DNA of 64,000 nucleotides, taken from the NCBI RefSeq assembly GCF_025061645.1, contig NZ_JANYMP010000002.1, forward strand, positions 684,494 to 748,493. Reading direction: 5' to 3'. This DNA is from Umezawaea endophytica. GTDB lineage: Bacteria > Actinomycetota > Actinomycetes > Mycobacteriales > Pseudonocardiaceae. The notes below the pieces were generated by a model. That model had not been told where the DNA came from. It did not search any database and saw only the letters and a program-made list of their open reading frames with translations. How positions within the stretch are numbered: the first letter of the stretch is position 1; each line of letters begins with the position of its first letter. Shown here piece by piece: positions 1 through 64,000 of this stretch. The translations under genes were made by a program, and so were the position numbers.

Positions 1-96
1 GAAGACCGGCAGGAGGAGCACACGGGCTCTGGACACCTGGTCATCCTGCCGGCAAGGAGCGGTGTGGACCTTGTCAGCCAACCGTTCGACTGGTAA
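1..96 (+). CDS. C-terminal end of a gene entering from upstream (unidentified)
   Basis: Reading from base 1 there is an open frame of 31 codons ending in TAA at 94-96, with the tail residues SGVDLVSQPFDW. The composition is coherent for a protein end, and the next gene starts about 60 bp later. It is too short to assign a family. It could also be a chance open frame, since only 96 bases are visible; the upstream sequence would decide. Confidence 0.4.
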   Translation, partial: EDRQEEHTGSGHLVILPARSGVDLVSQPFDW

Positions 97-153
97 TCGT
101 GAGCAAGCCTAAAGACCTTTCGGGTGTCCGAACCGGGCGGTAGCGTGCCGGAC

Positions 154-1833
154 ATGGCTTCCTCTTCGGCTGGTGTGCACGGCATCAGCAACCGGTTCGT
201 GACCGACTACGCGGCGTTGGACCCGATCGCGGCGACCCAGCTCGGTCTGCCCGGAGGTGAGGACCAGCTCACCGACTACTCGCCGGAAGGCCACGCGGCG
301 CGGTACGAGCTGACCGTCAAGGCCGTCCGCGACATCGAGGCCACCGAGCCCGTCGACAAGTCCGAGAGCGACGCCAAGGCGGTCTTCCTCGAACGCAGCG
401 AGGTCGCCACCGACCTGCACGAGGCGGGCCGGTCCGAGGGCGACCTCAACGTGCTCGCCAGCCCCGTGCAGAACCTGCGCGAGATCTTCGACCACATGCC
501 GACCGACACCCCCGAGCAGTGGGCCGTCGTGGCCCGCCGCCTCGCCGCGATGCCCGCCGCGGTCGCGAACCTCCGCGCGGGCCTGACCTACGCCTCGGAC
601 AAGGGCAGGACCGCCGCGCTGCGCCAGGTCACCAAGGTCGCCGACCAGTGCGACACGTGGTCCGGCCGCCGCGGCGGCAAGTCCTTCTTCGCCGGACTGG
701 TCGAGGGCGCGCAGGTGGACGACGCGCTGCGCGCCGACCTGGAACGGGGCGCGACGGCCGCGTCCGAGGCCTACGGCGACCTGGCCGCGTTCCTGCGCGA
801 CGACCTCGCCGCCAAGGCCCCGGAGAAGGACGCCGTCGGCGAAGAGGTCTACCGGCTCTCCTCGCGGTACTTCATCGGCTCCCGCCTCGACCTCGCCGAG
901 GCCTACGAGTGGGGCTGGGAGGAGTTCACCCGCATCGAGACCGAGATGAAGCAGATCGTCGGCCGGATCAAGCCCGGCGCGACGCTCGCCGAAGCCGCGG
1001 CGGCGCTCGACGCCGACCCCCGCTACCTCGTGCACGGCCAGGCCGGGCTCCAGTCGTGGATGCAGCAGCTCTCCGACAAGGCCCTGATCGACCTGCGCGA
1101 CGTGCACTTCGCGCTGCCGGACGAGCTGATGAAGCTGGAGTGCCGGATCGCCCCGCCCGGCGGCGGCGTCGGCGCGTACTACAGCAGCCCGACCCCGGAC
1201 TTCTCCCGCCCCGGCCGCATGTGGTGGTCCGTGCCCGCCGACAAGGAGTCGTTCTCCACCTGGCGCGAGCTGACGACCGTCTACCACGAGGGTGTTCCCG
1301 GCCACCACCTCCAGGTCGCGACCGCCGTCTACCACGCCGACAAGCTCAACGACTACCAGCGCCTCTTCTGCTGGGTCTCCGGCCACGGCGAGGGCTGGGC
1401 CCTCTACGCCGAACGGCTGATGCGGGAACTCGGCTACCTCGACGACGACGGCAACCTGCTCGGCATGCTCGACGCCCACCTCTTCCGCGCGGCCCGCGTG
1501 ATCGTGGACATCGGCATGCACCTGGAACTGGAGATCCCGAAGGGCACCGGCTTCCACGAGGGCGAGCGGTGGACCCCCGAGCTGGGCCTGGAGTTCATGC
1601 TCACCCGGACCATCACCGACGCCTCGCACGTCCACGACGAGATCGACCGCTACCTCGGCTGGCCGGGCCAGGCCCCGTCGTACAAGATCGGCGAACGCCT
1701 CTGGCTCGCCGCGCGCGACGACGCCCGCGCCCGCCACGGCGCCGCGTTCGACCTCAAGGAGTTCCACCAGAGCGCGCTGGAGATGGGCGCCATGGGGCTC
1801 GACACGCTCCGCGAACGGCTCGCCGAGCTCTGA
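154..1833 (+). CDS. DUF885 family metallopeptidase-like protein
   Basis: This is a 559-residue cytoplasmic protein of the DUF885 family, which is thought to be a zinc-peptidase-like fold; substrates are generally unknown. The diagnostic motif YHEGVPGHHLQ begins near residue 377 (H378, E379, then a later His pair). It is followed about 40 residues on by HGEGWALYAERL, which supplies the distal glutamate; both are typical of the family. I see no signal peptide. A GTG 30 bases upstream (124) is in frame, but the ATG at 154 begins nearer the conserved region. The gene stands alone and ends at a strong hairpin shared with the convergent acetyltransferase. Family assignment is firm; the actual substrate is not known. 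Confidence 0.88.
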   Translation: MASSSAGVHGISNRFVTDYAALDPIAATQLGLPGGEDQLTDYSPEGHAARYELTVKAVRDIEATEPVDKSESDAKAVFLERSEVATDLHEAGRSEGDLNVLASPVQNLREIFDHMPTDTPEQWAVVARRLAAMPAAVANLRAGLTYASDKGRTAALRQVTKVADQCDTWSGRRGGKSFFAGLVEGAQVDDALRADLERGATAASEAYGDLAAFLRDDLAAKAPEKDAVGEEVYRLSSRYFIGSRLDLAEAYEWGWEEFTRIETEMKQIVGRIKPGATLAEAAAALDADPRYLVHGQAGLQSWMQQLSDKALIDLRDVHFALPDELMKLECRIAPPGGGVGAYYSSPTPDFSRPGRMWWSVPADKESFSTWRELTTVYHEGVPGHHLQVATAVYHADKLNDYQRLFCWVSGHGEGWALYAERLMRELGYLDDDGNLLGMLDAHLFRAARVIVDIGMHLELEIPKGTGFHEGERWTPELGLEFMLTRTITDASHVHDEIDRYLGWPGQAPSYKIGERLWLAARDDARARHGAAFDLKEFHQSALEMGAMGLDTLRERLAEL

Positions 1834-1840
1834 CGGGGGC

Positions 1841-1871
1841 AGGGGCTGCCCGGTGCGACCGGGCAGCCCCT
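1841..1871. terminator. Bidirectional hairpin between convergent genes
   Basis: Perfect 14-bp stem (1841-1854 pairing with 1858-1871) with a 3-base loop, placed directly after the DUF885 stop and touching the acetyltransferase stop. It is suited to ending both transcripts. There is no clear U-tract, as is usual in actinomycetes. Confidence 0.8.
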
Positions 1872-2440
1872 CACGTCATCGGGAGTTCCCGCCCCAGCAC
1901 CGCGAACGGCCTCGGGTCGCCGGTGAACTGGTAGTGCCGCAGCACGTCCTGGAAACCCACCCGCCGGTACAGCCGCCACGCGTTGCTCGGCCCCTCCGGC
2001 GTCGACAGCAGCACGTGCGTCGTCGGCACGCCGCCCAGCAGGTTCCGCAGCAGCGCCTCGCCGAGCCCGCGGCCCTGCGCGCGCGGCAGCACGTGCAGCT
2101 CGGTCAGCTCGAAGTAGTCGTCCATCCACTCGTCGACGGCCTGCGCGCCCGACACGGTCGTCAGCCCGCGGCGCACCTGCTCGTGCCACCACTGCCCGCT
2201 CGAACCGCGGTAGCCGTAGCCGATGCCGACCAGCTCGTCGCGGTCGTCCAGCGCGACGACGCACCGCCAGTCCTCGCGCAGCATGTGCGCGAGCCACATC
2301 GGCGCCCGCTGCTCCACCGTGCTCGGCGGGTAGTTCATCGCCGTGACGTACAGCTCCAGCGCCTCGTGCAGGCGGCCGTTCAGGTCCTGCGGCGAGAACT
2401 CCACCAGCCGCTCGGTGCGGGGGGACGGCGTGGCGGTCAT
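1871..2440 (-). CDS. GNAT family N-acetyltransferase
   Basis: The 189-residue protein has the GNAT fold. The acetyl-CoA pyrophosphate loop is visible as PRAQGRGLGEALL (about residue 120), followed by the C-terminal signature NAWRLYRRVGFQ. It should transfer an acetyl or acyl group from CoA to an amine; the substrate cannot be told from sequence. It starts with ATG at 2440, overlapping the stop of the upstream YbaK-type gene by four bases (ATGA), so the two are very probably translated together. A much longer open frame extends upstream but runs through the neighbouring gene and is not credible. Confidence 0.85.
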   Translation of the reverse strand: MTATPSPRTERLVEFSPQDLNGRLHEALELYVTAMNYPPSTVEQRAPMWLAHMLREDWRCVVALDDRDELVGIGYGYRGSSGQWWHEQVRRGLTTVSGAQAVDEWMDDYFELTELHVLPRAQGRGLGEALLRNLLGGVPTTHVLLSTPEGPSNAWRLYRRVGFQDVLRHYQFTGDPRPFAVLGRELPMT

Positions 2441-2961
2441 CGCGCGACCCTCGCGGGGGTGCCGCCGGTCAGCTCGACCAGGTCGGCGAACGTCGTGGGG
2501 AACACCGCGTGCGGGTGCCCGCCCGCCGCCCAGACGACGGGGTACTGCTCCAGGTCCACGTCCACGAACGTCATGATCCTCGTCGGATGGCCGACCGGCG
2601 AGACCCCGCCGATGACCTGACCGGTGTGCTCGCGCACGAAGTCCGGGGTGGCGCGCTCGATCCGGTCGGCGCCCGCGAGCCCGGCCAGCAGGTCGGTGTC
2701 CGCGCGGTGCGCGCCGGACGTCAGCACCAGCAGGGGTGCGGGGACCTCCGCGCGGACCGCCGTGAACACCAGGCTGTTCGCGATGGCCCCGACGGGCACG
2801 CCGACCGCCTCGGCGGCCTGCGCGGCGGTGCGGACCGCGTCCGCGAGCACCCGGATGCCTTGTGCGGCCTCGTGGTGGCCCGCCTCGGTCAGTGCCGCGG
2901 CGACCTTCTGCATGCCCGGGTGGTCCAGTGCGCTCACGCGTCCAATCAGACCACGGATCAC
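2437..2961 (-). CDS. YbaK/EbsC-type aminoacyl-tRNA deacylase-like protein
   Basis: The 174-residue protein resembles the YbaK/ProX editing-domain family, which removes mischarged amino acids from tRNA in trans. Visible family features are the conserved core around GVPVGAIANSLVF, the later D-R-I-E and TGQVIGGVSPVGH segments, and the terminal WAAGGHPHAVFPTTFADL. The last of these corresponds to the usual G-x-x-x-x-V-x-x-x-x-F-x-x-L end. The start is either GTG 2961 or GTG 2937 (giving MSALDHPGM); homologues often begin like the latter. It is the first gene of a two-gene operon with the acetyltransferase. Its start faces the SOS box at 3025-3040, so a shared damage response is possible but less likely than for the HEPN gene. 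Confidence 0.8.
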   Translation of the reverse strand: MIRGLIGRVSALDHPGMQKVAAALTEAGHHEAAQGIRVLADAVRTAAQAAEAVGVPVGAIANSLVFTAVRAEVPAPLLVLTSGAHRADTDLLAGLAGADRIERATPDFVREHTGQVIGGVSPVGHPTRIMTFVDVDLEQYPVVWAAGGHPHAVFPTTFADLVELTGGTPARVAR

Positions 2962-2986
2962 GATCGGGGTGTCGCTGGGTCCTGGG

Positions 2987-3016
2987 TTGAGGAATGTCGG
3001 TGACAGGCGCTACGCT
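2987..3016 (+). promoter_or_regulatory. Probable promoter of the HEPN gene
   Basis: A TTGAGG -35 (2987-2992), 18-base spacer and TACGCT -10 (3011-3016) would start transcription near 3023. That is immediately before the LexA box, so LexA bound there would block it. Confidence 0.5.
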
Positions 3017-3024
3017 GACCTGGA

Positions 3025-3040
3025 TCGAACATGTGTTCGA
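3025..3040. promoter_or_regulatory. LexA (SOS) box, perfect palindrome
   Basis: TCGAACATGTGTTCGA matches the actinobacterial SOS consensus TCGAAC-N4-GTTCGA at every fixed position, and its centre is also self-complementary. It lies 103 bp before the HEPN gene and about 64 bp from the divergent YbaK-type gene. Confidence 0.9.
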
Positions 3041-3143
3041 TCGTGATGCCCTGGTGGTGGGGCGGGGGAAGCGCCCCACCACCAGGAGCCGCCGTCTCCC
3101 CGCGGTGGTCGTCGAGTTCACCGACGCCGCGAGGAGGCCGCCG

Positions 3144-3575
3144 ATGTCAGCTTCGATCGACTTCCCCAAGCCCAGCCGGATCCCCGTTCCGGTTCCCCTC
3201 CCCCCGACCGCGGCCGTCGGGCTCCTGCGGAACGCTCACGACGGCATCGCGGAAGCCGAGGCCGCGACCGACCCGGCCGAGCGCTTCGCCGTCGCGTACC
3301 TCGCCGCGCTGCGGGCGGGCGCCGCCGTGCTCGCCCTGCGCGGCAGGCCGCACCGCGGCCACGCCAAACCCACCAGCGTCTGGGTCCTGCTCGCGGGCAT
3401 CGCCCCCGAACTGGCGGAGTGGGCCGCGTTCTTCGCGTCCGGGTCCGCGACCCGAGCCGCCGTCCAAGCGGGCATCACCCGCGTCGTCACCACTCGTTCC
3501 GCCGACGACCTGGTCCGCCAGGCCGCCCAGTTCGTCGCGCTGGTCGACCTGATCATGCACGAGGCGCGCACGTGA
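3144..3575 (+). CDS. SAV_6107-like HEPN domain protein, SOS-controlled
   Basis: The 143-residue, mostly helical protein fits the actinobacterial HEPN family named after SAV_6107. After a proline-rich start (PVPVPLPP) come helices with AERFAVAYLAALRAGAAVL, an RPHRGH segment that fits the R-x4-H pattern of HEPN proteins (about residue 68), and a second helical half ending in the DRQAAQF-like C-terminus. HEPN proteins are commonly RNases or nucleotide-binding partners, but this family's activity is not settled. The ATG at 3144 is preferred over upstream in-frame starts, which overlap the promoter. A perfect LexA box upstream implies induction by DNA damage. It overlaps the next gene by four bases (GTGA), so the two are coupled. 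Confidence 0.75.
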   Translation: MSASIDFPKPSRIPVPVPLPPTAAVGLLRNAHDGIAEAEAATDPAERFAVAYLAALRAGAAVLALRGRPHRGHAKPTSVWVLLAGIAPELAEWAAFFASGSATRAAVQAGITRVVTTRSADDLVRQAAQFVALVDLIMHEART

Positions 3576-4333
3576 CCAAGGCCCTGATCGACTACGGCAG
3601 GCTGCTCGACGTCCTCGCCGCCGAAGCGGAGGCGCTCGCCTCCTCCACCGAGGGGCAGCGCCCCGAACGCCAGGTCCCCGCCTGCCCCGGCCTGAACCTC
3701 GGCGAGACCGCGAGGCACGTCGGCAGCACCTACCGCATGACCCTGTCCTGGCTGCGCGACGGCCGCCAACCCGTGACGTGGCAGCAGAACCCCGCCCCCG
3801 GCGAGACGCTGGCCGACTTCGTCCGCGACGGCGTCGAACCGCTGCTGGACGAACTCGCGGCCCACGAGCAGGAGGACCCGTGCGGCACGTGGTGGCCGGA
3901 GGAGCCCAACTACGGCTTCTGGGCCCGCAGGCTGGCCCACGAGACGACCGTGCACCGGATGGACGTCCAGGCCGCCGCGATGACCCCGCTCGACCCGGTG
4001 GCCGACGACGTCGTCGCCGACGGCGTCGACGAGGTCCTGTCCCTCTGGTTCGTCCACCGGCTGGGCGTCATGGGCGTCCGCGGCACCAGGGACGGCGTCG
4101 TCGCCGTCCGCACCGCGGGCCGCGTCTGGCTCGCCCAGTCGGGCCCGACCGGCTCCACCTCGTGGCGCGCGACACCCGAGGAGGCCGAACCGGCCGACGC
4201 CGACGTCACCGGCGTCCCCCTCAACGTCTACCGCTGGCTGTGGGGCCGCATCTCCGACCGCGAGGTCGAGGTCAACGGCGACCACGACGCCATCGCCCAG
4301 CTCTGGGCCCTGCTGCGGCTGGCGACGAAGTGA
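3572..4333 (+). CDS. Maleylpyruvate isomerase-family mycothiol-dependent protein
   Basis: The 253-residue protein has the DinB-like four-helix bundle of the mycothiol-dependent maleylpyruvate isomerase family. The N-terminal segment PACPGLNLGETARHVGS supplies the first metal histidine. The ARRLAHETTVHRMDVQAA segment (about residue 130) supplies the H-E-x3-H-R-x-D set typical of the family. A smaller C-terminal domain carries a WLWGR motif. Members use mycothiol as thiol cofactor or bind divalent metal; the reaction here is unknown. It begins with GTG at 3572 overlapping the HEPN stop, so it probably shares the SOS-controlled transcript. A related protein lies at 57234. Confidence 0.85.
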   Translation: MTKALIDYGRLLDVLAAEAEALASSTEGQRPERQVPACPGLNLGETARHVGSTYRMTLSWLRDGRQPVTWQQNPAPGETLADFVRDGVEPLLDELAAHEQEDPCGTWWPEEPNYGFWARRLAHETTVHRMDVQAAAMTPLDPVADDVVADGVDEVLSLWFVHRLGVMGVRGTRDGVVAVRTAGRVWLAQSGPTGSTSWRATPEEAEPADADVTGVPLNVYRWLWGRISDREVEVNGDHDAIAQLWALLRLATK

Positions 4334-4393
4334 CCGCCGCTCACCGACCGTCCACGCCGACGAGATCGACTCCCGTCCTGCTGGGGGCCTCCG

Positions 4394-4738
4394 TTGGCGC
4401 GTGGTGACCTGACCCGTGCGCAATGGGCGGTGCTGGAACCGTTGCTGCCACCCGAACAGCGCGTGGGACGCCCCAGCCGGGACCGCCGCCAGGTCGTCAA
4501 CGCGATCCGGTGGCGGGTGCGCACCGGGGCGCCGTGGCGCGACCTGCCCGAGCGCTACGGACCGTGGGAGACCGCCTACGGGCTCTTCCGGACGTGGCAG
4601 CGCGACGGCGTCTGGGCGTCGGTGCGGGCCAGGCTCCCGGCCGGTGCCGCGGACGTCATCACCTGGGACGTGACGACGGGCTCCACCGTCGTGCCCGTGG
4701 ACACGTCCGACGGCCGGACGGCCACGGGCACCGACTAG
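4394..4738 (+). pseudogene. Decayed IS5-type transposase N-terminal half
   Basis: The 114-residue frame matches the DUF4096 helix-turn-helix half of IS5-family (IS427-like) transposases: LTRAQWAVLEPLLPP, then IRWRVRTGAPWRDLPERYG and WETAYGLFRTWQRDG. Intact relatives continue into W-x-V-s-V-D-S-T-V-V-R-A-H, which holds the first catalytic Asp. Here the segment reads WDVTTGSTVVPVDTSDG: the Asp has become Gly, and the Arg and His positions are also changed. The frame then stops, and the second catalytic half is absent. I found no terminal inverted repeats. It is a remnant, convergent with phoD and overlapping its stop by a few bases. Confidence 0.75.
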
Positions 4739-6348
4739 GCGGGCGGCAGGCCCAGGTCCGCGACCTCGACCAACCCCCTGCCGTCGGGCGTCGCGGACTC
4801 CAGGCGGAACCGGGCCCGCCGCCCGTCCACCTCCAGCACGGCGATGGAGTTGCCGAAGTGCGGCCCGGTCAACCGGCTCCACTCCAACGGGTCCGCGGGC
4901 ACGCCCGCGCGGTCGGCGAGCCTGCGCATCAGGCGGCCCATCGGCGGCCACCAGGACAGCCGGAACACCGGGCGGAAGAACTTCGGCGGGTCGTTGTGCA
5001 CGGGGGAGCAGGTGAGCTGCACGATCGCGCTCTCCGTCGGCTCCGCGTAGTGGCCCTGCGCGGCGTAGCTGTGGTGCACGTCGCCGGACAGGACGCAAAT
5101 GGTGCTGGGCGCGTTCTCGCCGCGCCCGATCCGGCCGAGGAACCGCGACAGCCGCTCGAACGAGTCGCGGAACGCGGGCCAGTGCTCCAGGTCGGCGATC
5201 TGGCGGACCTGCTCGGCGAACCGGCCGCGCCTGCCCGGTCTCGCGGCGGCGCGCTCGTTGATCGACTGGCCGTGGCTGATCGCGTACGGCATCAGCCACG
5301 GCAGCGACGAGCCGATGACCAGGTGGTCGTAGTCGCCCTCGGCGTTGCGCTCGATCCAGTCGAACTCCTCGTCGCTGACCATCCGCCGCGTGTCGCCCGC
5401 GAGGATCCGGCCGCACCGGGTGTCGATCACCAGCAGCCGCACCCGCCCGTAGTCGCGGCGGTAGCTCCACCACGTCGACTTCCGGCCGTCCAGCTCGGCG
5501 TCGGCCTGCTCGGCGAACTCCTCCAGCATCGGCTGCACGTCACCGCCCGCCGACACCACCTTCGCGTACAGCTCGTCGCGCGCCAGCTCGTCCGGCCCGA
5601 GGTTGCCCAGGTGCTGGTACACCCAGTACGACGCCAGGCCCGCCCGGATGCGCTCCGGCCACCACGAGGTCGCGGCCATCTGCTCGCGCCACGGCCGCGA
5701 GGTGTTCCAGTCGTCGCGGATGTCGTGGTCGTCGAAGATCATCGACGTCGGCACGGTCGACATCAGCCACCGGATCTCCGGGTCGCCCCACGACTCGTGG
5801 TAGAGCTGCGCGTACTCGCGGAAGCTCAGCACCTCGTCGACGGGATCCTTGCCACCGCGTCGTTTCCGCAGCCACTCCTTCGTCCGCGACGTCGGCTCGT
5901 CCGCGTACACCTGGTCGCCGAGCAGCAGCAGCGCGTCCGGCCACTCGTTCTGGGGCTGCTTCGCCATCCTCAGCGCGTAGGCGTCCAGCGCGTCCGGCCC
6001 GAGCGAGTCCTCCTCCGCGGGCTTCTGCGGCTTCGCGGCGCGGCACGAGCCGAACACGATGCGGTGCGTCAAGTCCTCATCGGACTTCGTGCTGATGCGG
6101 CACGGTGGGAACTCCGAGTCCGGCTCGGGCCACACCAGGTCGCCGTCCAGCCGCACGTCGTACTCCGTCGTGGTGCCGGGCTCCAAGCCCTCGATGCGCA
6201 CCAGCGCGAAGTGCTGCGCCCCTACCTGGAACGTCCGGGCGCTGTGGCCCACGACTGCCACCTCGGTCGCGGTGTCGGTCTCCACCCACACCGTCGCCGA
6301 CGTCGCGTTCACGTGCCGCAGCACCGGGCCGAGAACCAGCTTCGCCAT
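4735..6348 (-). CDS. PhoD-like alkaline phosphatase D family protein
   Basis: The 537-residue protein has an N-terminal Ig-like PhoD domain (GPVLRHVNATSATVWVETD) followed by a metallophosphatase domain. Metal-binding blocks are visible as LLLGDQVYAD, FDDHDIRDDWN, SSLPWLMPYAISHG and LSGDVHHSYA. Family members hydrolyse phosphate mono- or diesters, usually with Fe/Ca. Unlike classical secreted PhoD it shows no Tat or Sec signal from the ATG at 6348, so it is probably cytoplasmic. Upstream in-frame starts only add residues without a signal. It is divergent from the VOC gene with about 23 bp between starts. Confidence 0.88.
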   Translation of the reverse strand: MAKLVLGPVLRHVNATSATVWVETDTATEVAVVGHSARTFQVGAQHFALVRIEGLEPGTTTEYDVRLDGDLVWPEPDSEFPPCRISTKSDEDLTHRIVFGSCRAAKPQKPAEEDSLGPDALDAYALRMAKQPQNEWPDALLLLGDQVYADEPTSRTKEWLRKRRGGKDPVDEVLSFREYAQLYHESWGDPEIRWLMSTVPTSMIFDDHDIRDDWNTSRPWREQMAATSWWPERIRAGLASYWVYQHLGNLGPDELARDELYAKVVSAGGDVQPMLEEFAEQADAELDGRKSTWWSYRRDYGRVRLLVIDTRCGRILAGDTRRMVSDEEFDWIERNAEGDYDHLVIGSSLPWLMPYAISHGQSINERAAARPGRRGRFAEQVRQIADLEHWPAFRDSFERLSRFLGRIGRGENAPSTICVLSGDVHHSYAAQGHYAEPTESAIVQLTCSPVHNDPPKFFRPVFRLSWWPPMGRLMRRLADRAGVPADPLEWSRLTGPHFGNSIAVLEVDGRRARFRLESATPDGRGLVEVADLGLPPA

Positions 6349-6371
6349 GGGGCAGACGTTACCTTTGGCGG

Positions 6372-7082
6372 ATGGCAACGAGGCTGAACAACGTCGTGGT
6401 CGACGCCGCGGACCCCGTCGCGCTGGGTCGGTTCTGGTCGGAGCTGCTGGGTACGCGCGTCGTGGGCGAGTACCCGGACGAAGTCGACGTCTTCGTCTCA
6501 GATGGTCTGGAGCTGGCGTTCGTGCCGGTTCCCGAGCCGAAGGTCACCAAGAACCGCCTGCACCTCGACCTGGCCAGCTCGTCGCCGGAGGAGCAGGCCG
6601 CGACCGTCGACCGGGCGAGAGCACTGGGCGCCCGCCCCGTCGACCTGGGACAGCGGGGCGTGCCGTGGGTGGTGCTCGCCGACGTCGAGGGCAACGAGTT
6701 CTGCGTGCTGGAACCACGCCCGGAGTACCGCGGGACCGGCCCGGTCGCCGCGATCGTCGTGGACGTCGCCGACACCGGCGTCGAAGCCGACTTCTGGGCC
6801 GAGGCGACCGGCCTGACGATCGTCAACCGCACAGCCGAGTTCGCGTCGCTGCGCCGCGAATCGGGCCCGTGGCTGGAATTCCTGCACAGCGACGACCCGA
6901 AACGCGCCAAGAACCGCGTCCACCTCGACGTCGCACCCGCGGTGCACGACGACCAGGCGGTCGAGGTCGCGCGCCTGGTCGCGCTGGGCGCCAAGGTGAT
7001 CGACACCGGCCCCACGGACTGGACCCACGTCGTCCTGCTCGACCCGGAGGGCCAGGAATTCTGCGTCCTCTCACCCCGCTAG
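6372..7082 (+). CDS. Two-domain VOC (glyoxalase-like) protein
   Basis: The 236-residue protein consists of two tandem vicinal-oxygen-chelate repeats (about 1-118 and 122-236). Each ends with a matching signature: VVLADVEGNEFCVLEPRP in the first and VVLLDPEGQEFCVLSPR in the second. Each also has an N-R-(L/V)-H-L-D strand. The pattern fits the Glyoxalase_6-like families of actinomycetes, whose ligands are mostly unknown; some related proteins bind drugs. The ATG at 6372 is chosen because earlier in-frame codons lie inside the divergent phoD start. Nothing in the context points to a substrate. Confidence 0.85.
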   Translation: MATRLNNVVVDAADPVALGRFWSELLGTRVVGEYPDEVDVFVSDGLELAFVPVPEPKVTKNRLHLDLASSSPEEQAATVDRARALGARPVDLGQRGVPWVVLADVEGNEFCVLEPRPEYRGTGPVAAIVVDVADTGVEADFWAEATGLTIVNRTAEFASLRRESGPWLEFLHSDDPKRAKNRVHLDVAPAVHDDQAVEVARLVALGAKVIDTGPTDWTHVVLLDPEGQEFCVLSPR

Positions 7083-7086
7083 CCAC

Positions 7087-7311
7087 GACTTCCGGCCGCA
7101 CCGGGTAAGGCTTCCGGTCTCGCGGGCGCGGCCTCCGGCACCGCGGGTACGGCTTTCGGCGCCGCAGGCACGGCCTCTGGTCCTGCTGGCAGGGCGTCCG
7201 GCCTCGCCAGACACGGACCTCCAGCCCTGCGGACACGGCTTCCGGCCGCGGGTACGGCCCTGGACCCGCTGGCGTGGCTTCTGGTCTCGCGGGCGAGGCC
7301 TCCGGTGGAGC
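7087..7311. repeat. 21-bp imperfect tandem repeat, about ten units
   Basis: Between the VOC gene and the GntR regulator there are about ten and a half diverged copies of a 21-base unit of the form GGCNTCCGGNCTCGCGGGNAC. The units are clearest at 7109-7129, 7130-7150, 7151-7171, 7172-7192, 7193-7213 and 7276-7296. One unit is seven codons, so every frame stays open and encodes a heptad such as PEAVPAA on the minus strand. The spurious open frames here come from that. No gene signal is convincing in 7083-7520. Confidence 0.8.
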
Positions 7312-7523
7312 GGCTGTCGGCGATAGCTGAGCGACGCCGTCGCCTCCCGATTGGCGCCACCACGGGCGTAGAGGTTGCGTTTGCCGTGCCGGGCGGTGTT
7401 GTTCCGCCTTCGTTTGGTGCGGCAGCCGCCTGAGGAAGCCGCGGTCGCCGCCTGGGCAGCGTCCCGCCACCCCCCTTGTCACATCCCCTTGACCTGGAGG
7501 AGTTCGTCGGCGACAGTGCCGAT

Positions 7524-8174
7524 ATGCAATATATTGGTCGCCTGGACCGCTCGCTCTACCGCGACCGCGCGTTAACGGCGATCCGCGACGCCATCGTCGG
7601 CGGCGACCTGGCGCCGGGCACTCCGATCAAGGACGTCGACCTCGCCGAGGAACTGGGGTTGTCGCGTACGCCTGTTCGCGAGGCGCTCGCCAGGCTGACC
7701 GACGAAGGTCTGGTCGAGAGCAAGCCGCACAGCTACACCAGGGTCACCCCGCTGGACACCGCCGTCGTCCGGCACGCGCACGCCGTCGTGCAGGCGATGC
7801 ACGCGCTCGCCGCCCGACTGGCCGTTCCGCTGATGACGCCCGCGGATCTGGACGCCATGCGGGCCGCCAACAGCCGCTTCGAAGAAGCCCTGGCGACCGG
7901 TGACGTGACGGCCGCGCTGGCCGCCGACGACGAGTTCCACGACGTCGCGGTCCGCCGCGCCGACAACTTCGCGGTCACGGCGACCATCGACCGCTACACG
8001 CCGCTGGTCCGCAGGCTCGAACGCCTGCGCTTCGCCACCCCTCCCGGCCGTCACTCCGTGGCGATGCACGCCGACGTCATCGCGGCCTGCGCCCTCCCGG
8101 ACGCCGACCTGGCCGCCGAACGGGTGTCCCTGAACTGGGCGACCTTGACCGACCTGCTTGAGTCCGACGACTAG
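7524..8174 (+). CDS. GntR family (FCD-type) transcriptional regulator of the ACC deaminase gene
   Basis: The 216-residue regulator has an N-terminal winged helix (about residues 10-75, with DVDLAEELGLSRTPVREALARL as recognition region) and a C-terminal FCD effector domain. The FCD metal-ligand pattern is suggested by AADDEFHDVAVRRA and the late HADVIAAC. It is followed after 12 bp by the ACC deaminase gene on the same strand, so it most likely controls that gene and itself. The ATG at 7524 is favoured. The TTG at 7476 would add 16 residues lacking family similarity and no ribosome site precedes 7524 closely, which suggests a leaderless transcript. Confidence 0.85.
   Translation: MQYIGRLDRSLYRDRALTAIRDAIVGGDLAPGTPIKDVDLAEELGLSRTPVREALARLTDEGLVESKPHSYTRVTPLDTAVVRHAHAVVQAMHALAARLAVPLMTPADLDAMRAANSRFEEALATGDVTAALAADDEFHDVAVRRADNFAVTATIDRYTPLVRRLERLRFATPPGRHSVAMHADVIAACALPDADLAAERVSLNWATLTDLLESDD
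7527..7536. promoter_or_regulatory. Candidate GntR operator
   Basis: CAATATATTG is a perfect 10-bp palindrome and strikingly AT-rich for this genome. It occupies codons 2 to 5 of the regulator. If the transcript is leaderless, this places the operator at the transcription start, as expected for autorepression. Confidence 0.5.
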
Positions 8175-8186
8175 AGGAGACCCCCG

Positions 8187-9185
8187 GTGTTGCAGGACTT
8201 CCCCCGCTACCCGCTGCTGTTCGGCCCGTCACCCGTCCACCGCCTGGACCGCCTCACCGCCCACCTCGGTGGCGCCGAGGTGTGGGCCAAGCGCGAGGAC
8301 TGCAACTCCGGTCTCGCCTACGGCGGCAACAAGACCCGCAAGCTCGAGTACCTGGTCGCCGACGCCGTGGCGACCGGCTGCGACACGCTCGTCTCGATCG
8401 GCGGCGTCCAGTCCAACCACACCCGCCAGGTGGCCGCGGCGGCCGCCCGCGCGGGTCTGAAGTGCGTGCTGGTGCAGGAGAGCTGGGTCGAGTGGACCGA
8501 TCCCGGCTACGACCGGGTCGGCAACATCCAGCTCAGCCGCCTGATGGGCGCCGACGTGCGGCTCGTGGAGGCCGAGTTCGGCATCGGCGTCAAACCCGCG
8601 TGGGAACAGGCCATCCAGGACGTCCGCGATGCGGGCGGCACCCCGTACCCGATCCCGGCGGGCGGCTCCGACCACCGCCTCGGCGGCCTGGGGTTCGCCA
8701 ACTGGGCCAAGGAGGTCGAGGCCCAGGAAGCCCAATTGGGCCTCTTCTTCGACACCGTCGTCGTCTGCTCCGTCACCGGCAGCACCCAGGCGGGCATGGT
8801 CGCGGGCTTCGCGGACAGCCCCACGCCCCGCCGGGTGCTGGGCATCGACGCCTCCGCGAAACCCGCCGAGACCCTGGACCAGGTCACCAGGATCGCCACC
8901 GCCACCGCGACCCTGCTGGAAGTCCCCCTCGACCCCGCCGACGTGCTGCTCGACGAACGCTTCCACGAAGGCGTCTACGGCGTGCCGGGGAAGTCCACAC
9001 TGGACGCCATGCGCCTCGGCGCCTCGCTGGAAGGCATGATCACCGACCCGGTGTACGAGGGCAAGTCCTTGGCAGGCCTCGTCGAACTCGTGTCGACCGG
9101 CGAAATCCCCCGCGACTCGAAGGTCCTCTACGCCCACCTGGGCGGCCAACCCGCCCTGAACGCCTACAGCACCCTGTTCACCTGA
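8187..9185 (+). CDS. acdS: 1-aminocyclopropane-1-carboxylate deaminase
   Basis: This 332-residue PLP enzyme cleaves ACC, the plant ethylene precursor, to 2-oxobutanoate and ammonia. The PLP lysine lies in [12 protein letters not shown] (K49). The residues that separate true ACC deaminase from D-cysteine desulfhydrase are both of the deaminase type: DPVYEGKS (Y290, E291) and YAHLGG (L318). These correspond to Y294, E295 and L322 of the Pseudomonas enzyme, while desulfhydrases have Thr or Ser at the last two. A GTG start at 8187 follows an AGGAG ribosome site. It sits directly behind its GntR regulator. The enzyme suggests a soil or plant-associated life or use of ACC as nitrogen source. Confidence 0.93.
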
Positions 9186-9215
9186 TCGACGCACGCGGCG
9201 CCGGGGCCGGGCGGG

Positions 9216-9638
9216 CTACAGGGCTCGGCCGACCACCGGGCCGACCTGGTGCGCGGTGATGTGGGCGACCGTGTCGGTGCTCATCTTGTGCCAGCCGGGA
9301 CCGAGCCAGACGGTTTCCCGGCTGAACGTGTGGCTGAGGACGACCTGGTAGCGGAGGCCCTCGGGGACGTGGAACGCGTCGATGTCGATCTTGCCCCCGG
9401 CATCGCTGCTGCTCCTGGCCGGAATGGTGCGGATGGGCTCGGTCTCGCACGGAGCCCACTCGCACCACGAGAGCGCCACGTCCACGGGGAGTTCGAGGTC
9501 GTTGACGACGGTGCCGCACAGGCCGAACTCGCACTCACCCCAGTGGGCGACGCCCGTCTCGTCCGCGCGAGCCACCAGGACGCCGGACACGGCGAACGCG
9601 ACGGTCACCGCCGCCGCCACCGCCCGTCCTCTGCCCAT
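9216..9638 (-). CDS. Secreted small cysteine-containing protein, unknown
   Basis: The 140-residue protein begins with a clear Sec signal (MGRGRAVAAAVTVAFAVSGV, probable cut after ARA near residue 25). The mature part has two short cysteine pairs, CEFGLC and CEWAPC, separated by about 16 residues, then a beta-rich stretch with FHVPEGLRYQVVLSHTF. The spacing suggests two disulfides in an exported protein. I do not recognise a family. It is convergent with acdS and lies downstream of lhr on the same strand (about 35 bp), but co-transcription with lhr is unproven. Confidence 0.7.
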   Translation of the reverse strand: MGRGRAVAAAVTVAFAVSGVLVARADETGVAHWGECEFGLCGTVVNDLELPVDVALSWCEWAPCETEPIRTIPARSSSDAGGKIDIDAFHVPEGLRYQVVLSHTFSRETVWLGPGWHKMSTDTVAHITAHQVGPVVGRAL

Positions 9639-9672
9639 CGCCCCAGTGTCCCAGATCCACCGGCTTTCCCAC

Positions 9673-12600
9673 TCACGCCCGCAGCCTCAACCCCTTCGGC
9701 GTCGCGCGGAAACCCGCCTCCTGGAGGACGCCCGCCAACCGGGTGCCCAGCGCGTTCTCGCCGTCGGTGCGCTGCACGGCGAGGTGGCCGAGCCACCCGT
9801 CGCGCACGGCCCGGCTCAACGACTGCGCGGCGGCCCGCAGGGTGCCCTCGTCCTCGGTGAACGACAGCAGCGACCGACCACCGCGCTCGACGTAGAGCAC
9901 GGCCACCCCGTCGACCAGCACGGTCAGCGCCCCGGCCTTGCGGGCCGGGCGGTGCTTGCCGTCACCGACCGGCGCGGGCCAGTCCAGCGCCGCGCCGTAC
10001 GGCTGGGCGGGGTCGGACGCGGCCAGCACCACGGCCTCCGGCGTGCCGAGGTGGTCCTGACCGGGCGGTCTCGACAGCGCCCGGAGACGGTCGACGGCAC
10101 CGCGCGCGGCGAACTGGGCGGCGCCGAGGCCTTCGACGACGTACCCGCGCACGACCTGCCCGGACTCCTCCATCGCCCGCAGCACCTTGTACACACCGCT
10201 GAAACCGCCGGTCACCCGCTCGGTGTCGAGCGCGCCCCTGGTCAGCACGCCGTGCCGTTCCAGGAACGCCTCGGCTCTCGCGTGCGCCCGCCGGGTCGGG
10301 TCGGTCGCGGGCACCACCGCCAACGACCACCGGCCCCCGACCGTCGGCGGCCCGGTCCGGCTCGGCATGTCCGGCCGCCCGGCCCGCATCCGGGCGTACC
10401 GGCCGCGCGGAGCCGACCGTCTGGGTTTGTGCGCCGCGCTCTTGCCGGACACCAGCGACCGCAGCGGAGCGAGGGTGTCGTTGGTGACCAGCCCCGCCCA
10501 CACCAGGTCCCACAGCGCGCCGACCACGTCGGAGTCCGTGGTCGGCCCCTGCAACGACACCCGGTCGACGAGCTGCCGGAAGAACAGCGCCCCACCCGCC
10601 AGCGCCTCGACCACCGCCAGGTGCAGCGGGGACTCCGGGGCCGACTCCGGCACCAGGTCCGGCAGCAGCAGGTCGGCCACGTCCGTCGGCGCCAGCGCGA
10701 TCCAGCCGTCGCCGCCCGCCAGCGAACCGCAGCCGGTCCACGTCACCTCGCCCGACGCGGTCAGCTCGTCCAGCAGCGCGGGGGAGTAGCCGGGCAGCCG
10801 CGCGGGCAGCACCAGCGACTCCAGCGCGCTCGCGGGCAGCGGCGCGCCCGCCAACTGCTCCACGACCGACAGCACGTCGTCCACCGACGGGGCCGACCGC
10901 AGCCGTCGGCCGACACCGTGCCAACTCGGCAGGAACCGGCCCAGCGCGGCGGGCTCGACCGGCTCGACCTCGGCCCGCAGCCGGGCCAGCGAGGCCCGCC
11001 GCAGCCTGCGCAGCACCTCCGCGTCGCAGTACTCGGTGTGCGTGCCGCCGGGCCGGAGTTCACCGCGCACCAGCCGCCCGGTGCCGGACATGCGTTCCAG
11101 CACACCCGTCACCACCGCGATCCCGAGCCCGAACCGCGCCGCGGCGTCCAGCGCCGGGAACGGCCCGTGCGTGCGGGCGTACCGGCTCAGCAGGTCGCCG
11201 ACCGGGTCGGCCACCGGCTCGGTGAACACCTCCGGCACCCCGACCGGCAGCGCCGCCCCCAACGCGTCCCGGTAGCGGCCCGCGTCCTCGATCGCGATCA
11301 GGCGCTCCTCGCCCGCGACCCTGATCCGCAACGCCCGCCGCTGCTCGACCAGCTCCGCGAACCACGACGGCTGGATCCCGCGCTCCAGCCCCTCGGCCTC
11401 GGAGAGGTCGCCGAGGAACCGCAGCAGGTCCGCCGCGTCCTCCGCGTGCCGCGCCCGCCGGTCCTCGGTGAGCCGTTGCAGGCTGCGCTCGACCTCCTCG
11501 ACCACCTCCGGGTCCAGCAGCTCGCGGATCGCCTCCGACCCGAGCAGCTCCGCGAGCAGCGTCGAGTCCAGGGACAGGGCGGCGGCCCGCCGCTCGGCCA
11601 GCGGCGTGTCCGTCTCGTACAGGAACATGCCGACGTACCCGAACAGCAGGCTGCGGGCGAACGGCGACGGGGTCGGCGTCTCGACCTCCACCACCCGCAC
11701 CCGCCGCGCCCGGACGTCGGTCATCAGCTCCCGCAGCCCCGGCACGTCGTAGACGTCCTGCAAGCACTCCCGCATGGCCTCCAGCACCACCGGGAAGCTC
11801 TCGTACTTCGACGCCACCGACAGCAGTTGCGCCGCCCGCTGCCGCTGCTGCCACAGCGGCGACCGCTTGCGGGGGTCGCGCCGGGGGAGCAGCAGCGACC
11901 GGGCCGCGCACTCCCGGAACCGGGCGGCGAACAGCGCCGACCCGCCCACCTCGGCCACGACGACCTGCTCGACCTCCTCCGGGTCCAGCAGCACGTCCTC
12001 CGCGCCCACCACCACGTCCGCGCCGTCGGAGTCGACCGCGTCGGGCAGCCGCACCACGATGCCGTCGTCCGAGTGGGCCGCCTGCACCTCGACGCCCCGC
12101 CGTTCCCGCAGCCTGGCCGCGATGGCCAGCGCCCACGGCGCGTTGACCTGCGCCCCGAACGGCGAGTGCACGACCAGCCGCCAGTCGCCCAGCTCGTCGC
12201 GGAACCGCTCGACCAGCAGCACCCGGTCGTTCGGCACGTGCCGGGTGGCCTCGCGCTGCTCGCCCAGGTACGCGGCGAGGTTGCTCGCCGCCCACGCGTC
12301 CAAGCCCGCGTCGGCGGCCCGCACCGCCGCGTCCGGACCGTCCGCCGTGGACATCTCCCGCAGGAACTTCCCCAGCGCCCGCCCCAGTTCCAACGGCCTG
12401 CCCGGCGCGTCGCCCTTCCAGAACGGCATCCGCGCGGGCTGCCCCGGCGCGGGCACCACGATCACCCGGTCGTGGGTGATGTCCTCCACCCGCCACGCGG
12501 AGGTGCCCAGCAGGAACGTGTCGCCCACCCGCGACTCGTAGACCATCTCCTCGTCCAGCTCGCCGACGCGCGACCCCGGCCCCCGGTCCGACGCCGGGGT

Positions 12601-14217
12601 CATCACCGCGAACATGCCCCGGTCCGGGATCGTGCCGCCCGACGTCACCGCCAGCCGCTGCGCTCCCGGCCTGCCGCGCAGCTCGCCGGTCACCCTGTCC
12701 CAGGTGATGCGCGGCCGCAGCTCCCCGAACTCCTCGCTCGGGTACCGGCCCGCCAGCATGTCCAGCACCGCGACCAGCGCCGACTCCGGCAGCGCCGCGA
12801 ACGGCGCCGCCCGCCGCACCAGCCCCGCCAGCTCCTGCACCGTCCACGGCTCCAGCGCGACCATCGCCACGACGTGCTGCGCCAGCACGTCGAGCGGGTT
12901 GCGCGGGTACCGGACGGCCTCGATCGCCCCGTCCCGCATCCGCTCCGCCACGACCGCGCACGACACCAGGTCGCCGCGGAACTTCGGGAACATCACCCCG
13001 CGCGACACCGCCCCCACCTGGTGGCCCGCGCGGCCCACCCGCTGCATCCCGGACGCCACCGTTGGCGGCGCCTCCACCTGGACCACCAGGTCGACCGCGC
13101 CCATGTCGATGCCGAGCTCCAGCGACGACGTCGCCACCACGCACGGCAGCCGCCCGGACTTCAGCTCCTCCTCCACCACCGTCCGCTGCTCGCGCGCCAT
13201 CGACCCGTGATGCGCGCGAGCGACCACCGGGGCCGTCTGGGTCGTGAGCCCGGACTGCCCGATCGCCTCGGCGGGGAACCGCTCCAGCTCGACCGCTTCC
13301 TCCGCCAGCTCGTTCAGCCTGGCCGTCAGCCGTTCGGCCAGCCTCCGCGAGTTCGCGAACACGATCGTCGACCGGTGCTCCCGCACCAGCTCCAGGATCC
13401 GCTGCTCCACGGCGGGCCAGATCGACGCCTTCTGCTCCGCGCCCGCGGCCGACCCCGTCACCTCCCCGGTCGGCTGCCCGAGGACCGACATGTCCTCCAC
13501 GGGCACCTCGACCCGCACCTCGATCGTCTTCGCCGTCTTCGGCTGCACCACCCGCACGGGCCGCCCGCCCGCGAGGAACGACGAGACCTCCTCGACCGGC
13601 CGGACCGTCGCCGACAGCCCGATCCGCTGGGCGGGCTGCTCGAGCAGCGCGTCCAGCCGTTCGAGCGACAGCACCAGGTGCCCGCCGCGCTTGGTGCCCG
13701 CCACCGCGTGCACCTCGTCCAGGATCACCGTCCGCACCCCCCGCAACGACTCGCGCGCGGCGGACGTGAGCAGCAGGAACAGCGACTCGGGCGTGGTCAC
13801 CAGCACGTCCGGCGGCGTCTTCATGAACGCCCGCCGCTCGTCCGCGGGCGTGTCACCGGTCCGCATTCCGACCGTGATCGACGGCTCCGCCTGCCCCAAC
13901 CGGCGCGCGGCCTGCCGGATGCCCGCCAAGGGCGCCCGCAGGTTGCGCTCCACGTCGACCGCGAGGGCCTTCAGCGGGGAGATGTAGAGGACGCGGCACC
14001 GCGCCTTCGGGTCCTCCGGAGCCGGTGTCGACGCCAGCCGGTCGAGCGCCCACAGGAACGCCGACAGCGTCTTGCCCGACCCCGTCGGCGCGATGACCAG
14101 CGCGTGCTCGCCCGCGGCCGCGGCCTGCCACGCCCCCGCCTGCGCGTCCGTCGGCGCGGCGAAGGCACCCGTGAACCACTGCCGGGTGGCGGGGGAGAAA
14201 GCCTTCAACGCGTCCAT
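9673..14217 (-). CDS. lhr: Lhr-type ATP-dependent DNA helicase
   Basis: The 1514-residue superfamily 2 helicase matches the usual length of long-form Lhr, a 3'-5' DNA/RNA-DNA translocase linked to DNA crosslink and damage repair in mycobacteria. Visible motifs are Walker A APTGSGKT (about 43-50), the Walker B DEVH box (about 167-170), SATVRPVEEV (motif III), IVFANSRRLAERL (motif IV) and MQRVGRAGHQVG (motif VI). These are followed by winged-helix, beta-barrel and long C-terminal domains. I start it at ATG 14217 because a RecA-NDp-type promoter ends seven bases upstream, which would give a leaderless message. ATGs at 14226 and 14229 lie inside that promoter's -10. It is divergent from the Hsp70-like gene. 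Confidence 0.93.
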   Translation of the reverse strand: MDALKAFSPATRQWFTGAFAAPTDAQAGAWQAAAAGEHALVIAPTGSGKTLSAFLWALDRLASTPAPEDPKARCRVLYISPLKALAVDVERNLRAPLAGIRQAARRLGQAEPSITVGMRTGDTPADERRAFMKTPPDVLVTTPESLFLLLTSAARESLRGVRTVILDEVHAVAGTKRGGHLVLSLERLDALLEQPAQRIGLSATVRPVEEVSSFLAGGRPVRVVQPKTAKTIEVRVEVPVEDMSVLGQPTGEVTGSAAGAEQKASIWPAVEQRILELVREHRSTIVFANSRRLAERLTARLNELAEEAVELERFPAEAIGQSGLTTQTAPVVARAHHGSMAREQRTVVEEELKSGRLPCVVATSSLELGIDMGAVDLVVQVEAPPTVASGMQRVGRAGHQVGAVSRGVMFPKFRGDLVSCAVVAERMRDGAIEAVRYPRNPLDVLAQHVVAMVALEPWTVQELAGLVRRAAPFAALPESALVAVLDMLAGRYPSEEFGELRPRITWDRVTGELRGRPGAQRLAVTSGGTIPDRGMFAVMTPASDRGPGSRVGELDEEMVYESRVGDTFLLGTSAWRVEDITHDRVIVVPAPGQPARMPFWKGDAPGRPLELGRALGKFLREMSTADGPDAAVRAADAGLDAWAASNLAAYLGEQREATRHVPNDRVLLVERFRDELGDWRLVVHSPFGAQVNAPWALAIAARLRERRGVEVQAAHSDDGIVVRLPDAVDSDGADVVVGAEDVLLDPEEVEQVVVAEVGGSALFAARFRECAARSLLLPRRDPRKRSPLWQQRQRAAQLLSVASKYESFPVVLEAMRECLQDVYDVPGLRELMTDVRARRVRVVEVETPTPSPFARSLLFGYVGMFLYETDTPLAERRAAALSLDSTLLAELLGSEAIRELLDPEVVEEVERSLQRLTEDRRARHAEDAADLLRFLGDLSEAEGLERGIQPSWFAELVEQRRALRIRVAGEERLIAIEDAGRYRDALGAALPVGVPEVFTEPVADPVGDLLSRYARTHGPFPALDAAARFGLGIAVVTGVLERMSGTGRLVRGELRPGGTHTEYCDAEVLRRLRRASLARLRAEVEPVEPAALGRFLPSWHGVGRRLRSAPSVDDVLSVVEQLAGAPLPASALESLVLPARLPGYSPALLDELTASGEVTWTGCGSLAGGDGWIALAPTDVADLLLPDLVPESAPESPLHLAVVEALAGGALFFRQLVDRVSLQGPTTDSDVVGALWDLVWAGLVTNDTLAPLRSLVSGKSAAHKPRRSAPRGRYARMRAGRPDMPSRTGPPTVGGRWSLAVVPATDPTRRAHARAEAFLERHGVLTRGALDTERVTGGFSGVYKVLRAMEESGQVVRGYVVEGLGAAQFAARGAVDRLRALSRPPGQDHLGTPEAVVLAASDPAQPYGAALDWPAPVGDGKHRPARKAGALTVLVDGVAVLYVERGGRSLLSFTEDEGTLRAAAQSLSRAVRDGWLGHLAVQRTDGENALGTRLAGVLQEAGFRATPKGLRLRA

Positions 14218-14224
14218 ACGGCCC

Positions 14225-14247
14225 ATCATGAACCGCGGGTCCGACAA
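14225..14247 (-). promoter_or_regulatory. RecA-NDp (PafBC-type) damage promoter of lhr
   Basis: Read on the minus strand: TTGTCGGAC (14247-14239), eight bases, CATGAT -10 (14230-14225), seven bases, then the lhr ATG. This follows the known mycobacterial LexA-independent damage promoter pattern TTGTCRGTG-N8-TANNNT with small deviations. It shares the first 11 bases with the recA promoter at 18094. Confidence 0.6.
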
Positions 14248-14356
14248 TTTCCGGTTGGAGGGCACCTGACCTCGAACGACCCAATCCGGCCAACCCCTGG
14301 GCGCACCCCTCGACGGACGTGGCACCATCAGCCGGTCCGCCGACTAAGGGGAGAGC

Positions 14357-16345
14357 GTGCGCGTCCTGTCCGTTGACCTGGGAACTTCCAACACGGTGGC
14401 GGTGCTGTCGGCACACGGCCGCCCACCCAGGGTCGTCGAGGTGGACGGCGCGTCGGCGATGCCGTCGGCGATCTTCTGCGAAGAGGACGGCACCCTGGTC
14501 GTCGGCCGCGACGCCGAGCGGCGCGCGCGCCTGGACCCGTCGCGGTTCGAGCCGAACCCGAAGCGCCGGGTGGACGACGGCGTGCTGCGGCTCGGCGACT
14601 CCATGGTGGCTGTCTCGGACGCGCTGGCCGCCGTGCTCGGCCGCGTGCTGGAGGAGACCGAGCGGCAGCTCAACGGCGCCGCGCTGGACGAGGTCCGGCT
14701 GACCCACCCCGCGCAGTGGGGCCCGACGCGCCGCAACGTGCTGATGTCCGCCGCGCTGCTGGCCGGGGTGACCGCCGAGATCGTGCTGGTCCCCGAGCCG
14801 GTGGCCGCCGCGGCGCACTTCGCCGCCGTGCTGGACCGGAACTTCTCGGCCGGCCAGGCGCTGGCCGTGTACGACCTGGGTGCGGGCACGTTCGACGTGG
14901 CCATCGTCGGCGTCACCCGCAAGGGGTTCGAGGTGCTGGCCCACGACGGCGTGCCGGACCTCGGTGGCCTGGACGTCGACCAGGCGCTGCTCGAGCACAT
15001 CGGCCGCCAGGTGTCGCACGGCGACCCCGGCCACTGGCAGCGGCTGATGCGGCCGGAGTCGACCGCGGACCGCCGCGTCCGCCGGACCCTGCTGGACGAC
15101 GTCCGCTCGGCCAAGGAAGCGCTGTCGCGGCACCAGCAGACCGAGGTGCCGATGCCCGAGCCGTTCGCCGACGTGGTGGTGACCCGCTCCGACATGGAGG
15201 CGCTGGTCCGGCCGCGGCTGCTGCGCAGCGCCGAGCTGCTGGCGTCCACGATCCACTCGACCGGCATGGCCCCCGAGCAGCTCGCGGGCATCTACCTCGT
15301 CGGCGGGTCCAGCCGGATCCCGCTGGTCAGCACCATGATCGTCGAGCAGGTCCGGGTCGCGCCGACCAGCCTCGACCAGCCGGAGACGGCCGTCGCGCTC
15401 GGCGCGCACCACGTGCCGAAGGAGGGCATCACCCTGCGGGCGACCGACGAGCAGTCGGCCGTCGCGGTGGAGAGCTCCGAGGTGCCCACGGTCGTCACGG
15501 AGCCCGTCGACGACTTCCCCACCGAGAACATGCCCGCCACCGGCGGGTTCCCGGCGCAGAACCCCGTGCAGAGCGGGTCCTTCCCGGTCAACCCGGCGCT
15601 GAGCGGTCCCTTCCCGGTGAACCCGGCGGCCAGCGGCCCGTACCCGGTGAACCCCGCGATCAGCGGCGGCTACCCGGTGACCTCGCCGTACTCGGTGAAC
15701 ACCTCGTTCTCGGTCAACTCCCAGTACCCGTCGACCGGGCCGCAGCAGTTCAACTTCCCGAGCACCGTCGCCGCCTCCTCCTCGAAGAAGAAGCCGAACC
15801 GGACCGTCCTGCTCGCCGTGGGCGGCGCGGTCGTGCTGGTGCTGGCCGTCGTCGGCGGCGTCTTCGCGCTGAGCGGTCCGGACATCCCGAACGCGCAGGA
15901 GTGCAAGTCCGACACGGCGACCGACGACAAGGGCTTCACCAAGTGCCTGCGCCAGCTCGCGGGGGTCGTGCCGGACGGCGGCAAGTGCGAGACCGGCGGC
16001 TCGGCGGGCGTGTCCGGCGTCAACGCCATCAAGGGCACCGTCGTGAGCTGCGAACTGGCCGAGGACTACCAGGTGCAGTACGTGCTCACGGAGACGGTCA
16101 CCGGCGCGCAGCAGGGCGCGGACGCCGTCGTCGGGTCGCTCAAGGCCGACGTGGTCGAGGCGCAGTGGGCGGGCAACGGCCTGGAGGGCAGGTACCGGTC
16201 GTCGGCGGACGGCGGCGTCGGGCTGCTCGCGTTCACCGCGACGGACCGGCCGCTGCTGGGCATCGTGAGCAAGACCGGCGGCGGGGAACTCACCGCCGAC
16301 GAGGTCGCGAACTACTTCGAGAAGCACGTCCAGCCTGGTACGTGA
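14357..16345 (+). CDS. Hsp70-like ATPase with transmembrane and extracytoplasmic domain
   Basis: The 662-residue protein starts with an Hsp70/actin ATPase domain (about 1-355): phosphate-1 loop SVDLGTSNTVAVL, VYDLGAGTFDVAIV, and adenosine loop IYLVGGSSRIPLV. No Hsp70 substrate-binding domain follows. Instead there is an acidic linker, a tandem ten-residue repeat of the type SGPFPVNPAA (about 395-460), a basic KKKPNR stop and one membrane span (about 484-506). An exported domain of roughly 150 residues with four cysteines ends the protein. The ATPase would lie inside and the last domain outside the membrane. Start GTG 14357 has a GGGGAGAG site. Its role is unknown; a membrane-linked sensor or chaperone is plausible. 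Confidence 0.85.
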   Translation: MRVLSVDLGTSNTVAVLSAHGRPPRVVEVDGASAMPSAIFCEEDGTLVVGRDAERRARLDPSRFEPNPKRRVDDGVLRLGDSMVAVSDALAAVLGRVLEETERQLNGAALDEVRLTHPAQWGPTRRNVLMSAALLAGVTAEIVLVPEPVAAAAHFAAVLDRNFSAGQALAVYDLGAGTFDVAIVGVTRKGFEVLAHDGVPDLGGLDVDQALLEHIGRQVSHGDPGHWQRLMRPESTADRRVRRTLLDDVRSAKEALSRHQQTEVPMPEPFADVVVTRSDMEALVRPRLLRSAELLASTIHSTGMAPEQLAGIYLVGGSSRIPLVSTMIVEQVRVAPTSLDQPETAVALGAHHVPKEGITLRATDEQSAVAVESSEVPTVVTEPVDDFPTENMPATGGFPAQNPVQSGSFPVNPALSGPFPVNPAASGPYPVNPAISGGYPVTSPYSVNTSFSVNSQYPSTGPQQFNFPSTVAASSSKKKPNRTVLLAVGGAVVLVLAVVGGVFALSGPDIPNAQECKSDTATDDKGFTKCLRQLAGVVPDGGKCETGGSAGVSGVNAIKGTVVSCELAEDYQVQYVLTETVTGAQQGADAVVGSLKADVVEAQWAGNGLEGRYRSSADGGVGLLAFTATDRPLLGIVSKTGGGELTADEVANYFEKHVQPGT

Positions 16346-16394
16346 CCCGGACGGCCCTGGCAGGGGTCCGCGGGACCGTGTCACCATCGCGATC

Positions 16395-17654
16395 ATGAAG
16401 ACGGCCGCGCCCGCAGTCGAGCACCTCCAGCGCAGGGTGCTCCGCGTGCTCACGACCACCCAGGTCCTGGGGGCCGCGGGCGTCACCATCGGGCTCGCCT
16501 TCAGCACGCTGATCGCCGCCGCGCTGTCGGGTTCCGACGCGATCGGCGGTCTCGCGCAGACCAGCGCCGTCGTGGGCGCCGCCCTCCTCGCGCTCCCCGC
16601 GGCCCGGCTGGCGCAGCGCCGAGGTCGCCGTCCCGCGCTGGTGCTCGGCTACGGCGTCGGCGCGCTCGGCGCGCTGGTGGCCGCGCTCGCCGTCGTACTC
16701 GGCTGGTGGCAGCTCCTGCTGCCCGCGCTCATCCTGTTCGGTGGCGCGAGCAGCGCGAACCTCGCCGCCCGCTACGCGGCCACCGACCTCGCACATCCCC
16801 ATCGACGTGCGCGTTCGGTGGGGATCGTGGTGTGGGCGGCGACCATCGGAGCCGTCGCCGGACCCAACCTCGCCGACCCCGCGGGCCGCCTGGCCGCGTC
16901 CTCCGGGCTCCCGGTCGGCGCAGGCCCGTTCCTGCTGGCCGCCGTCGTGTTCGGGGTCGCCGCGCTGGTCATCGGCGTCTTCCTCCGGCCGGACCCCCTC
17001 GTGGTCGTGCGCGACGCCGAACCCGCACCGGTCGCGCCCGGCCACTGCGCGGGCGGCCAGGCCCCGACGAGGGGCAGCGCCGCCGTGTGGCGGTCGCTGC
17101 GGTCCAGCGCGAAGCTCGCGCTGGTGGCCATCGCGCTGAGCCACACCGCGATGGTCGGCCTGATGTCGATGACCCCGGTGCACATGAACCACGCGGGCTC
17201 CTCGCTCCAGGTGGTCGGCGTCGTGATCAGCCTGCACGTCGCGTCGATGTACGGGGCCAGCCCGCTGTTCGGCTGGCTGGCCGACCGCCTCGGCCGGATC
17301 CCCGTCCTGGCCATCGGGGCCGCGCTGCTCGTCGCCGCGTCCGGCATCACCGGGATGGCGCCGTCGGAGAACGCCCCGCAGCTCGCCGCCGGGCTCACCG
17401 TCCTCGGGTTCGGCTGGTCCGCCGCGCTCGTGTCCGGGTCCGCGCTGCTCACGGAGTCCGTCGCGGTGCCGGACCGGCCCGCGGCCCAAGGCCTGTCCGA
17501 CCTCTGCATGAACGTCGGCGGCGCGATCGGCGGCGTGACGGCGGGCCTGGTCGTCACCGCGTGGTCGTTCGCGGCGCTCGGCCTGATCGTCGGGTTCGTC
17601 GCGCTGCCCCTGCTGGCGGTCTGCGTCTACACGACGCTCCAGCGGACGGCGTGA
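16395..17654 (+). CDS. MFS transporter
   Basis: The 419-residue membrane protein shows twelve hydrophobic segments and the MFS loop signature between spans 2 and 3 (ARLAQRRGRRPALVLGYGVG). A second copy lies in the second half (GWLADRLGRIPVLAIGAALL). It is probably a proton-driven drug or metabolite exporter; the substrate cannot be inferred. The start ATG 16395 lies 49 bp after the Hsp70-like gene on the same strand, so read-through is possible. It ends two bases from the convergent 41-residue membrane protein gene. Confidence 0.88.
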   Translation: MKTAAPAVEHLQRRVLRVLTTTQVLGAAGVTIGLAFSTLIAAALSGSDAIGGLAQTSAVVGAALLALPAARLAQRRGRRPALVLGYGVGALGALVAALAVVLGWWQLLLPALILFGGASSANLAARYAATDLAHPHRRARSVGIVVWAATIGAVAGPNLADPAGRLAASSGLPVGAGPFLLAAVVFGVAALVIGVFLRPDPLVVVRDAEPAPVAPGHCAGGQAPTRGSAAVWRSLRSSAKLALVAIALSHTAMVGLMSMTPVHMNHAGSSLQVVGVVISLHVASMYGASPLFGWLADRLGRIPVLAIGAALLVAASGITGMAPSENAPQLAAGLTVLGFGWSAALVSGSALLTESVAVPDRPAAQGLSDLCMNVGGAIGGVTAGLVVTAWSFAALGLIVGFVALPLLAVCVYTTLQRTA

Positions 17655-17655
17655 G

Positions 17656-17781
17656 TCACTTCCGCCGGTTCCCCCACCAGAAGCGCAGGCCGATGACGAT
17701 CGTGATCAGCAGCATGGCCACCACCGCGATCCGGCCGACGGGCGAGGACAGGCCACTGGGGTCTTGCTGGAGCAGCACCAC
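17656..17781 (-). CDS. 41-residue single-span membrane protein
   Basis: On the minus strand GTG 17781 (or GTG 17778) opens a 41-codon frame ending in TGA at 17656. The protein begins VVLLQQDPSGLSSPVGRIA, then has one strong membrane span (about 17-33, VVAMLLITIVIGL) and a basic end FWWGNRRK. This positive-inside pattern would place the C-terminus in the cytoplasm. It is tightly packed: its stop is one base from the MFS stop, and its start is 23 bp from the divergent DUF3046 ATG, leaving only a promoter between. The compact layout and protein-like composition argue that it is real. Function is unknown. Confidence 0.65.
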   Translation of the reverse strand: MVLLQQDPSGLSSPVGRIAVVAMLLITIVIGLRFWWGNRRK

Positions 17782-17804
17782 GCCCTGAGGTTAGCCTGGA
17801 CCCG

Positions 17805-17999
17805 ATGCGCATCACGGTGTTCCGCAAGCTGATGGCCGACGAGTTCGGCTCCGTCCGCGGTGAGATGGTGGCCCACGACCACGTGCTGTCCGCGCTCGGC
17901 GGGCTGACACCTGATCAGGCACTGGAATCCGGACTACCCCCGAAAGAGATCTGGCTCGCGGTCTGCGACGCCTTCGACGTCCCCGAGCAGCGGAGATGA
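17805..17999 (+). CDS. DUF3046 family protein upstream of recA
   Basis: The 64-residue protein belongs to DUF3046, a short actinobacterial family almost always encoded just before recA. It includes the family pattern [10 protein letters not shown] near the start and [16 protein letters not shown] with [15 protein letters not shown] at the end. The ATG at 17805 has a TAGCCT-like -10 about six bases upstream and no ribosome site, suggesting a leaderless message. It ends 166 bp before recA, with the SOS box and recA promoter in between, so it may be transcribed separately. Function is not known. Confidence 0.9.
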
Positions 18000-18020
18000 G
18001 CGAGCGTGTCGGGGCTGCGA

Positions 18021-18036
18021 TCGAACACCTGTTCGG
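18021..18036. promoter_or_regulatory. LexA (SOS) box of recA
   Basis: TCGAACACCTGTTCGG matches TCGAAC-N4-GTTCGA except for the last base. It lies 130 bp before the recA start, upstream of the RecA-NDp promoter, so recA appears to have both LexA-dependent and independent control. Confidence 0.85.
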
Positions 18037-18093
18037 CTAAGCTCCCGGCACGACCGGGTGTCCGAACCGCTGCTCGCCCGGCCCTCGCAAAAA

Positions 18094-18116
18094 TTGTCGG
18101 ACCCTCCCCGTAGCGT
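18094..18116 (+). promoter_or_regulatory. RecA-NDp (PafBC-type) promoter of recA
   Basis: TTGTCGGAC, eight bases, TAGCGT. This follows the known LexA-independent damage promoter of mycobacterial recA (TTGTCRGTG-N8-TANNNT), differing at two bases of the first element. Transcription would begin near 18124. Confidence 0.7.
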
Positions 18117-18165
18117 CGGGCCCAACATGAAAAAGCGATCCGAGACAACCCGAGGTGGACACCAG

Positions 18166-19215
18166 ATGGCTCCCGCAGCACCCGACAGGGACAAGGCCCT
18201 AGAGCTGGCCCTTGCCCAGATCGACAAGCAGTTCGGCAAGGGTTCGGTCATGCGTCTCGGCGAAGAGGGCCGCGCCCCGATCGCCGTCATCCCGACCGGC
18301 GCTATCGCGTTGGACGTGGCCCTCGGCATCGGCGGTCTGCCGCGCGGTCGCGTGGTCGAGATCTACGGTCCTGAGTCGTCCGGTAAGACGACGGTCGCGC
18401 TGCACGCGGTCGCGAACGCCCAGAAGCAGGGCGGCATCGCGGCGTTCATCGACGCGGAGCACGCACTCGACCCCGACTACGCGAAGAAGCTCGGCGTCGA
18501 CACCGACGCGCTCCTGGTGTCCCAGCCCGACACCGGTGAGCAGGCGCTGGAGATCGCGGACATGCTGATCCGCTCCGGCGCGCTCGACATCCTGGTCATC
18601 GACTCGGTGGCGGCGCTCGTGCCCCGCGCCGAGATCGAGGGCGAGATGGGCGACAACCACGTCGGCCTCCAGGCCCGGTTGATGAGCCAGGCGCTCCGCA
18701 AGATCACCGGTGCGCTCAGCAACTCCGGCACCACGGCGATCTTCATCAACCAGCTCCGCGAGAAGATCGGCGTCATGTTCGGCACGCCGGAGACGACGAC
18801 CGGTGGCAAGGCGCTGAAGTTCTACGCGTCGGTCCGCCTGGACGTGCGCCGCATCGAGACCCTGAAGGACGGAGGCGAGCCCGTCGGCAACCGCACCAGG
18901 GTCAAGGTCGTGAAGAACAAGGTGGCCCCGCCGTTCAAGCAGGCCGAGTTCGACATCCTCTACGGCAAGGGCATCAGCCGTGAGGGCTCGCTGATCGACA
19001 TGGGCGTCGACCAGGGCATCCTGCGCAAGTCCGGTGCCTGGTACACCTACGAGGGCGACCAGTTGGGGCAGGGCAAGGAGAACGCCCGCAAGTTCCTGCT
19101 GGAGAACCCCGACGTCGCCAATGAGGTCGAGAAGCGCATCAAGGACAAGCTCGGCATCGGGGCGAAGCTCGACGAGGACGTCACCGTGGCGGCGCCCACG
19201 CCGGTCGACTTCTGA
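18166..19215 (+). CDS. recA: Recombinase A
   Basis: The 349-residue recombinase forms ATP-dependent filaments on single-stranded DNA for strand exchange and triggers LexA self-cleavage. The sequence shows Walker [12 protein letters not shown], the Walker B region [13 protein letters not shown]1 and L2 loops (the latter around [16 protein letters not shown]) and [12 protein letters not shown]. The ATG at 18166 follows GAGGTGG at good spacing. An in-frame ATG at 18127 adds 13 residues and lies just after the predicted transcription start, so it is less likely. It is followed nine bases later by recX. Control is by an SOS box and a PafBC-type promoter. No intein is present, unlike the M. tuberculosis gene. 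Confidence 0.98.
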
Positions 19216-19223
19216 GCAGCACC

Positions 19224-19817
19224 ATGACGTTCCACGGTGGCAGGGGTCGGGGTCGTCGGCGGCCCGGATTCGGTTCGGACGACGACGAACCCGACCTCCC
19301 GCCGCCGGATCCCGTCGAGGAGCAGAAGCGGGCCAAGGAGATCTGCTTCACGCAACTCGCCGCACAGCCGCGCACTCGTCTCGAACTGAAGAACGCGATG
19401 CTGCGCAAGGGGATCGCCGAGGAACTCGCCGAGTTGGTGCTCGGCAAGTTCGACAAGGCGGGCCTGATCGACGACGCGGCGTTCGCGGAGATCTGGGTCC
19501 GGTCCCGGCACACCTACAACGGGCTCGGTCGCCGCGCGCTGGCGATGGAGTTGAAGCGCAAGGGTGTCGCGGACGAGTTGGTCACCGAGGCCGTGGCGGC
19601 GGTGGACGACGAGGCCGAACAGGACCGTGCCCGTGAACTGGTGCGGAAGAAGCTGCGCGGGATGAGCGGTGTCGACGAGACGGCGAAGATCCGTCGGCTC
19701 GTGGGTGCGTTGGCGCGGAAGGGTTATTCGGGCGGTATGGCCTACCAGGTGGTGCGCGAGGAACTGCGTGCCGAGGGTGCGGACGCCGCTCTGCTGGACG
19801 AGGCCCTGCCGGACTGA
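19224..19817 (+). CDS. recX: RecX regulatory protein
   Basis: The 197-residue RecX protein binds inside RecA filaments and limits RecA activity. It shows a basic, glycine/arginine-rich N-terminal extension, then the three helical repeats. The first holds CFTQLAAQPRTRLEL; next comes the IDDAAFAEIWVRSR pattern common to the family, followed by GRRALAMELKRKGV. Its ATG lies eight bases after the recA stop, so recA and recX are co-transcribed, as usual in actinobacteria. The RNA ligase gene begins 153 bp later without an evident terminator. Confidence 0.95.
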   Translation: MTFHGGRGRGRRRPGFGSDDDEPDLPPPDPVEEQKRAKEICFTQLAAQPRTRLELKNAMLRKGIAEELAELVLGKFDKAGLIDDAAFAEIWVRSRHTYNGLGRRALAMELKRKGVADELVTEAVAAVDDEAEQDRARELVRKKLRGMSGVDETAKIRRLVGALARKGYSGGMAYQVVREELRAEGADAALLDEALPD

Positions 19818-19970
19818 GGTGCTTTCGTCCGCGGGCCATCGGGTCGTGCGGTGGCACACGGCAGGTCGCCCGGAGCCTCGCCCTGCCCGCGTTGTGGGTG
19901 GACGTGGGCCGTTCCGGCCGCGGGCGCATATTCGCTGGCCGGGACCGGTGTCGGTGCGTACAAAGACGTC

Positions 19971-20750
19971 ATGCTCCTCAAGTACCCCCGAACCCGGCAC
20001 CTCGAGGGGTCGCGCCTCCAGCCGGGGGACGAAGACCTGGACTCGGTGGCGTTCGCCGCGATCCGGGGGCGGCACGTGGTGGTCGAGGAGAAGCTCGACG
20101 GGGCGAACGCGGGGGTCGGGTTCGACCCGGACGGGACCCTGAGGTTGCAGAGCCGGGGGCACTACCTGGTCGGTGGGCCTCGGGAGCGGCAGTTCGCGCG
20201 GTTCAAGGCGTGGGCGGCGCAGGTGCGCCCGGAACTGTGGGACCGCCTCGGCTCCCGGTACGTCATGTACGGGGAGTGGCTCTTCGCGAAGCACACGGTG
20301 TTCTACGACGCGCTGCCGCACTACTTCTGCGAGTTCGACGTGTACGACCGGGAGAGCGGCAGGTTCCTGTCGACGCCCGCGCGGGCGGAACTGCTCGCCG
20401 GTGCGCCGGTGGTGTCCGTGCCGGTGCTGCACTCCGGGGTGATCGAGGACCTCGTGGCGGTGACGGCGTTCCTGGGGACGTCGACCTGCCGCACGCCGAG
20501 GTGGCGTGCCGTGCTGCGCGAGGCCGCGGGCGCCGCGGGGCTGGACCCGGACCAGGTGGTCGTGGAGACGGACTCGGACGACCTCATGGAAGGCCTGTAC
20601 CTCAAGGTCGAGGTCGGTGACGAGACCGTCGACCGGTACAAGTGGGTGCGGCCCAGCTTCCTGACCGCGGTCCTGGATTCGGGCAGCCACTGGGCTTCCC
20701 GGCCGATCCTGCCGAACCGGCTGGCCGGGGGCTCTCGTGCGGATCTTTGA
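19971..20750 (+). CDS. RNA ligase (nucleotidyltransferase family)
   Basis: The 259-residue protein has the motifs of ATP-dependent RNA ligases: motif I EEKLDGAN with the AMP-accepting lysine K41, motif Ia/II around LQSRGHY, motif III YGEWLFAKH, motif IV DLMEGLYLKVE and motif V RYKWVR. Such enzymes join 3'-OH and 5'-phosphate RNA ends. The ATG at 19971 is preferred; the longer frame upstream has no family similarity. It overlaps the HD-kinase gene by 14 bp. That gene's product should prepare exactly the ends this ligase needs, so the pair forms an RNA break-repair cassette. No C-terminal specificity domain of the T4 Rnl1 type is evident. Confidence 0.88.
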   Translation: MLLKYPRTRHLEGSRLQPGDEDLDSVAFAAIRGRHVVVEEKLDGANAGVGFDPDGTLRLQSRGHYLVGGPRERQFARFKAWAAQVRPELWDRLGSRYVMYGEWLFAKHTVFYDALPHYFCEFDVYDRESGRFLSTPARAELLAGAPVVSVPVLHSGVIEDLVAVTAFLGTSTCRTPRWRAVLREAAGAAGLDPDQVVVETDSDDLMEGLYLKVEVGDETVDRYKWVRPSFLTAVLDSGSHWASRPILPNRLAGGSRADL

Positions 20751-21864
20751 CGAGCTGTGCCCGCGCGGTCCGGAGTGGACGGTGCGGTGGTCGGAGGTCG
20801 AAGCCGCGTTCGAGTGGGTTCGGCGGATGCGCGGTGTCGTGCAGGACCCGGTGCACCACGCGGAAGGCGACGTGGCGACGCACACGCGGATGGCGTGCGA
20901 GGCGCTGGTGTCGCTGCCGGAGTGGCGGGCGAGGCCTGAGCCCGAGCGGACGCGGCTGTTCGCGACCGTGCTGCTGCACGACTGCGCGAAGCCGTTCCGG
21001 ACGCAGGTCGACGAGCACGGGCGGGTCACCGCGCACGGCCACTCGCGGCACGGCGACCTGCTGGCGCGGCGGATCCTGTGGGAACTGGGGGCGCCGCGGC
21101 CGTGGCGCGAGCACGTCGCCGCGCTGGTGAACCACCACCAGGTGCCGTTCTGGGCGTTGGAGCGGCCGGACCTGACGCGCATCGCGTACCGGGTGAGCCT
21201 GGTGGCGCGCAACGACGACCTGGCGATCCTGGCGACCGCGGACATCCTGGGACGGGTGTGCGGGGACGCGGCGGGCGTGCTGGACAACATCGAGCTGTTC
21301 CGGGAGTACTGCCGCGAACTGGATTGCCTGGACAAGCCGAAGGGGTTCGCGTCGGAGCACGCGCGGTTCCAGTACTTCCGCACGCCGGGGCGTGATCCGG
21401 AGTACGCCGCGTTCGACGACACGAGGATGGACGTGACCGTCCTGTCCGGACTGCCGGGCGTCGGCAAGGACCACTGGGCCGCCACCCACCGGGCGGGGTG
21501 GCCGGTGGTGAGCCTGGACGTGCTGCGGGACCGGATGGGCGTCAAGCCGGGTGGTGATCAACGGGCCGTCGTCGCGGCGGCGTTCGAGCAGGCACGGGTG
21601 CACCTGCGGGCGGGGGAGCGGTTCGTCTGGAACGCGACCAACGTGTCGCGCCAGGTGCGCGAGCGCTGCGTCGGGCTGGCGGCCGACTACCGCGCGCGGG
21701 TCACGCTCGTGAGCCTCGAAGCGGCCCCGTCGATCGTGCGGGCCCGCAACCGGGCGAGGGCCGAACCCGTGCCGGAAGCCGTGGTGGACCGGCTGATCGG
21801 CAAGTGGGAGACACCGGACCCGACCGAGGCGCACCACGTGGAGTGGGTCGACACCGGCCGTTAG
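20737..21864 (+). CDS. HD-Pnk: HD phosphoesterase fused to 5'-OH polynucleotide kinase
   Basis: The 375-residue protein fuses two end-healing domains. The N-terminal HD domain (about 20-200) has LLHDCAKPFRTQ (H81, D82) and the downstream NHHQVPFW metal histidines. The C-terminal P-loop kinase (about 230-375) has GLPGVGKD (K244), the acceptor-side SLDVLRDRMG aspartate and a late arginine-rich lid. This order matches described bacterial HD-Pnk enzymes such as that of Runella, which remove 2',3'-cyclic phosphates and phosphorylate 5'-OH ends. The residue after the P-loop lysine is Asp rather than Ser/Thr. It starts with GTG 20737 inside the ligase gene, implying coupled translation. Substrate (tRNA or other RNA) is not shown by sequence. 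Confidence 0.87.
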   Translation: MRIFDELCPRGPEWTVRWSEVEAAFEWVRRMRGVVQDPVHHAEGDVATHTRMACEALVSLPEWRARPEPERTRLFATVLLHDCAKPFRTQVDEHGRVTAHGHSRHGDLLARRILWELGAPRPWREHVAALVNHHQVPFWALERPDLTRIAYRVSLVARNDDLAILATADILGRVCGDAAGVLDNIELFREYCRELDCLDKPKGFASEHARFQYFRTPGRDPEYAAFDDTRMDVTVLSGLPGVGKDHWAATHRAGWPVVSLDVLRDRMGVKPGGDQRAVVAAAFEQARVHLRAGERFVWNATNVSRQVRERCVGLAADYRARVTLVSLEAAPSIVRARNRARAEPVPEAVVDRLIGKWETPDPTEAHHVEWVDTGR

Positions 21865-21866
21865 CG

Positions 21867-21887
21867 CGGGCGGGTGGGAACCGCCCG
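21867..21887. terminator. Small hairpin after HD-Pnk
   Basis: Seven-base GC stem (21867-21873 with 21881-21887) two bases after the HD-Pnk stop. It is short and has no U-tract, so it is a weak terminator candidate. Confidence 0.4.
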
Positions 21888-21918
21888 GTGGCCGTCGGTA
21901 CCGCACTAGAGTGCCGTC

Positions 21919-22656
21919 GTGGGCGCGAAACACGTGGTGTGGGACTGGAACGGGACCCTGCTGGCGGACAACGTCGCCGTGATGGCGTCGGTGAACAGGG
22001 TGATCCGCGACTTCTACCCGGCTCAGGCTGGGGTGGAGTGCCTGTGCGTCACCTGCGGGCCGCCCTCGAACGGGCCGTCGGCCGTGGACGTCGTCTGCGC
22101 CGGGTTCGGGCGCGAGCCGATCACGCTGGACCAGTGGCGCTCGGTGTTCAGCCGCCCGCTCCTCGACTGCTACCAGCGCCTGCTCGGACAGCCGCTGGAC
22201 GCGGCGGGGTGGACGCGCGTCGACACGGTCTACCACGACCACTACCGCGGTCTCCTGCCGCTCTGCCGCCTCGCCGACGGGGCACCCGAGCACCTGCGGG
22301 CGTGGGGCGAGCGCGGCCTCACCCAGTCGCTGCTGTCGATGTGGTACCACGACGAGCTGGTCGTGCTGGTCGACCAGTACGGGCTGACGGAGCTGTTCAG
22401 CCGGGTCGACGGCCTGCGCGAGGACGCCCAGGGCGGGTCGAAGGCGGCGCACCTCGCGGCGCACCTGACCGCGCTGGACCTCGACCCGGCCGACGTCGTG
22501 CTCATCGGTGACGTCGTCGACGACGCCGAGGCCGCCGCGCACGTCGGCGCGTCGAGCGTCCTCGTCACGACCGGCGTCATGAGCCGCGCCAAGCTGGAGG
22601 CCACCGGGGCGCCGGTCGCCGACTCGATCTCCGAGGCACTGGCGCTGCTGGACTAG
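21919..22656 (+). CDS. HAD family hydrolase
   Basis: The 245-residue protein has the HAD fold. The nucleophile motif is VVWDWNGTLL (D9), with Asn where the usual second Asp stands; a helical cap follows. Motif III lysine is in GGSKAAHL and motif IV is VVLIGDVVDDAEAA. Relatives are phosphoglycolate phosphatase-like or unassigned. The change from DxD to DxN may reduce or alter phosphatase activity. The GTG at 21919 follows a TAGAGT-like -10 by only a few bases, suggesting its own leaderless promoter rather than membership in the RNA-repair operon, from which it is separated by a weak hairpin. Confidence 0.82.
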   Translation: MGAKHVVWDWNGTLLADNVAVMASVNRVIRDFYPAQAGVECLCVTCGPPSNGPSAVDVVCAGFGREPITLDQWRSVFSRPLLDCYQRLLGQPLDAAGWTRVDTVYHDHYRGLLPLCRLADGAPEHLRAWGERGLTQSLLSMWYHDELVVLVDQYGLTELFSRVDGLREDAQGGSKAAHLAAHLTALDLDPADVVLIGDVVDDAEAAAHVGASSVLVTTGVMSRAKLEATGAPVADSISEALALLD

Positions 22657-22805
22657 GACCGCCCTGTCGGGACACTCAGCGCCGTCACGATGGCCAGCGG
22701 GGCGCCCACCTCGCGCCGCGGCGGGCGCGGTCGGACGTCGAAGATCGTCATCGCCGCGAGGACGTTCTCCGGTCGTGCCCGGCGAGGACGGCCCCGGTCT
22801 CGCGA

Positions 22806-22862
22806 GAACACCGCACCGGCGCCGCGGTCCGGAGGAGACGGGCGCCGGTGCGGAGGGTGTTC
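22806..22862 (-). terminator. Terminator of the edd-eda unit
   Basis: Just past the eda stop an 11-bp perfect GC stem (22813-22823 with 22841-22851) is extended outward by GAACACC against GGTGTTC. The 22657-22862 gap holds nothing else that I can support. Confidence 0.7.
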
Positions 22863-22863
22863 C

Positions 22864-23487
22864 CTACTTGAGCCCCGAAGCCACCTTGGCGAGCGTCTCG
22901 ACGCGGCCGAAGTCGCCCGCGGCGAGTGCTTCCTTCGGGGTCAGCCACGAGCCGCCGACGCAGCCCACGTTCGACAGCGCCAGGTACTCGGGCGCGGTCT
23001 GCGGGGTGATGCCGCCGGTCGGGCAGAAGCGCAACTGCGGCAGCGGGCCGCCGATCGACTTGAGGTAGTCCACGCCCCCCGCGGCCTCGGCGGGGAAGAA
23101 CTTGAGCGCGGTCAGCCCGCGCTCGTACAGCCGCAGCGCCTCCGACACGGTCGCCGCGCCCGGCAGGAACGGCAGTCCGGTGTCCTCCACGGCGTTCAGG
23201 AGCCGCTCCGTGCAGCCGGGGGTCACCAGGAACGCCGCACCGGCCTTCACCGCCTGCTCGGCCAGCTCCGGCGTGGTCACCGTGCCCGCGCCGATGACGA
23301 TCTCCGGCACCTCCGCGGCGACCCGCTCGATCGCGGCCAGCGCGGCGGGCGTCCGCAGCGTCAGCTCGATCACCCCGATCCCGCCGCGCAGCAGCGCCTG
23401 CGCCAACGGCACGGCGTGAGCGGCGTCGTCCACGACGACGACCGGGATGACGGGGGACAGCGTGAGCAGGTCCGCGCTGGTGGTCAC
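22864..23487 (-). CDS. eda: 2-keto-3-deoxy-6-phosphogluconate aldolase
   Basis: The 207-residue class I aldolase splits KDPG to pyruvate and glyceraldehyde 3-phosphate, the last step of the Entner-Doudoroff pathway. The family signatures are visible: [14 protein letters not shown] with the early Glu, [18 protein letters not shown], and the Schiff-base lysine in the [12 protein letters not shown] segment. The phosphate loop is FCPTGGIT. It starts with GTG at 23487 and lies 142 bp downstream of edd on the same strand, so they probably share a transcript. The spacing leaves room for a secondary signal, but none is obvious. Confidence 0.95.
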
Positions 23488-23629
23488 CGCGAAGCCCTCC
23501 TGGTTCTGGGTGGTCGGGTGCTGGCCGGTCGGCGGCGCGGTCGGAACCGGCCGCCAACCGGGCAGCCTAGTCGTGACGTGCGGCGCGGACCGTGGTCAAG
23601 ATCCACTGCCGTGGTGCGGGAACGGCCCT

Positions 23630-25501
23630 CTACCTCGACGCGGGGCTGGTCTCCCAGCGGCCTTCGAAGTGGGAGGCGGCGACGGGCCCGAAGACGCTGG
23701 CGCCCCGGTCCGCCGGGCCGACCGCGCGGCGGAGCGCGGCGAACAGCTCGCGGCCCGTCCCGGTCCACGCCTGCGCGTCGGCGGGGAAGTCCACCAGCGG
23801 GCGGGCGGCCAGTTCGGCCGCGTCCACGAACACCTCCAGGGTGCCCGTTCCCGCGTCGAGCCGGATGACGTCGCCGTCGCGCACCCTGCCCAGCGGGCCG
23901 CCGACGGCGGCTTCGGGGGTGAGCTGGATGGCGGCCGGGATCTTGCCGGAGGCACCGGACATGCGGCCGTCGGTGACGATCGCGACCCGGTGGCCGCGGT
24001 CCATCAGGACGCCCAGCGGGGGCGTGAGCTTGTGCAGCTCCGGCATGCCGTTGGCCTGCGGTCCCTGGTTGCGGACCACCACCACGACGTCGCGGTCCAG
24101 CTCGCCCGCCTGGAAGGCCTCGGCGAACGCCTCCTGCGTGGTGAACACGCGCGCCGGGGCCTCGACGACCCGGTTCTCCTCCGCGACGGCGGACACCTTG
24201 ATCACCGCGCGGCCCAGGTTGCCGGTCATCATGCGCAGGCCGCCGTCGGCGGCGAACGGCTCGTCGGCACCGCGCAGGACGGCCTTGTCGAGGCTCTTGG
24301 TCGGGCCGTCGCGCCAGAGCAGCTCGCCGTCGATCAGCACCGGCTCCTCGCGGTACCGGTCGAGGCCGAAGCCCGCGACCGTGTGCACGTCGCCGTGCAA
24401 CAGGCCCGCGTCGAGCAGCGTGCCGACCAGGAACTGGACGCCACCCGCGGCCTGGAAGTGGTTGATGTCCGCGCTGCCGTTCGGGTAGACCCTGGTCAGC
24501 AGCGGCACGACCGACGACAGGTCGGAGAAGTCGTCCCAGCTCAGCTCGATGCCCGCGGCGGACGCGATGGCGACCAGGTGCATGGTCAGGTTGGTCGAGC
24601 CACCGGTGGCGAGCAGCGCGACGACGCCGTTCACGACGGAGCGCTCGTCGACGACGCGGGCGATCGGCGTGTACTCCTCGCCGCGGCTGATCTTCACCGC
24701 GCGGCGGGCGGCCTCCTCGGTCAGCGCCCGCCGCAGCGGCGTGCCCGGCGGCACGAAGGTCGCGCCGGGCAGGTGCAGGCCCATGACCTCGTTGACGAGC
24801 TGGTTCGAGTTCGCCGTTCCGTAGAACGTGCAGGTGCCGGGGCTGTGGTAGGACGCGGCCTCGGCCTCGAGCAGGTCTTCGCGGGTGGCCTTGCCCTCGG
24901 CGAAGAGCTGTCGGACGCGGCTCTTCTCGGAGTTCGTCAGCCCGGAGCTCATCGGGCCCGCGGGCACCAGGATCGTCGGCAGGTGCCCGAACGACAGCGC
25001 GCCGATCAGCATCCCCGGCACGATCTTGTCGCACACGCCGAGCAGCAGCGTCGCGTCGAACATCTCGTGCGACAGGGCCACGCCGGTGGACATGGCGATG
25101 ACGTCGCGGCTGAACAGCGACAGCTCCATGCCGTCGCGCCCCTGGGTGATGCCGTCGCACATGGCGGGCACACCGCCCGCGAACTGGGCGATGCCACCCG
25201 ACCGGCGGGCGGCGTCCTTGATCCACGCGGGGTACTCGTCCATCGGCTGGTGGGCCGACAGCATGTCGTTGTAGGCGGACACGATCGCCACGTTCGGCTT
25301 GCGCAGCGCGCGCAGGGCGGCCTTGTCGCCGCCGGTGATGCCCGCGAAGCCGTGGGCGAGGTTGCTGCACGCCATGCCCGTGCGGGTGGTGCTCTCGCTA
25401 GCCGCTGCGGCCACGCGCTCCAGGTAGACGGCGCGTCCGGCGGCGCTGCGGGCCGCGATGCGCTCGGTCACCTCGGCGACGATGGGGTGCGTCTGGCTCA
25501 T
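23630..25501 (-). CDS. edd: Phosphogluconate dehydratase
   Basis: The 623-residue iron-sulfur dehydratase converts 6-phosphogluconate to KDPG in the Entner-Doudoroff pathway. It belongs to the IlvD/Edd family. Cluster cysteines are visible in [23 protein letters not shown] and [15 protein letters not shown], and the [17 protein letters not shown] block is typical of the C-terminal domain. The length (Edd about 600, IlvD usually about 560-615) together with the adjacent eda make Edd the right choice over dihydroxy-acid dehydratase. ATG at 25501. The 250 bp upstream holds the control region shared with the divergent sdh unit. Confidence 0.94.
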
Positions 25502-25613
25502 GACTGTCTCCGGTGATCACGGGCCGTGGTGGGGCCCAGTGGACGACAGCGCTGGCGTCGCACGAACGGTCGTGACAATCACAGGGTAGTTCACCAGCGC
25601 GTATTCACCCAGA

Positions 25614-25636
25614 ACCGATTCAGTGACCGATTCAGT
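25614..25636. repeat. Spaced direct repeat, candidate regulator site
   Basis: ACCGATTCAGT occurs twice in 23 bases (25614-25624 and 25626-25636), followed by a partial third (AACCGG). It lies between edd and the sdh-linked small gene and looks like a tandem regulator half-site. Confidence 0.45.
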
Positions 25637-25669
25637 AACCGGGGGGTAAGTGCGAATTAAATCTTGGCG

Positions 25670-25685
25670 TGTGTCGCTTGTCACA
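25670..25685. promoter_or_regulatory. Candidate Crp/GlxR site
   Basis: TGTGTCGCTTGTCACA matches the actinobacterial cAMP-receptor consensus TGTGA-N6-TCACA in nine of ten positions. It lies 66 bp before the small gene at 25752 and about 170 bp from edd. sdh genes are known Crp/GlxR targets in relatives. Confidence 0.5.
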
Positions 25686-25751
25686 TGGCGCTGGACAAGG
25701 CAGAGTCGGCGTCGAGATCACTGACGGGGACCTCGGTAACGGAGGTGCGAC

Positions 25752-26042
25752 ATGACGTCCACGGAGATCGTCGAGTTGAGGCGCGCGCTGGGTCAGCTCA
25801 GGCAGTGCGTCGGCTCCCTGCGCGGGCGCTATGGCGACGTTGCCGCAGTGCAGCGGCTTGCGAACGACATCGAGCGCATGGACATCGACGCCACGGAGTT
25901 GATCGACATCGACTCCCCGCCACCGCCCAGGAGGGCGCCTCTGGTGGAGCGGGAGGTGGTCGTCGTCCCGGACACGCCCTACGACTCGTCGCTGTGGCAG
26001 GACGCCGACGACGAGGGGTTGGGTGGCTACCGTCAGCGATAG
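25752..26042 (+). CDS. Small acidic hypothetical protein leading the sdh operon
   Basis: The 96-residue protein has a helical N-terminal half (STEIVELRRALGQLRQCVGSLRGRYGD) likely to form a coiled coil. A proline-rich centre (DSPPPPRRAPL) and an acidic C-terminal tail (DDEGLGGYRQR end) follow. I recognise no domain or membrane span. The ATG at 25752 has GGAGGTG eight bases upstream. It precedes sdhC by 92 bp with a hairpin in between, so it may be transcribed with the sdh genes or separately. There is no basis for assigning a role in succinate oxidation beyond location. Confidence 0.7.
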   Translation: MTSTEIVELRRALGQLRQCVGSLRGRYGDVAAVQRLANDIERMDIDATELIDIDSPPPPRRAPLVEREVVVVPDTPYDSSLWQDADDEGLGGYRQR

Positions 26043-26060
26043 GTGATCTGCAACACTCCT

Positions 26061-26092
26061 CCTCGGCCCTCGCTGGTATGCGGGGGCCGAGG
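26061..26092 (+). terminator. Hairpin between the small gene and sdhC
   Basis: Nine-base GC stem (26061-26069 with 26084-26092) and a 14-base loop in the gap before sdhC. It is followed by only a short T-run, so it could be a partial terminator or mRNA-stability element. Confidence 0.55.
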
Positions 26093-26134
26093 CCTTTGCA
26101 GCCACAACGAAGTGGAACCGAGGTGGGCCAGTTG

Positions 26135-26908
26135 GTGAGGGCGCAGATCTCCGAGCGAACGCTGCGCACGGACCGGTGGTGGCTTTCGCCGTTGCTGACC
26201 GTAGCCGGGCTGGGGTTGATCTCGGTCTACGCGGCGATCCGCACCTTCATGAACGACTACTACTGGGTGTCGGAGTACCACTACCTGACACCCATGTACT
26301 CGCCCTGCCTGAGCGCCGAGTGCGTCCCGGCGGCCAGCCACTTCGGCCAGCCGCTGCCGGAGCTGCCCGGCTTCCTCACGCCGCCGATCTTCATCATCCC
26401 GTTCCTGCTGGGGTTCCGGATCACCTGCTACTACTACCGCAAGGCCTACTACCGGGCGGCCTGGATGTCGCCGCCCGCGTGCGCCGTGGCGGAGCCCCAC
26501 AAGACGTACACCGGCGAGACCAAGGCGCCGCTGATCGCGCAGAACCTGCACCGCTACTTCTTCTACGCGGCGTCGCTCCTGCTGCTGGTCAACATCTACG
26601 ACGCGATAACCGCCTTCGTCGGTGAGAAGGGCTTCGGCATCGGCCTCGGGAACATCATCCTGCTGGTCAACGTGGGCCTGCTCGCCGCGTACACGGCGTC
26701 CTGCCACTCGTGCAGGCACATCATGGGCGGCAAGCTCAAGCACTTCTCCAAGCACCCCGTCCGCTACTGGATGTGGCAGAAGATCTCCAAGCTCAACGCC
26801 AAGCACATGCAGCTCGCCTGGGCTTCGCTGATCTTCGTCTGCCTGACCGACCTCTACATCGCTCTCGTCGCCTCCGGGGTCATCGGCGACCTGCGCATCG
26901 TCAACTAG
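26135..26908 (+). CDS. sdhC: Succinate dehydrogenase membrane anchor / cytochrome b subunit
   Basis: The 257-residue membrane protein has about five hydrophobic spans and histidines that can ligate haem (for example NLHRYFFYAASLLLL and SCHSCRHIMGG). It matches the single large anchor subunit of the actinobacterial Sdh1 type (like Rv0249c), which passes electrons from the flavoprotein and iron-sulfur subunits to menaquinone. The start is uncertain: GTG 26135 has GAGGTG at nine bases, while GTG 26123 overlaps that site and TTG 26132 is also possible. It leads sdhA by 11 bp. Confidence 0.88.
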   Translation: MRAQISERTLRTDRWWLSPLLTVAGLGLISVYAAIRTFMNDYYWVSEYHYLTPMYSPCLSAECVPAASHFGQPLPELPGFLTPPIFIIPFLLGFRITCYYYRKAYYRAAWMSPPACAVAEPHKTYTGETKAPLIAQNLHRYFFYAASLLLLVNIYDAITAFVGEKGFGIGLGNIILLVNVGLLAAYTASCHSCRHIMGGKLKHFSKHPVRYWMWQKISKLNAKHMQLAWASLIFVCLTDLYIALVASGVIGDLRIVN

Positions 26909-26919
26909 GGAGCACAACC

Positions 26920-28794
26920 TTGGCCGAGCTGGAACGGCACTCGTTCGACGTACTCGTCATCGGTGCCGGGGGCGCCGGACTGCGTGCCGCGATCGAGGCC
27001 CGTGAGCACGGGATGCGCACGGCGGTGCTCTGCAAGTCGTTGTTCGGCAAGGCCCACACGGTGATGGCCGAGGGCGGCATCGCCGCGGCCATGGGCAACG
27101 TGAACTCCAACGACAACTGGCAGGTCCACTTCCGCGACACCATGCGCGGCGGCAAGTTCCTCAACAACTGGCGGATGGCCGAGCTGCACGCCAAGGAGGC
27201 GCCGGACCGCGTCTGGGAGCTGGAGACCTACGGCGCCCTGTTCGACCGGACCGCGGACGGCCGGGTCAGCCAGCGCAACTTCGGCGGCCACGAGTACCCG
27301 CGGCTCGCGCACGTCGGCGACCGCACCGGCCTGGAGCTGATCCGCAGCCTCCAGCAGAAGATCGTGTCGCTCCAGCAGGAGGACCACGCCGAGACCGGCG
27401 ACTACGAGGCCAAGCTGAAGGTGTTCCAGGAGTTCACCGTCAGCGACCTGCTGATCGAGGACGGCCGGGTCGCGGGCGCGTTCGGCTACTGGCGCGAGTC
27501 CGGCCGGTTCGTGCTGTTCACGGCCCCCTCGGTGATCCTCGCGACCGGCGGCATCGGCAAGTCGTTCAAGGTCACGTCGAACTCGTGGGAGTACACCGGC
27601 GACGGCCACGCGCTGGCGCTGCGCGCCGGGGCCTCGCTGATCAACATGGAGTTCATCCAGTTCCACCCGACCGGCATGGTCTGGCCGCCCAGCGTGAAGG
27701 GCATCCTGGTCACCGAATCGGTCCGCGGTGACGGCGGCGTGCTGCGGAACTCCGAAGGCAAGCGGTTCATGTTCGACTACATCCCCGAGGTCTTCAAGGA
27801 GAAGTACGCCGACAGCGAGGCCGAGGGCGACCGCTGGTACACCGACGCCGACAACAACCGGCGCCCACCGGAGCTCCTGCCCCGCGACGAGGTCGCCCGC
27901 GCGATCAACTCCGAGGTCAAGGCCGGTCGCGGCACCGAGCACGGCGGCGTGTTCCTGGACGTGTCGACCCGGCTGCCCGCCGAGGAGATCACCCGGCGGC
28001 TGCCGTCGATGCACCACCAGTTCAAGGAACTGGCCGACGTCGACATCACCGCCCAGCCGATGGAGGTCGGGCCGACCTGCCACTACGTCATGGGCGGGGT
28101 GGAGGTCGACCCGGACACCGGGGCGTCGTCGGTGCCCGGCCTGTTCGCGGCGGGCGAGGTGTCCGGCGGCATGCACGGCTCGAACCGGCTCGGCGGCAAC
28201 TCGCTGTCCGACCTGCTGGTGTTCGGCCGCCGGGCGGGCGCCGGGGCGTCGGACTACGCGGCGGCGCTGAGCGTCCGGCCGGTGCCGTCGGAGGCCTCCA
28301 TCGCCGAGGCTGAGCGGGTCGCGCTGGCGCCGTTCTCCGGTGACGGCGGGGAGAACCCGTACACGCTGCACATGGAGCTCCAGCAGACGATGAACGACCT
28401 CGTCGGCATCATCCGCAAGGCCGAGGAGATCGAGCGGGCGCTGGAACGCCTGGAGGGCCTCAAGGTCCGCGCCAGGACGTTGACCGTCGAGGGCCACCGG
28501 CAGTTCAACCCCGGCTGGCACCTCGCGCTCGACCTGCGGAACATGCTCGTCGTCAGCGAGTGCGTCGCCAAGGCCGCGCTGCTGCGCACCGAGAGCCGCG
28601 GCGGCCACACCCGTGACGACTACCCCGCGATGGACTCGGACTGGCGGCGGAAGCTGTTGGTGTGCACGGCTTCCGGACCGTCCGAAGTGGACGTGGTGGA
28701 GAAGCCGCAGATCCCGATCCGCGAGGACCTGCTGGACCTGTTCGACCGGGGCGAGCTGGAGAAGTACCTCACCGGTGACGAGTTGGGGAGCTGA
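26920..28794 (+). CDS. sdhA: Succinate dehydrogenase/fumarate reductase flavoprotein subunit
   Basis: The 624-residue catalytic subunit oxidises succinate to fumarate using covalently bound FAD. The dinucleotide fold is VLVIGAGGAGLRAA (residues 11-24). The FAD-linking histidine is H46 in GKAHTVMAEGG, and the active-site block is seen in FIQFHPTGMVWP and RLGGNSLSDLLVFGRRAG. It most resembles the Sdh1 (Rv0248c-type) enzymes. TTG at 26920 is the first in-frame start after the sdhC stop and follows a GGGAG site. sdhB begins two bases after its stop, so the three genes are one operon. Confidence 0.95.
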   Translation: MAELERHSFDVLVIGAGGAGLRAAIEAREHGMRTAVLCKSLFGKAHTVMAEGGIAAAMGNVNSNDNWQVHFRDTMRGGKFLNNWRMAELHAKEAPDRVWELETYGALFDRTADGRVSQRNFGGHEYPRLAHVGDRTGLELIRSLQQKIVSLQQEDHAETGDYEAKLKVFQEFTVSDLLIEDGRVAGAFGYWRESGRFVLFTAPSVILATGGIGKSFKVTSNSWEYTGDGHALALRAGASLINMEFIQFHPTGMVWPPSVKGILVTESVRGDGGVLRNSEGKRFMFDYIPEVFKEKYADSEAEGDRWYTDADNNRRPPELLPRDEVARAINSEVKAGRGTEHGGVFLDVSTRLPAEEITRRLPSMHHQFKELADVDITAQPMEVGPTCHYVMGGVEVDPDTGASSVPGLFAAGEVSGGMHGSNRLGGNSLSDLLVFGRRAGAGASDYAAALSVRPVPSEASIAEAERVALAPFSGDGGENPYTLHMELQQTMNDLVGIIRKAEEIERALERLEGLKVRARTLTVEGHRQFNPGWHLALDLRNMLVVSECVAKAALLRTESRGGHTRDDYPAMDSDWRRKLLVCTASGPSEVDVVEKPQIPIREDLLDLFDRGELEKYLTGDELGS

Positions 28795-28796
28795 CG

Positions 28797-29549
28797 ATGG
28801 GTTACCAGGGGAACTTCCGGGTCTGGCGCGGCGACGAGGACGGGGGAGGGCTGGAGGACTTCACCGTCGAGGTGAACGAGGGCGAGGTCGTCCTCGACGT
28901 CATCCACCGCCTCCAGGCCACGCAGGCGGGCGACCTCGCCGTCCGGTGGAACTGCAAGGCGGGCAAGTGCGGCTCGTGCTCGGCCGAGATCAACGGCAGG
29001 CCGCGGCTGCTGTGCATGACCCGCATGTCCACGTTCACCGAGGGCGAGACCATCACGATCACGCCCATGCGCACGTTCCCGATCATCCGAGACCTCGTGA
29101 CGGACGTGTCGTTCAACTACACCAAGGCCCGCGAGATCCCGTCGTTCAAGCCGCCGAAGGACCTCGCCCCCGGCGAGTACCGGATGCAGCAGATCGACGT
29201 GGAGCGCTCGCAGGAGTTCCGCAAGTGCATCGAGTGCTTCCTGTGCCAGGACACCTGCCACGTGATCCGCGACCACGAGGAGAACAAGGAGGCGTTCGCC
29301 GGGCCGCGGTTCCTGATGCGGGTCGCCGAACTGGAGATGCACCCGCTCGACGAGGGCGGTCGGACCGTCGCCGCGCAGGAGACCCACGGGCTCGGGCTGT
29401 GCAACATCACCAAGTGCTGCTCCGAGGTGTGCCCGGAGCACATCAAGATCACCGACAACGCCCTGATCCCGATGAAGGAACGGGTCGCGGACCGCAAGTA
29501 CGACCCCGTCGTCTGGCTGGGCAACAAGATCTTCCGTCGCCAATCGTGA
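28797..29549 (+). CDS. sdhB: Succinate dehydrogenase iron-sulfur subunit
   Basis: The 250-residue electron-transfer subunit holds the 2Fe-2S cluster (NCKAGKCGSCSAEINGR then LLC). The C-terminal ferredoxin-like domain carries the 4Fe-4S and 3Fe-4S ligands (KCIECFLCQDTC and CNITKCCSEVCPEH). It links FAD in SdhA to the membrane anchor. The ATG overlaps the end of sdhA with a two-base gap. A strong hairpin about 190 bp downstream (29737-29772) is the likely end of the operon. Confidence 0.95.
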   Translation: MGYQGNFRVWRGDEDGGGLEDFTVEVNEGEVVLDVIHRLQATQAGDLAVRWNCKAGKCGSCSAEINGRPRLLCMTRMSTFTEGETITITPMRTFPIIRDLVTDVSFNYTKAREIPSFKPPKDLAPGEYRMQQIDVERSQEFRKCIECFLCQDTCHVIRDHEENKEAFAGPRFLMRVAELEMHPLDEGGRTVAAQETHGLGLCNITKCCSEVCPEHIKITDNALIPMKERVADRKYDPVVWLGNKIFRRQS

Positions 29550-29646
29550 GCCTGAACTCCACCTGATCGTGTGCGTTTGAACTGGTTGCCTGCTGTCGAG
29601 ATCTGGCTACCGTTGGTGGTGGCGGCATGCGATCGGGGAGGTGGAC

Positions 29647-29703
29647 ATGTCCGGAAGCGATGGTGAGGGGTCGAGCGGTTGCGACGGCGGCACGTCGTCG
29701 TGA
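29647..29703 (+). CDS. Possible 18-residue peptide
   Basis: ATG 29647 opens MSGSDGEGSSGCDGGTSS and a stop. It follows a strong GGGGAGGTGG ribosome site and a promoter-like TTGCCT-N16-TACCGT (29586-29613), and it ends shortly before the terminator at 29737. Signals are better than chance, but no coding statistics are possible at this length. Confidence 0.3.
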   Translation: MSGSDGEGSSGCDGGTSS

Positions 29704-29736
29704 CGTTCGTGAGCGGGCTGCTCCCGCGGTGAACCA

Positions 29737-29772
29737 CGAAGGGCGTTCCCGGACCTCCGGGGGCGCCCTTCG
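29737..29772 (+). terminator. Terminator after the sdh operon
   Basis: A nine-base outer stem (29737-29745 with 29764-29772), a seven-base inner stem with G-T pairing and an ACCT loop, followed by GCCGTTT. Apart from the possible peptide, 29550-29948 holds only this and the promoter of the next gene. Confidence 0.8.
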
Positions 29773-29948
29773 CCGTTTCGTCACGCGGCTCGCCTGGGTG
29801 CCCCCACGGTTCTGCGGTGATCACACGGCGTTATGCCTACTTGCCCGGAATGGCGCACTGCATTCATCCCGTATGGAGTATTGCTGCCGCACTGCGCCCT
29901 GAGTAGCTTCGATCTTGTACTGATTGGGGAAATTGGTCAGGGGGGATT

Positions 29949-30248
29949 GTGTCTTGCAAGAAGTTTATTAGTGCTGCGATCATGTCGGCAGCGTTGTTGG
30001 GGGCTGGAATTGGTGTCGCACCGGTCGCGTCGGCTTCCGCAGGTGCGGCTTCCGCGCCTGTTGTCGCTGCTGAGGGCGGGGTTCACGCGTCCGCCTGGAA
30101 GCTGGTGACCTTGTGGTCGTACTCCGCGGTTGGGCTGCGCGCGTGCCAGATCGAGGGGGAGTCGTACGCCGACGGGTCCACGGGTTACTACTGCGAGGAG
30201 ACCTGGTACAACAACGTCCTCTACTGGGGCCTGTACGTCGGCCCGTGA
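29949..30248 (+). CDS. Small secreted protein, unknown
   Basis: The 99-residue precursor begins MSCKKFISAAIMSAALLGAG, a lysine-containing Sec signal, with an AxA-type cut likely in the alanine/serine-rich stretch near residue 30-36. The mature part (about 60 residues) is rich in Trp and Tyr (WKLVTLWSYSAVG, CEETWYNNVLYWGLY) and has two cysteines that could pair. GTG 29949 follows GGGGGGA closely; ATG 29982 is an alternative but would lose the charged signal start. The upstream region and first codons are less GC-rich than neighbours, a hint of acquisition. A large perfect hairpin ends the gene. Confidence 0.7.
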   Translation: MSCKKFISAAIMSAALLGAGIGVAPVASASAGAASAPVVAAEGGVHASAWKLVTLWSYSAVGLRACQIEGESYADGSTGYYCEETWYNNVLYWGLYVGP

Positions 30249-30330
30249 TTTCTGCGGCTCATTCTCGATGAAACGCGTTCACGTGTGGATCGTGATTTCA
30301 TCCGAATAGATCGTGGTTTTCGCTGATAAC

Positions 30331-30372
30331 GCACGAAAGGGTGGCTCCGAAGTCGGAGCCACCCTTTCGTGC
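30331..30372. terminator. Large perfect bidirectional terminator
   Basis: A 19-bp perfect stem (30331-30349 with 30354-30372) with a four-base loop lies between the secreted protein gene and the convergent gluD. It separates the two transcription units. Confidence 0.9.
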
Positions 30373-30386
30373 GAGTCGAACGGAGG

Positions 30387-31253
30387 TCAGGCGCCCGTCG
30401 TCGCCCCAGCGGGCGCGATGTCCTCGACCGGGACCGCCGTCTGGACCTTCTTGTTCCGCCGGTTTCGCTTCTCCAGGTAGTTCGCGAGCAGCGTCAGCAG
30501 GAGGCACATGGTGATGTACATGGCGCCCACGATGATCGTGATCGGCACGAGGGGCCTGCCGAACTGGCCCTGCGAGCCGATGAAGCGCGCGTAGTACAGC
30601 AGTTCCTCGTAGGTGATGATGAAGCCGAGCGCGGTGTCCTTCAGCAGCACCACGAGCTGGCTGATGATCGTCGGCATCATCGAGCGCAGCGCCTGCGGCA
30701 GCAGCACGAGCACCATGACCTGGGTCTTGCGCATGCCCAGCGCGTACGCGGCCTCGGTCTGGCCCTTGGGCAGCGACTTGATGCCCGCGCGGAAGATCTC
30801 GGCCAGCACCGAGCCGTTGTAGAGCATGAGGCTCAGCACGACGACCGTGAACGGCGTCATCTTCACCCCGACCTGCGGGAGGCCGTAGTAGAAGGTGAAC
30901 ATCATGATCAGCAGCGGGACCGCGCGGAAGAACTCGACGACCACCGAGGACGGGCCCCGGAAGATCGCGTGCTCGGAGAGGCGGCCCGCGGCGAAGAACG
31001 CCCCGAAGACCATGGCCAGCACCGCGCCGAGCGCGAAGGCCTTCAGCGTGTTCAGCAGGCCTTCGATCAAGCCGATCTGGATGGTCTCGTACTGCAACCA
31101 CTCCCAGAGCCGCGGCTCGAACTGGCCGCTGTCGGCGAACCGGTAGACGATGAAGCCCAGCAGGCCGACCACGCCGAGCACGCCGACCACCGCGAGCACC
31201 CGGTGGCGGAATCGAGCCCTCGGGCCGGGTACGTCGAAAAGGACCGAGCTCAT
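30387..31253 (-). CDS. gluD: Glutamate ABC transporter permease GluD
   Basis: The 288-residue HisMQ-family permease has about five to six membrane spans. The ATPase-docking EAA loop is visible as EAAYALGMRKTQVMVLVLLPQ. It forms the channel with GluC. The last gene of gluABCD, it overlaps the gluC stop by four bases (ATGA). The N-terminus starts at ATG 31253; the extended N-terminal part and basic C-terminal tail (KRNRRNKK) are typical of the actinobacterial GluD. Confidence 0.92.
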   Translation of the reverse strand: MSSVLFDVPGPRARFRHRVLAVVGVLGVVGLLGFIVYRFADSGQFEPRLWEWLQYETIQIGLIEGLLNTLKAFALGAVLAMVFGAFFAAGRLSEHAIFRGPSSVVVEFFRAVPLLIMMFTFYYGLPQVGVKMTPFTVVVLSLMLYNGSVLAEIFRAGIKSLPKGQTEAAYALGMRKTQVMVLVLLPQALRSMMPTIISQLVVLLKDTALGFIITYEELLYYARFIGSQGQFGRPLVPITIIVGAMYITMCLLLTLLANYLEKRNRRNKKVQTAVPVEDIAPAGATTGA

Positions 31254-31897
31254 CGGGCCACGCTCCAGCGCTTCTCAAGGCTGCGTTGCAGCAGGGTCAG
31301 CGGGATCACCAGCAACACGAAGAAGAACGCCACCCAGCCGAGCCCGACGAGCGTGTCGGCGCCCGCCTCGGACAGCGAGTAGCTGATCGACCCGGCGTCC
31401 TGGACCGAGAAGCCCGCCGCGACCGTCGTGTTCTTCAGCAGTGCGATCATGGTGCTCACCAGCGGCGGGACGACGGCGCGCAGGGCCTGGGGCAGGACGA
31501 CGCTCGCGAGCATCTGCGAGAACGTGAGTCCCAGCGCCCGCGACGCCTCGGCCTGGCCGACCGGCACGGTGTTGATGCCCGAGCGGACGACCTCGCACAC
31601 GAACGCGGACGTGTAGAGCGTCAGCGCGACGATCGCCGTGGGGTCGGGATCGAGTTTCAGGATCTTCAGCAGGGGATAGGCGAACGTGAAGAAGAAGAAC
31701 ACCAGCGTGAGCGGTGTGTTGCGCAGCATGCCGACGTAGGTGGTGGCGGCCGCGCGGAACACCGGTACCGGGCTGACCCGCAGCATCGCCAGGAAGGTGC
31801 CCAGGATGAGCGACCCGACGGCCGAGAACGCGAACAGCTTGAGAGTCGTGCCGAACGCGCTCAGGAAAAGGCTGGAAAAGTTGGTGAGGACGCTCAT
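31250..31897 (-). CDS. gluC: Glutamate ABC transporter permease GluC
   Basis: The 215-residue HisMQ-family permease has an EAA loop, EASRALGLTFSQMLASVVLPQ-like, and the early MLRNTPLTLVFFF motif common to polar amino acid permeases. It pairs with GluD in the membrane. It is separated from gluB by 81 bp that contain a 13-bp hairpin, which probably lowers permease expression relative to the binding protein. Confidence 0.92.
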   Translation of the reverse strand: MSVLTNFSSLFLSAFGTTLKLFAFSAVGSLILGTFLAMLRVSPVPVFRAAATTYVGMLRNTPLTLVFFFFTFAYPLLKILKLDPDPTAIVALTLYTSAFVCEVVRSGINTVPVGQAEASRALGLTFSQMLASVVLPQALRAVVPPLVSTMIALLKNTTVAAGFSVQDAGSISYSLSEAGADTLVGLGWVAFFFVLLVIPLTLLQRSLEKRWSVAR

Positions 31898-31928
31898 CGG
31901 GGTTCCTTGCCGGAGGGCTCAAGAGGAA

Positions 31929-31968
31929 TGGCCGGTGACCAGCCCGCAAAAGGCGTGGTCACCGGCCA
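31929..31968 (-). terminator. Attenuator hairpin between gluB and gluC
   Basis: A 13-bp perfect stem (31929-31941 with 31956-31968) with a 14-base loop lies directly after the gluB stop and before gluC. It is suited to partial termination or to protecting the gluAB message. Confidence 0.75.
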
Positions 31969-31978
31969 CTCTCGTGGG

Positions 31979-32869
31979 TCAGTAGCGCTCGATGATCGGC
32001 TTGGTCGCCGCGGAGCCGGACTTGCCCAGCGTGTTGTCGTAGATCGTCTGCCAGGTGCCGTCCTTCAGCGCCGCCTCCAGCACGTCGAAGAACTTGCCGC
32101 GCAGGGCGGTGTCCTCCTTCGACAGGCCGATGCCGTACGGCTCCAGGGAGAACGGCTTGCCGACGACCTTGAACTTGTCGGGGTCCTGAGCGGCGAAGCC
32201 CTTGAGGATCGCGTCATCCGTGGTGACGGCGTCGACCGCGCCCTCGGCCAGCTTGCTCACGCACTGCGAGTAGAGCTGGAACTCGGTGATGTTCTCCGGC
32301 TCGGTCAGGTTCTCGTCCCGGATCTTCTTGATCGGGGTCGACGCCGTCGCGGAGCAGACCTTCTTGCCCTTGAGGGTGTCCTTGCCGGTGATGGACGTGT
32401 CGTCCTTGCGCACCAGCAGGTCCTGACCGGCCGTGTAGTACGGGCCTGCGAAGGCGATCTTTTCCTTGCGAGCAGCGTTGATCGTGTACGTGCCGACGTA
32501 GTAGTCGACGTCGCCGTTGATCAGGGCCTGCTCACGACCGGCGGACGCGACCGCCTTGTAGTCGATCTTGTCCTCGGCGTAGCCGAGCTTCGCGGCCATC
32601 AGCTTCGCGATCTCGATGTCGAAGCCGCTGTACTTGTTCGTCGTCGGGTCCTTGAAGCCCAGGCCGGGCTGGTCCTCCTTGACGCCGATGATGACGCGGC
32701 CACGCGCCTTGATCTTCTCGAACGTCGGCGAGCCGTCGATCTTCACGTCCGTGGCGGCTGCCTGGGAAGGGGCGGTACCGCCGGTGTCTCCGGGGGTGCC
32801 TTCCTTGCCACATGCGGTCAACGCCAGGCCGCCGGCAAGCAGCACCGCCGCAAGGGTACGAGCCCTCAT
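31979..32869 (-). CDS. gluB: Glutamate-binding lipoprotein GluB
   Basis: The 296-residue solute-binding protein of the glutamate importer has a lipoprotein signal with lipobox LTAC, so it is anchored at C20. The mature part has the two-lobe family-3 fold, seen as GVKEDQPGLGFKDPTTN, FDIEIAKLMAAKLGY and AVTTDDAILKGFA. It captures glutamate outside the cell and delivers it to GluCD. It is bracketed by hairpins on both sides (31929-31968 and 32898-32917), an arrangement that would let it be made in excess. Confidence 0.93.
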   Translation of the reverse strand: MRARTLAAVLLAGGLALTACGKEGTPGDTGGTAPSQAAATDVKIDGSPTFEKIKARGRVIIGVKEDQPGLGFKDPTTNKYSGFDIEIAKLMAAKLGYAEDKIDYKAVASAGREQALINGDVDYYVGTYTINAARKEKIAFAGPYYTAGQDLLVRKDDTSITGKDTLKGKKVCSATASTPIKKIRDENLTEPENITEFQLYSQCVSKLAEGAVDAVTTDDAILKGFAAQDPDKFKVVGKPFSLEPYGIGLSKEDTALRGKFFDVLEAALKDGTWQTIYDNTLGKSGSAATKPIIERY

Positions 32870-32897
32870 CGTCCTTCTCCTGCTCTTGTAGATCAGA

Positions 32898-32917
32898 CGA
32901 CGCCTGTCGGGGCGTCG
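32898..32917 (-). terminator. Small hairpin between gluA and gluB
   Basis: Seven-base stem (32898-32904 with 32911-32917), six-base loop, within the 63-bp gluA-gluB gap. It may modulate the ratio of ATPase to binding protein. Confidence 0.45.
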
Positions 32918-32932
32918 CGAAATGCCGAGACT

Positions 32933-33688
32933 TCAGTGGGTGAGGATCTTGCCAAGGAAGTCCTTCGCGCGGTTGGACTTCGGCGCCGAGAAGAACTCCG
33001 TCGGCGTCGAGTCCTCGACGATCTCGCCATCCGCCATGAAGATGACGCGATCGGCGGCTTTCCGGGCGAACCCCATCTCGTGGGTGACCACGAGCATGGT
33101 CATGCCTTCCTTGGCCAGCGTCGTCATGACGTCCAGCACCTCCTGGACCATTTCCGGGTCCAGCGCGGAGGTGGGTTCGTCGAACAGCATGACCTTCGGG
33201 CGCATGGCCAGCGCGCGCGCGATGGCGGCGCGCTGCTGCTGGCCACCGGAGAGCTGTGCGGGGAACTTCTCGGCCTGGTTGGCGATGCCGACCCGCTCCA
33301 GCAGCTCCGTGGCGTGCTCCAAGGCCTCGTTCGACGGCACCTTGCGCACCTTCGTCGGGGCGAGCAGCACGTTGTCGACGATGCTCTTGTGCGCGAACAG
33401 GTTGAACGACTGGAACACCATGCCCACGTCGGCGCGCAGGCGGGCGAGCTCCTTGCCCTCGGCCGGGAGCGGCTGTCCGTCGACCTCGATCGTCCCGGAG
33501 TTGATGGGCTCCAGGCGGTTGATCGTGCGGCACAGCGTCGACTTGCCGGAGCCGGAGGGGCCCAGGACGACGACCACCTGGCCCTTGGGCACCTCCAGGT
33601 TGACGTTCTTCAGAACGTGCAGAGGGCCGAAGAACTTGTCCACGCCCGCCATCTTGATCATCGGCGGTGCGGGATTGGGGGCAGTCAT
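32933..33688 (-). CDS. gluA: Glutamate ABC transporter ATPase GluA
   Basis: The 251-residue ATPase powers glutamate uptake. Walker A is [14 protein letters not shown], the Q-loop follows at [12 protein letters not shown], the ABC signature is [15 protein letters not shown] and Walker B is [15 protein letters not shown], with the switch histidine in [12 protein letters not shown] 33688 follows a GGAGGAT ribosome site; the longer frame upstream runs into the promoter. It is the first gene of gluABCD and is divergent from the two-component system that probably controls it. Confidence 0.94.
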
Positions 33689-33730
33689 CCGATCCTCCAA
33701 CTGGCAATTGTCAGCGCTGGGCAAAACCTA

Positions 33731-33748
33731 GGTGTGCGCCACCACACC
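33731..33748. promoter_or_regulatory. Palindrome in the gluA-gluR intergenic region
   Basis: GGTGTGCGCCACCACACC is an inverted repeat with six-base arms and a six-base spacer. It lies just upstream of a TAGGTT-like gluA -10, between the importer and the two-component genes. It is a candidate response-regulator site. Confidence 0.45.
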
Positions 33749-33823
33749 AGTCCACGACATTGAGCAAGACTTAGGGTCTCAACTCTGTCACAGGTCGGCG
33801 ACCCCTACCCGAGAGGGACCACA

Positions 33824-34507
33824 GTGCGTGTGCTGCTCGTCGAGGATGACGACCGTGTCGCAGAAGCGCTGGTCCCGGCGCTGACCCGACGCGGTTTCAC
33901 CGTGGATCGTCAAGCTACAGGTAGGGGTACTCTGGATCGATTGTTAGGGGTGGATGTGGTCCTGCTGGACCTCGGACTGCCCGATGTGGACGGTGTGACG
34001 CTGTGCCGCAGCATCCGCGCGGCGAGCGACGTGGCCATCATCGTGGTGTCCGCGCGCGGCGAGATCGACGACCGGATCCTCGGTCTGCACGCGGGCGCGG
34101 ACGACTACCTGGTGAAGCCCTACGACGTGGGGGAGCTGGTGGCGCGCGTGCACGCGGTGCGCAGGCGGCGCGGCGACCCGGTGGGCGTCGGCGGCACCGG
34201 GTCCGAGGTGTTCACCGTCGGCGACGTGCGCGTCGACCTGGCCAGGCACGAGGTGACCGTCGCGGGCTCGGTCGTGGCGCTCTCGCGCAAGGAGTTCCAG
34301 GTGTTGGCGCTGGTCGTGGCCGCGGGCGGCGCGGTCTGCACCCGTGAGCGCATCCTCGCCGAGATCTGGGGCCGCACCTGGTCGGGCGCGAACCGGACGC
34401 TCGACGTCCACGTCGCCACCCTGCGGACCAAGCTCGGCCGGTCGGACCTGCTGGAGACCGTGCGCGGCGTCGGCTACCGGCTCGGCACCCCCGGTTCGGG
34501 CCGCTGA
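33824..34507 (+). CDS. gluR: OmpR-family response regulator, GluR-like
   Basis: The 227-residue regulator has a receiver domain (phosphoacceptor D49 in VVLLDLGLPDVDG, acidic pocket EDDD at the start, lysine in DDYLVKPYD). It also has a C-terminal OmpR winged helix (RTWSGANRTLDVHVATLRTK). The position between gluABCD and its kinase matches the Streptomyces coelicolor GluR-GluK system that senses glutamate and controls gluABCD. GTG 33824 has a GAGAGGGA site. The kinase gene starts one base after its stop region, so the two are coupled. The link to glutamate rests on synteny. Confidence 0.85.
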   Translation: MRVLLVEDDDRVAEALVPALTRRGFTVDRQATGRGTLDRLLGVDVVLLDLGLPDVDGVTLCRSIRAASDVAIIVVSARGEIDDRILGLHAGADDYLVKPYDVGELVARVHAVRRRRGDPVGVGGTGSEVFTVGDVRVDLARHEVTVAGSVVALSRKEFQVLALVVAAGGAVCTRERILAEIWGRTWSGANRTLDVHVATLRTKLGRSDLLETVRGVGYRLGTPGSGR

Positions 34508-34508
34508 C

Positions 34509-35891
34509 GTGCGGTCGCGGCTCCTCGGCATCGTGCTGGCGCTGGTCGTGCTGGTGCTGCTCGGCCTCGGCCTCCCGCTGGGGAGGGGTGTGGCCGCCGC
34601 CGAGCAGCAGGAGCTGTTCCTCGACCGGCTCACCGACACGAGCCGGTTCGCCTCCGTCGCCCAGCAGACGCTGATCGACGGCCAGCCGAAGCTGCTGGAA
34701 CCGGCGATGCGGCGGTACGAGGAGGTCTACGGCATCGCCGTCGTCCTGCTGGACCGCGACCGCAACGTGCTGGCCACGTCGAGCGAGGACGTCGACGTGA
34801 CCGGCGAGGGCGTGCCGGACATGATCGCGGGCGCGCTGGTCGGACGCCTGCCGTCGGCACCGCCGGTGCTGATGCCGTGGGACCGGGAGCAGCTCGTGCT
34901 GGCCGAACCGGTGCTCATCGGCGGTGAGGTGCGCGGCGCGGTCGTCACGTTCTCGCCGACCGACAAGTCCCGGAGCCAGGTGCTGATCTGGTGGAGCGTG
35001 CTGCTCACCGGCAGCGCGCTCGTGCTCGCGCTGGGCGTGCTCGCGGCGCTGCCGCTGGTCAGGTGGACGCTGCGGCCGGTGCAGCGGCTCGACGACGCGA
35101 CGGGCAAGCTGCTGGCCGCCGTCGTGTCCGGCCGTCCCGTGACCCCCGTCGGCAGTTCGAGCGGGCCGCCCGAGCTGCGGCAGCTCAGCCGGTCGTTCGA
35201 CCAGATGGCCGCGAACGTCGGCGACGCGCTCGCCGCGCAGCGCGCGTTCGTCGCGGACGCGTCGCACCAGCTCCGCAACCCGCTGACGGCGCTGAAGCTC
35301 CGACTGTCCAACCTGGAGGGTCACGTCGACGCCGAAGCCGAGGTGCACCAGGTCGCCGCGCTGGCCGAGGCCGACCGGCTCAACCGCATCCTGGACGAGC
35401 TGCTGTCGATGGCGCGCGCCGAGTCCAGCTCCGTCGACCCGGTCGTGGTCGACGTCGACCGCGCCGTCGCCGGACGGCTGTCGGCGTGGCAGCCCGCCGC
35501 CGTGGCCAAGAACGTGCACCTCGTCCTGGACGGCGAACCCGGCGGCACGGCGCTCGCGCCGCCGCGCGGGGTCGAGGCGATCCTCGACGCGCTGCTCGAC
35601 AACGCGTTCAAGTTCACCCGCGAGGACACCCTCGTGCACGTGGACGTCCGCCGCCGCGACGGCTGGGTGAAGATCTCGGTCCGCGACCAGGGCCCCGGCC
35701 TGGAACCGGACGAGCTGGACCGCGCGACCGACCGGTTCTGGCGCAGCCAGGCCCACCAGAACGTGTCCGGCTCCGGCCTCGGCCTGTCGATCGTGCGGCG
35801 CGTCGTCGAGCGCGTCGACGGCGAGGTCGTGCTGGAGAGCCCCGAGGACGGCGGTCTCGCCGTGATCGTGACGATCCCGGCGGTCGACTAG
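34509..35891 (+). CDS. gluK: Sensor histidine kinase, GluK-like
   Basis: The 460-residue kinase has an N-terminal span, an extracytoplasmic sensor of about 130 residues (with VVLLDRDRNVLATSS) and a second span (about 160-183). HAMP follows, then a HisKA domain with H253 in VADASHQLRNPLTAL. The ATP domain has DNAFKFTRE (N box), DQGPGLEPDE (G1) and GSGLGLSIV (G2). GTG 34509 is the coupled start behind gluR. It probably phosphorylates GluR in response to external glutamate, by analogy with Streptomyces. Its stop overlaps the convergent TAXI gene by four bases. Confidence 0.85.
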   Translation: MRSRLLGIVLALVVLVLLGLGLPLGRGVAAAEQQELFLDRLTDTSRFASVAQQTLIDGQPKLLEPAMRRYEEVYGIAVVLLDRDRNVLATSSEDVDVTGEGVPDMIAGALVGRLPSAPPVLMPWDREQLVLAEPVLIGGEVRGAVVTFSPTDKSRSQVLIWWSVLLTGSALVLALGVLAALPLVRWTLRPVQRLDDATGKLLAAVVSGRPVTPVGSSSGPPELRQLSRSFDQMAANVGDALAAQRAFVADASHQLRNPLTALKLRLSNLEGHVDAEAEVHQVAALAEADRLNRILDELLSMARAESSSVDPVVVDVDRAVAGRLSAWQPAAVAKNVHLVLDGEPGGTALAPPRGVEAILDALLDNAFKFTREDTLVHVDVRRRDGWVKISVRDQGPGLEPDELDRATDRFWRSQAHQNVSGSGLGLSIVRRVVERVDGEVVLESPEDGGLAVIVTIPAVD

Positions 35892-36847
35892 ACCTTGGAG
35901 CCCCGGTAGTAGCGGAGCGCTCCGGGGTGCAGGGGGAGCGGCGTGGTCTCGATGGCGGCGCGGATCTCGATGGAGCGGGCGGCGGGACTCGCCGCCTCCA
36001 GCCGGGGCTGCGCCTTGAACAGGCCGCCCACCAGCGCTTCGGCCGCCTCGTCGCTCATGAGGTCGTTCACCAGCAGGAAGTTGCGGACGACCAGCGTGGT
36101 CACGGCCTTGCCCGGCTTGTCCGGCTGGCTGTAGGCCGACGCGGGCAGCGTCGCCGAGCCGTACACCGGGAACTGCCTGCGCAGCTCGGGCAGCACGTCG
36201 CTCAGGTCGAGCATCTTCACCTTCACCGACTGGGCGAGCTGCGTGACCTGCTGCGTCGGCAGGCCGCCCGACCAGATGAACGCGTCCAGCGAGCCCGCGA
36301 GCATCGCCTCGCTCGCCTCGTTCAGGTCGAGGTGCTGGACCCGCAGGTCGGTGTCCGGCGAGATCCCCGCCGACGCCAGCAGCCGGTCGGCGATCAGCCG
36401 CACGCCCGACGTCTCCGACCCGATCGACACCCGCAGGCCCTTCAGGTCCACGAGCCGGGTCACCACGAGGTCGTCCCGGACCACCACCTGGAGGTAGTCG
36501 TCGTGCATCCGGGCCAGCGCGTACAGCTTGCGCTTGCCCGGCTCGTCGACCGCGGCCCGCTCCGCCGCGTCGGCCTGCGAGAACCCGACGTCGGCGAGCC
36601 CGGCGCGCAGCCGCTGGAGGTTGTCGACCGAGCCCTTGGTCGCCGCGACCTGCGGGTGCTCGATGCCGAGCTGCTCGGTCCACGCGTCGGCCAGCGCCGC
36701 GCTCAACCGGTTGTAGACGCCCTTCTCGACGCCCGACGCCATGGTCAGCTTGAGCGCCGCCAGGTCGTTCCCGCACGCGCTCAACGCCATGGCGGCCAGG
36801 GCCAACACGGCCCCGGCCGCGTGTACCCGCCGCCCTGTTCCCGCCAC
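35888..36847 (-). CDS. TAXI-family solute-binding lipoprotein without TRAP membrane genes
   Basis: The 319-residue protein has a lipobox LSAC (C25) and the TAXI binding fold: [21 protein letters not shown], the [24 protein letters not shown] segment and a later [26 protein letters not shown] proteins normally feed a fused TRAP permease. No TRAP membrane gene is nearby, and the gene instead faces the GluK-like kinase. It may be an accessory sensor for that kinase (inference). It starts with GTG 36847, divergent from miaB. Confidence 0.82.
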
Positions 36848-36903
36848 CTGCGCATCGTGTCACGTTCGCGCTCTACCCTGAACCCGACGGAAGGATGGCC
36901 GCA

Positions 36904-38370
36904 GTGACCCGCAGTTACCAGATTCGCACGTTCGGGTGCCAGATGAACGTGCACGACTCCGAGCGCCTCGCGGGCCTGCTGGAGGACGCCGGCTACGCGC
37001 CCGCCACCGGGGACGACGCGCCGGACGTGGTCGTGTTCAACACCTGCGCGGTCCGGGAGAACGCCGACAACAAGCTGTACGGGACGCTGGGGCACCTCGC
37101 GCCCGCCAAGACCGCGAACCCGGACATGCAGATCGCCGTCGGCGGCTGCCTGGCCCAGAAGGACCAGAAGGAGATCGTCCGCCGCGCGCCGTGGGTGGAC
37201 GTCGTCTTCGGCACCCACAACCTGGGGTCGCTGCCGGTGCTGCTCGAACGCGCCCGGCACAACCAGGAGGCCCAGGTCGAGCTGCTCGACTCCCTGGAGA
37301 CCTTCCCGTCGACCCTGCCCGCGAAGCGCGACTCGGCGTACTCGGGCTGGGTGTCGGTGTCGGTGGGCTGCAACAACACGTGCACGTTCTGCATCGTCCC
37401 GTCGCTGCGCGGCAAGGAGAAGGACCGCCGCCCCGGCGACGTGCTCGCCGAGGTCCAGGCGCTGGTGGACCAGGGCGTGCTGGAGGTGACGCTGCTCGGC
37501 CAGAACGTCAACTCCTACGGCGTCGAGTTCGGCGACCGGCTCGCGTTCGGCAAGCTGCTGCGCGCGACGGGCGCGATCGAGGGCCTGGAGCGCGTGCGGT
37601 TCACGTCGCCGCACCCGAAGGACTTCACCGACGACGTGATCGCGGCGATGGCCGAGACGCCGAACGTGTGCCACTCGCTGCACATGCCGCTCCAGTCCGG
37701 CTCCGACCGGCTGCTCAAGGAGATGCGCCGCTCGTACCGCTCGGCCAAGTACTTGTCGATCCTGGACAAGGTGCGCGAGGCGATGCCGGACGCGGCCATC
37801 ACCACCGACATCATCGTCGGCTTCCCCGGCGAGACCGAGGAGGACTTCCAGGCGACCCTCGACGTCGTCCGCCGGTCGCGGTTCACCAACGCGTTCACGT
37901 TCCAGTACTCCAAGCGCCCTGGCACGCCCGCCGCGTCGCTGCCGGACCAGTTGCCGAAGAAGGTCGTGCAGGAGCGCTTCGACCGGCTGATCGAGCTCCA
38001 GGAGGCCATGGCGCTGGAGCTGAACCAGGAGCAGGTCGGCCGCAAGATCGAGGTGCTGGTCGCCACCGGCGAGGGCAAGCGGGACGCCGAGACCCTGCGA
38101 CTCAGCGGACGCGCCCGCGACGGCCGTCTGGTGCACTTCACGCCCGGCGACGCGTCGGTGCGGCCCGGTGATGTCGTGGAGACCGTCGTGACCTACGGCG
38201 CGCCGCACTACGTGGTCGCCGACGGCCCGTTGATCAGCCATCGGCGCACCAAGGCCGGGGACCAGTCCGAGGCCGGTATCAAGCCCAAGACGCCCGGCAC
38301 GGCGTTGGGCCTGCCCTCGTTCGGGGCTCCCGCGCCGCTGCCGGTGGTGGCCGGGTGCGGCGTCCAGTGA
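36904..38370 (+). CDS. miaB: tRNA-2-methylthio-N6-dimethylallyladenosine synthase
   Basis: The 488-residue radical-SAM enzyme adds the methylthio group to i6A37 of tRNA. The N-terminal cluster cysteines are in [16 protein letters not shown] and VGGCLAQK. The SAM cluster is [12 protein letters not shown], and a C-terminal TRAM domain is present, followed by an uncommon proline-rich tail of about 40 residues. GTG 36904 has GGAAGG nine bases upstream; ATG 36895 touches that site and is less likely. The next gene overlaps its stop (GTGA). It acts after MiaA, encoded at 41574 in the same block. Confidence 0.95.
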
Positions 38371-38855
38371 CCGGTGAGTCCGATGATCTGTCCCGGTTGA
38401 GGGACGAGATCGACCAGGTGGGTGTCTCGGCGGCCAAGCGCGTCGATCCCGGTACCGGGGCGTTGGTGATCGCGGTGGCGGTGTTCGCGCTGCTCGTGGC
38501 CCAGTTGTTGCCTTGGGCGGGCGCGGCGCGGGGGTGGGAGATCCTGCTCGGCGAGATCCCCGACGGGGAGGTCGTGGGGGCGTTGCCGAAGATGTTCGCG
38601 TTTGCTTCGGTGATCGCTGGGGTTTTGTTGTCGGCGTTGAGTTTGATCCTGCGTCGGTGGGCGTTGGTGTGGTTTTGTGCGTTGGGGTGTTTTGTGGCTT
38701 CGGTTTCCGGGGTTTTGTCTATTTGGACGCAGCAGACGACTACTAGTCACGCGCCTGGGCCCGGGCCGGGGGTTGGGCTGATTGTTGCTGTGGTGGCGGT
38801 GGTTGTGTTGTTGGTGATGTGGCTTCGGTTGGCGGCTTCTCGGTCGGGGCTTTGA
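38367..38855 (+). CDS. Conserved membrane protein after miaB (Rv2732c-like)
   Basis: The 162-residue protein has a charged N-terminal segment ([21 protein letters not shown]) and four predicted spans. Its position directly behind miaB matches the conserved mycobacterial gene Rv2732c, of unknown function. GTG 38367 overlaps the miaB stop by four bases; an earlier GTG at 38355 would add four residues. From about 38610 the codons shift sharply to T- and G-ending forms (GTT, TTT, TGT, TTG), unlike the rest of the window, just before the palindromic elements. Confidence 0.82.
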
Positions 38856-38895
38856 GGGTTGGTGGGTTGAGGGTCGGGTTGGTGGGGGTCTTTTG

Positions 38896-39000
38896 CCACC
38901 CCGCTCGCGCAATTGTCTCCATGGCTTTCCCGCTTTGTCAAGGCGGGAAAGATGCCTTGACAAAGCGGGAAAGCCATGAGGGCGCTGGGGATCGGGGCGG
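38896..39000 (+). repeat. Palindromic element, left copy
   Basis: About 105 bp made of an outer segment CCACCCCGCTCGCGCAATT (38896-38914), a perfect hairpin with 24-bp arms (38921-38944 with 38954-38977) and nine-base loop, and an inner GAGGGCGCTGGGGATCGG segment. The right copy at 39190-39294 is the same element inverted, with a changed but still fully paired stem. The 39001-39189 spacer between copies has no gene I can support. Confidence 0.85.
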
Positions 39001-39189
39001 CGGCGGGGGAATGCAAAAGACCCGTAAACGTGCGGTGGTGCGGTGGTCCGGTTTAAGGCGCAGGTCGCGGCTCGGGTAGGTCGTCGGGTGCGGTTTGTGG
39101 CGTCCCGGCTTGGTCTGCCTGTGTCATCTTTTGCTCTAGAAATTGACCACGACGGCACTGCCACCTCTCGTAGTGCCAGAACCCCCCGC

Positions 39190-39294
39190 CCGCCCCGATC
39201 CCCAGCGCCCTCACTTCCCGTTTTCTTTGTCAAGGCATCTTTCCCGCCTTGACAAAGAAAACGGGAAGTAGAGATAATTGCGCGAGCGGGGTGG
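39190..39294 (-). repeat. Palindromic element, right inverted copy
   Basis: Inverted partner of 38896-39000. The outer 19 bases (39276-39294) and inner 23 bases (39190-39212) are exact complements of the left copy. Its own hairpin has 24-bp perfect arms (39213-39236 with 39246-39269) around the complementary nine-base loop. The outer half of the stem differs in sequence from the left copy, but both sides changed together. Confidence 0.85.
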
Positions 39295-39307
39295 GCACAA
39301 CGAAAAA

Positions 39308-39340
39308 ACGGGCGCCCCCCAACCAGCAAGGGGCGCCCGT
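39308..39340 (-). terminator. Intrinsic terminator of the DUF349 gene
   Basis: An 11-bp GC stem (39308-39318 with 39330-39340), followed on the minus strand by a run of six T. It lies 11 bp after the DUF349 stop and is the best canonical terminator in the window. Confidence 0.9.
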
Positions 39341-39351
39341 CCACAAAAAAC

Positions 39352-40686
39352 CTACCGAGTAGCCACAGCCGCCTCAGCAGCAGACAACCACTCCCGCCAC
39401 TGCTTGGCCTGCGCCTCAGCCTGCTCAGCCCGCCGCTTGTCCCCAGCCGACCGAGCCTTCTCAGCCTGAGCCTCGAACTGCTCCACCCGCTCCCGGAACT
39501 GCGCCACCCTGGCCTCGGCCTCGGGATCCGACCTGCGCCACTGCGCGTCGACAGCCCCGCGGACCTTCTCCTCGATCGCGCGCAGCTTCCCCTCCAGGTC
39601 GCGGACCCGCTCGCGGGGGACCTTCCCGATCGCGTCCCAGCGCTCCTGGATCTTGTAGAGCTGGTTCCTGGCGGCCTCCAGGTCGCCGGACGGGTCGATC
39701 GCCTCCGCCTCGGCCAGCAGCGCTTCCTTGAGCTGCGCGTTCGTGCCGAACTCCGCGTCGCGCTCGTTGAAGGCCTCGGATCGGCGGGCGAAGAACGCGT
39801 CCTGGGCGGCGCGGAAGCGCTGCCAGAGCACGTCGTCGGCCTCCTTGGGAGCCCGTCCCGCGGCCTTCCACTCGACCATGAGGTCCTTGTAGCGACCCGC
39901 CGTGGGGCCCCAGTCGTCGGACTGGATGAGCTTCTCGGCCTCTTCGACCAGTTCCTGCTTGCGGTTCTTCGCCACGCCGCGCTGGCGGTCGAGGTCCGCG
40001 AAGTGCGAGCCGCGACGGCGGTTGAACGCGTCGCGCGCCTTGGAGAACCGCCGCCACAACTGCTCGTCGGTCTTGCGGTCGACGCCGCGGATGGTCTTCC
40101 ACTCGTCGAGGATCTGCCGCAGCCGGTCGCCGGTGGTCTTCCACTGGGTCGACTCGTTGGCGAGCGTCTCGGCCTCTTCGACCAGTTCCTGCTTGCGCGC
40201 CACGGACTGGGTGCGCGCGGCCTCCTTGGCCGTCTTGGCCTTCTCCAGGCCTTCCTCGGCCTTGGCCAGCACGTGGTCGACGCGCTTGGCCAGCGCCTCC
40301 AGGTCGCCGACGACCGCGGCGTCCTTCAGCGTCTCCCGCACGTGCTTCGCGCTCGTGAGCGCGTGCTTCGGGTCGCCCGCCCCGGAGGACAGCCGCGCCA
40401 CGAGCAGCTCCACCTCGGTGCGCAGGTCGTCGAACCGGCGCGCGAAGTGCGCGAGGCCCTCCTCGGGCTCGCCCGCCTGCCAGGACCCGACGACCCGCTC
40501 GCCGTCGGCCGTCTTGACGTAGACGGTGCCGTCCGCGTCCACGCGTCCCCAGCGGTCAGGGTGGTCCGACGCCACGGGGACCGGCGGAGCGGCCACCGGG
40601 GCGCTCTCCTGCTTCGTTCCCTCGATCACCGTTGTCGTGCCGCCACTGTCACCAGTGGTCTCCGGTGTCGTCTCGTGCTCCGTCAT
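39352..40686 (-). CDS. DUF349 domain protein
   Basis: The 444-residue, highly charged, helical protein holds several DUF349 repeats, each with the W-K-x-x-G-x-x-P/V-K-x-x-D-x-x-L-W-x-R-F pattern. Examples are LDEWKTIRGVDRKTDEQLWRRFSKARD and MVEWKAAGRAPKEADDVLWQRF. The N-terminus is proline/threonine-rich (residues 1-40) and an alanine-rich coiled coil ends it. It corresponds to mycobacterial Rv2731. Function is unsettled, though relatives have been linked to DNA or ribosome-associated roles. ATG 40686 is favoured over an upstream start. The 3' end of the coding strand shows T-ending codons similar to the facing gene across the palindromes. Confidence 0.85.
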   Translation of the reverse strand: MTEHETTPETTGDSGGTTTVIEGTKQESAPVAAPPVPVASDHPDRWGRVDADGTVYVKTADGERVVGSWQAGEPEEGLAHFARRFDDLRTEVELLVARLSSGAGDPKHALTSAKHVRETLKDAAVVGDLEALAKRVDHVLAKAEEGLEKAKTAKEAARTQSVARKQELVEEAETLANESTQWKTTGDRLRQILDEWKTIRGVDRKTDEQLWRRFSKARDAFNRRRGSHFADLDRQRGVAKNRKQELVEEAEKLIQSDDWGPTAGRYKDLMVEWKAAGRAPKEADDVLWQRFRAAQDAFFARRSEAFNERDAEFGTNAQLKEALLAEAEAIDPSGDLEAARNQLYKIQERWDAIGKVPRERVRDLEGKLRAIEEKVRGAVDAQWRRSDPEAEARVAQFRERVEQFEAQAEKARSAGDKRRAEQAEAQAKQWREWLSAAEAAVATR

Positions 40687-40869
40687 CGCCGGCTTCCTCC
40701 TCGCCTGCCCACTTCGTGGTGCCCGTGCCAACCACGGGCGCCCCGCCACCGGCGGGGCCCAGCACCGAGTACCTGGACCGTCTCATCGTCTCCAGTACCC
40801 CGCGCGCATTCAAACAGGTCAGAGCTCAGCTCGGTACTGCGGTGTCGAAGATGGGTAGCGTCACCCGGT

Positions 40870-41577
40870 GTGATCCGACGTCTGGCGGTGCTGCCGCACC
40901 CGCCTCTCCTGGTGCCCGAGCTGGTCGGCGGGGCCGTGGACGAGACCGAACCGTTGCGTGCGGCGTGCCTCGCGGCGGCGCGGGAGCTGGTGGACAGCTC
41001 GCCCCACTGGGTGGTGATCGCGGGTGATCCGTCCGGTCGGAGGACGATCGGCCCGGACATCTCCGGGACGTTCCGGGGATACGGCGTAGATGTTCCGGTG
41101 GCCCTGTCGGCCGTCGAGTCCACTTCGGACCTCGCCCTGCCGTTGCCCGCGCTCGTCGCCGGGTGGTTGCGGGGCGCTGCGGGAGCGATGACCGTTCGGG
41201 TGGAATTGGTTCACCCGGACCTGCCGCCCGCCGAGTGCTTCGCGCTGGGCGGGGAACTCGCCGCCCGAGCGGGCGCGGCCGTCCTCGTCCTCGGCACGGG
41301 GTCGCACCGGCACGGTGACGCCTCCGTCGGCCGTCCCGACGACCGCGCCGGGCCGTTCGACGAGGGGGTGCGCGCGGCGCTGGCCGCCGCGGACCCGGAA
41401 GCGCTGCGCGGACTGGACCCCGCGCTCGCGGCGGAGCTGGGCGCGGACGGCCGGGCGGCGTGGCAGGTGCTCGCGGGCCTGGCCGAAGCGACCGGGCCGT
41501 GGCGGTGCACCCGTTCCGAGCTGCTCGTGCCCTACGGCGTCGGGTACCACTCGGCCGTCTGGGAAACTGGGGCGTGA
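40870..41577 (+). CDS. Class III extradiol dioxygenase-like protein (Rv2728c-like)
   Basis: The 235-residue protein resembles the fold of class III ring-cleaving dioxygenases: [19 protein letters not shown] at the start, [18 protein letters not shown], and [19 protein letters not shown] with histidines. The actinobacterial gene between the DUF349 protein and miaA (Rv2728c in M. tuberculosis) has no proven reaction. GTG 40870 is the first start after a promoter-like region and is overlapped at its end by miaA (GTGA, four bases), so it forms an operon with miaA and dapF. Confidence 0.8.
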
Positions 41578-42476
41578 CCGTCCCCGTCGCCGTCGTCGGC
41601 CCCACCGCCACCGGCAAGTCCGACCTCGCCGTCCGCCTCGCGCTCGAACTCGGCGGCGAGGTGGTCAACGCCGACGCGATGCAGCTCTACCGGGGCATGG
41701 ACATCGGCACGGCGAAGATCACCGAGGCCGAGCGGCACGGCGTCCCGCACCACCTGCTCGACGTGCTGGACGTGACCGAGACCGCCTCCGTCGCCGCCTA
41801 CCAGCGGCACACCCGCGCCCTCGTCGAGGAGCTGCTGGCCAAGGGCACGACGCCGGTGCTCGTCGGCGGATCCGGCCTGTACGTGCAGGCCGTGCTGGAC
41901 GACCTGAAGTTCCCCGGCACCGACGACGCGGTCCGCGCGCGGCTGGAGCGGGAACTGGCCGTCGTCGGCGGTCCCGCGCTGCACGCCCGGCTGGCCGAGC
42001 TGGACCCGGCCGCTGCGCTCGCGATCCTGCCCGGCAACGTCCGCCGCGTCGTGCGCGCGCTGGAGGTCATCGAGCTGACCGGGCAGCCGTTCTCGGCGAA
42101 CCTGCCCAAGCCCGGCCCGGCCCTCTACGGCACGGTGCTCGTCGGCGTCGACCGCGAGGTGGCCGAGCTGGACGAGCGCGTCGACCTGAGGGTGCGGCGG
42201 ATGTTCGAGGCGGGCCTGGTCGACGAGGTGCGGAAGCTGGAGGCCGTTGGTCTGCGCGACGGTCGCACGGCGGCGCGCGCGCTCGGCTACCAGCAGGTGC
42301 TGGCCGCGTTCGACGGCGAGCACGACCTGGAGGCCGCCGCGGAGGAGACGGCGAGGGCCACCCGCCGGTTCGTCCGCAGGCAGCGCTCCTGGTTCCGCCG
42401 GGACCAGCGGATCACCTGGTTTGACGCGGCAGGCCCAGACCTGGTCGGGGAAGTGCTGACCCTGCTGGCCCAGTAA
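41574..42476 (+). CDS. miaA: tRNA dimethylallyltransferase
   Basis: The 300-residue enzyme transfers a dimethylallyl group to A37 of tRNA, the step before MiaB. It has the P-loop [14 protein letters not shown], the family pattern [32 protein letters not shown], and the late [17 protein letters not shown] tRNA-binding stretch. GTG 41574 overlaps the previous stop. dapF follows after four bases. Confidence 0.96.
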
Positions 42477-42480
42477 CCTG

Positions 42481-43290
42481 GTGCGCGTGGGCGGAGTGGA
42501 ATTCCTCAAGGGGCACGGCACCGAGAACGACTTCGTGCTGCTGCCCGACCCGGACGGCGTGCTGGACCTGACCGAGGCGCGCGTGCGAGCGCTCTGCGAC
42601 CGGCAGCGGGGCCTGGGCGCGGACGGCGTGCTGCGCGTCGTGAGGCCCGAGGTGGGTCCCTGGTTCATGGACTACCGCAACGCCGACGGCTCGATCGCGG
42701 AGATGTGCGGCAACGGCGTCCGGGTGTTCGCGCACTACCTCGTCGACGCGGGTCTCGTGCCCGAGGGCGAGTTCGTCGTCGGCACCCGCGGCGGGGAGAA
42801 GCCCGTCGTCGTGCACCCCGACGGCAGCGTCACGGTGGAGATGGGCCCCGTCCGGATCACCGGCACGTCCACCACCAAGACCACCGGGGCGGACTTCGCG
42901 GGCGTGGCGGTCGACGTGGGCAACCCGCACCTGGCGTGCGTGACGGACGTGCACATCGCGACCCTCGACCTGACCGAACAGCCCCACTTCGACCCGGCGG
43001 TGTTCCCGAACGGCGTCAACCTGGAGTTCGTCAACGTCCTGCGCGACGGCGTGCTGCGGATGCGCGTGCACGAGCGCGGCGTGGGGGAGACGCGGTCGTG
43101 CGGCACCGGCACGGTCGCCGCCGTGGCGTCCTGGCTGCACGGCGAGGGCCGCACGACCGGACAGGCCACCGTGGACGTCCTCGGGGGCCGGGTGGCCGTC
43201 GAGATCGGCGAGGGCCGCAGCACCCTCACCGGCCCGGCCGTGCTCGTCGCGCGCGGCGAGCTCGACCAGGCCTGGTGGGATTCGCTCTAG
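42481..43290 (+). CDS. dapF: Diaminopimelate epimerase
   Basis: The 269-residue enzyme interconverts LL- and meso-diaminopimelate for lysine and peptidoglycan synthesis. The two catalytic cysteines are visible in SIAEMCGNGVRVF and ETRSCGTGTVA, along with the substrate-binding KGHGTENDFVLLPD and GNPHLACV. GTG 42481 starts four bases after miaA; GTG 42487 is a near alternative. It ends four bases into the convergent SMP-30 gene. Confidence 0.96.
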   Translation: MRVGGVEFLKGHGTENDFVLLPDPDGVLDLTEARVRALCDRQRGLGADGVLRVVRPEVGPWFMDYRNADGSIAEMCGNGVRVFAHYLVDAGLVPEGEFVVGTRGGEKPVVVHPDGSVTVEMGPVRITGTSTTKTTGADFAGVAVDVGNPHLACVTDVHIATLDLTEQPHFDPAVFPNGVNLEFVNVLRDGVLRMRVHERGVGETRSCGTGTVAAVASWLHGEGRTTGQATVDVLGGRVAVEIGEGRSTLTGPAVLVARGELDQAWWDSL

Positions 43291-44162
43291 CGGTCGCCGA
43301 CCTTCACCTGCACGGTCTCCAGACGGCCGACGTGCTCCTTGCCCACCACGTCGGGGTCGGACGTCGGCGCGGTGCAGACGATCAGCGTGTTGCCGACCAG
43401 CCCGACGGCGAAGCTGATCTGGGTGGTCTCGACGCGGTCGGTGATGGCGCCGCCCTCGACGATCCGCACGACCGCCGGTTGCAGGGCCGTCGCCACCCAG
43501 ACGCCACCCTCGGCGTCGACGCAGATCCCGTCCGGCGCGATGACGTGCTCGCGCAGGTCGGCCCACACCCGCCGGTTGCTCAGCGAGCCGTCCTCGGCCA
43601 CGTCGAACGCGGTCAGCCGGTACGCGAGCGTCTCCGCGACGAGCAGCGTGCCGTTGGGCAGCAGCACCGTGCCGTTCGGGAACTTCAGGTCCTCGGCGGC
43701 CACGCGGGTCGTGCCGTCCGGCTCCACGAGCGCGAGCGGCGTGCCCGGCGGGTCGTACGACGGGTCGAGGAGCGACTCGATGCCGTCGTCGGTGATCTTC
43801 TGGTGCAGGTCGAAGCCGAAGTTGCCCACGTAGGCGCGGCCACGCGCGTCGACCAGCATGTCGTTGGTGTGGAAGGTGGCGATGTCGAACAGGTCCGCGT
43901 GCAGCGCGAGCACCCCGTTCGGCTCCAGCCTGCGGACCGTCCGGTCCTTCATGGACACCACGAGCAGCCTGCCGTCCGGCAGCCAGCCGAGGCCGGAGGG
44001 CTGGCCGGGCAGCGAGCAGACGACCTGCTTCTCCCCGGAGTCGAGGTCGACGGTGAAGACGGCCTTCTCGTAGAAGTCCGAGAAGTAGAACTTGCCGTCC
44101 GGGCCGTGCCGGGGCGCTTCGCCGAAGTGGAGTCCGTCGAGGAGAACGGTCGTGTCAGCCAT
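43287..44162 (-). CDS. SMP-30/gluconolactonase-like protein
   Basis: The 291-residue beta-propeller belongs to the SMP-30/gluconolactonase/LRE-like group of calcium-dependent lactonases. Typical segments are GLHFGEAPRHGPDGKFYFSD with the metal glutamate, PSGLGWLPDGRLLVVSMKDR, TNDMLVDARGRAYVGNFG and the late APDGICVDAEGGVW. It probably hydrolyses a sugar or other lactone; the substrate is unknown. Its ATG overlaps the MFS stop by eight bases, so it shares the MFS transcript and ArsR-type control. The pair is an insertion in the otherwise conserved dapF-hflX order. Confidence 0.85.
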   Translation of the reverse strand: MADTTVLLDGLHFGEAPRHGPDGKFYFSDFYEKAVFTVDLDSGEKQVVCSLPGQPSGLGWLPDGRLLVVSMKDRTVRRLEPNGVLALHADLFDIATFHTNDMLVDARGRAYVGNFGFDLHQKITDDGIESLLDPSYDPPGTPLALVEPDGTTRVAAEDLKFPNGTVLLPNGTLLVAETLAYRLTAFDVAEDGSLSNRRVWADLREHVIAPDGICVDAEGGVWVATALQPAVVRIVEGGAITDRVETTQISFAVGLVGNTLIVCTAPTSDPDVVGKEHVGRLETVQVKVGDR

Positions 44163-45390
44163 GGTCGGAAACGGTAGCCGCTTCGTCACGGGTCGTCCGC
44201 AGGGGCGAGAGCAGAATCCAGACGACGGCGAGAATCTGCCCGACCATGGCGATCCAGAGCGTCGTGCGCACGCCCGCCCAGCCGCCCAGCACACCGCCGA
44301 TGAGGCCGCCGAGCGGGATCGTGCCCCACACCAGGAACCGGATGCTCGCGTTCATCCGGCCGAGCAGGTGGTCGGGGCACAGCGTCTGCCGGAAGCTGAC
44401 CTGGCTGACGTTGTAGATGATCACGCCGTAGGCCGTGATCGCCATGCCCACCATGGAGAGCCCGACGCGCCAGTCGTTCGCGGTCAGCGGCAGCAGGAGG
44501 CCGAACGGCTGGGTGAACAGCATCGGCAGCCAGATCGCCCGCGTCCGGCCGAGCCGCTGGTTCCACCAGTTCGCCGTGACCGCGCCGAGCACGCCGCCCA
44601 CGCCACCCGCGCTGAGCAGCAGCCCGACCACGCCCGCGGTCAGCCCGACCTCGCGGATCAGGAACAGGATCAGGACGGCCATTTCTAGGCCGGAGAAGAA
44701 GTTCGACGTGCCGGTGCAGCTCACGATGGCCCGCAGCGACCTGTTGTCGAACACGAACCGCAGGCCTTCCGCGATGTCGGTGCGCAGCTTGCGGCCCGTG
44801 TGCGGCAGGGGAGCGGGTTCGACGGTCTTGATCCGCCACAGGAACAGCGCTGAACTCAGGTAGCCGAGCCCGGTGGCGAGGACGCCGTTCGCGGCGCCGA
44901 TCCACTGGGCGATGCCACCGGCGAGCGCGGGCCCCGACACCTCGGCGACGGATTGGCTCGCTTGGAGCTTCGAATTGCCCTCGACCAGGTGCTCCCGGCC
45001 GATCAGCGACGGCAGGTACGACTGGTAGGCGACGTCGAAGAAGACCGTGCACACCCCGACCAGCAGCGCGACCACGACGAGCTGCGACAGCGTCAGCACG
45101 CCCAACCACCAGGCGAGCGGCACGGACAGCAGCAGTCCGGCGCGCAGCAGGTCCGTCGTGATCATCAGCGGCCGTCGGCGCAACCGGTCCGCCCAGACGC
45201 CCGCGGGCAGTCCGATCAGCAGGAACGCGGCCGTGCCCGCCGCGTTGAGCACGCCCATCTCCCACGGCGTGGCGGCCAGCGTGGTCGCGGCGAGCAGGGG
45301 GAGGACGGTGCGCTCGATCGAGGAGCCGAACTGGCTGACGGTGTCGCCAACCCAGAGGAGCCGGAAGTCCCGGTGCGTCCAGAGAGCCAT
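44155..45390 (-). CDS. MFS transporter with divergent ArsR-type regulator
   Basis: The 411-residue major facilitator has about twelve spans. Its loop 2-3 motif is GVWADRLRRRPLMITTDLLRAG, and WTHRDFRLLWVGDTVSQFGSS at the start is typical of macrolide-efflux-like MFS_3 (enterobactin exporter-like) proteins. It is probably a drug or metabolite exporter. ATG 45390 is favoured because the longer upstream frame would cover the operator at 45407-45432. It is divergent from the ArsR-type gene and followed by the SMP-30 gene. Confidence 0.87.
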   Translation of the reverse strand: MALWTHRDFRLLWVGDTVSQFGSSIERTVLPLLAATTLAATPWEMGVLNAAGTAAFLLIGLPAGVWADRLRRRPLMITTDLLRAGLLLSVPLAWWLGVLTLSQLVVVALLVGVCTVFFDVAYQSYLPSLIGREHLVEGNSKLQASQSVAEVSGPALAGGIAQWIGAANGVLATGLGYLSSALFLWRIKTVEPAPLPHTGRKLRTDIAEGLRFVFDNRSLRAIVSCTGTSNFFSGLEMAVLILFLIREVGLTAGVVGLLLSAGGVGGVLGAVTANWWNQRLGRTRAIWLPMLFTQPFGLLLPLTANDWRVGLSMVGMAITAYGVIIYNVSQVSFRQTLCPDHLLGRMNASIRFLVWGTIPLGGLIGGVLGGWAGVRTTLWIAMVGQILAVVWILLSPLRTTRDEAATVSDHG

Positions 45391-45406
45391 GGTGGGAGTG
45401 TCGCGG

Positions 45407-45432
45407 AAGTGATTGGAAAGAGTCAATCACTT
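45407..45432. promoter_or_regulatory. Operator between MFS and ArsR-type genes
   Basis: AAGTGATTG and CAATCACTT form a perfect inverted repeat with an eight-base spacer, in the 47-bp gap between divergent starts. It overlaps the TTATTCT -10 of the regulator, so one bound dimer could repress both directions. Confidence 0.75.
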
Positions 45433-45437
45433 ATTCT

Positions 45438-45932
45438 GTGGACGTGCAGATGCGTAAAGCGACCCCCGAGGAGGCCGCCGCGCTGGCTTCGGCCGTGCGG
45501 CTGCGGATCATCCGGATCACCCACCTGGAGGCGCTCACCAACAAGGAGATCGCCGAGAAGCTCGCCAAGGACCCCGCCACGACGCTGCACCACGTGCGCA
45601 AGCTCGTGGCCACCGGCTTCCTGGAGGCCCAACCCGCCCGTTCCGGCAACCGGGGCGCCAAGGAGATCCCGTACCGGTCCACGGGGCTGTCCTGGCGCCT
45701 GGACGACGCCGGGATCGACGAGAGGCTCGCGGAGGCGATGCTCCAGGCGTTCCTCGGCGAGGTCGCGGACGTCGGGCCCGACGCGCTGGAGCAGACCAGG
45801 TTGGTGGTCAAGATCGATCCGGAGGAACTAAAGGACCGGCTCTATTCGTTGATGGAGGAGCTAGCCGCCCGACCGGTCGATCCAGACACACCGAGCACGG
45901 CCATCTACCTGGCCCTGTACCCCGGTGGTTAA
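45438..45932 (+). CDS. ArsR-type helix-turn-helix regulator
   Basis: The 164-residue regulator has a winged-helix N-terminal half (about 10-75): SAVRLRIIRITHLEALTNKEIAEKLAKD, then TTLHHVRKLVATGFL as recognition helix and wing. A helical C-terminal half follows, probably for ligand binding or dimerisation. GTG 45438 lies seven bases from the predicted -10, suggesting a leaderless message; GTG 45444 and ATG 45450 are alternatives. It likely represses the divergent MFS and SMP-30 genes through the adjacent palindrome. No metal-binding cysteines are present, so the ligand is probably not a metal. Confidence 0.82.
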   Translation: MDVQMRKATPEEAAALASAVRLRIIRITHLEALTNKEIAEKLAKDPATTLHHVRKLVATGFLEAQPARSGNRGAKEIPYRSTGLSWRLDDAGIDERLAEAMLQAFLGEVADVGPDALEQTRLVVKIDPEELKDRLYSLMEELAARPVDPDTPSTAIYLALYPGG

Positions 45933-45974
45933 CCACTCGGCCGTGTGGGCGCTCCGTGGGACAATGAAGGGCAA

Positions 45975-47420
45975 ATGACGGAAAACACGCTGAACAACGA
46001 CACCACCGACTGGGCCGACGAGGACGAGAACCTGTCCACGGGCGACCTCGCACTGGCCGACCGCGCGGCACTGCGCCGCGTCGCCGGGCTCTCCACCGAA
46101 CTCGAGGACATCACCGAGGTCGAGTACCGGCAGCTCCGCCTGGAGCGGGTGGTGCTCGTCGGCGTGTGGACCGAGGGCACGGTGCAGGACTCCGACGCGT
46201 CGATGGCCGAGCTGAAGCTGCTCGCCGAGACCGCGGGCTCCGAGGTGCTCGAAGCGCTGGTGCAGCGCCGCGACAAGCCGGACACGGCCACCTACATCGG
46301 CTCGGGCAAGGTCGCCGAGCTGCGCGACGTCGTGATCTCGTCCGGCGCGGACACGGTCATCGCCGACGGTGAGCTCTCGCCGGGCCAGCTCCGGCAGTTG
46401 GAGGAGAAGCTCAAGGTCAAGGTGGTCGACCGGACCGCACTGATCCTGGACATCTTCGCCCAGCACGCCAGCTCCCGCGAGGGCAAGGCGCAGGTCGAGC
46501 TGGCCCAGCTCCAGTACATGATGCCGCGACTGCGCGGTTGGGGTGAGTCGCTGTCCCGGCAGGGTGGTGGCGCGGGCGGCAGCGGCGGTGGCGTCGGCAC
46601 GCGCGGTCCCGGTGAGACGAAGCTGGAGACCGACCGGCGCCGCATCCGGGCGCGCATCGCCAAGCTCCGCCGCGAGATCGCCGCGATGAGCACCACCCGC
46701 GAGACCAAGCGCGGCCGCCGCCACTCCGGCGAGGTCCCGAGCGTCGCCATCGCCGGGTACACGAACGCGGGCAAGTCCAGCCTGCTCAACGCGCTGACCG
46801 GCGCCGGTGTGCTGGTGGAGGACGCGCTGTTCGCGACCCTCGACCCGACCACCCGGCGCAGCGAGACGCCGGAGGGCCTGCCGTACACCCTGACCGACAC
46901 GGTCGGGTTCGTCCGGCACCTCCCGCACCAGCTCGTCGAGGCGTTCCGCTCCACGCTGGAGGAGGTCGCCGAGGCCGACCTGCTCGTGCACGTGGTCGAC
47001 GGCTCGGACGGCATGCCGGAGAAGCAGGTCAAGGCCGTGCGCGAGGTCATCGCCGAGATCAACGGCAAGCGCGACGACCCGATGCCCGCCGAACTGCTGG
47101 TGGTCAACAAGACCGACGCGGTGGGCGACCTGACGATCGCCCGCCTGCGCCACCTGTTCCCCGGCGCGGCGTTCGTGTCGGCGCACAGCGGCGAGGGCAT
47201 CCCCGAGCTGCGGGAACGCATCTCCCAGTTGATCCCCCGCCCGGAGGTGACGGTCGAGGCGCTCGTGCCGTACGCGCGCGGCGAGATCGTCGCCCGCATC
47301 CACCGCGAGGGCGAGGTGCTGTCCGAGAAGCACACCGAGGAGGGCACCGAGCTGAGCGCACGCGTCCACCCGACGCTGGCCGCCCTGCTGGAGCAGTACG
47401 CCGTGGGAAGCCCCGCCTGA
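45975..47420 (+). CDS. hflX: Ribosome-associated GTPase HflX
   Basis: The 481-residue GTPase binds the large ribosomal subunit and helps split stalled or inactive ribosomes. The HflX domain contains YIGSGKVAELRD and the glycine-rich GGGVGTRGPGETKLETDRRR linker. The G domain has G1 GYTNAGKSSLLNAL, G3 DTVGFVRHLP and G4 VVNKTD. ATG 45975 follows GAAGGG. The gene after it starts two bases past its stop, so the two are coupled. hflX in mycobacteria is linked to antibiotic tolerance. Confidence 0.95.
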   Translation: MTENTLNNDTTDWADEDENLSTGDLALADRAALRRVAGLSTELEDITEVEYRQLRLERVVLVGVWTEGTVQDSDASMAELKLLAETAGSEVLEALVQRRDKPDTATYIGSGKVAELRDVVISSGADTVIADGELSPGQLRQLEEKLKVKVVDRTALILDIFAQHASSREGKAQVELAQLQYMMPRLRGWGESLSRQGGGAGGSGGGVGTRGPGETKLETDRRRIRARIAKLRREIAAMSTTRETKRGRRHSGEVPSVAIAGYTNAGKSSLLNALTGAGVLVEDALFATLDPTTRRSETPEGLPYTLTDTVGFVRHLPHQLVEAFRSTLEEVAEADLLVHVVDGSDGMPEKQVKAVREVIAEINGKRDDPMPAELLVVNKTDAVGDLTIARLRHLFPGAAFVSAHSGEGIPELRERISQLIPRPEVTVEALVPYARGEIVARIHREGEVLSEKHTEEGTELSARVHPTLAALLEQYAVGSPA

Positions 47421-47422
47421 GC

Positions 47423-48448
47423 GTGCGCCTTCTCGCCTTAGTCGGAGTTCTGACGATCGTCACGGCCGGGTCCGCCACCGCGGACCCGGCCGCTCCGGTT
47501 CCGCTCTGCACCGTCACCGACCAACGCCTGGAAGAACTCTCCGGCCTGGCCTCGGACGGCGACCGCCTGTACGCGGTCAACGACAGCGACAACGGCACCA
47601 TCGCCGTCCAGGTGATAGGCCGCGACTGCGAGATCCAGGACACCATCACCGCCCCGGTCAACCCGTTCGACGTGGAAGACCTGGCCCTGGGCCAGGACGG
47701 CAGGCTCTGGCTGGCGGACACAGGCGACAACGGCAAGTCCAGGGAAACCGTAGGACTGCACGCGGTCTCCCAGGACGGCACTTCAGAACTCTTCAGACTC
47801 ACCTACCCGGACGGCAAGCACGACGCCGAAGCACTACTGCTGGACCAGCAGGGAATCCCGTACATCATCACCAAGGAAACCCTCGGCTCAGCACTGGTCT
47901 ACCGCCCAACAGCCCCACTGGTACCGGGCACCACAGCACCACTGGAACAGGTCGCCAGGGTCTACATCAAGGGCACGGATACCCCAGGCGGCCCTCTGAA
48001 GAGTTCCGTGGTCACCCGAGTAGTCACCGGCGGAGCCGTCTCACACGACGGCAAAGTACTAGCGCTACGCACCTACACAGACGCCTACCTGTTCCCAATA
48101 ACAGACGGCGACCTAGTCAAAGCCCTGGACGCGGAACCGGTGCAAATCCCACTACCAAACGAAGAACAGGGCGAAGCAATAACCTTCGACCCCGACGGCA
48201 CCCTGCTCTCAGCATCGGAATTCGGCAAGAGCACAGAGTCAACCATCACCACGATCACGGGCGCAGCAGCACTGGCAACACCAGCACCACCATCCACAAC
48301 AGCCCAACCAGCCCAAACAGGCGACAACGCCTCAGCAGCCCCACTACCCACCCAAGAAAAAACCGAACTGTGGCCAGCAATCGCCCTAGGCACAGCAGCC
48401 CTGGTCCTAATAGCCGCCTCCGTACGCCGCTCCCGCCGCAAGGCTTAA
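47423..48448 (+). CDS. Exported propeller-like protein anchored at the C-terminus
   Basis: The 341-residue protein starts with a Sec signal (LLALVGVLTIVTAGSATA), then a domain of about 250 residues with repeated D-G-x-L-W/Y strands (GDRLYAVNDSDNG, DLALGQDGRLWLADTGDN, FDPDGTLLSASEFG), suggesting a beta-propeller. A Pro/Thr/Ala linker and a C-terminal membrane span (about 315-333) with an RRSRRK end follow. It should face outward. From about base 47750 its wobble positions shift to A (CCA, ACA, GCA), unusual for this genome. GTG 47423 is two bases after the hflX stop. Function is unknown. Confidence 0.78.
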   Translation: MRLLALVGVLTIVTAGSATADPAAPVPLCTVTDQRLEELSGLASDGDRLYAVNDSDNGTIAVQVIGRDCEIQDTITAPVNPFDVEDLALGQDGRLWLADTGDNGKSRETVGLHAVSQDGTSELFRLTYPDGKHDAEALLLDQQGIPYIITKETLGSALVYRPTAPLVPGTTAPLEQVARVYIKGTDTPGGPLKSSVVTRVVTGGAVSHDGKVLALRTYTDAYLFPITDGDLVKALDAEPVQIPLPNEEQGEAITFDPDGTLLSASEFGKSTESTITTITGAAALATPAPPSTTAQPAQTGDNASAAPLPTQEKTELWPAIALGTAALVLIAASVRRSRRKA

Positions 48449-48620
48449 AACCCGCACCGCCGCACCACCATCACGGCACCGCCAGTGCCTGAATCTCGCA
48501 CCGCACACTAACCGTCACGACGCCGGCAGTGCCTGAAACTCGCACCGCACCTCATCCGCCACGACGCCGGCAGTGCCCGAAAACCCGCACCGAACCCACC
48601 CGGCACGGCACCTTCCAACC
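48448..48620. repeat. 44-bp tandem repeat, about four units
   Basis: Units start at 48448, 48492, 48536 and 48580. Each is 44 bases and contains AAACTCGCACCGC, ACGACGCCGGCAGTGCC or close variants; units 2 and 3 are most alike and unit 4 is partial. They begin at the stop of the exported-protein gene and fill most of the gap to lexA. I see no hairpin or gene in 48449-48707. Confidence 0.8.
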
Positions 48621-48707
48621 AATCCCTGACCAGCCGGCGGCTTTTAATCCCTTACCCACACCCCCGGCCCACCCCACCCCCGGCCCGGCCCGGCCCAACA
48701 ACCCCAA

Positions 48708-49409
48708 CTACAGCCGACGCAGCACAGCCACAACCTTGCCCAGAATGCTCGCCTCATCACCCAAAATGGGCTCATACGCCGCGTTGTGCGGCATCAACCA
48801 CACGTGCTCAGCCGTCCGCTTGAACGTCTTCACCGTCGCCTCACCGTCGATCATCGCCGCCACCACGTCCCCGTTGTCCGCGGTGGGCTGCTGACGAATC
48901 ACCACCCAGTCCCCATCGGTGATGGCGGCGTCGACCATCGAATCCCCGACGACCTTCAGCAGGAACAGCTCCCCCTCGCCCACGATCTCGCGCGGTAGCG
49001 GGAACACGTCCTCGATCGACTCCTCGGCCAGGATCGGCCCACCGGCCGCGATCCGGCCCACCATGGGCACGTACGCGGGGGTCGGCTTGTGGCTCGGGTC
49101 CATGCCCGCGTCGATCTCGGTCGGCAGCACGCCGACGGCGCGCGGCCGGTTCGGGTCGCGGCGCAGGAAGCCCTTGCGCTCGAGCGCGCGGAGCTGGTGG
49201 GCCACGGACGAGGTGGACGTCAGGCCGACGGCCTCACCGATCTCGCGGACGCTGGGCGGGTAGCCGAAGCGGTCCAGCCAGTCCCTGATGACGTCGAGCA
49301 CCTTGCGCTGGCGGAGCGTGAGACCCGCGTTGCCCGCGATGTCCGTCTGCTGGGTGAGGGCGGGGTCACCGGCCGCGGTGTCCTGGTCCTCGGTCGTCTT
49401 GCGCACCAC
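48708..49409 (-). CDS. lexA: LexA repressor
   Basis: The 233-residue SOS repressor has an N-terminal winged helix (about 30-95, with [24 protein letters not shown]) and a C-terminal self-cleaving peptidase. The cleavage site is A122-G123 in GRIAAGGP and the catalytic dyad is S157 ([11 protein letters not shown]) and K194 (ATVKTF). RecA filaments trigger cleavage. The GTG at 49409 starts it, and its own SOS box lies 88 bp upstream (49497-49512). It is divergent from the LysM gene, which has a second box. Confidence 0.97.
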
Positions 49410-49496
49410 GGTGCTTCCTCCTCACCGGTCCCGATCGCCCAGGCCGGATATCCGTCGATCTTCGAACTTCGACGGTAGTCGCAGTTCATGTCCAGA

Positions 49497-49512
49497 TCAA
49501 ACACCTGTTCGA
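49497..49512. promoter_or_regulatory. LexA (SOS) box proximal to lexA
   Basis: TCAAACACCTGTTCGA differs from the TCGAAC-N4-GTTCGA consensus at one base. It is the nearer of two boxes to lexA and fits autoregulation. Confidence 0.85.
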
Positions 49513-49577
49513 AGTAATCACCGGCGTGTTGTCGATATTTGCCGCCCGGAGTGGTAGACATTCGCACGGACGTTCGA

Positions 49578-49593
49578 TCGAACCTGTGTTCGA
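49578..49593. promoter_or_regulatory. LexA (SOS) box proximal to the LysM gene
   Basis: TCGAACCTGTGTTCGA matches all fixed consensus positions. It lies 32 bp before the LysM gene start, 66 bp from the lexA box. Confidence 0.92.
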
Positions 49594-49624
49594 TCTTGTT
49601 CGGTTGACCTGCGATGGAGGCGTC

Positions 49625-50128
49625 ATGGCGGTGCTCATTGGGACCCGGTCGGGCTTCGAACTGGTCGACGAACCCGACGTGCGGGACGCCTCGCCCGGAC
49701 GGGGGCTCCGGCCAGGTCCCAGGGTGCTCCGGCGGTTCGAGGTCGGCGATGGCCGGAGGCCCGCGTCGAGGGCTCGGCAGGTCTCCGCGCCTGCTACGGC
49801 GGACGTGGTCGAGTGCGCTCCCGAACGGCCCGCGCGCGGAGCGGTGCTACGCCTGGTCGCCATGTGCTTGCTCGCGGTGGTCGCCGCGGTCTGCGTGGGG
49901 CTGCTCTACCTCTACGCGTCGGGCGCGACGAGCGTTCCCGAGACGACGGGCATCGCGTACGTCCAAGTGGGTGAGTCGCTGCACGACATCGCCGTGCGCA
50001 GTGCTCCGAACAGCGACCCGGACGCCGTCGTCGAGCGCATCCGTGAACTCAACCGGATGGCGGATTCGCGCGTCGTCCCCGGTCAGCCGTTGATCGTTCC
50101 CCAGGGCGTTGTCGAACCCGCCCCCTAG
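49625..50128 (+). CDS. SOS-induced LysM membrane protein (division-control type)
   Basis: The 167-residue protein has a cytoplasmic basic N-terminal part of about 70 residues, one span (about 74-96) and an outer LysM domain (about 109-158, VQVGESLHDIAV to VPGQPLIVPQ) that should bind peptidoglycan. Location beside lexA and the SOS box match Rv2719c (ChiZ) of M. tuberculosis and functional analogues such as DivS of corynebacteria, which halt division after DNA damage. No hydrolase domain is evident here. ATG 49625 follows a GGAGG site. The role as a division inhibitor is inferred from context. Confidence 0.85.
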   Translation: MAVLIGTRSGFELVDEPDVRDASPGRGLRPGPRVLRRFEVGDGRRPASRARQVSAPATADVVECAPERPARGAVLRLVAMCLLAVVAAVCVGLLYLYASGATSVPETTGIAYVQVGESLHDIAVRSAPNSDPDAVVERIRELNRMADSRVVPGQPLIVPQGVVEPAP

Positions 50129-50218
50129 CGTCCCCTACTCCGCGTCGTGGACCGGTTGTTCCACCAAACGGGTGTGGCGCGTCGGTTTGCCATCACGTTG
50201 TGTTCTGACATAGGTTTA

Positions 50219-50234
50219 CCCCTACATCTAGTGG
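50219..50234. promoter_or_regulatory. Candidate NrdR box
   Basis: CCCCTACATCTAGTGG fits the NrdR consensus acaCwAtATaTwGtgt in most core positions. It lies 91 bp before nrdR in the nrdRJ promoter region, consistent with autorepression when dATP is high. Confidence 0.65.
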
Positions 50235-50324
50235 TGAGACCGGCTCAAGTAGTCCACAGGTTGTGGGTAACCAGACCAGTGTGGCTGCTGCGGACGGTGC
50301 TGCCCTGGGAAGGGGTGAGCAGGG

Positions 50325-50789
50325 GTGCGGTGTCCGTTCTGCCGGCATTCGGATTCTCGCGTGGTCGACTCCCGCGAGGCTGACGAGGGCCAGGTCATCC
50401 GTCGCAGGCGGTCCTGCTCCTCGTGCAGTCGTAGGTTCACCACCGTGGAGGAAGCCGTCCTCGCGGTCGTGAAGCGCTCCGGCGTCACGGAGCCGTTCAG
50501 CCGGGACAAGGTCGTCAACGGTGTCCGCCGGGCCTGCCAGGGCCGTCCCGTGGACGAGGACGCGTTCCAGTTGCTCGCCCAGAAGGTCGAGGAGTCGATC
50601 CGCTCGACCGGCAGTGCCGAGATCCCCAGCCACGAAGTGGGCCTGGCGATCCTCGGGCCCTTACGGGAGCTCGACGAGGTCGCCTACCTGCGTTTCGCGA
50701 GCGTCTACAGGTCCTTCTCGTCCGTCGAGGACTTCGAGAAGGAGATTTCCGATCTTCGTACGGCGCGGGAAGACGAACCGCGTCCGTAG
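50325..50789 (+). CDS. nrdR: Ribonucleotide reductase repressor NrdR
   Basis: The 154-residue repressor has an N-terminal zinc ribbon (C3, C6, C31, C34, with [14 protein letters not shown]) and an ATP-cone domain ([14 protein letters not shown] and [28 protein letters not shown]). It senses ATP/dATP and represses ribonucleotide reductase genes. GTG 50325 follows AAGGGGTGAGCAGGGGT. nrdJ follows after 90 bp on the same strand, as in Streptomyces nrdRJ. Confidence 0.96.
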
Positions 50790-50879
50790 TTCCAGTTATT
50801 CGCACGTTGACCGCATCGGACGGGGAATTCCGGACGTGGCCGTGCAACCCAGTTTCAGCACAATAGGGAGACACCGGGC

Positions 50880-53729
50880 ATGACGGAGACCGTCAGCGGC
50901 GCAGGCAAGAAGACAGCCGCGCGCAACGGCAGTGGGGACAAGCGCGGGGCCGCCGCGCTGAAGGTGCGCCGGGTCTACACGACCGAGGGCAAGCACCCGT
51001 ACGACGAGGTGACCTGGGAGCACCGCGACGTCGTGATGACGAACTGGCGCGACGGCACGGTGAACTTCGAGCAGCGCGGCGTCGAGTTCCCCGCCTCGTG
51101 GTCGCTCAACTCCACGAACATCGTGACCAGCAAGTACTTCCGCGGTGCCGTCGGCAGCGCGCAGCGGGAGACCAGCCTGCGCCAGCTCATCGACCGCGTC
51201 GTGAAGACGTACGTGGCCGCGGGCGTCAAGCACGGCTACTTCGCGACCGAGGCCGACTCGGTGGTCTTCGAGCACGAGCTCACCTACATGCTGTTGCACC
51301 AGGTGTTCAGCTTCAACTCCCCGGTGTGGTTCAACGTCGGCACCAGCTCGCCGCAGCAGGTCAGCGCGTGCTTCATCCTCGCGGTCGACGACACCATGGA
51401 GTCGATCCTCAACTGGTACCGCGAAGAGGGCCTGATCTTCAAGGGCGGGTCCGGCGCGGGCCTGAACCTGTCCCGCATCCGCTCCTCCAAGGAGCTGCTG
51501 TCCTCCGGCGGCACCGCGTCCGGCCCGGTCTCGTTCATGCGCGGCGCCGACGCGTCCGCGGGCACCATCAAGTCCGGTGGCGCCACCCGCCGCGCGGCCA
51601 AGATGGTCGTCCTCGACGTGGACCACCCGGACGTCGAGGAGTTCATCGAGACGAAGGCGCGCGAGGAGGAGAAGATCCGCGTCCTCCGCGACGGCGGCTT
51701 CGACATGGACCTGGGCGGCAAGGACATCGTGTCCGTGCAGTACCAGAACGCCAACAACTCCATCCGCGTCTCGGACGAGTTCATGAACGCCGTCGAGTCC
51801 GGCGGCCAGTTCGGCCTGCGCGCCCGCCAGACCGGCGAGGTGATCGAGAAGGTCGACGCGAAGGACCTGTTCCGCAAGCTCGCCAAGGCCGCGTGGGAGT
51901 GCGCCGACCCCGGCATCCAGTACGACGGCACGATCAACGACTGGCACACCTGCCCCGAGTCGGGCCGGATCACCGCGTCCAACCCGTGCTCGGAGTACAT
52001 GCACCTGGACAACTCGAGCTGCAACCTGGCGTCGCTGAACCTGATGAAGTTCCTGCGCGAGGACGGCACGTTCGACGCGGGCACGTTCGCCCAGGCCGTC
52101 GAGATCGTCATCACCGCGATGGACATCTCCATCTGCTTCGCGGACTTCCCGACCGAGCCCATCGGCGAGACCACCCGCAAGTTCCGCCAGCTCGGCATCG
52201 GCTACGCCAACCTCGGCGCGCTGCTGATGGCGACCGGCCACGCGTACGACTCCGAGGGCGGCCGTTCGCTCGCCGCCGCCATCACCTCGCTGATGAACGG
52301 TGTCGCCTACCGGCGTTCCGCCGAGCTCGCGGGCATGGTCGGCCCGTACGAGGGCTACGCCCGTAACGAGGACGCCCACAAGCGCGTCATCCGCAAGCAC
52401 GCCGCCGCCAACGACTCCATCCGCACGCTGGGTGGCAATGACGGCTCCGTGCACAAGGTCGCGACGCGGGCGTGGCAGGAGGCCATCGAGATCGGTGGCC
52501 GCAACGGGTGGCGCAACGCGCAGGCCTCCGTGCTCGCGCCCACCGGCACCATCGGCCTGATGATGGACTGCGACACCACCGGCATCGAGCCCGACCTCGC
52601 GCTGATCAAGTTCAAGAAGCTCGTCGGCGGCGGCTCCATGCAGATCGTCAACCAGACGGTGCCGCGCGCCCTGACCGCCCTGGGCTACCAGCAGGAGCAG
52701 GTCGAGGCGATCGTCGAGCACATCGCCGAGCACGGCAACGTCGTGAACGCGCCGAGCCTGCGCCCGGAGCACTACGAGGTCTTCGACTGCGCCATGGGCG
52801 AGCGGTCCATCGCCCCCATGGGCCACGTGCGGATGATGGCGGCCGTGCAGCCGTTCATCTCCGGCGCGATCTCCAAGACGGTGAACATGCCGGAGAACGC
52901 GACGGTCGAGGACGTCGAGGAGATCTACTTCCAGGGCTGGAAGATGGGCATCAAGGCCCTCGCGATCTACCGCGACAACTGCAAGGTCGGCCAGCCGCTG
53001 TCCGCGGGCAAGGGCGCCAACACCGGTGGCGAGGCGACCGCGTCGACCGCGCCGAAGGTCGAGACCGTCGTCGAGTACCGCCCGGTCCGCAAGCGCCTGC
53101 CGAAGAAGCGCCCCAGCCAGACGGTGTCGTTCACCGTCGGCGGCGCCGAGGGCTACCTGCACGCCGGTTCGTACCCGGACGACGGCCTCGGCGAGATCTT
53201 CGTCAAGCTCGGCAAGCAGGGCTCGACCCTCGCGGGCGTGATGGACGCGTTCTCCATGTCCATCTCCGTCGGCCTCCAGTACGGCATCCCGCTGGAGTTC
53301 TACATCTCGAAGTTCCAGAACCTCCGCTTCGAGCCCGCGGGCATGACGGACGACCCCGACGTCCGCATCGCGACCAGCGTCCTGGACTACCTGTTCCGCA
53401 GGCTGGCCCTGGACTACCTGCCCTACGAGAAGCGTTCGCAGCTCGGCATCTTCACCGCCGACGAGCGCACCGCCACGGTCGCCAACGAGTACGGCGGCGG
53501 CGCCGACGTGGACATCGTCGGCCTCCAGACCTCCGTGGACGCCAGCCCCGCGAAGGAAGCCAAGCCCAGCAAGCAGGACACGCGCGTCGGCAGCTCCACC
53601 GAGCTGCTCGAACTGCACCTCGGCACCACCGCCGACGCCCCGCTCTGCATGACCTGCGGCACCAAGATGCGCCCCGCGGGCTCGTGCTACCTGTGCGAAG
53701 GCTGCGGCAGCACGTCCGGTTGCAGCTAG
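50880..53729 (+). CDS. nrdJ: Class II (B12-dependent) ribonucleotide reductase
   Basis: The 949-residue enzyme makes deoxyribonucleotides using adenosylcobalamin and works with or without oxygen. The catalytic core has SACFILAVDD, the thiyl/active-site NPCSEYMHLDNSSCNL (about residue 368) and the substrate loop VLAPTGTIGLMMDCDTTGIEP. The C-terminus has a Cys-rich zinc-like tail (CMTCGTKMRPAGSCYLCEGCG) and redox cysteines at the extreme end. ATG 50880 is preceded by GGGAGACA. No cobalamin riboswitch is seen upstream. A terminator follows. Confidence 0.97.
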   Translation: MTETVSGAGKKTAARNGSGDKRGAAALKVRRVYTTEGKHPYDEVTWEHRDVVMTNWRDGTVNFEQRGVEFPASWSLNSTNIVTSKYFRGAVGSAQRETSLRQLIDRVVKTYVAAGVKHGYFATEADSVVFEHELTYMLLHQVFSFNSPVWFNVGTSSPQQVSACFILAVDDTMESILNWYREEGLIFKGGSGAGLNLSRIRSSKELLSSGGTASGPVSFMRGADASAGTIKSGGATRRAAKMVVLDVDHPDVEEFIETKAREEEKIRVLRDGGFDMDLGGKDIVSVQYQNANNSIRVSDEFMNAVESGGQFGLRARQTGEVIEKVDAKDLFRKLAKAAWECADPGIQYDGTINDWHTCPESGRITASNPCSEYMHLDNSSCNLASLNLMKFLREDGTFDAGTFAQAVEIVITAMDISICFADFPTEPIGETTRKFRQLGIGYANLGALLMATGHAYDSEGGRSLAAAITSLMNGVAYRRSAELAGMVGPYEGYARNEDAHKRVIRKHAAANDSIRTLGGNDGSVHKVATRAWQEAIEIGGRNGWRNAQASVLAPTGTIGLMMDCDTTGIEPDLALIKFKKLVGGGSMQIVNQTVPRALTALGYQQEQVEAIVEHIAEHGNVVNAPSLRPEHYEVFDCAMGERSIAPMGHVRMMAAVQPFISGAISKTVNMPENATVEDVEEIYFQGWKMGIKALAIYRDNCKVGQPLSAGKGANTGGEATASTAPKVETVVEYRPVRKRLPKKRPSQTVSFTVGGAEGYLHAGSYPDDGLGEIFVKLGKQGSTLAGVMDAFSMSISVGLQYGIPLEFYISKFQNLRFEPAGMTDDPDVRIATSVLDYLFRRLALDYLPYEKRSQLGIFTADERTATVANEYGGGADVDIVGLQTSVDASPAKEAKPSKQDTRVGSSTELLELHLGTTADAPLCMTCGTKMRPAGSCYLCEGCGSTSGCS

Positions 53730-53741
53730 TCACCCGAACCT

Positions 53742-53776
53742 GACGAGGGCGGTCCCGATCCGGGGCCGCCCTCGTC
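53742..53776 (+). terminator. Terminator of nrdRJ
   Basis: An 11-bp GC stem (53742-53752 with 53766-53776), 13-base loop, then GGCGTTT, directly after the nrdJ stop. The remaining gap to 53925 shows no gene. Confidence 0.85.
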
Positions 53777-53925
53777 GGCGTTTACCGGTAGTCACTCCAG
53801 AACGCGACGAGTCCGAACGGCGGTGGCAGGCGGGAAAAGCTGATCATCGTCCGGTCGGGTGACGTCTGCGGCGCTTAATTCATCAAGTGTTGAGTTTCTC
53901 GCCGAACGCTCGTAACCTCGCCGTC

Positions 53926-56568
53926 ATGGACGCAGTGGGCACCAGCACCGACCTCATCCGCGACTTCGCCGACATCGACGCGGGCATGCTCGCCGCGGTC
54001 GGTGGCAAGGCGGCGAACCTGGGCGAACTCACCGCCGCCGGGCTGCCGGTGCCGCCGGGGTTCTGCGTGACCACGGAGGCGTACCGGAGGGTCGCCGAGG
54101 CGGCGGGCATGGACGACCTGCTTGCCGGGCACGTCGAAGCGGTCAAGGCGCGGGAGCTGCTGCTGGCCGCGCCGATGCCGGACGACGTCCGGGACGCGCT
54201 GCTGGCCCAGTACGCCCGGCTCGGCGAGGACGTGCCGGTGGCGGTGCGCTCGTCGGCGACGGCCGAGGACCTGCCGTTCGCGAGCTTCGCGGGGCAGCAG
54301 GACACCTACCTCAACGTGGTGGGGCCGGACGCGGTGATCGACGCGGTGCGCCGGTGCTGGGCGTCGCTGTGGACCGACCGGGCGGTGGCCTACCGGGACA
54401 GCAACGGCATCGACCACCACGTGGTGCGGCTCGCGGTCGTGGTGCAGGAGATGGTGCAGTCGGCCGTGGCGGGGGTGCTGTTCACCGCGAACCCGGTGAC
54501 CGGCAGGCGCCGGGAGGCCGTCATCGACGCCAGCCCCGGACTCGGCGAGGCGGTCGTGTCCGGCGCGGTGAACCCCGACCACTTCGTCGTCGACACCGAG
54601 ACCGGCGCGATCCTCGAACGCAGGCTGGGGGACAAGCGGCTGGTGATCCGGTCGCTGCCCGGCGGTGGCACGGAACAGGTCGAGCACGCGCAGGACGGCG
54701 CGTGCCTCACCGACGAGCAGGTCGGTCACCTGGCCGAACTCGGGTCACGGGTGGAGGCGCACTACGGCGCGCCGCAGGACACGGAGTGGGCGCTCGACGC
54801 CGAAGGCGTGCTGTGGCTGACGCAGGCCCGACCGATCACCACGCTGTTCCCGCTGCCGGCCGACGCGACGGCCGACGACCCGCGGGTGTACTTCTGCTTC
54901 AGCGTCGCCCAAGGGCTCGAACGGCCGATCACGCCGTCCGGGATGGCGGCGTTCCGCCTGCTGTCGTCCGGGATGTCCGACCTGTTCGGGTTCCCCGTCG
55001 CCCACCGGGTCGACGGCGCGCGGCCGTTCCGCGAGGCCGGTCAAAGGCTGTTCGTCGACGCGACCACGTTCCTCCGCAGCAAGCCGGGGCAGGTGATCGC
55101 GCCCCGCGTGCTCGACGTGATGGAGGCGCGGTCGGCGGTGGTGCTGCGCGGGCTGTTCGACGACCCGCGGTTCTCCGTGCTGCACCCGTCGTGGCGGCCG
55201 TTCCTGCGGCGGTTCCTGAAGGTCGCGGCCCGGTACCGGGTGCCGCTCCGCGTCGTGCAGGCGGTGCGGAGCCCTGCCTCGGCGCACCGGCGGATGGAGC
55301 GGATCGCCGCGGACCAGGCCGCGCTGCTGTCCATTCCGGACTCGGCGTCCGCGGCCGAACGGCTCGACCACTGCGAAGTGGTGCTGGGTGAGCGGTCCAT
55401 CCAGGTGCTGCCCCTGATCGCCCCGATGGCGCTGCCGGGGTTCGCGCTGCTCGGGCTGGCGGGGAAGGTGCTCGGGAAGCGGTTGGAGCCGGGCGACCTC
55501 CAGGCCGTGCTGCGCGGGCTGCCGCACAACGTGACGACCGAGATGGACCTTGAGCTGTGGCACCTCGCCTCCGCGATCCGCGCGGACGAGGAGTCGAGCA
55601 AGGCGATCAGCGGGACGCTGGCGCGCGACCTGGCCGTGCGGTACCGGGACGGCCGACTGCCCGCGGTCGCGCAGACCGGCCTCGCGGAGTTCATGGCGAA
55701 GTGGGGCCACCGCGCGGTCGCCGAGATCGACCTCGGCCTGCCGCGCTGGTCGGACGACCCGACGCACCTCCTGGGCGTCCTGGCGAACTACCTCCGCCTG
55801 GACGACCCGAAGCTCGCGCCGGACGCCCAGTTCGCCCGCGGCGCGGCGGAGGCCGAGGCCGCGATCGACCGCTTGGCGCGGAGGGCGGGCCGCGTGCGCG
55901 GACGGTTCGTCAGGTTCGCGCTCGGCCGGGCCCGGCTGCTGGCGGGGCTGCGGGAGATGCCGAAGTACTACCTGGTCGTCGCGCTCGGTCACGTGCGGGA
56001 GCAGCTCGGGCTGGTCGGCGCCGAACTGGCGGCCAAGGGCGTGCTGGACGCGGCGGACGACGTGTACTTCCTCGACTTCGGGGACGTGCGCGACGCGGTG
56101 GAGGGCAAGGACTTCCGGGCGGTCGTGGCGGACCGGCGCGAGTCGTACGACCGGGAGTTGCGGCGCCGTCGGGTGCCGAGGGTGCTGCTGTCGGACGGCA
56201 CGGAACCGGAGGCCGTGGCGTCGCAGAACGTCGTCGTCGGTCCGGGCGCGGTGATCGGCACCCCCGCCTCGGCGGGCTCGGTGACGGGGGTCGCGCGGGT
56301 CGTGCTCGACCCTGTCGGCGCGCACCTGGAACCCGGCGAGATCCTGGTGGCGCCGTCCACCGATCCCGGCTGGACGCCGTTGTTCCTCACCGCGGGCGGG
56401 CTGGTCATGGAGATGGGCGGCGCGAACTCGCACGGCGCGGTCGTGGCCCGCGAGTACGGCATTCCCGCGGTCGTCGGCGTTGCGGACGCGGTCACCCGGA
56501 TCACCACCGGGCAGCGGATCACCGTCGACGGCGCGCTCGGCACCGTGACGGTGGTCGACCAGGACTGA
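53926..56568 (+). CDS. PEP synthase/rifampicin phosphotransferase-like enzyme
   Basis: The 880-residue three-domain protein has an N-terminal ATP-grasp (VGGKAANLGELTAAG, VAVRSSATAEDLPFASFAGQ, DTEWALDAEGVLWLTQARPI), a long middle domain, and a C-terminal phosphohistidine domain (MEMGGANSHGAVVAREYGIP, His about 836). Length and domain order fit rifampicin phosphotransferase (RPH), which inactivates rifamycins, better than classical PEP synthase, whose C-terminal PEP-binding barrel is missing. ATG 53926 is favoured. I find no rifamycin-associated palindrome upstream, so activity on rifamycin is uncertain; it may act on another substrate. Confidence 0.85.
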   Translation: MDAVGTSTDLIRDFADIDAGMLAAVGGKAANLGELTAAGLPVPPGFCVTTEAYRRVAEAAGMDDLLAGHVEAVKARELLLAAPMPDDVRDALLAQYARLGEDVPVAVRSSATAEDLPFASFAGQQDTYLNVVGPDAVIDAVRRCWASLWTDRAVAYRDSNGIDHHVVRLAVVVQEMVQSAVAGVLFTANPVTGRRREAVIDASPGLGEAVVSGAVNPDHFVVDTETGAILERRLGDKRLVIRSLPGGGTEQVEHAQDGACLTDEQVGHLAELGSRVEAHYGAPQDTEWALDAEGVLWLTQARPITTLFPLPADATADDPRVYFCFSVAQGLERPITPSGMAAFRLLSSGMSDLFGFPVAHRVDGARPFREAGQRLFVDATTFLRSKPGQVIAPRVLDVMEARSAVVLRGLFDDPRFSVLHPSWRPFLRRFLKVAARYRVPLRVVQAVRSPASAHRRMERIAADQAALLSIPDSASAAERLDHCEVVLGERSIQVLPLIAPMALPGFALLGLAGKVLGKRLEPGDLQAVLRGLPHNVTTEMDLELWHLASAIRADEESSKAISGTLARDLAVRYRDGRLPAVAQTGLAEFMAKWGHRAVAEIDLGLPRWSDDPTHLLGVLANYLRLDDPKLAPDAQFARGAAEAEAAIDRLARRAGRVRGRFVRFALGRARLLAGLREMPKYYLVVALGHVREQLGLVGAELAAKGVLDAADDVYFLDFGDVRDAVEGKDFRAVVADRRESYDRELRRRRVPRVLLSDGTEPEAVASQNVVVGPGAVIGTPASAGSVTGVARVVLDPVGAHLEPGEILVAPSTDPGWTPLFLTAGGLVMEMGGANSHGAVVAREYGIPAVVGVADAVTRITTGQRITVDGALGTVTVVDQD

Positions 56569-56573
56569 CGGCC

Positions 56574-57137
56574 TTACTCGTCCGAGTGGTGCCGGTGGTA
56601 GTACCGGCTGGCCCGAGCCCGGTTCCCGCACGACGGCTTGCACCACGCCTGGCGGGGGTGGTCGCGCACGAAGTACTTCACGCACCGCGGCGCCGGGCAG
56701 GCCCGCAGGTGCTCCCGCTCGGCGCTCGCGAGGAACTCGATCGCCGAGCGGGCCAGGTCCGCGACCAGCCTGGTCGCCGCGTCGACGTCCGTCCGCCGCT
56801 CCACCAGCCGCGGTGCTCCCGCCGCGGGCCACTCGAGCACCGGCGCGCGCAGCACGGCGCAGGCGGCCTCGTTCACCTGGGCGAGCGCGATCAGCGGGTC
56901 CAGCAGCCGATCGGCGTCGGCCTTGCTGGGCGGTTCGGGGGCCACCGCCCGTGCGAACAGGCTCCGGACCGCTTTGCGCAACGCCACCACGCGGTCCCTG
57001 ACCTGCTCGTCCGCCGCGAGCGAGGCAGGCGCGTCGGTGTGCAGGCCGAGCCAGTCGGCGAACCCCGCTGGTGACGCGAGGTCGTCCACGTCGTACCGGA
57101 CAGTTCCGACGAAGGCGAGGGTTGGGTGGGGTGTCAC
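56574..57137 (-). CDS. CGNR zinc-finger (ABATE-like) regulator
   Basis: The 187-residue protein has an N-terminal ABATE-type helical domain and a C-terminal CGNR zinc finger: CPAPRCVKYFVRDHPRQAWC, then KPSCGNRARASRYYHRH. It is thought to bind DNA as a stress-related regulator; targets are usually local. GTG 57137 starts it. The intergenic region to the divergent mycothiol-family gene has three copies of CTAACGG/CCGTTAG, which may be its sites. It ends five bases from the convergent RPH-like gene. Confidence 0.85.
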   Translation of the reverse strand: MTPHPTLAFVGTVRYDVDDLASPAGFADWLGLHTDAPASLAADEQVRDRVVALRKAVRSLFARAVAPEPPSKADADRLLDPLIALAQVNEAACAVLRAPVLEWPAAGAPRLVERRTDVDAATRLVADLARSAIEFLASAEREHLRACPAPRCVKYFVRDHPRQAWCKPSCGNRARASRYYHRHHSDE

Positions 57138-57146
57138 CGGCGGATT

Positions 57147-57223
57147 CTAACGGGATGTGGGCTTGTTCCCATATGACTCCGGTGGCTAGGCTCTCTAACG
57201 GCAAGTCCGTAGAAGCCCGTTAG
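57147..57223. promoter_or_regulatory. Candidate CGNR-regulator sites
   Basis: CTAACGGG (57147-57154), CTAACGG (57195-57201) and its complement CCCGTTAG (57216-57223) all lie in the 96-bp gap between the divergent CGNR and mycothiol-family genes. The last two form an inverted repeat. Confidence 0.45.
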
Positions 57224-57233
57224 GAGACCTCTT

Positions 57234-57908
57234 GTGTCCGTGAACCCGGTCCCCGTGTGGGCCGCGAACACCCGCCTGCCCGGCCTCTTGCACGGCTTGA
57301 CCGACAACGCGGTGCGCGCGGACTCGGTGCTGCCCGGCTGGTCGCGCGGCCACGTCCTCGCCCACATCGCCGGAGTCGGCAAGGCACTGGCCCGTCAGGT
57401 CGACTACGCCCTGGAGGACCGGAAGATCGACGTCTACGACGGCGGCAGGCCCGCGCGTGACGCCGGGATCGCCGCCAACGCGGGCAACCCGGCCGCGGAC
57501 CTGGTCGAAGCCGCCGTCGCCGCCTCCGGCGCGTTCGACCGGGCGCTCGCGAAGATCGGTCCCGACGACTGGGAGCGCTCCGTCGTCTACCGCGACGGAA
57601 CGCTCGTAGGGGTGGTCCAGGCCTACTGGCGGGAGATCGAGATCCACAGCACGGACCTGCGGCTCGGCTACACGCCCGCCACGTGGTCGCCGGAGTTCTC
57701 CGACCACCTGCTGACCTTCACCGCCGCCCGAGCGCCCGAGGGGGTGCGGGTCGTCCTGCGCGCGGACGACGGGGGGACGTGGACGTGGGGGAGCGGCGAG
57801 GAGGTCGAGGTGCGGGGCGCGCGGAACGACCTCGCCGCGTGGGCCGCCGGTCGCACCCCGGTGGGCTCGCTGACCGGGGACCTGCCGGAGCTCAAGCCCT
57901 ACCCGTGA
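57234..57908 (+). CDS. Maleylpyruvate isomerase-family mycothiol-dependent protein
   Basis: The 224-residue DinB-like protein has the family pattern LPGWSRGHVLAHIAGVGKALARQ with the first metal His, a middle WREIEIHSTDLRLGY helix carrying the E-x3-H-x2-D set, and the closing WAAGRTPVGSLTGDLPELKPYP. The end resembles true maleylpyruvate isomerases, which use mycothiol to isomerise maleylpyruvate to fumarylpyruvate. With no gentisate-pathway genes nearby, the reaction remains open. GTG 57234 follows a GGAG site. It is divergent from, and probably controlled by, the CGNR protein. It is a distant relative of the gene at 3572. Confidence 0.87.
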   Translation: MSVNPVPVWAANTRLPGLLHGLTDNAVRADSVLPGWSRGHVLAHIAGVGKALARQVDYALEDRKIDVYDGGRPARDAGIAANAGNPAADLVEAAVAASGAFDRALAKIGPDDWERSVVYRDGTLVGVVQAYWREIEIHSTDLRLGYTPATWSPEFSDHLLTFTAARAPEGVRVVLRADDGGTWTWGSGEEVEVRGARNDLAAWAAGRTPVGSLTGDLPELKPYP

Positions 57909-57924
57909 AAACGGGTGGCGTGCC

Positions 57925-58035
57925 CCCGCGAGGGCTTGTTACGGTCGTCGGGTGAAGTGATAAGGAACCCCTTCCGCGCCGCCGCTGTCGTTCGCGAGCC
58001 GCGCGTGACCTCATCCCACCGGTAGCCCTCGCGGG
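57925..58035. other. Long-range inverted repeat before a tiny basic gene
   Basis: CCCGCGAGGGCT (57925-57936) and its exact complement (58024-58035) enclose 87 bases in the 189-bp gap before the 59-residue gene. The segment could fold as a structured leader or non-coding RNA, or be coincidental in GC-rich DNA. No known riboswitch class is recognised. Confidence 0.3.
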
Positions 58036-58097
58036 CTCGTGCGCGACCCGTCGTGGTCGCCGACCCAGCACGCCATCTCGACAGTGAGGAGGCGCTC

Positions 58098-58277
58098 ATG
58101 ACTGTGCGCTCTTCAACCGCAGACAGCCCTTCAACTCCGCCGACCACCACGCCGGAAGCCGTTCCCACCAGCAGGCGGGACCGGCGGGCGAAGGGGAAGA
58201 AGTCCCAGGTCCCGCCGCGGGCGTTCTCCGCGTCGGTGTCCAACCAGCGGCAGTACGCCGTCCGCAGGCGCGGGTAG
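58098..58277 (+). CDS. 59-residue basic protein with RRDRR motif
   Basis: The protein has a Thr/Pro/Ser-rich first half (about 1-23), then PTSRRDRRAKGKKSQVPP and an arginine-rich end (QYAVRRRG). It shares the RRDRR-x-x-KK layout and basic C-terminus with the 73-residue protein at 59459, on the other side of the DUF2293 gene. ATG 58098 follows GAGGAGG. There is no membrane span. It may bind nucleic acid, judging only from charge. It ends at a bidirectional terminator shared with the DUF2293 gene. Confidence 0.65.
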   Translation: MTVRSSTADSPSTPPTTTPEAVPTSRRDRRAKGKKSQVPPRAFSASVSNQRQYAVRRRG

Positions 58278-58284
58278 TCGAACC

Positions 58285-58312
58285 GGGGGAGTCGGTGCGG
58301 ACCGGCTCCCCC
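58285..58312. terminator. Bidirectional terminator
   Basis: A 12-bp perfect stem (58285-58296 with 58301-58312), four-base loop, between the 59-residue gene and the convergent DUF2293 gene. Confidence 0.85.
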
Positions 58313-58314
58313 CG

Positions 58315-59346
58315 TCACCCGCGCCAGTCCGCCAACAGCCGGTCGATGTCGTCCCGGATGCGGTCCCGCGCCACGGCTCTGTCCACACCGGACATGAGCA
58401 TCCGGTCGTAGTCGGTGTCCTCGTGCCGCAGCGAGGCGATCACGGCCAGGGTGGTCTTCCGCTCGTCCAGCGCCCGTCCGGCGGCGGACCGCCCGACCCG
58501 GCCGCTGCCCCGTGTCCCGGCGTGCTGGGCGATGGCCTCGGCGCGCTCCGCGGGGCAGCGGGGGAACAGCCGCAGGATCTCCACCGCCAGCGCGGCCTGG
58601 AAGTCGACGTCCCAGTCCGCGCGGCGTTCACGATCCCGCTCCCGACGGCGCAGCCGCACGTCCTCGTCCGCGAGGCACGACTCCTCCGCCTGCTCCAGCG
58701 CGGCCCGCTCGACCAGGATCCCCTTGCGCTGGAAGCGTTTGCGCGACCGGTCGTACCGCTGCACGACCGCGGACAGCCCGCTGGCCTTCTTGGCCCGGCG
58801 GGTCACCGTCGCGTCACCGGCACCGAGGAACACGAGGTGGTCCAGATCCGCGCACGTGAGGCACAGCGGTCCACCGGGATCGCTCACCAGCAGGTCACCG
58901 GTCCCGCGGCACTCCGCGCACTCCCAGTCGCCCACGGCCACGTCCACCATGAGGTCAGGAGCCTTGTTCTGCCGCTCCACGAGGCTCTTGCGCCGCGTGT
59001 CCGACAGGTCGGCCGCCATCCAGTGCGTCCGGTAGGCGCTCTCCGGCTCCCCGAAGCGCAACGGCCGCCGGTCGAGCGTCGCCGCCGGGTACTCCACCTC
59101 GGTCGCCGCCAACCCCTGCGCCTCGGCCCAGCGCCGCAGCGCGTCGAGTGCTTCGCGCGCCTTCTCCGGCGTCACGGCCAGCACCTCGCCGAGCTGCGCG
59201 ACCTGCCCGCGCCGCCACCGGTCGAGCTGCCTGTCCGGCAGCCACCCGAGCGCGGTGAACACGTCCAGCGGCGCCACGAACTTCCGCTTGGCGAGGATCG
59301 CGCTCGCCGCCGTCTCCACCCGAGTGCGCACCTTCACCACGCGCAT
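58315..59346 (-). CDS. DUF2293 domain protein with a zinc-ribbon-like insert
   Basis: The 343-residue protein has a helical N-terminal region, a four-cysteine cluster (C143, C146, C162, C165 in CAECRG and CLTC) likely to bind zinc, and a highly charged middle. The C-terminal DUF2293 domain (about 246-340) has AIAQHAGTRGSGRVGRSAAGRALDE and a conserved RHEDTDYDRML. No activity is known for the domain. ATG 59346 starts it, divergent from the 73-residue basic gene with 112 bp between starts. The flanking pair of related tiny basic proteins suggests a functional group (inference). Confidence 0.82.
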   Translation of the reverse strand: MRVVKVRTRVETAASAILAKRKFVAPLDVFTALGWLPDRQLDRWRRGQVAQLGEVLAVTPEKAREALDALRRWAEAQGLAATEVEYPAATLDRRPLRFGEPESAYRTHWMAADLSDTRRKSLVERQNKAPDLMVDVAVGDWECAECRGTGDLLVSDPGGPLCLTCADLDHLVFLGAGDATVTRRAKKASGLSAVVQRYDRSRKRFQRKGILVERAALEQAEESCLADEDVRLRRRERDRERRADWDVDFQAALAVEILRLFPRCPAERAEAIAQHAGTRGSGRVGRSAAGRALDERKTTLAVIASLRHEDTDYDRMLMSGVDRAVARDRIRDDIDRLLADWRG

Positions 59347-59458
59347 TCTCCACGACGGCGTTCACCCGGTGTGACCGCCGCGGAACCGCCAACGGCTCCC
59401 GTGTGACAGCACGGGGCGCCTCGCCCTTACGCTCTGATCGAATCCACAGGAGGCACTG

Positions 59459-59680
59459 ATGACCGAGACCCCGGCACCCCAGAACGACGCTGGCGACGTC
59501 GACGAGGCCATCGAGGCGCCCGCGCCCGAGGCCGAACCCGAGCCCGAGTTCGTGCCGAACCGCCGCGACCGGCGGGGCAGCGCGAAGAAGGCGTCGCAGA
59601 ACAGCAAGATCCCCGGCCAGATGCACAACAACAACGTGGTCGGGAAGCGCTCGTTCAGCAATCGCCGCAGCGGCGGCTGA
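59459..59680 (+). CDS. 73-residue acidic-then-basic protein with RRDRR motif
   Basis: The first half is very acidic and proline/alanine-rich (APEAEPEPEFVP). The second is basic: NRRDRRGSAKKASQNSKIP, then MHNNNVVGKRSFSNRRSGG. The RRDRR core and basic end match the 59-residue protein at 58098. ATG 59459 follows CAGGAGGC. It is followed by a perfect 13-bp hairpin. No domain is recognised; the charge split may indicate nucleic-acid binding. Confidence 0.68.
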   Translation: MTETPAPQNDAGDVDEAIEAPAPEAEPEPEFVPNRRDRRGSAKKASQNSKIPGQMHNNNVVGKRSFSNRRSGG

Positions 59681-59688
59681 GTGACCGT

Positions 59689-59718
59689 GCCGCCGATCCG
59701 GGTGACCGGATCGGCGGC
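59689..59718 (+). terminator. Terminator after the 73-residue gene
   Basis: A 13-bp perfect stem (59689-59701 with 59706-59718), GTGA loop, directly after the stop. Confidence 0.85.
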
Positions 59719-59818
59719 CCAAGTGGTCCTATCGGGCGTCCTGATCTCCCGTTCCGCCCTGATCCGAACTAGCCTGGGTGAGGTTAGTCACCGTCCACAT
59801 TCGGATCGGAGGCGCCAC

Positions 59819-60247
59819 ATGAAGATCGCTGACGTGTTGCGGACCAAGGGCTCGGCGGTGGCGACGGTCGAACCGAGAACCCTGGTGGGTGAGCTGCTGG
59901 CCGGGCTGGCCGAGCACAACGTGGGTGCCATGGTCGTGCTCGGACCGGACGGCATCGCGGGGATCGTCTCGGAGCGGGACGTCGTCCGCAGGCTGCACGA
60001 ACGGGGTGCGGAGCTGCTGTCCGCGCCCGTCTCGGAGATCATGACCAAGCTGGTGTTCTCGTGCGCGCCGCAGGACACCGTGGACAGCCTGACCGTGCAG
60101 ATGACCGAACGCCGCATCCGGCACGTCCCGGTGCTCGACGACGGTCGGCTCGTCGGCATCGTGAGCATCGGCGACGTGGTGAAGAGCCACATCAGCCAGC
60201 TCGAGGACAGCCGCGACCAGCTCCAGGCGTACATCGCGCAGGGCTGA
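59819..60247 (+). CDS. CBS-domain pair protein
   Basis: The 142-residue protein is made of two CBS domains (about 8-62 and 75-130), each ending in the usual G-(I/V)-V-S pattern (GIAGIVSERDVVRRL and RLVGIVSIGDVVKSH). Such stand-alone pairs bind adenine nucleotides. Similar short proteins in actinobacteria include the hypoxic response protein Hrp1, but a specific equivalence is not shown. ATG 59819 follows a GGAGG site. It is monocistronic, convergent with the SRPBCC gene. Confidence 0.9.
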   Translation: MKIADVLRTKGSAVATVEPRTLVGELLAGLAEHNVGAMVVLGPDGIAGIVSERDVVRRLHERGAELLSAPVSEIMTKLVFSCAPQDTVDSLTVQMTERRIRHVPVLDDGRLVGIVSIGDVVKSHISQLEDSRDQLQAYIAQG

Positions 60248-60266
60248 CGGTCGGGGCCTTCGGCGG

Positions 60267-60794
60267 TCAGCCCGCCTGCACCGCCGGGGGCTCCGGCACG
60301 TTCTCCGACTTCGTGCCCGCGGGCATGGCCCACATGAACGCGCGCATCAGCGCGTACTGGACCCGCAGGCCCGTCGCGACGTCACCGTTCTCCAGGACCT
60401 GCTTGAGCGCCGTGAGGATGCCCTTCCAGGTGCTGTCGACCTTGTGCAGCTTGTCGACGCCCTCGGGCCAGCCGGAGTTGCGCAGCGTGACCCTGGTGCC
60501 GCCGTCGACCTCGGCCAGTTCCCACGTCACGAGCGTCCACGGGTCGTCGCGCATGGTCAGCCGCTGGGTGTGCGACAGCAGCCGCGGCGGGTCGACCGCG
60601 ACCACCCGGCCGACGACGAACACGCGCTTGCCGTCGGTGGACCGGTAGTACAGCGGAGCTCCGGGCTCCAGGGCGGAGTCGAGGATCGCGTCCATCATGG
60701 CCCGCTGCTTGCCGTCGAGCTTGGTGATCTCGGCCCACACCGCGCCGATGGGTGCGGTGATCACGATGCTGTGGAGGAGTTCCCGCTCAGCCAA
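60267..60794 (-). CDS. SRPBCC (AHSA1-like) protein
   Basis: The 175-residue protein fits the START-like SRPBCC fold: HSIVITAPIGAVWAEITK at the start, VTWELAEVDGGTRVTLRNSGW in the core and a long C-terminal helix. Proteins of this AHSA1 type bind hydrophobic ligands and are often encoded with ArsR regulators, as here. TTG 60794 is the start, overlapping the ArsR stop by eight bases, so they are translated together. Confidence 0.83.
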   Translation of the reverse strand: MAERELLHSIVITAPIGAVWAEITKLDGKQRAMMDAILDSALEPGAPLYYRSTDGKRVFVVGRVVAVDPPRLLSHTQRLTMRDDPWTLVTWELAEVDGGTRVTLRNSGWPEGVDKLHKVDSTWKGILTALKQVLENGDVATGLRVQYALMRAFMWAMPAGTKSENVPEPPAVQAG

Positions 60795-61146
60795 CGTCGT
60801 GTCCTTCCTGCTCGTCGGGCTCGGCCCGTTCCAGGGTGTCCTTGAGGCCGACGAGGGCGGCGGCCCACGGCTGTTCGAACTCGGCGACCCAGCGGCGGTG
60901 GATCCGCTGGATCGGCACCGGGTTCAGGTGGTTGACCCGGCTGCGCCCCTTCGGCTCGACGAGCACCAGGTCGGCTTCGCGGAGCACGCCCAGGTGCTGC
61001 ATGACCACGTGCCGGTCCGACTCCAGCGCCTCGACCAGCTCGCCGGTGGTCCGCGGGCCCGCGCGCAGGACGTCGAGGATCGCCCGGCGCAGGGGGTTCG
61101 CCAACGCGCGCCAGACCAGGTCATCGTCATCTTGTGAGATTCTCAT
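60787..61146 (-). CDS. ArsR-family regulator paired with SRPBCC
   Basis: The 119-residue winged-helix regulator shows WRALANPLRRAILDVLRAGPRTTGELVEAL and the recognition helix SDRHVVMQHLGVLREADLV. No metal-binding cysteines are present. These short ArsR genes upstream of SRPBCC/AHSA1 genes usually autoregulate the pair. ATG 61146 starts it, inside a perfect ATTACGTAAT palindrome, and the opposite gene starts 51 bp away. Confidence 0.88.
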   Translation of the reverse strand: MRISQDDDDLVWRALANPLRRAILDVLRAGPRTTGELVEALESDRHVVMQHLGVLREADLVLVEPKGRSRVNHLNPVPIQRIHRRWVAEFEQPWAAALVGLKDTLERAEPDEQEGHDVG

Positions 61147-61154
61147 TACGTAAT
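61145..61154. promoter_or_regulatory. Palindrome at the ArsR start
   Basis: ATTACGTAAT is a perfect, AT-rich 10-bp palindrome overlapping the ArsR start codon, followed by another AT-rich stretch. It is a candidate self-operator at a leaderless start. Confidence 0.5.
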
Positions 61155-61197
61155 ATTTGTATCACCTGTTGGTGGGTGCGGATAGAGTCGGTGGACC

Positions 61198-62133
61198 ATG
61201 AGCGACGTTCTCACCGAAGCGGCCCGTTCGCTCGTCGAATCCCTGGACGAGCGGCAGCGCGCGACGGCGCTGCGACCCATCACCGACGACGACCTCCGGC
61301 ACCGGTGGAGCTACACGCCCGGCCCCCGCGCCGGGGTGCTGCTCGGCGACCTCGGCCGGGCCCAGCGGAAGGCCGTGCACCACCTGCTCGCCTCGGTGCT
61401 GAGCGAGCACGCCTACGCGCAGGTCGCCACGGTCATGGCACTGGAGGACGTGCTCGACCACCGCGAGGGCGGTGACCGGGACCGCCACCAGGCCGACTAC
61501 TCGGTGGTCCTCTTCGGCACCCCCGGCGCCGACCCGTGGGGCTGGCGGTTCGAGGGCCACCACGTCTCCGTCAGCGTCGTCGTGGTCGACGGGAAGGTGT
61601 CCGCGACGCCGTTCTTCCTCGGCGCGAACCCGGCGCACACGACGTACGGCGGCCTCACGGTCCTGCGCCCGCTGGTCCTGGAGGAGGAACTGCCCCGGCA
61701 GTTGCTCGACCGGATGGGCGCGGAGCACCGGCTGACCGCCGTCGTGTCCGACCACGCCCCGGACGACCTGCGGACCCGCAACGAGCCCCGCCTCGGCGGC
61801 GTCCTCGACCCGGTCGGCATCGCGCTGAGCAGCCTGAACGGCGAGGCGCACGACCTGCTCGCCGGACTCGTCCGCTACTACCTCGACCGCCTGCGGCCGG
61901 ACCTCGCCGCCGCGGAGTTCGCCCGGCTCGACCTCGACCGCGTGCACTTCGCGTGGGAGGGCTCCTCCCGGCCCGGTGAAGGCCACTACTACCGGATCCA
62001 GGCGCCCGACCTGCTGCTGGAGTACGACAACACCCAGGGCGGCGCGAACCACGTGCACTCGGTGTGGCGCAGGCACGCAGGAGACTTCGGCGACGACCTG
62101 CTCGCCGCCCACCACACCGAAGTGGATCACTGA
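61198..62133 (+). CDS. DUF3500 domain protein
   Basis: The 311-residue protein is a DUF3500 member, a family of unknown function. Characteristic segments are WSYTPGPRAGVLLGDLGRAQRKA, the YSVVLFGTPGADPWGWRFEGHHVSV block, PFFLGANPA and the terminal LLLEYDNTQGGANHVHSVWR. Conserved His/Asp/Glu residues hint at an enzyme. ATG 61198 begins it, divergent from the ArsR gene. Endonuclease V begins six bases past its stop, so the two may share a transcript. Confidence 0.88.
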   Translation: MSDVLTEAARSLVESLDERQRATALRPITDDDLRHRWSYTPGPRAGVLLGDLGRAQRKAVHHLLASVLSEHAYAQVATVMALEDVLDHREGGDRDRHQADYSVVLFGTPGADPWGWRFEGHHVSVSVVVVDGKVSATPFFLGANPAHTTYGGLTVLRPLVLEEELPRQLLDRMGAEHRLTAVVSDHAPDDLRTRNEPRLGGVLDPVGIALSSLNGEAHDLLAGLVRYYLDRLRPDLAAAEFARLDLDRVHFAWEGSSRPGEGHYYRIQAPDLLLEYDNTQGGANHVHSVWRRHAGDFGDDLLAAHHTEVDH

Positions 62134-62138
62134 GCCCG

Positions 62139-62792
62139 GTGGAACCAGACTGGCCCCGCACCCCCGAAGACGCGATCACCCTCCAGGAACGGCTCCGCCC
62201 GCTCGTCCGCACCACCACCGACCCCGGCCTGGAGATCCGCACGGTCGCGGGCCTGGACGTCGGGTACGCCGACGACGAGCGGCTCGCCGCGGCCGTCGTC
62301 GTGCTGGACGCCGAAACGCTGGAGACGCTGGACGAGGTCGTGGTGCTCGGCACCACGGACTTCCCGTACGTGCCGGGGCTCTTCGCGTTCCGCGAGCTGC
62401 CGTCGCTGCTCACGGCGCTCGACGCGCTCTCGGTCGCGCCGGACCTGCTGGTGTGCGACGGGCAGGGGCTCGCCCACCCGCGCCGCTTCGGGCTCGCCTG
62501 CCACCTCGGCGTCGTGGTGGACCTGCCGAGCGTTGGCGTGGCGAAGACCCCGATGGGCCCGTTCGCCATGCCCGGTGAAGACCGCGGCTCGGCCACGGAC
62601 CTGCTGCTGGAGGACGAGGTCGTCGGCCGCGCGCTGCGCACCCGTTCCGGCGTGAAGCCGGTCTTCGTGTCCGTGGGGCACCGGCTGGACCTGGACCGGG
62701 CGTGCGCCGAGGTCCTGCGGCTGTGCACGGACTTCCGGCTGCCGGAGACGACCCGGCGCGCGGACTCCCTGGGACGGCTTCAGCTCAGGTAG
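62139..62792 (+). CDS. nfi: Endonuclease V
   Basis: The 217-residue deoxyinosine-specific nuclease cuts one base 3' of hypoxanthine in DNA and acts on deaminated DNA or inosine-containing RNA. The active-site aspartate is in AGLDVGYAD (about residue 40). The wedge and catalytic glutamate are in YVPGLFAFRELP, DLLVCDGQG gives the second Asp, and the conserved HPRRFGLACHLGV and PSVGVAKT segments follow. GTG 62139 is six bases after DUF3500. It overlaps the convergent GH4 gene by 13 bases. Confidence 0.93.
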   Translation: MEPDWPRTPEDAITLQERLRPLVRTTTDPGLEIRTVAGLDVGYADDERLAAAVVVLDAETLETLDEVVVLGTTDFPYVPGLFAFRELPSLLTALDALSVAPDLLVCDGQGLAHPRRFGLACHLGVVVDLPSVGVAKTPMGPFAMPGEDRGSATDLLLEDEVVGRALRTRSGVKPVFVSVGHRLDLDRACAEVLRLCTDFRLPETTRRADSLGRLQLR

Positions 62793-64000
62793 CCCAGTTC
62801 CGGGTGGTGCGCGCGGTAGCCGTCGAGGAGCCTGCGCGCGACGCCGACCGAGTCGACCAGCGGGTGCAGGGCGAAGGCCTTGACGGCGTCGGCCTTCGAG
62901 CCGCCCGCCGCCGCGTCGAGGACGGCCCGGTCGACCGCCTTGACGGTGCCGACCAGAGCTGCGGCGTGGTCGTCGAGCGGGCTCACCACGAGCGGCCGGG
63001 CACCCGTCGCGTCGACCGTGCTCGGCACCTCGATGACGGCCCGCGCGTCCAGGACGGACAGGGTGGAACCGTTGGGGACGTTGAGGATCAGCGTCGTGCG
63101 CCAGTCGTTCGCGATGGCGTGCATCAGGGCCAGCGCGACCTGCTCGTAACCGCCGCCGTCGAGGTCGCCCGAGTCGCGCTCGTCGTCGCGGGTCTCGGCC
63201 ATGTACGTCGCCTCGCGCTCCAGCCGGGTGCGGTCCCAGCTCGCGAAGCTCGGTGCCTCGTAGAACTTCCGCTGCTGCTCCAGGAGGAACGCCCCGCGCG
63301 AGGCGCCGGACGCGACGGCCTCCCTGGTGGAGTAGTAGTAGTGCAGGTACTCGTTCGGGATCGCGCCGAGCGTGCGCAGCCAATCGGCGCCGAAGAGCTT
63401 GCCCTCCTCGAACGACTCCAGCCTGTCCGTGTCGGCCAGCAGGCGCGGCAGCAGGTCCACGCCGTCGACGTGCAGGCTCCGCAGCCAGCCGAGGTGGTTG
63501 AGGCCCACGTAGTCGGGCCACGCCGTGTCGAGGTCCACGTCCAGCGCGCGGGCGACCCGGCGGCCGAGGCCGACGGGGGAGTCGCAGATGCCGATCACCC
63601 GGTCGCCCAGGTGCCGTGCCATCGCCTCGGTGACCACACCCGCGGGGTTGGTGAAGTTGATGACCCACGCCTCGGGCGCGACGGCGGCGATCCGGCGGGC
63701 GATGTCCACGGCCACCGGGACGGTCCGCAGCGCGTAGGAGACGCCGCCCGCGCCGACGGTCTCCTGGCCCAGCACGCCCTCCTGCCGTGCCACGAGCTCG
63801 TCCGCCGCCCGGCCCGCGAGACCGCCGACCCGGATGGCGGAGAACACGAAGTCCGCACCGCGCAGGGCGTCGTCGAGGTCCGTGGTCGCGGTGATCGACG
63901 GCGCGTCCGGCACACCCGCCGAGCGTTCGGCCAGCACCTTCCCGATCGCGTCCAGCCGGGCGCGGTCCACGTCGTGCAGCACCAGTTCGGTCACGCGCCC
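62780..64000 (-). CDS. GH4-family 6-phospho-beta-glucosidase-like protein, 5' end missing
   Basis: The visible 407 residues lack the N-terminal NAD-binding glycine motif, which lies beyond base 64000. The frame is still open there, and the GTG at 63994 is internal (the preceding codons encode Gly-Arg). Glycoside hydrolase family 4 features are ELVLHDVDRARL, FTNPAGVVTEAM, VIGICDSPVGLGR with the metal cysteine, VGLNHLGWLR and the phosphate-side IPNEYLHYYYS. GH4 enzymes need NAD and Mn and work by redox elimination. Substrate is probably a phosphorylated beta-glucoside. Nearby context adds nothing. Confidence 0.88.
   Translation of the reverse strand, partial: GRVTELVLHDVDRARLDAIGKVLAERSAGVPDAPSITATTDLDDALRGADFVFSAIRVGGLAGRAADELVARQEGVLGQETVGAGGVSYALRTVPVAVDIARRIAAVAPEAWVINFTNPAGVVTEAMARHLGDRVIGICDSPVGLGRRVARALDVDLDTAWPDYVGLNHLGWLRSLHVDGVDLLPRLLADTDRLESFEEGKLFGADWLRTLGAIPNEYLHYYYSTREAVASGASRGAFLLEQQRKFYEAPSFASWDRTRLEREATYMAETRDDERDSGDLDGGGYEQVALALMHAIANDWRTTLILNVPNGSTLSVLDARAVIEVPSTVDATGARPLVVSPLDDHAAALVGTVKAVDRAVLDAAAGGSKADAVKAFALHPLVDSVGVARRLLDGYRAHHPELGYLS

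What the first reader, a model, noticed from the sequence alone, without database searches (positions are those of the whole stretch)
38896..39294. Paired 105-bp inverted elements with compensated 24-bp hairpins
Two inverted copies share outer and inner segments exactly, and each contains a perfect 24-bp palindrome. The outer half of the stem differs between copies yet stays fully paired in both. Such covariation means the fold, or the recombination that restores it, is selected. This looks like a dispersed palindromic (REP/MITE-like) element family or a structural RNA pair; the 189-bp core between copies is unexplained.
Basis: seen in the sequence. Interest (0 to 1): 0.7.

Follow-up and report, generated by a model that had tools for sequence, protein, structure and literature searches.

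The report
Dispersed promoter hairpins with mutated flanks
The two mirrored repeats belong to a large family of promoter-like DNA hairpins scattered through this bacterial genome, related to a hairpin on transferable plasmids, and the DNA beside them has mutated fast and mostly on one strand, as if it were repeatedly left single-stranded.

Summary
The two copies belong to a dispersed family: at least 71 distinct places in the own genome, at least 82 in a congener, and hits in 71 of 297 family genomes. A loop and inner stem are nearly invariant. The next 12 base pairs are hypervariable yet almost always perfectly paired.

Two findings explain more than REP/MITE does. (1) Nearly every copy reads TTGACA, then 18 or 19 bases, then xAYAAT on one strand. 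The variable stem is thus the length-fixed, sequence-free spacer of a sigma70-type promoter. (2) Most copies sit in a 'halo' of about 0.3-0.9 kb in which the opposite strand has lost C and A and gained G and T, at silent sites too, whatever the direction of the neighbouring genes. Polarised substitutions (C>T, C>G, A>G, G>T) look like single-strand DNA damage.

Relatives lie near MobC/relaxase on actinobacterial plasmids and inside RepSA-type integrative elements. I read it as an escaped single-strand-DNA promoter (Frpo/ssi-like) hairpin. No Y1/RAYT transposase was found. Strand polarity is unresolved, and one halo in the window has no recognisable element.

The parts
38890..39009 (+). element copy 1 (family A), whole model match
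   Evidence: R1 covariance model, 125.6 bits; 100%
39181..39300 (-). element copy 2 (family A), whole model match, inverted
   Evidence: R1 covariance model, 119.3 bits
38934..38964 (+). near-invariant inner hairpin of copy 1: 11-bp stem, 9-nt loop GGGAAAGAT
   Evidence: alignments
38921..38933 (+). 5' arm of the hypervariable, perfectly paired stem of copy 1
38965..38977 (+). 3' arm of the hypervariable stem of copy 1
38936..38941 (-). -35 box TTGACA of copy 1 (reads leftward)
   Evidence: read
38912..38917 (-). -10 box GACAAT of copy 1, 18-bp spacer
   Evidence: read
39249..39254 (+). -35 box TTGACA of copy 2 (reads rightward)
   Evidence: read
39273..39278 (+). -10 box GATAAT of copy 2, 18-bp spacer
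   Evidence: read
38439..39008 (+). halo of copy 1: + strand G/T-rich (300-bp windows with GT > 0.62), includes the 3' part of the neighbouring gene
39284..39466 (-). halo of copy 2: + strand A/C-rich (GT < 0.38), i.e. element strand G/T-rich
39010..39180 (.). stretch between the copies: overlap of the two halos, no gene called there
38367..38855 (+). neighbouring gene (membrane-protein-like by reading its sequence); its 3' part carries the left halo
39352..40749 (-). convergent neighbouring gene, product not identified here; its 3' end carries the right halo

Best explanation
The pair are two copies of a dispersed, promoter-bearing hairpin element. SHOWN by sequence: at least 71 places in this genome; an invariant inner hairpin carrying TTGACA; a sequence-free but length-fixed, perfectly paired stem; then a conserved AATTRTC motif that supplies a -10 box at 18-19 bp. 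Relatives of the hairpin lie near MobC/relaxase on actinobacterial plasmids and inside RepSA-type integrative elements. Flanks have substituted fast and with strand bias towards G/T on the strand opposite the promoter. INFERRED: the hairpin works like Frpo/ssi of conjugative plasmids. One strand, when single, folds so that the stem is a double-stranded -35 box plus spacer, and the bulged -10 region is already open, so RNA polymerase can start a transcript or primer there. The stem must therefore be a perfect duplex of fixed length with free sequence. In the chromosome the copies are selfish or neutral descendants whose neighbourhood is recurrently single-stranded on one strand (for example a gap left when the hairpin strand is displaced). 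This causes damage-type mutations within about 0.3-0.9 kb, and hairpin-templated correction may keep the arms identical.
For: Copies. Promoter: 54 of 55 own copies, with spacer 18 in 31, 19 in 22 and 17 in 1; G002 16 of 16 GACAAT at 19; 35 copies of other genera with spacer 19 in 29. Stem: columns 41-47 of a 63-sequence alignment show 237 two-sided changes, 1 one-sided, 3 broken. Halo. Polarised substitutions. Plasmid relatives: 33 records share the inner hairpin; the model R1 itself matches 5 of 14 opened plasmid loci at E < 0.001; in 9 of 9 opened plasmids with annotated relaxase or MobC the hairpin is 0.2-1.5 kb from MobC, in one orientation. Integrative elements: the hairpin lies about 200 bp inside the tRNA-end repeats of two RepSA/FtsK/integrase elements, R1 E = 5e-8 and 0.008. 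Frpo folds into a stem-loop with -35 and -10 boxes (passages of PMC9849209, and PMC11541004).
Against: Polarity is not coherent. The halo says the + strand is the exposed one and, if the hairpin lies in the leading region, the plasmid layout suggests + is the transferred strand. But the canonical -10 is on the - strand, and single-copy relatives have 33 A-C against 2 G-T mismatches in the + reading, which favours a folded - strand. Plasmid copies are inconclusive (A-C 7, G-T 4). The 9 plasmids share similar backbones, so they are not 9 independent cases, no nick site was mapped, and 4 of them do not match R1 at E < 0.001. An equally strong halo at 47.7-48.9 kb of the window has no recognisable element. 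11 of 52 own copies have the opposite mean sign; 9 of these have a family-B element nearby and 2 (L034, L066) are inverted pairs, but L006, L007 and L016 have the same B arrangement without being exceptions. No transcription from single-stranded DNA was or could be tested.
Confidence: 0.5

Rival explanations
1. Ordinary MITE or REP-like element mobilised in trans by a transposase, with compensated stems kept for transposition; the halo is incidental.
For: Dispersed, palindromic, intergenic, own-genome insertion at the window site; composite A+B units at fixed spacing look like mobile units.
Against: No Y1/RAYT transposase found in the genome (other transposase families were not searched). No clear target duplication at the sites viewed by eye, though diverged flanks hinder this. 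It does not explain the fixed promoter spacing or the halo.
Confidence: 0.15
2. Ordinary double-strand promoter or antisense-RNA element; transcription from it (R-loops, collisions with the convergent gene) causes the asymmetry.
For: Good -35/-10 boxes; elements never lie between divergent genes (0 of 54 own, 0 of 16 G002); the left halo reaches further where the left gene is co-oriented and the right gene convergent.
Against: The promoter reads leftward, so the displaced strand would be -, but + is the mutated strand; the halo lies on both sides; third codon positions of genes on either strand are affected.
Confidence: 0.13
3. Structured RNA (3'-UTR element or terminator).
For: Stable fold, compensatory changes; 27 of 52 own copies with a left gene called lie within 150 bp of a + gene's end.
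Against: Orientation relative to co-directional genes is about even (++ 11, -- 13). Almost no G-U in the variable stems: own set 553 WC, 3 G-T, 3 A-C, 5 other. No Rfam match at gathering score.
Confidence: 0.07
4. Reverse causality: strand-asymmetric zones (recombination hot spots between convergent genes) arise first, and elements of several families land in them in a preferred orientation.
For: A halo without an element exists in the window; families A and B occupy the same orthologous sites in different species.
Against: Gradients are centred on the elements. At the window site the two congeners without the element show no bias. Six other convergent gaps of at least 30 bp in the window have no halo.
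Confidence: 0.15

Closest known systems
Frpo / ssi single-stranded-DNA promoters of the F and ColIb-P9 leading regions (passages read: PMC9849209, PMC11541004; the original Masai & Arai 1997 paper was seen only as a citation)
   Same: non-coding hairpin that sets -35 TTGACA and a -10 box at promoter spacing; relatives sit near relaxase/MobC genes
   Different: here many chromosomal copies that drive no obvious gene; actinobacterial; sequence similarity to Frpo was not tested; strand polarity unresolved; no transcription data
Single-strand origins of rolling-circle plasmids and integrative elements (pSAM2-type AICEs); recalled
   Same: the hairpin lies inside RepSA/FtsK/integrase elements near an att repeat; the shared inner hairpin is also on 1.6-kb and 3.5-kb plasmids
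   Different: no origin function shown; the dispersed copies are chromosomal; the two small plasmids do not match R1
REP/REPIN and RAYT
   Same: dispersed intergenic palindromes, sometimes in inverted pairs
   Different: about 120 bp with promoter anatomy; no GTAG/CGTC tag in the consensus; no Y1 transposase found
MITEs and RU-type small mobile repeats of bacteria (search listing only)
   Same: short, non-coding, many copies, own-genome insertion
   Different: no parental transposase or target duplication found; mutation halo

Membership tests
REP/RAYT | dispersed high-copy extragenic palindromes | tested here: met
   intergenic in 53 of 54 by the crude gene caller
REP/RAYT | GTAG or CGTC tag at one end (feature taken from the title and listed abstract of PMC3733652) | tested here: not met
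   neither word in the consensus of 51 copies, by inspection
REP/RAYT | Y1 (REP-associated tyrosine) transposase in the genome | tested here: not met
   PF01797: 0 in own genome; control found in 5 of 14; genome is a 65-contig draft, 99.89% complete
Frpo/ssi ssDNA promoter | hairpin carrying -35 and -10 boxes at promoter spacing | tested here: met
   54 of 55 own, 16 of 16 G002; the -10 pattern used was permissive (about 3% by chance per copy, my estimate)
Frpo/ssi ssDNA promoter | lies in the leading region of conjugative elements | tested here: inconclusive
   plasmid relatives: 0.2-1.5 kb from MobC in one orientation, 9 of 9 with annotated relaxase or MobC, 5 of these 9 match R1 at E < 0.001, nick not mapped; the window copies themselves are chromosomal
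Frpo/ssi ssDNA promoter | the transferred strand is the folded template | tested here: inconclusive
   halo and gene order favour +; -10 box and mismatch types in single-copy relatives favour -
Frpo/ssi ssDNA promoter | RNA polymerase initiates on the single strand | not testable with these tools
   needs biochemistry
MITE | terminal inverted repeats with target-site duplication | tested here: inconclusive
   window and five other sites viewed by eye: insertion seen at the window site and at L056 and L059, no clear duplication, flanks diverged
Structured RNA family | match to a curated RNA family | tested here: not met
   0 at gathering score for the whole window; in the 501-bp E-value search the best sub-threshold hits were microRNA hairpin models

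The most novel reading that the evidence does not exclude
A conjugation-type single-strand-DNA promoter hairpin has escaped into actinobacterial chromosomes. At scores of sites per genome it causes recurrent exposure of one strand over about 1-2 kb, giving a genome-wide set of fixed, oriented, strand-specific mutation hot spots (C>T, C>G, A>G, G>T). Unrelated promoter hairpins (family B) do the same, so the cause is the promoter-in-a-hairpin design and not the sequence.
Probability: 0.35. Interest if true: 0.93.

Novelty: new variant of a known kind. Interest (0 to 1): 0.8.

Why it matters
If the halo is caused by the element, bacteria carry natural, oriented hot spots that mutate the ends of adjacent genes several-fold faster on one strand, a local mutator built into the chromosome. 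It would give a natural reporter of where and how often chromosomal DNA is single-stranded, and extend single-strand promoters from plasmid biology to chromosome evolution. It also offers a simple reason why such stems vary freely yet stay paired: they are promoter spacers of fixed length.

Tried and rejected
Rfam: no gathering-score hit in the window; in a 501-bp E-value search the best sub-threshold hits were microRNA hairpin models; 20 and 6 further loci gave nothing relevant to the hairpin (one RNase P gene lies near a relative). Replication strand: orientation of the 82 listed copies of the complete congener genome is not tied to replichores (best two-breakpoint score 20, shuffle mean 21.3, 195 of 300 shuffles reach it). 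Transcription direction of neighbours as the sole cause: rejected by third codon positions of genes on both strands. MFE and G-U counts on each strand: + folds better in most chromosomal copies, - in 22 of 31 single-copy relatives; confounded by the G/T-rich flanks. Nearest-neighbour identity as an age proxy: Spearman -0.33, p 0.015, but most of the very similar copies are composites with family B, so I draw no conclusion about age. Phage collection: no match with one single-copy relative as query. Paper searches for a prior description showed none in their listings; only CC-licensed PMC papers were searched.

Full report
OBSERVATION. Both copies, their perfect hairpins and the exchanged but still paired outer stem halves are present as described. 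The inner 33 nt are identical; the outer segments match at 96% and 91%, not exactly. Against shuffled sequence the core is far beyond chance.

A DISPERSED FAMILY. The window lies in an unnamed 11.0-Mb draft genome (65 contigs). A DNA search gave 83 matches on both strands from 40 scored of 125 candidates. The strict inner hairpin occurs at 28 places, with 0 for the reversed control. A covariance model R1, built from 63 copies of several genera, was run on the own genome and on the complete genome of a congener, G002. The printed list, cut at 150 rows, holds 68 distinct places in the own genome and 82 in G002; one search adds three more own places, so at least 71. The tool's totals are 144 and 150 matches, each from 150 scored candidates out of 2768 and 3444. 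They are capped and may count a hairpin on both strands (in the window each copy also has a weaker match on the opposite strand), so the true number lies at or above about 70-80 per genome and I do not know it. In 297 genomes of the family, 71 had a match, in 14 of 46 genera. The exact 31-nt core in named genomes came from Actinokineospora sp. NBRC 105648 and five Amycolatopsis genomes (13 stretches; the tool may leave out the own genome). The orthologous site of the window pair is 100 bp long in G002, and no copy is seen there in G001, G002 or the more distant G023.

ANATOMY. Among 51 own copies the inner hairpin TTTGTCAAGGC-GGGAAAGAT-GCCTTGACAAA is nearly invariant, and in 50 of 51 the next 12 base pairs outward are all Watson-Crick although their sequence differs among copies. 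In the 63-sequence alignment, seven variable columns (41-47) show 237 two-sided changes, 1 one-sided change and 3 broken pairs; the outermost columns 37-39 are less regular. A second count with a shifted frame and a narrower pattern gave 45 of 47 perfect and 45 distinct stems in the own genome, 13 of 13 in G002, 5 of 5 in G001, 7 of 7 in Actinokineospora, 14 of 19 in other genera, 1 of 5 in G011 and 1 of 14 for single-copy relatives.

A PROMOTER IN THE HAIRPIN. On the - strand of the element nearly every copy reads TTGACA, 18 or 19 bases, then xAYA(A/C)T. Own genome: 55 copies, one without a -10 match, spacer 18 in 31, 19 in 22, 17 in 1. G002: 16 of 16 GACAAT at 19. G001: 8, of which 7 at 19. 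Other genera: 35, of which 29 at 19, the rest 16, 17 or 20; a few of these have TTGACG or TTGACC. The hypervariable stem is thus the promoter spacer: its length is fixed, its letters are free.

THE HALO. Oriented by the element + strand, flanks of 54 own copies rise from GT 0.49-0.50 beyond 0.9 kb on the left (0.53 on the right) to 0.65-0.66 next to the element, on both sides; C falls from 0.33-0.35 to 0.22. Similar gradients are seen in G002 (16 copies), Amycolatopsis (7), Actinokineospora (7) and G001 (5), but in G001 and on the right side of G002 the peak lies 200-600 bp away, not next to the element. Of 52 own copies with full flanks 41 have the predicted mean sign (two dropped at contig ends; binomial p 3.6e-5, copies not independent), and 16 of 16 in G002. 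Of the 11 exceptions, nine (L003, L004, L005, L008, L011, L013, L017, L058, L073) have a family-B hairpin within about 260 bp in the orientation that predicts the reverse sign, and L034 and L066 are inverted pairs. L006, L007 and L016 have the same B arrangement and are not exceptions.

POLARISED SUBSTITUTIONS. At the window locus, sites where G001 and G002 agree and the own genome differs show, in the left flank 0-600 bp, C>T 42 against G>A 3 and C>G 24 against G>C 8. The rate is 0.23 per site next to the element and 0.02-0.03 beyond 900 bp. The right flank (read on the element strand) has C>T 9 against G>A 0 and C>G 9 against G>C 0 within 250 bp, with a rate of 0.15 falling to 0.04-0.06. G001- and G002-specific changes show nothing similar. 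Seven flanks at six other loci, 0-350 bp: C>T 67 v G>A 7; C>G 107 v G>C 19; A>G 17 v T>C 2; G>T 20 v C>A 6. The congeners' own changes lean slightly the other way: C>T 1 and 2 v G>A 11 and 16. Congener loci of five of the seven flanks had no family-A core; L058 (G001) and L060 (both) did, and family B is present in the congeners at L061 and L075. C>T, C>G, A>G and G>T are what deamination, abasic-site bypass and guanine oxidation of one exposed strand would leave (established knowledge; inference here).

NOT REPLICATION, NOT NEIGHBOUR TRANSCRIPTION ALONE. Orientation is not tied to replichores (82 copies). Contexts by a crude gene caller: own 54: convergent 28, both genes - 13, both + 11, one side missing 2, divergent 0; G002 16: 9, 3, 4, 0. 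Third codon positions read on the element + strand (own and G002 together, the three inverted pairs left out) have GT 0.83 within 250 bp on the left in + genes against 0.49 at 900-1400 bp, and 0.71 against 0.53 in - genes. So the effect follows the element, not the gene, although the left halo is longer in convergent contexts.

CONTROLS AND A COUNTER-EXAMPLE. In the window the only 300-bp windows with GT above 0.65 are at copy 1, and the only ones below 0.35 are at 48155-48766. Six other convergent gaps of at least 30 bp show no halo (GT 0.44-0.59 beside them). The 48-kb halo is as strong (G>A 55 v C>T 3 over 47.7-48.9 kb) but holds no family-A match, and the 901-bp query over it had no second match in the own genome. 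Either another kind of element or a lost one was there, or the process does not need a hairpin.

A SECOND FAMILY. An unrelated hairpin, family B (GTGGTCGATTTGACTTGGGG...TAYAAT...), is also dispersed (35, 48 and 42 match rows in G000, G001, G002, both strands counted, 40 candidates scored in each). Its promoter strand is A/C-rich (GT 0.23-0.38 at 75-150 bp), so again the opposite strand is G/T-rich (10 loci from each genome).

RELATIVES ON MOBILE ELEMENTS. A number of family genomes have a single imperfect copy. Of 30 such loci fetched, 19 with matching flanks were aligned; in these the hairpin lies about 0.2-0.5 kb from a conserved non-coding box, and in L126, left out of the alignment, about 0.93 kb. 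Two relatives lie about 200 bp inside one end of integrative elements that carry integrase, RepSA and FtsK genes and are bounded by direct repeats of a tRNA end: G120 (L251, tRNA-Lys, 38-bp repeat, R1 E = 5e-8) and G071 (L250, tRNA-Gly, 42-bp repeat, R1 E = 0.008). The own genome has a diverged one of its own (L248, E = 0.001). On plasmids, 33 records share the inner hairpin of the Gulosibacter copy over about 27-35% of the query (32 besides the query's own). I opened 14 plasmid loci. R1 matches five at E < 0.001 (L284, L288, L289, L292, L295), L283 weakly (0.06), and eight not convincingly, so for those the link rests on the inner hairpin alone. In 9 of 9 with annotated relaxase or MobC the hairpin is 0.2-1.5 kb from MobC and in one orientation, but these plasmids share similar backbones. 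The other five are two small plasmids of 1.6 and 3.5 kb, two Pseudonocardia plasmids and one Saccharopolyspora plasmid without a relaxase in the fetched stretch. The Cryobacterium plasmid copy keeps GATTGTC and a GACAAT box.

MECHANISM. F-plasmid Frpo folds into a stem-loop that restores -10 and -35 boxes and drives early expression from the transferred strand (passages of PMC9849209, and PMC11541004; the latter's main text has no hit for 'actinom' or 'actinobact'). The present hairpin has the same parts. The most likely reading is a single-strand promoter or primer site that escaped from mobile elements. How the chromosomal + strand becomes exposed is not shown. One model that fits the promoter strand, the halo and the mismatch bias of single-copy relatives is displacement of the - strand as the folding strand, leaving + as a gap. 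The plasmid gene order points the other way. This conflict is unresolved and is the main weakness.

WHAT IS KNOWN. I saw no description of these repeats or of such halos in the listings of seven searches of CC-licensed full texts; passages of two papers were read. Absence from that library is weak evidence. Membership: not REP/RAYT (tag and transposase not found); works like Frpo/ssi by anatomy, but membership is not established because single-strand initiation and polarity are untested.

Noticed in passing
window 47700-48900: Strong A/C-rich halo on the + strand with polarised G>A excess between a 341-aa gene and a lexA-like gene, without any recognisable hairpin; the gap holds a degenerate tandem repeat.
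   Followed up: partly
L252-L281 (G000, G001, G002): Second dispersed promoter-hairpin family B with its own halo; the own genome has composites with B about 150-250 bp from A.
   Followed up: partly
L119-L149, L150-L178: Conserved non-coding box TGCCGAACTTGGCTCTATGGGATCAAG plus GC-rich hairpin, often 0.2-0.5 kb from the single-copy hairpin at one end of integrative elements; unidentified.
   Followed up: partly
L144 (G294) and about 20 more places in that genome: A distantly related repeat (GTGTCAAGCGGTAAAGCGTGCTTGACAC) at 21 model matches in another genus, perfectly paired over a longer stem.
   Followed up: no
G001 copies L038, L042, L046, L050: Even the inner core co-varies in one congener: GTCAAGAC paired with GTCTTGAC (ATCTTGAC in L050) and a different loop, instead of GTCAAGGC...GCCTTGAC.
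   Followed up: no
L061, L059 and similar flanks: Flanking G/T-rich DNA often holds GGTTGCGTG and GCTGGTGG-like words (seen by eye); possible recombination motifs or mere by-product of composition.
   Followed up: no
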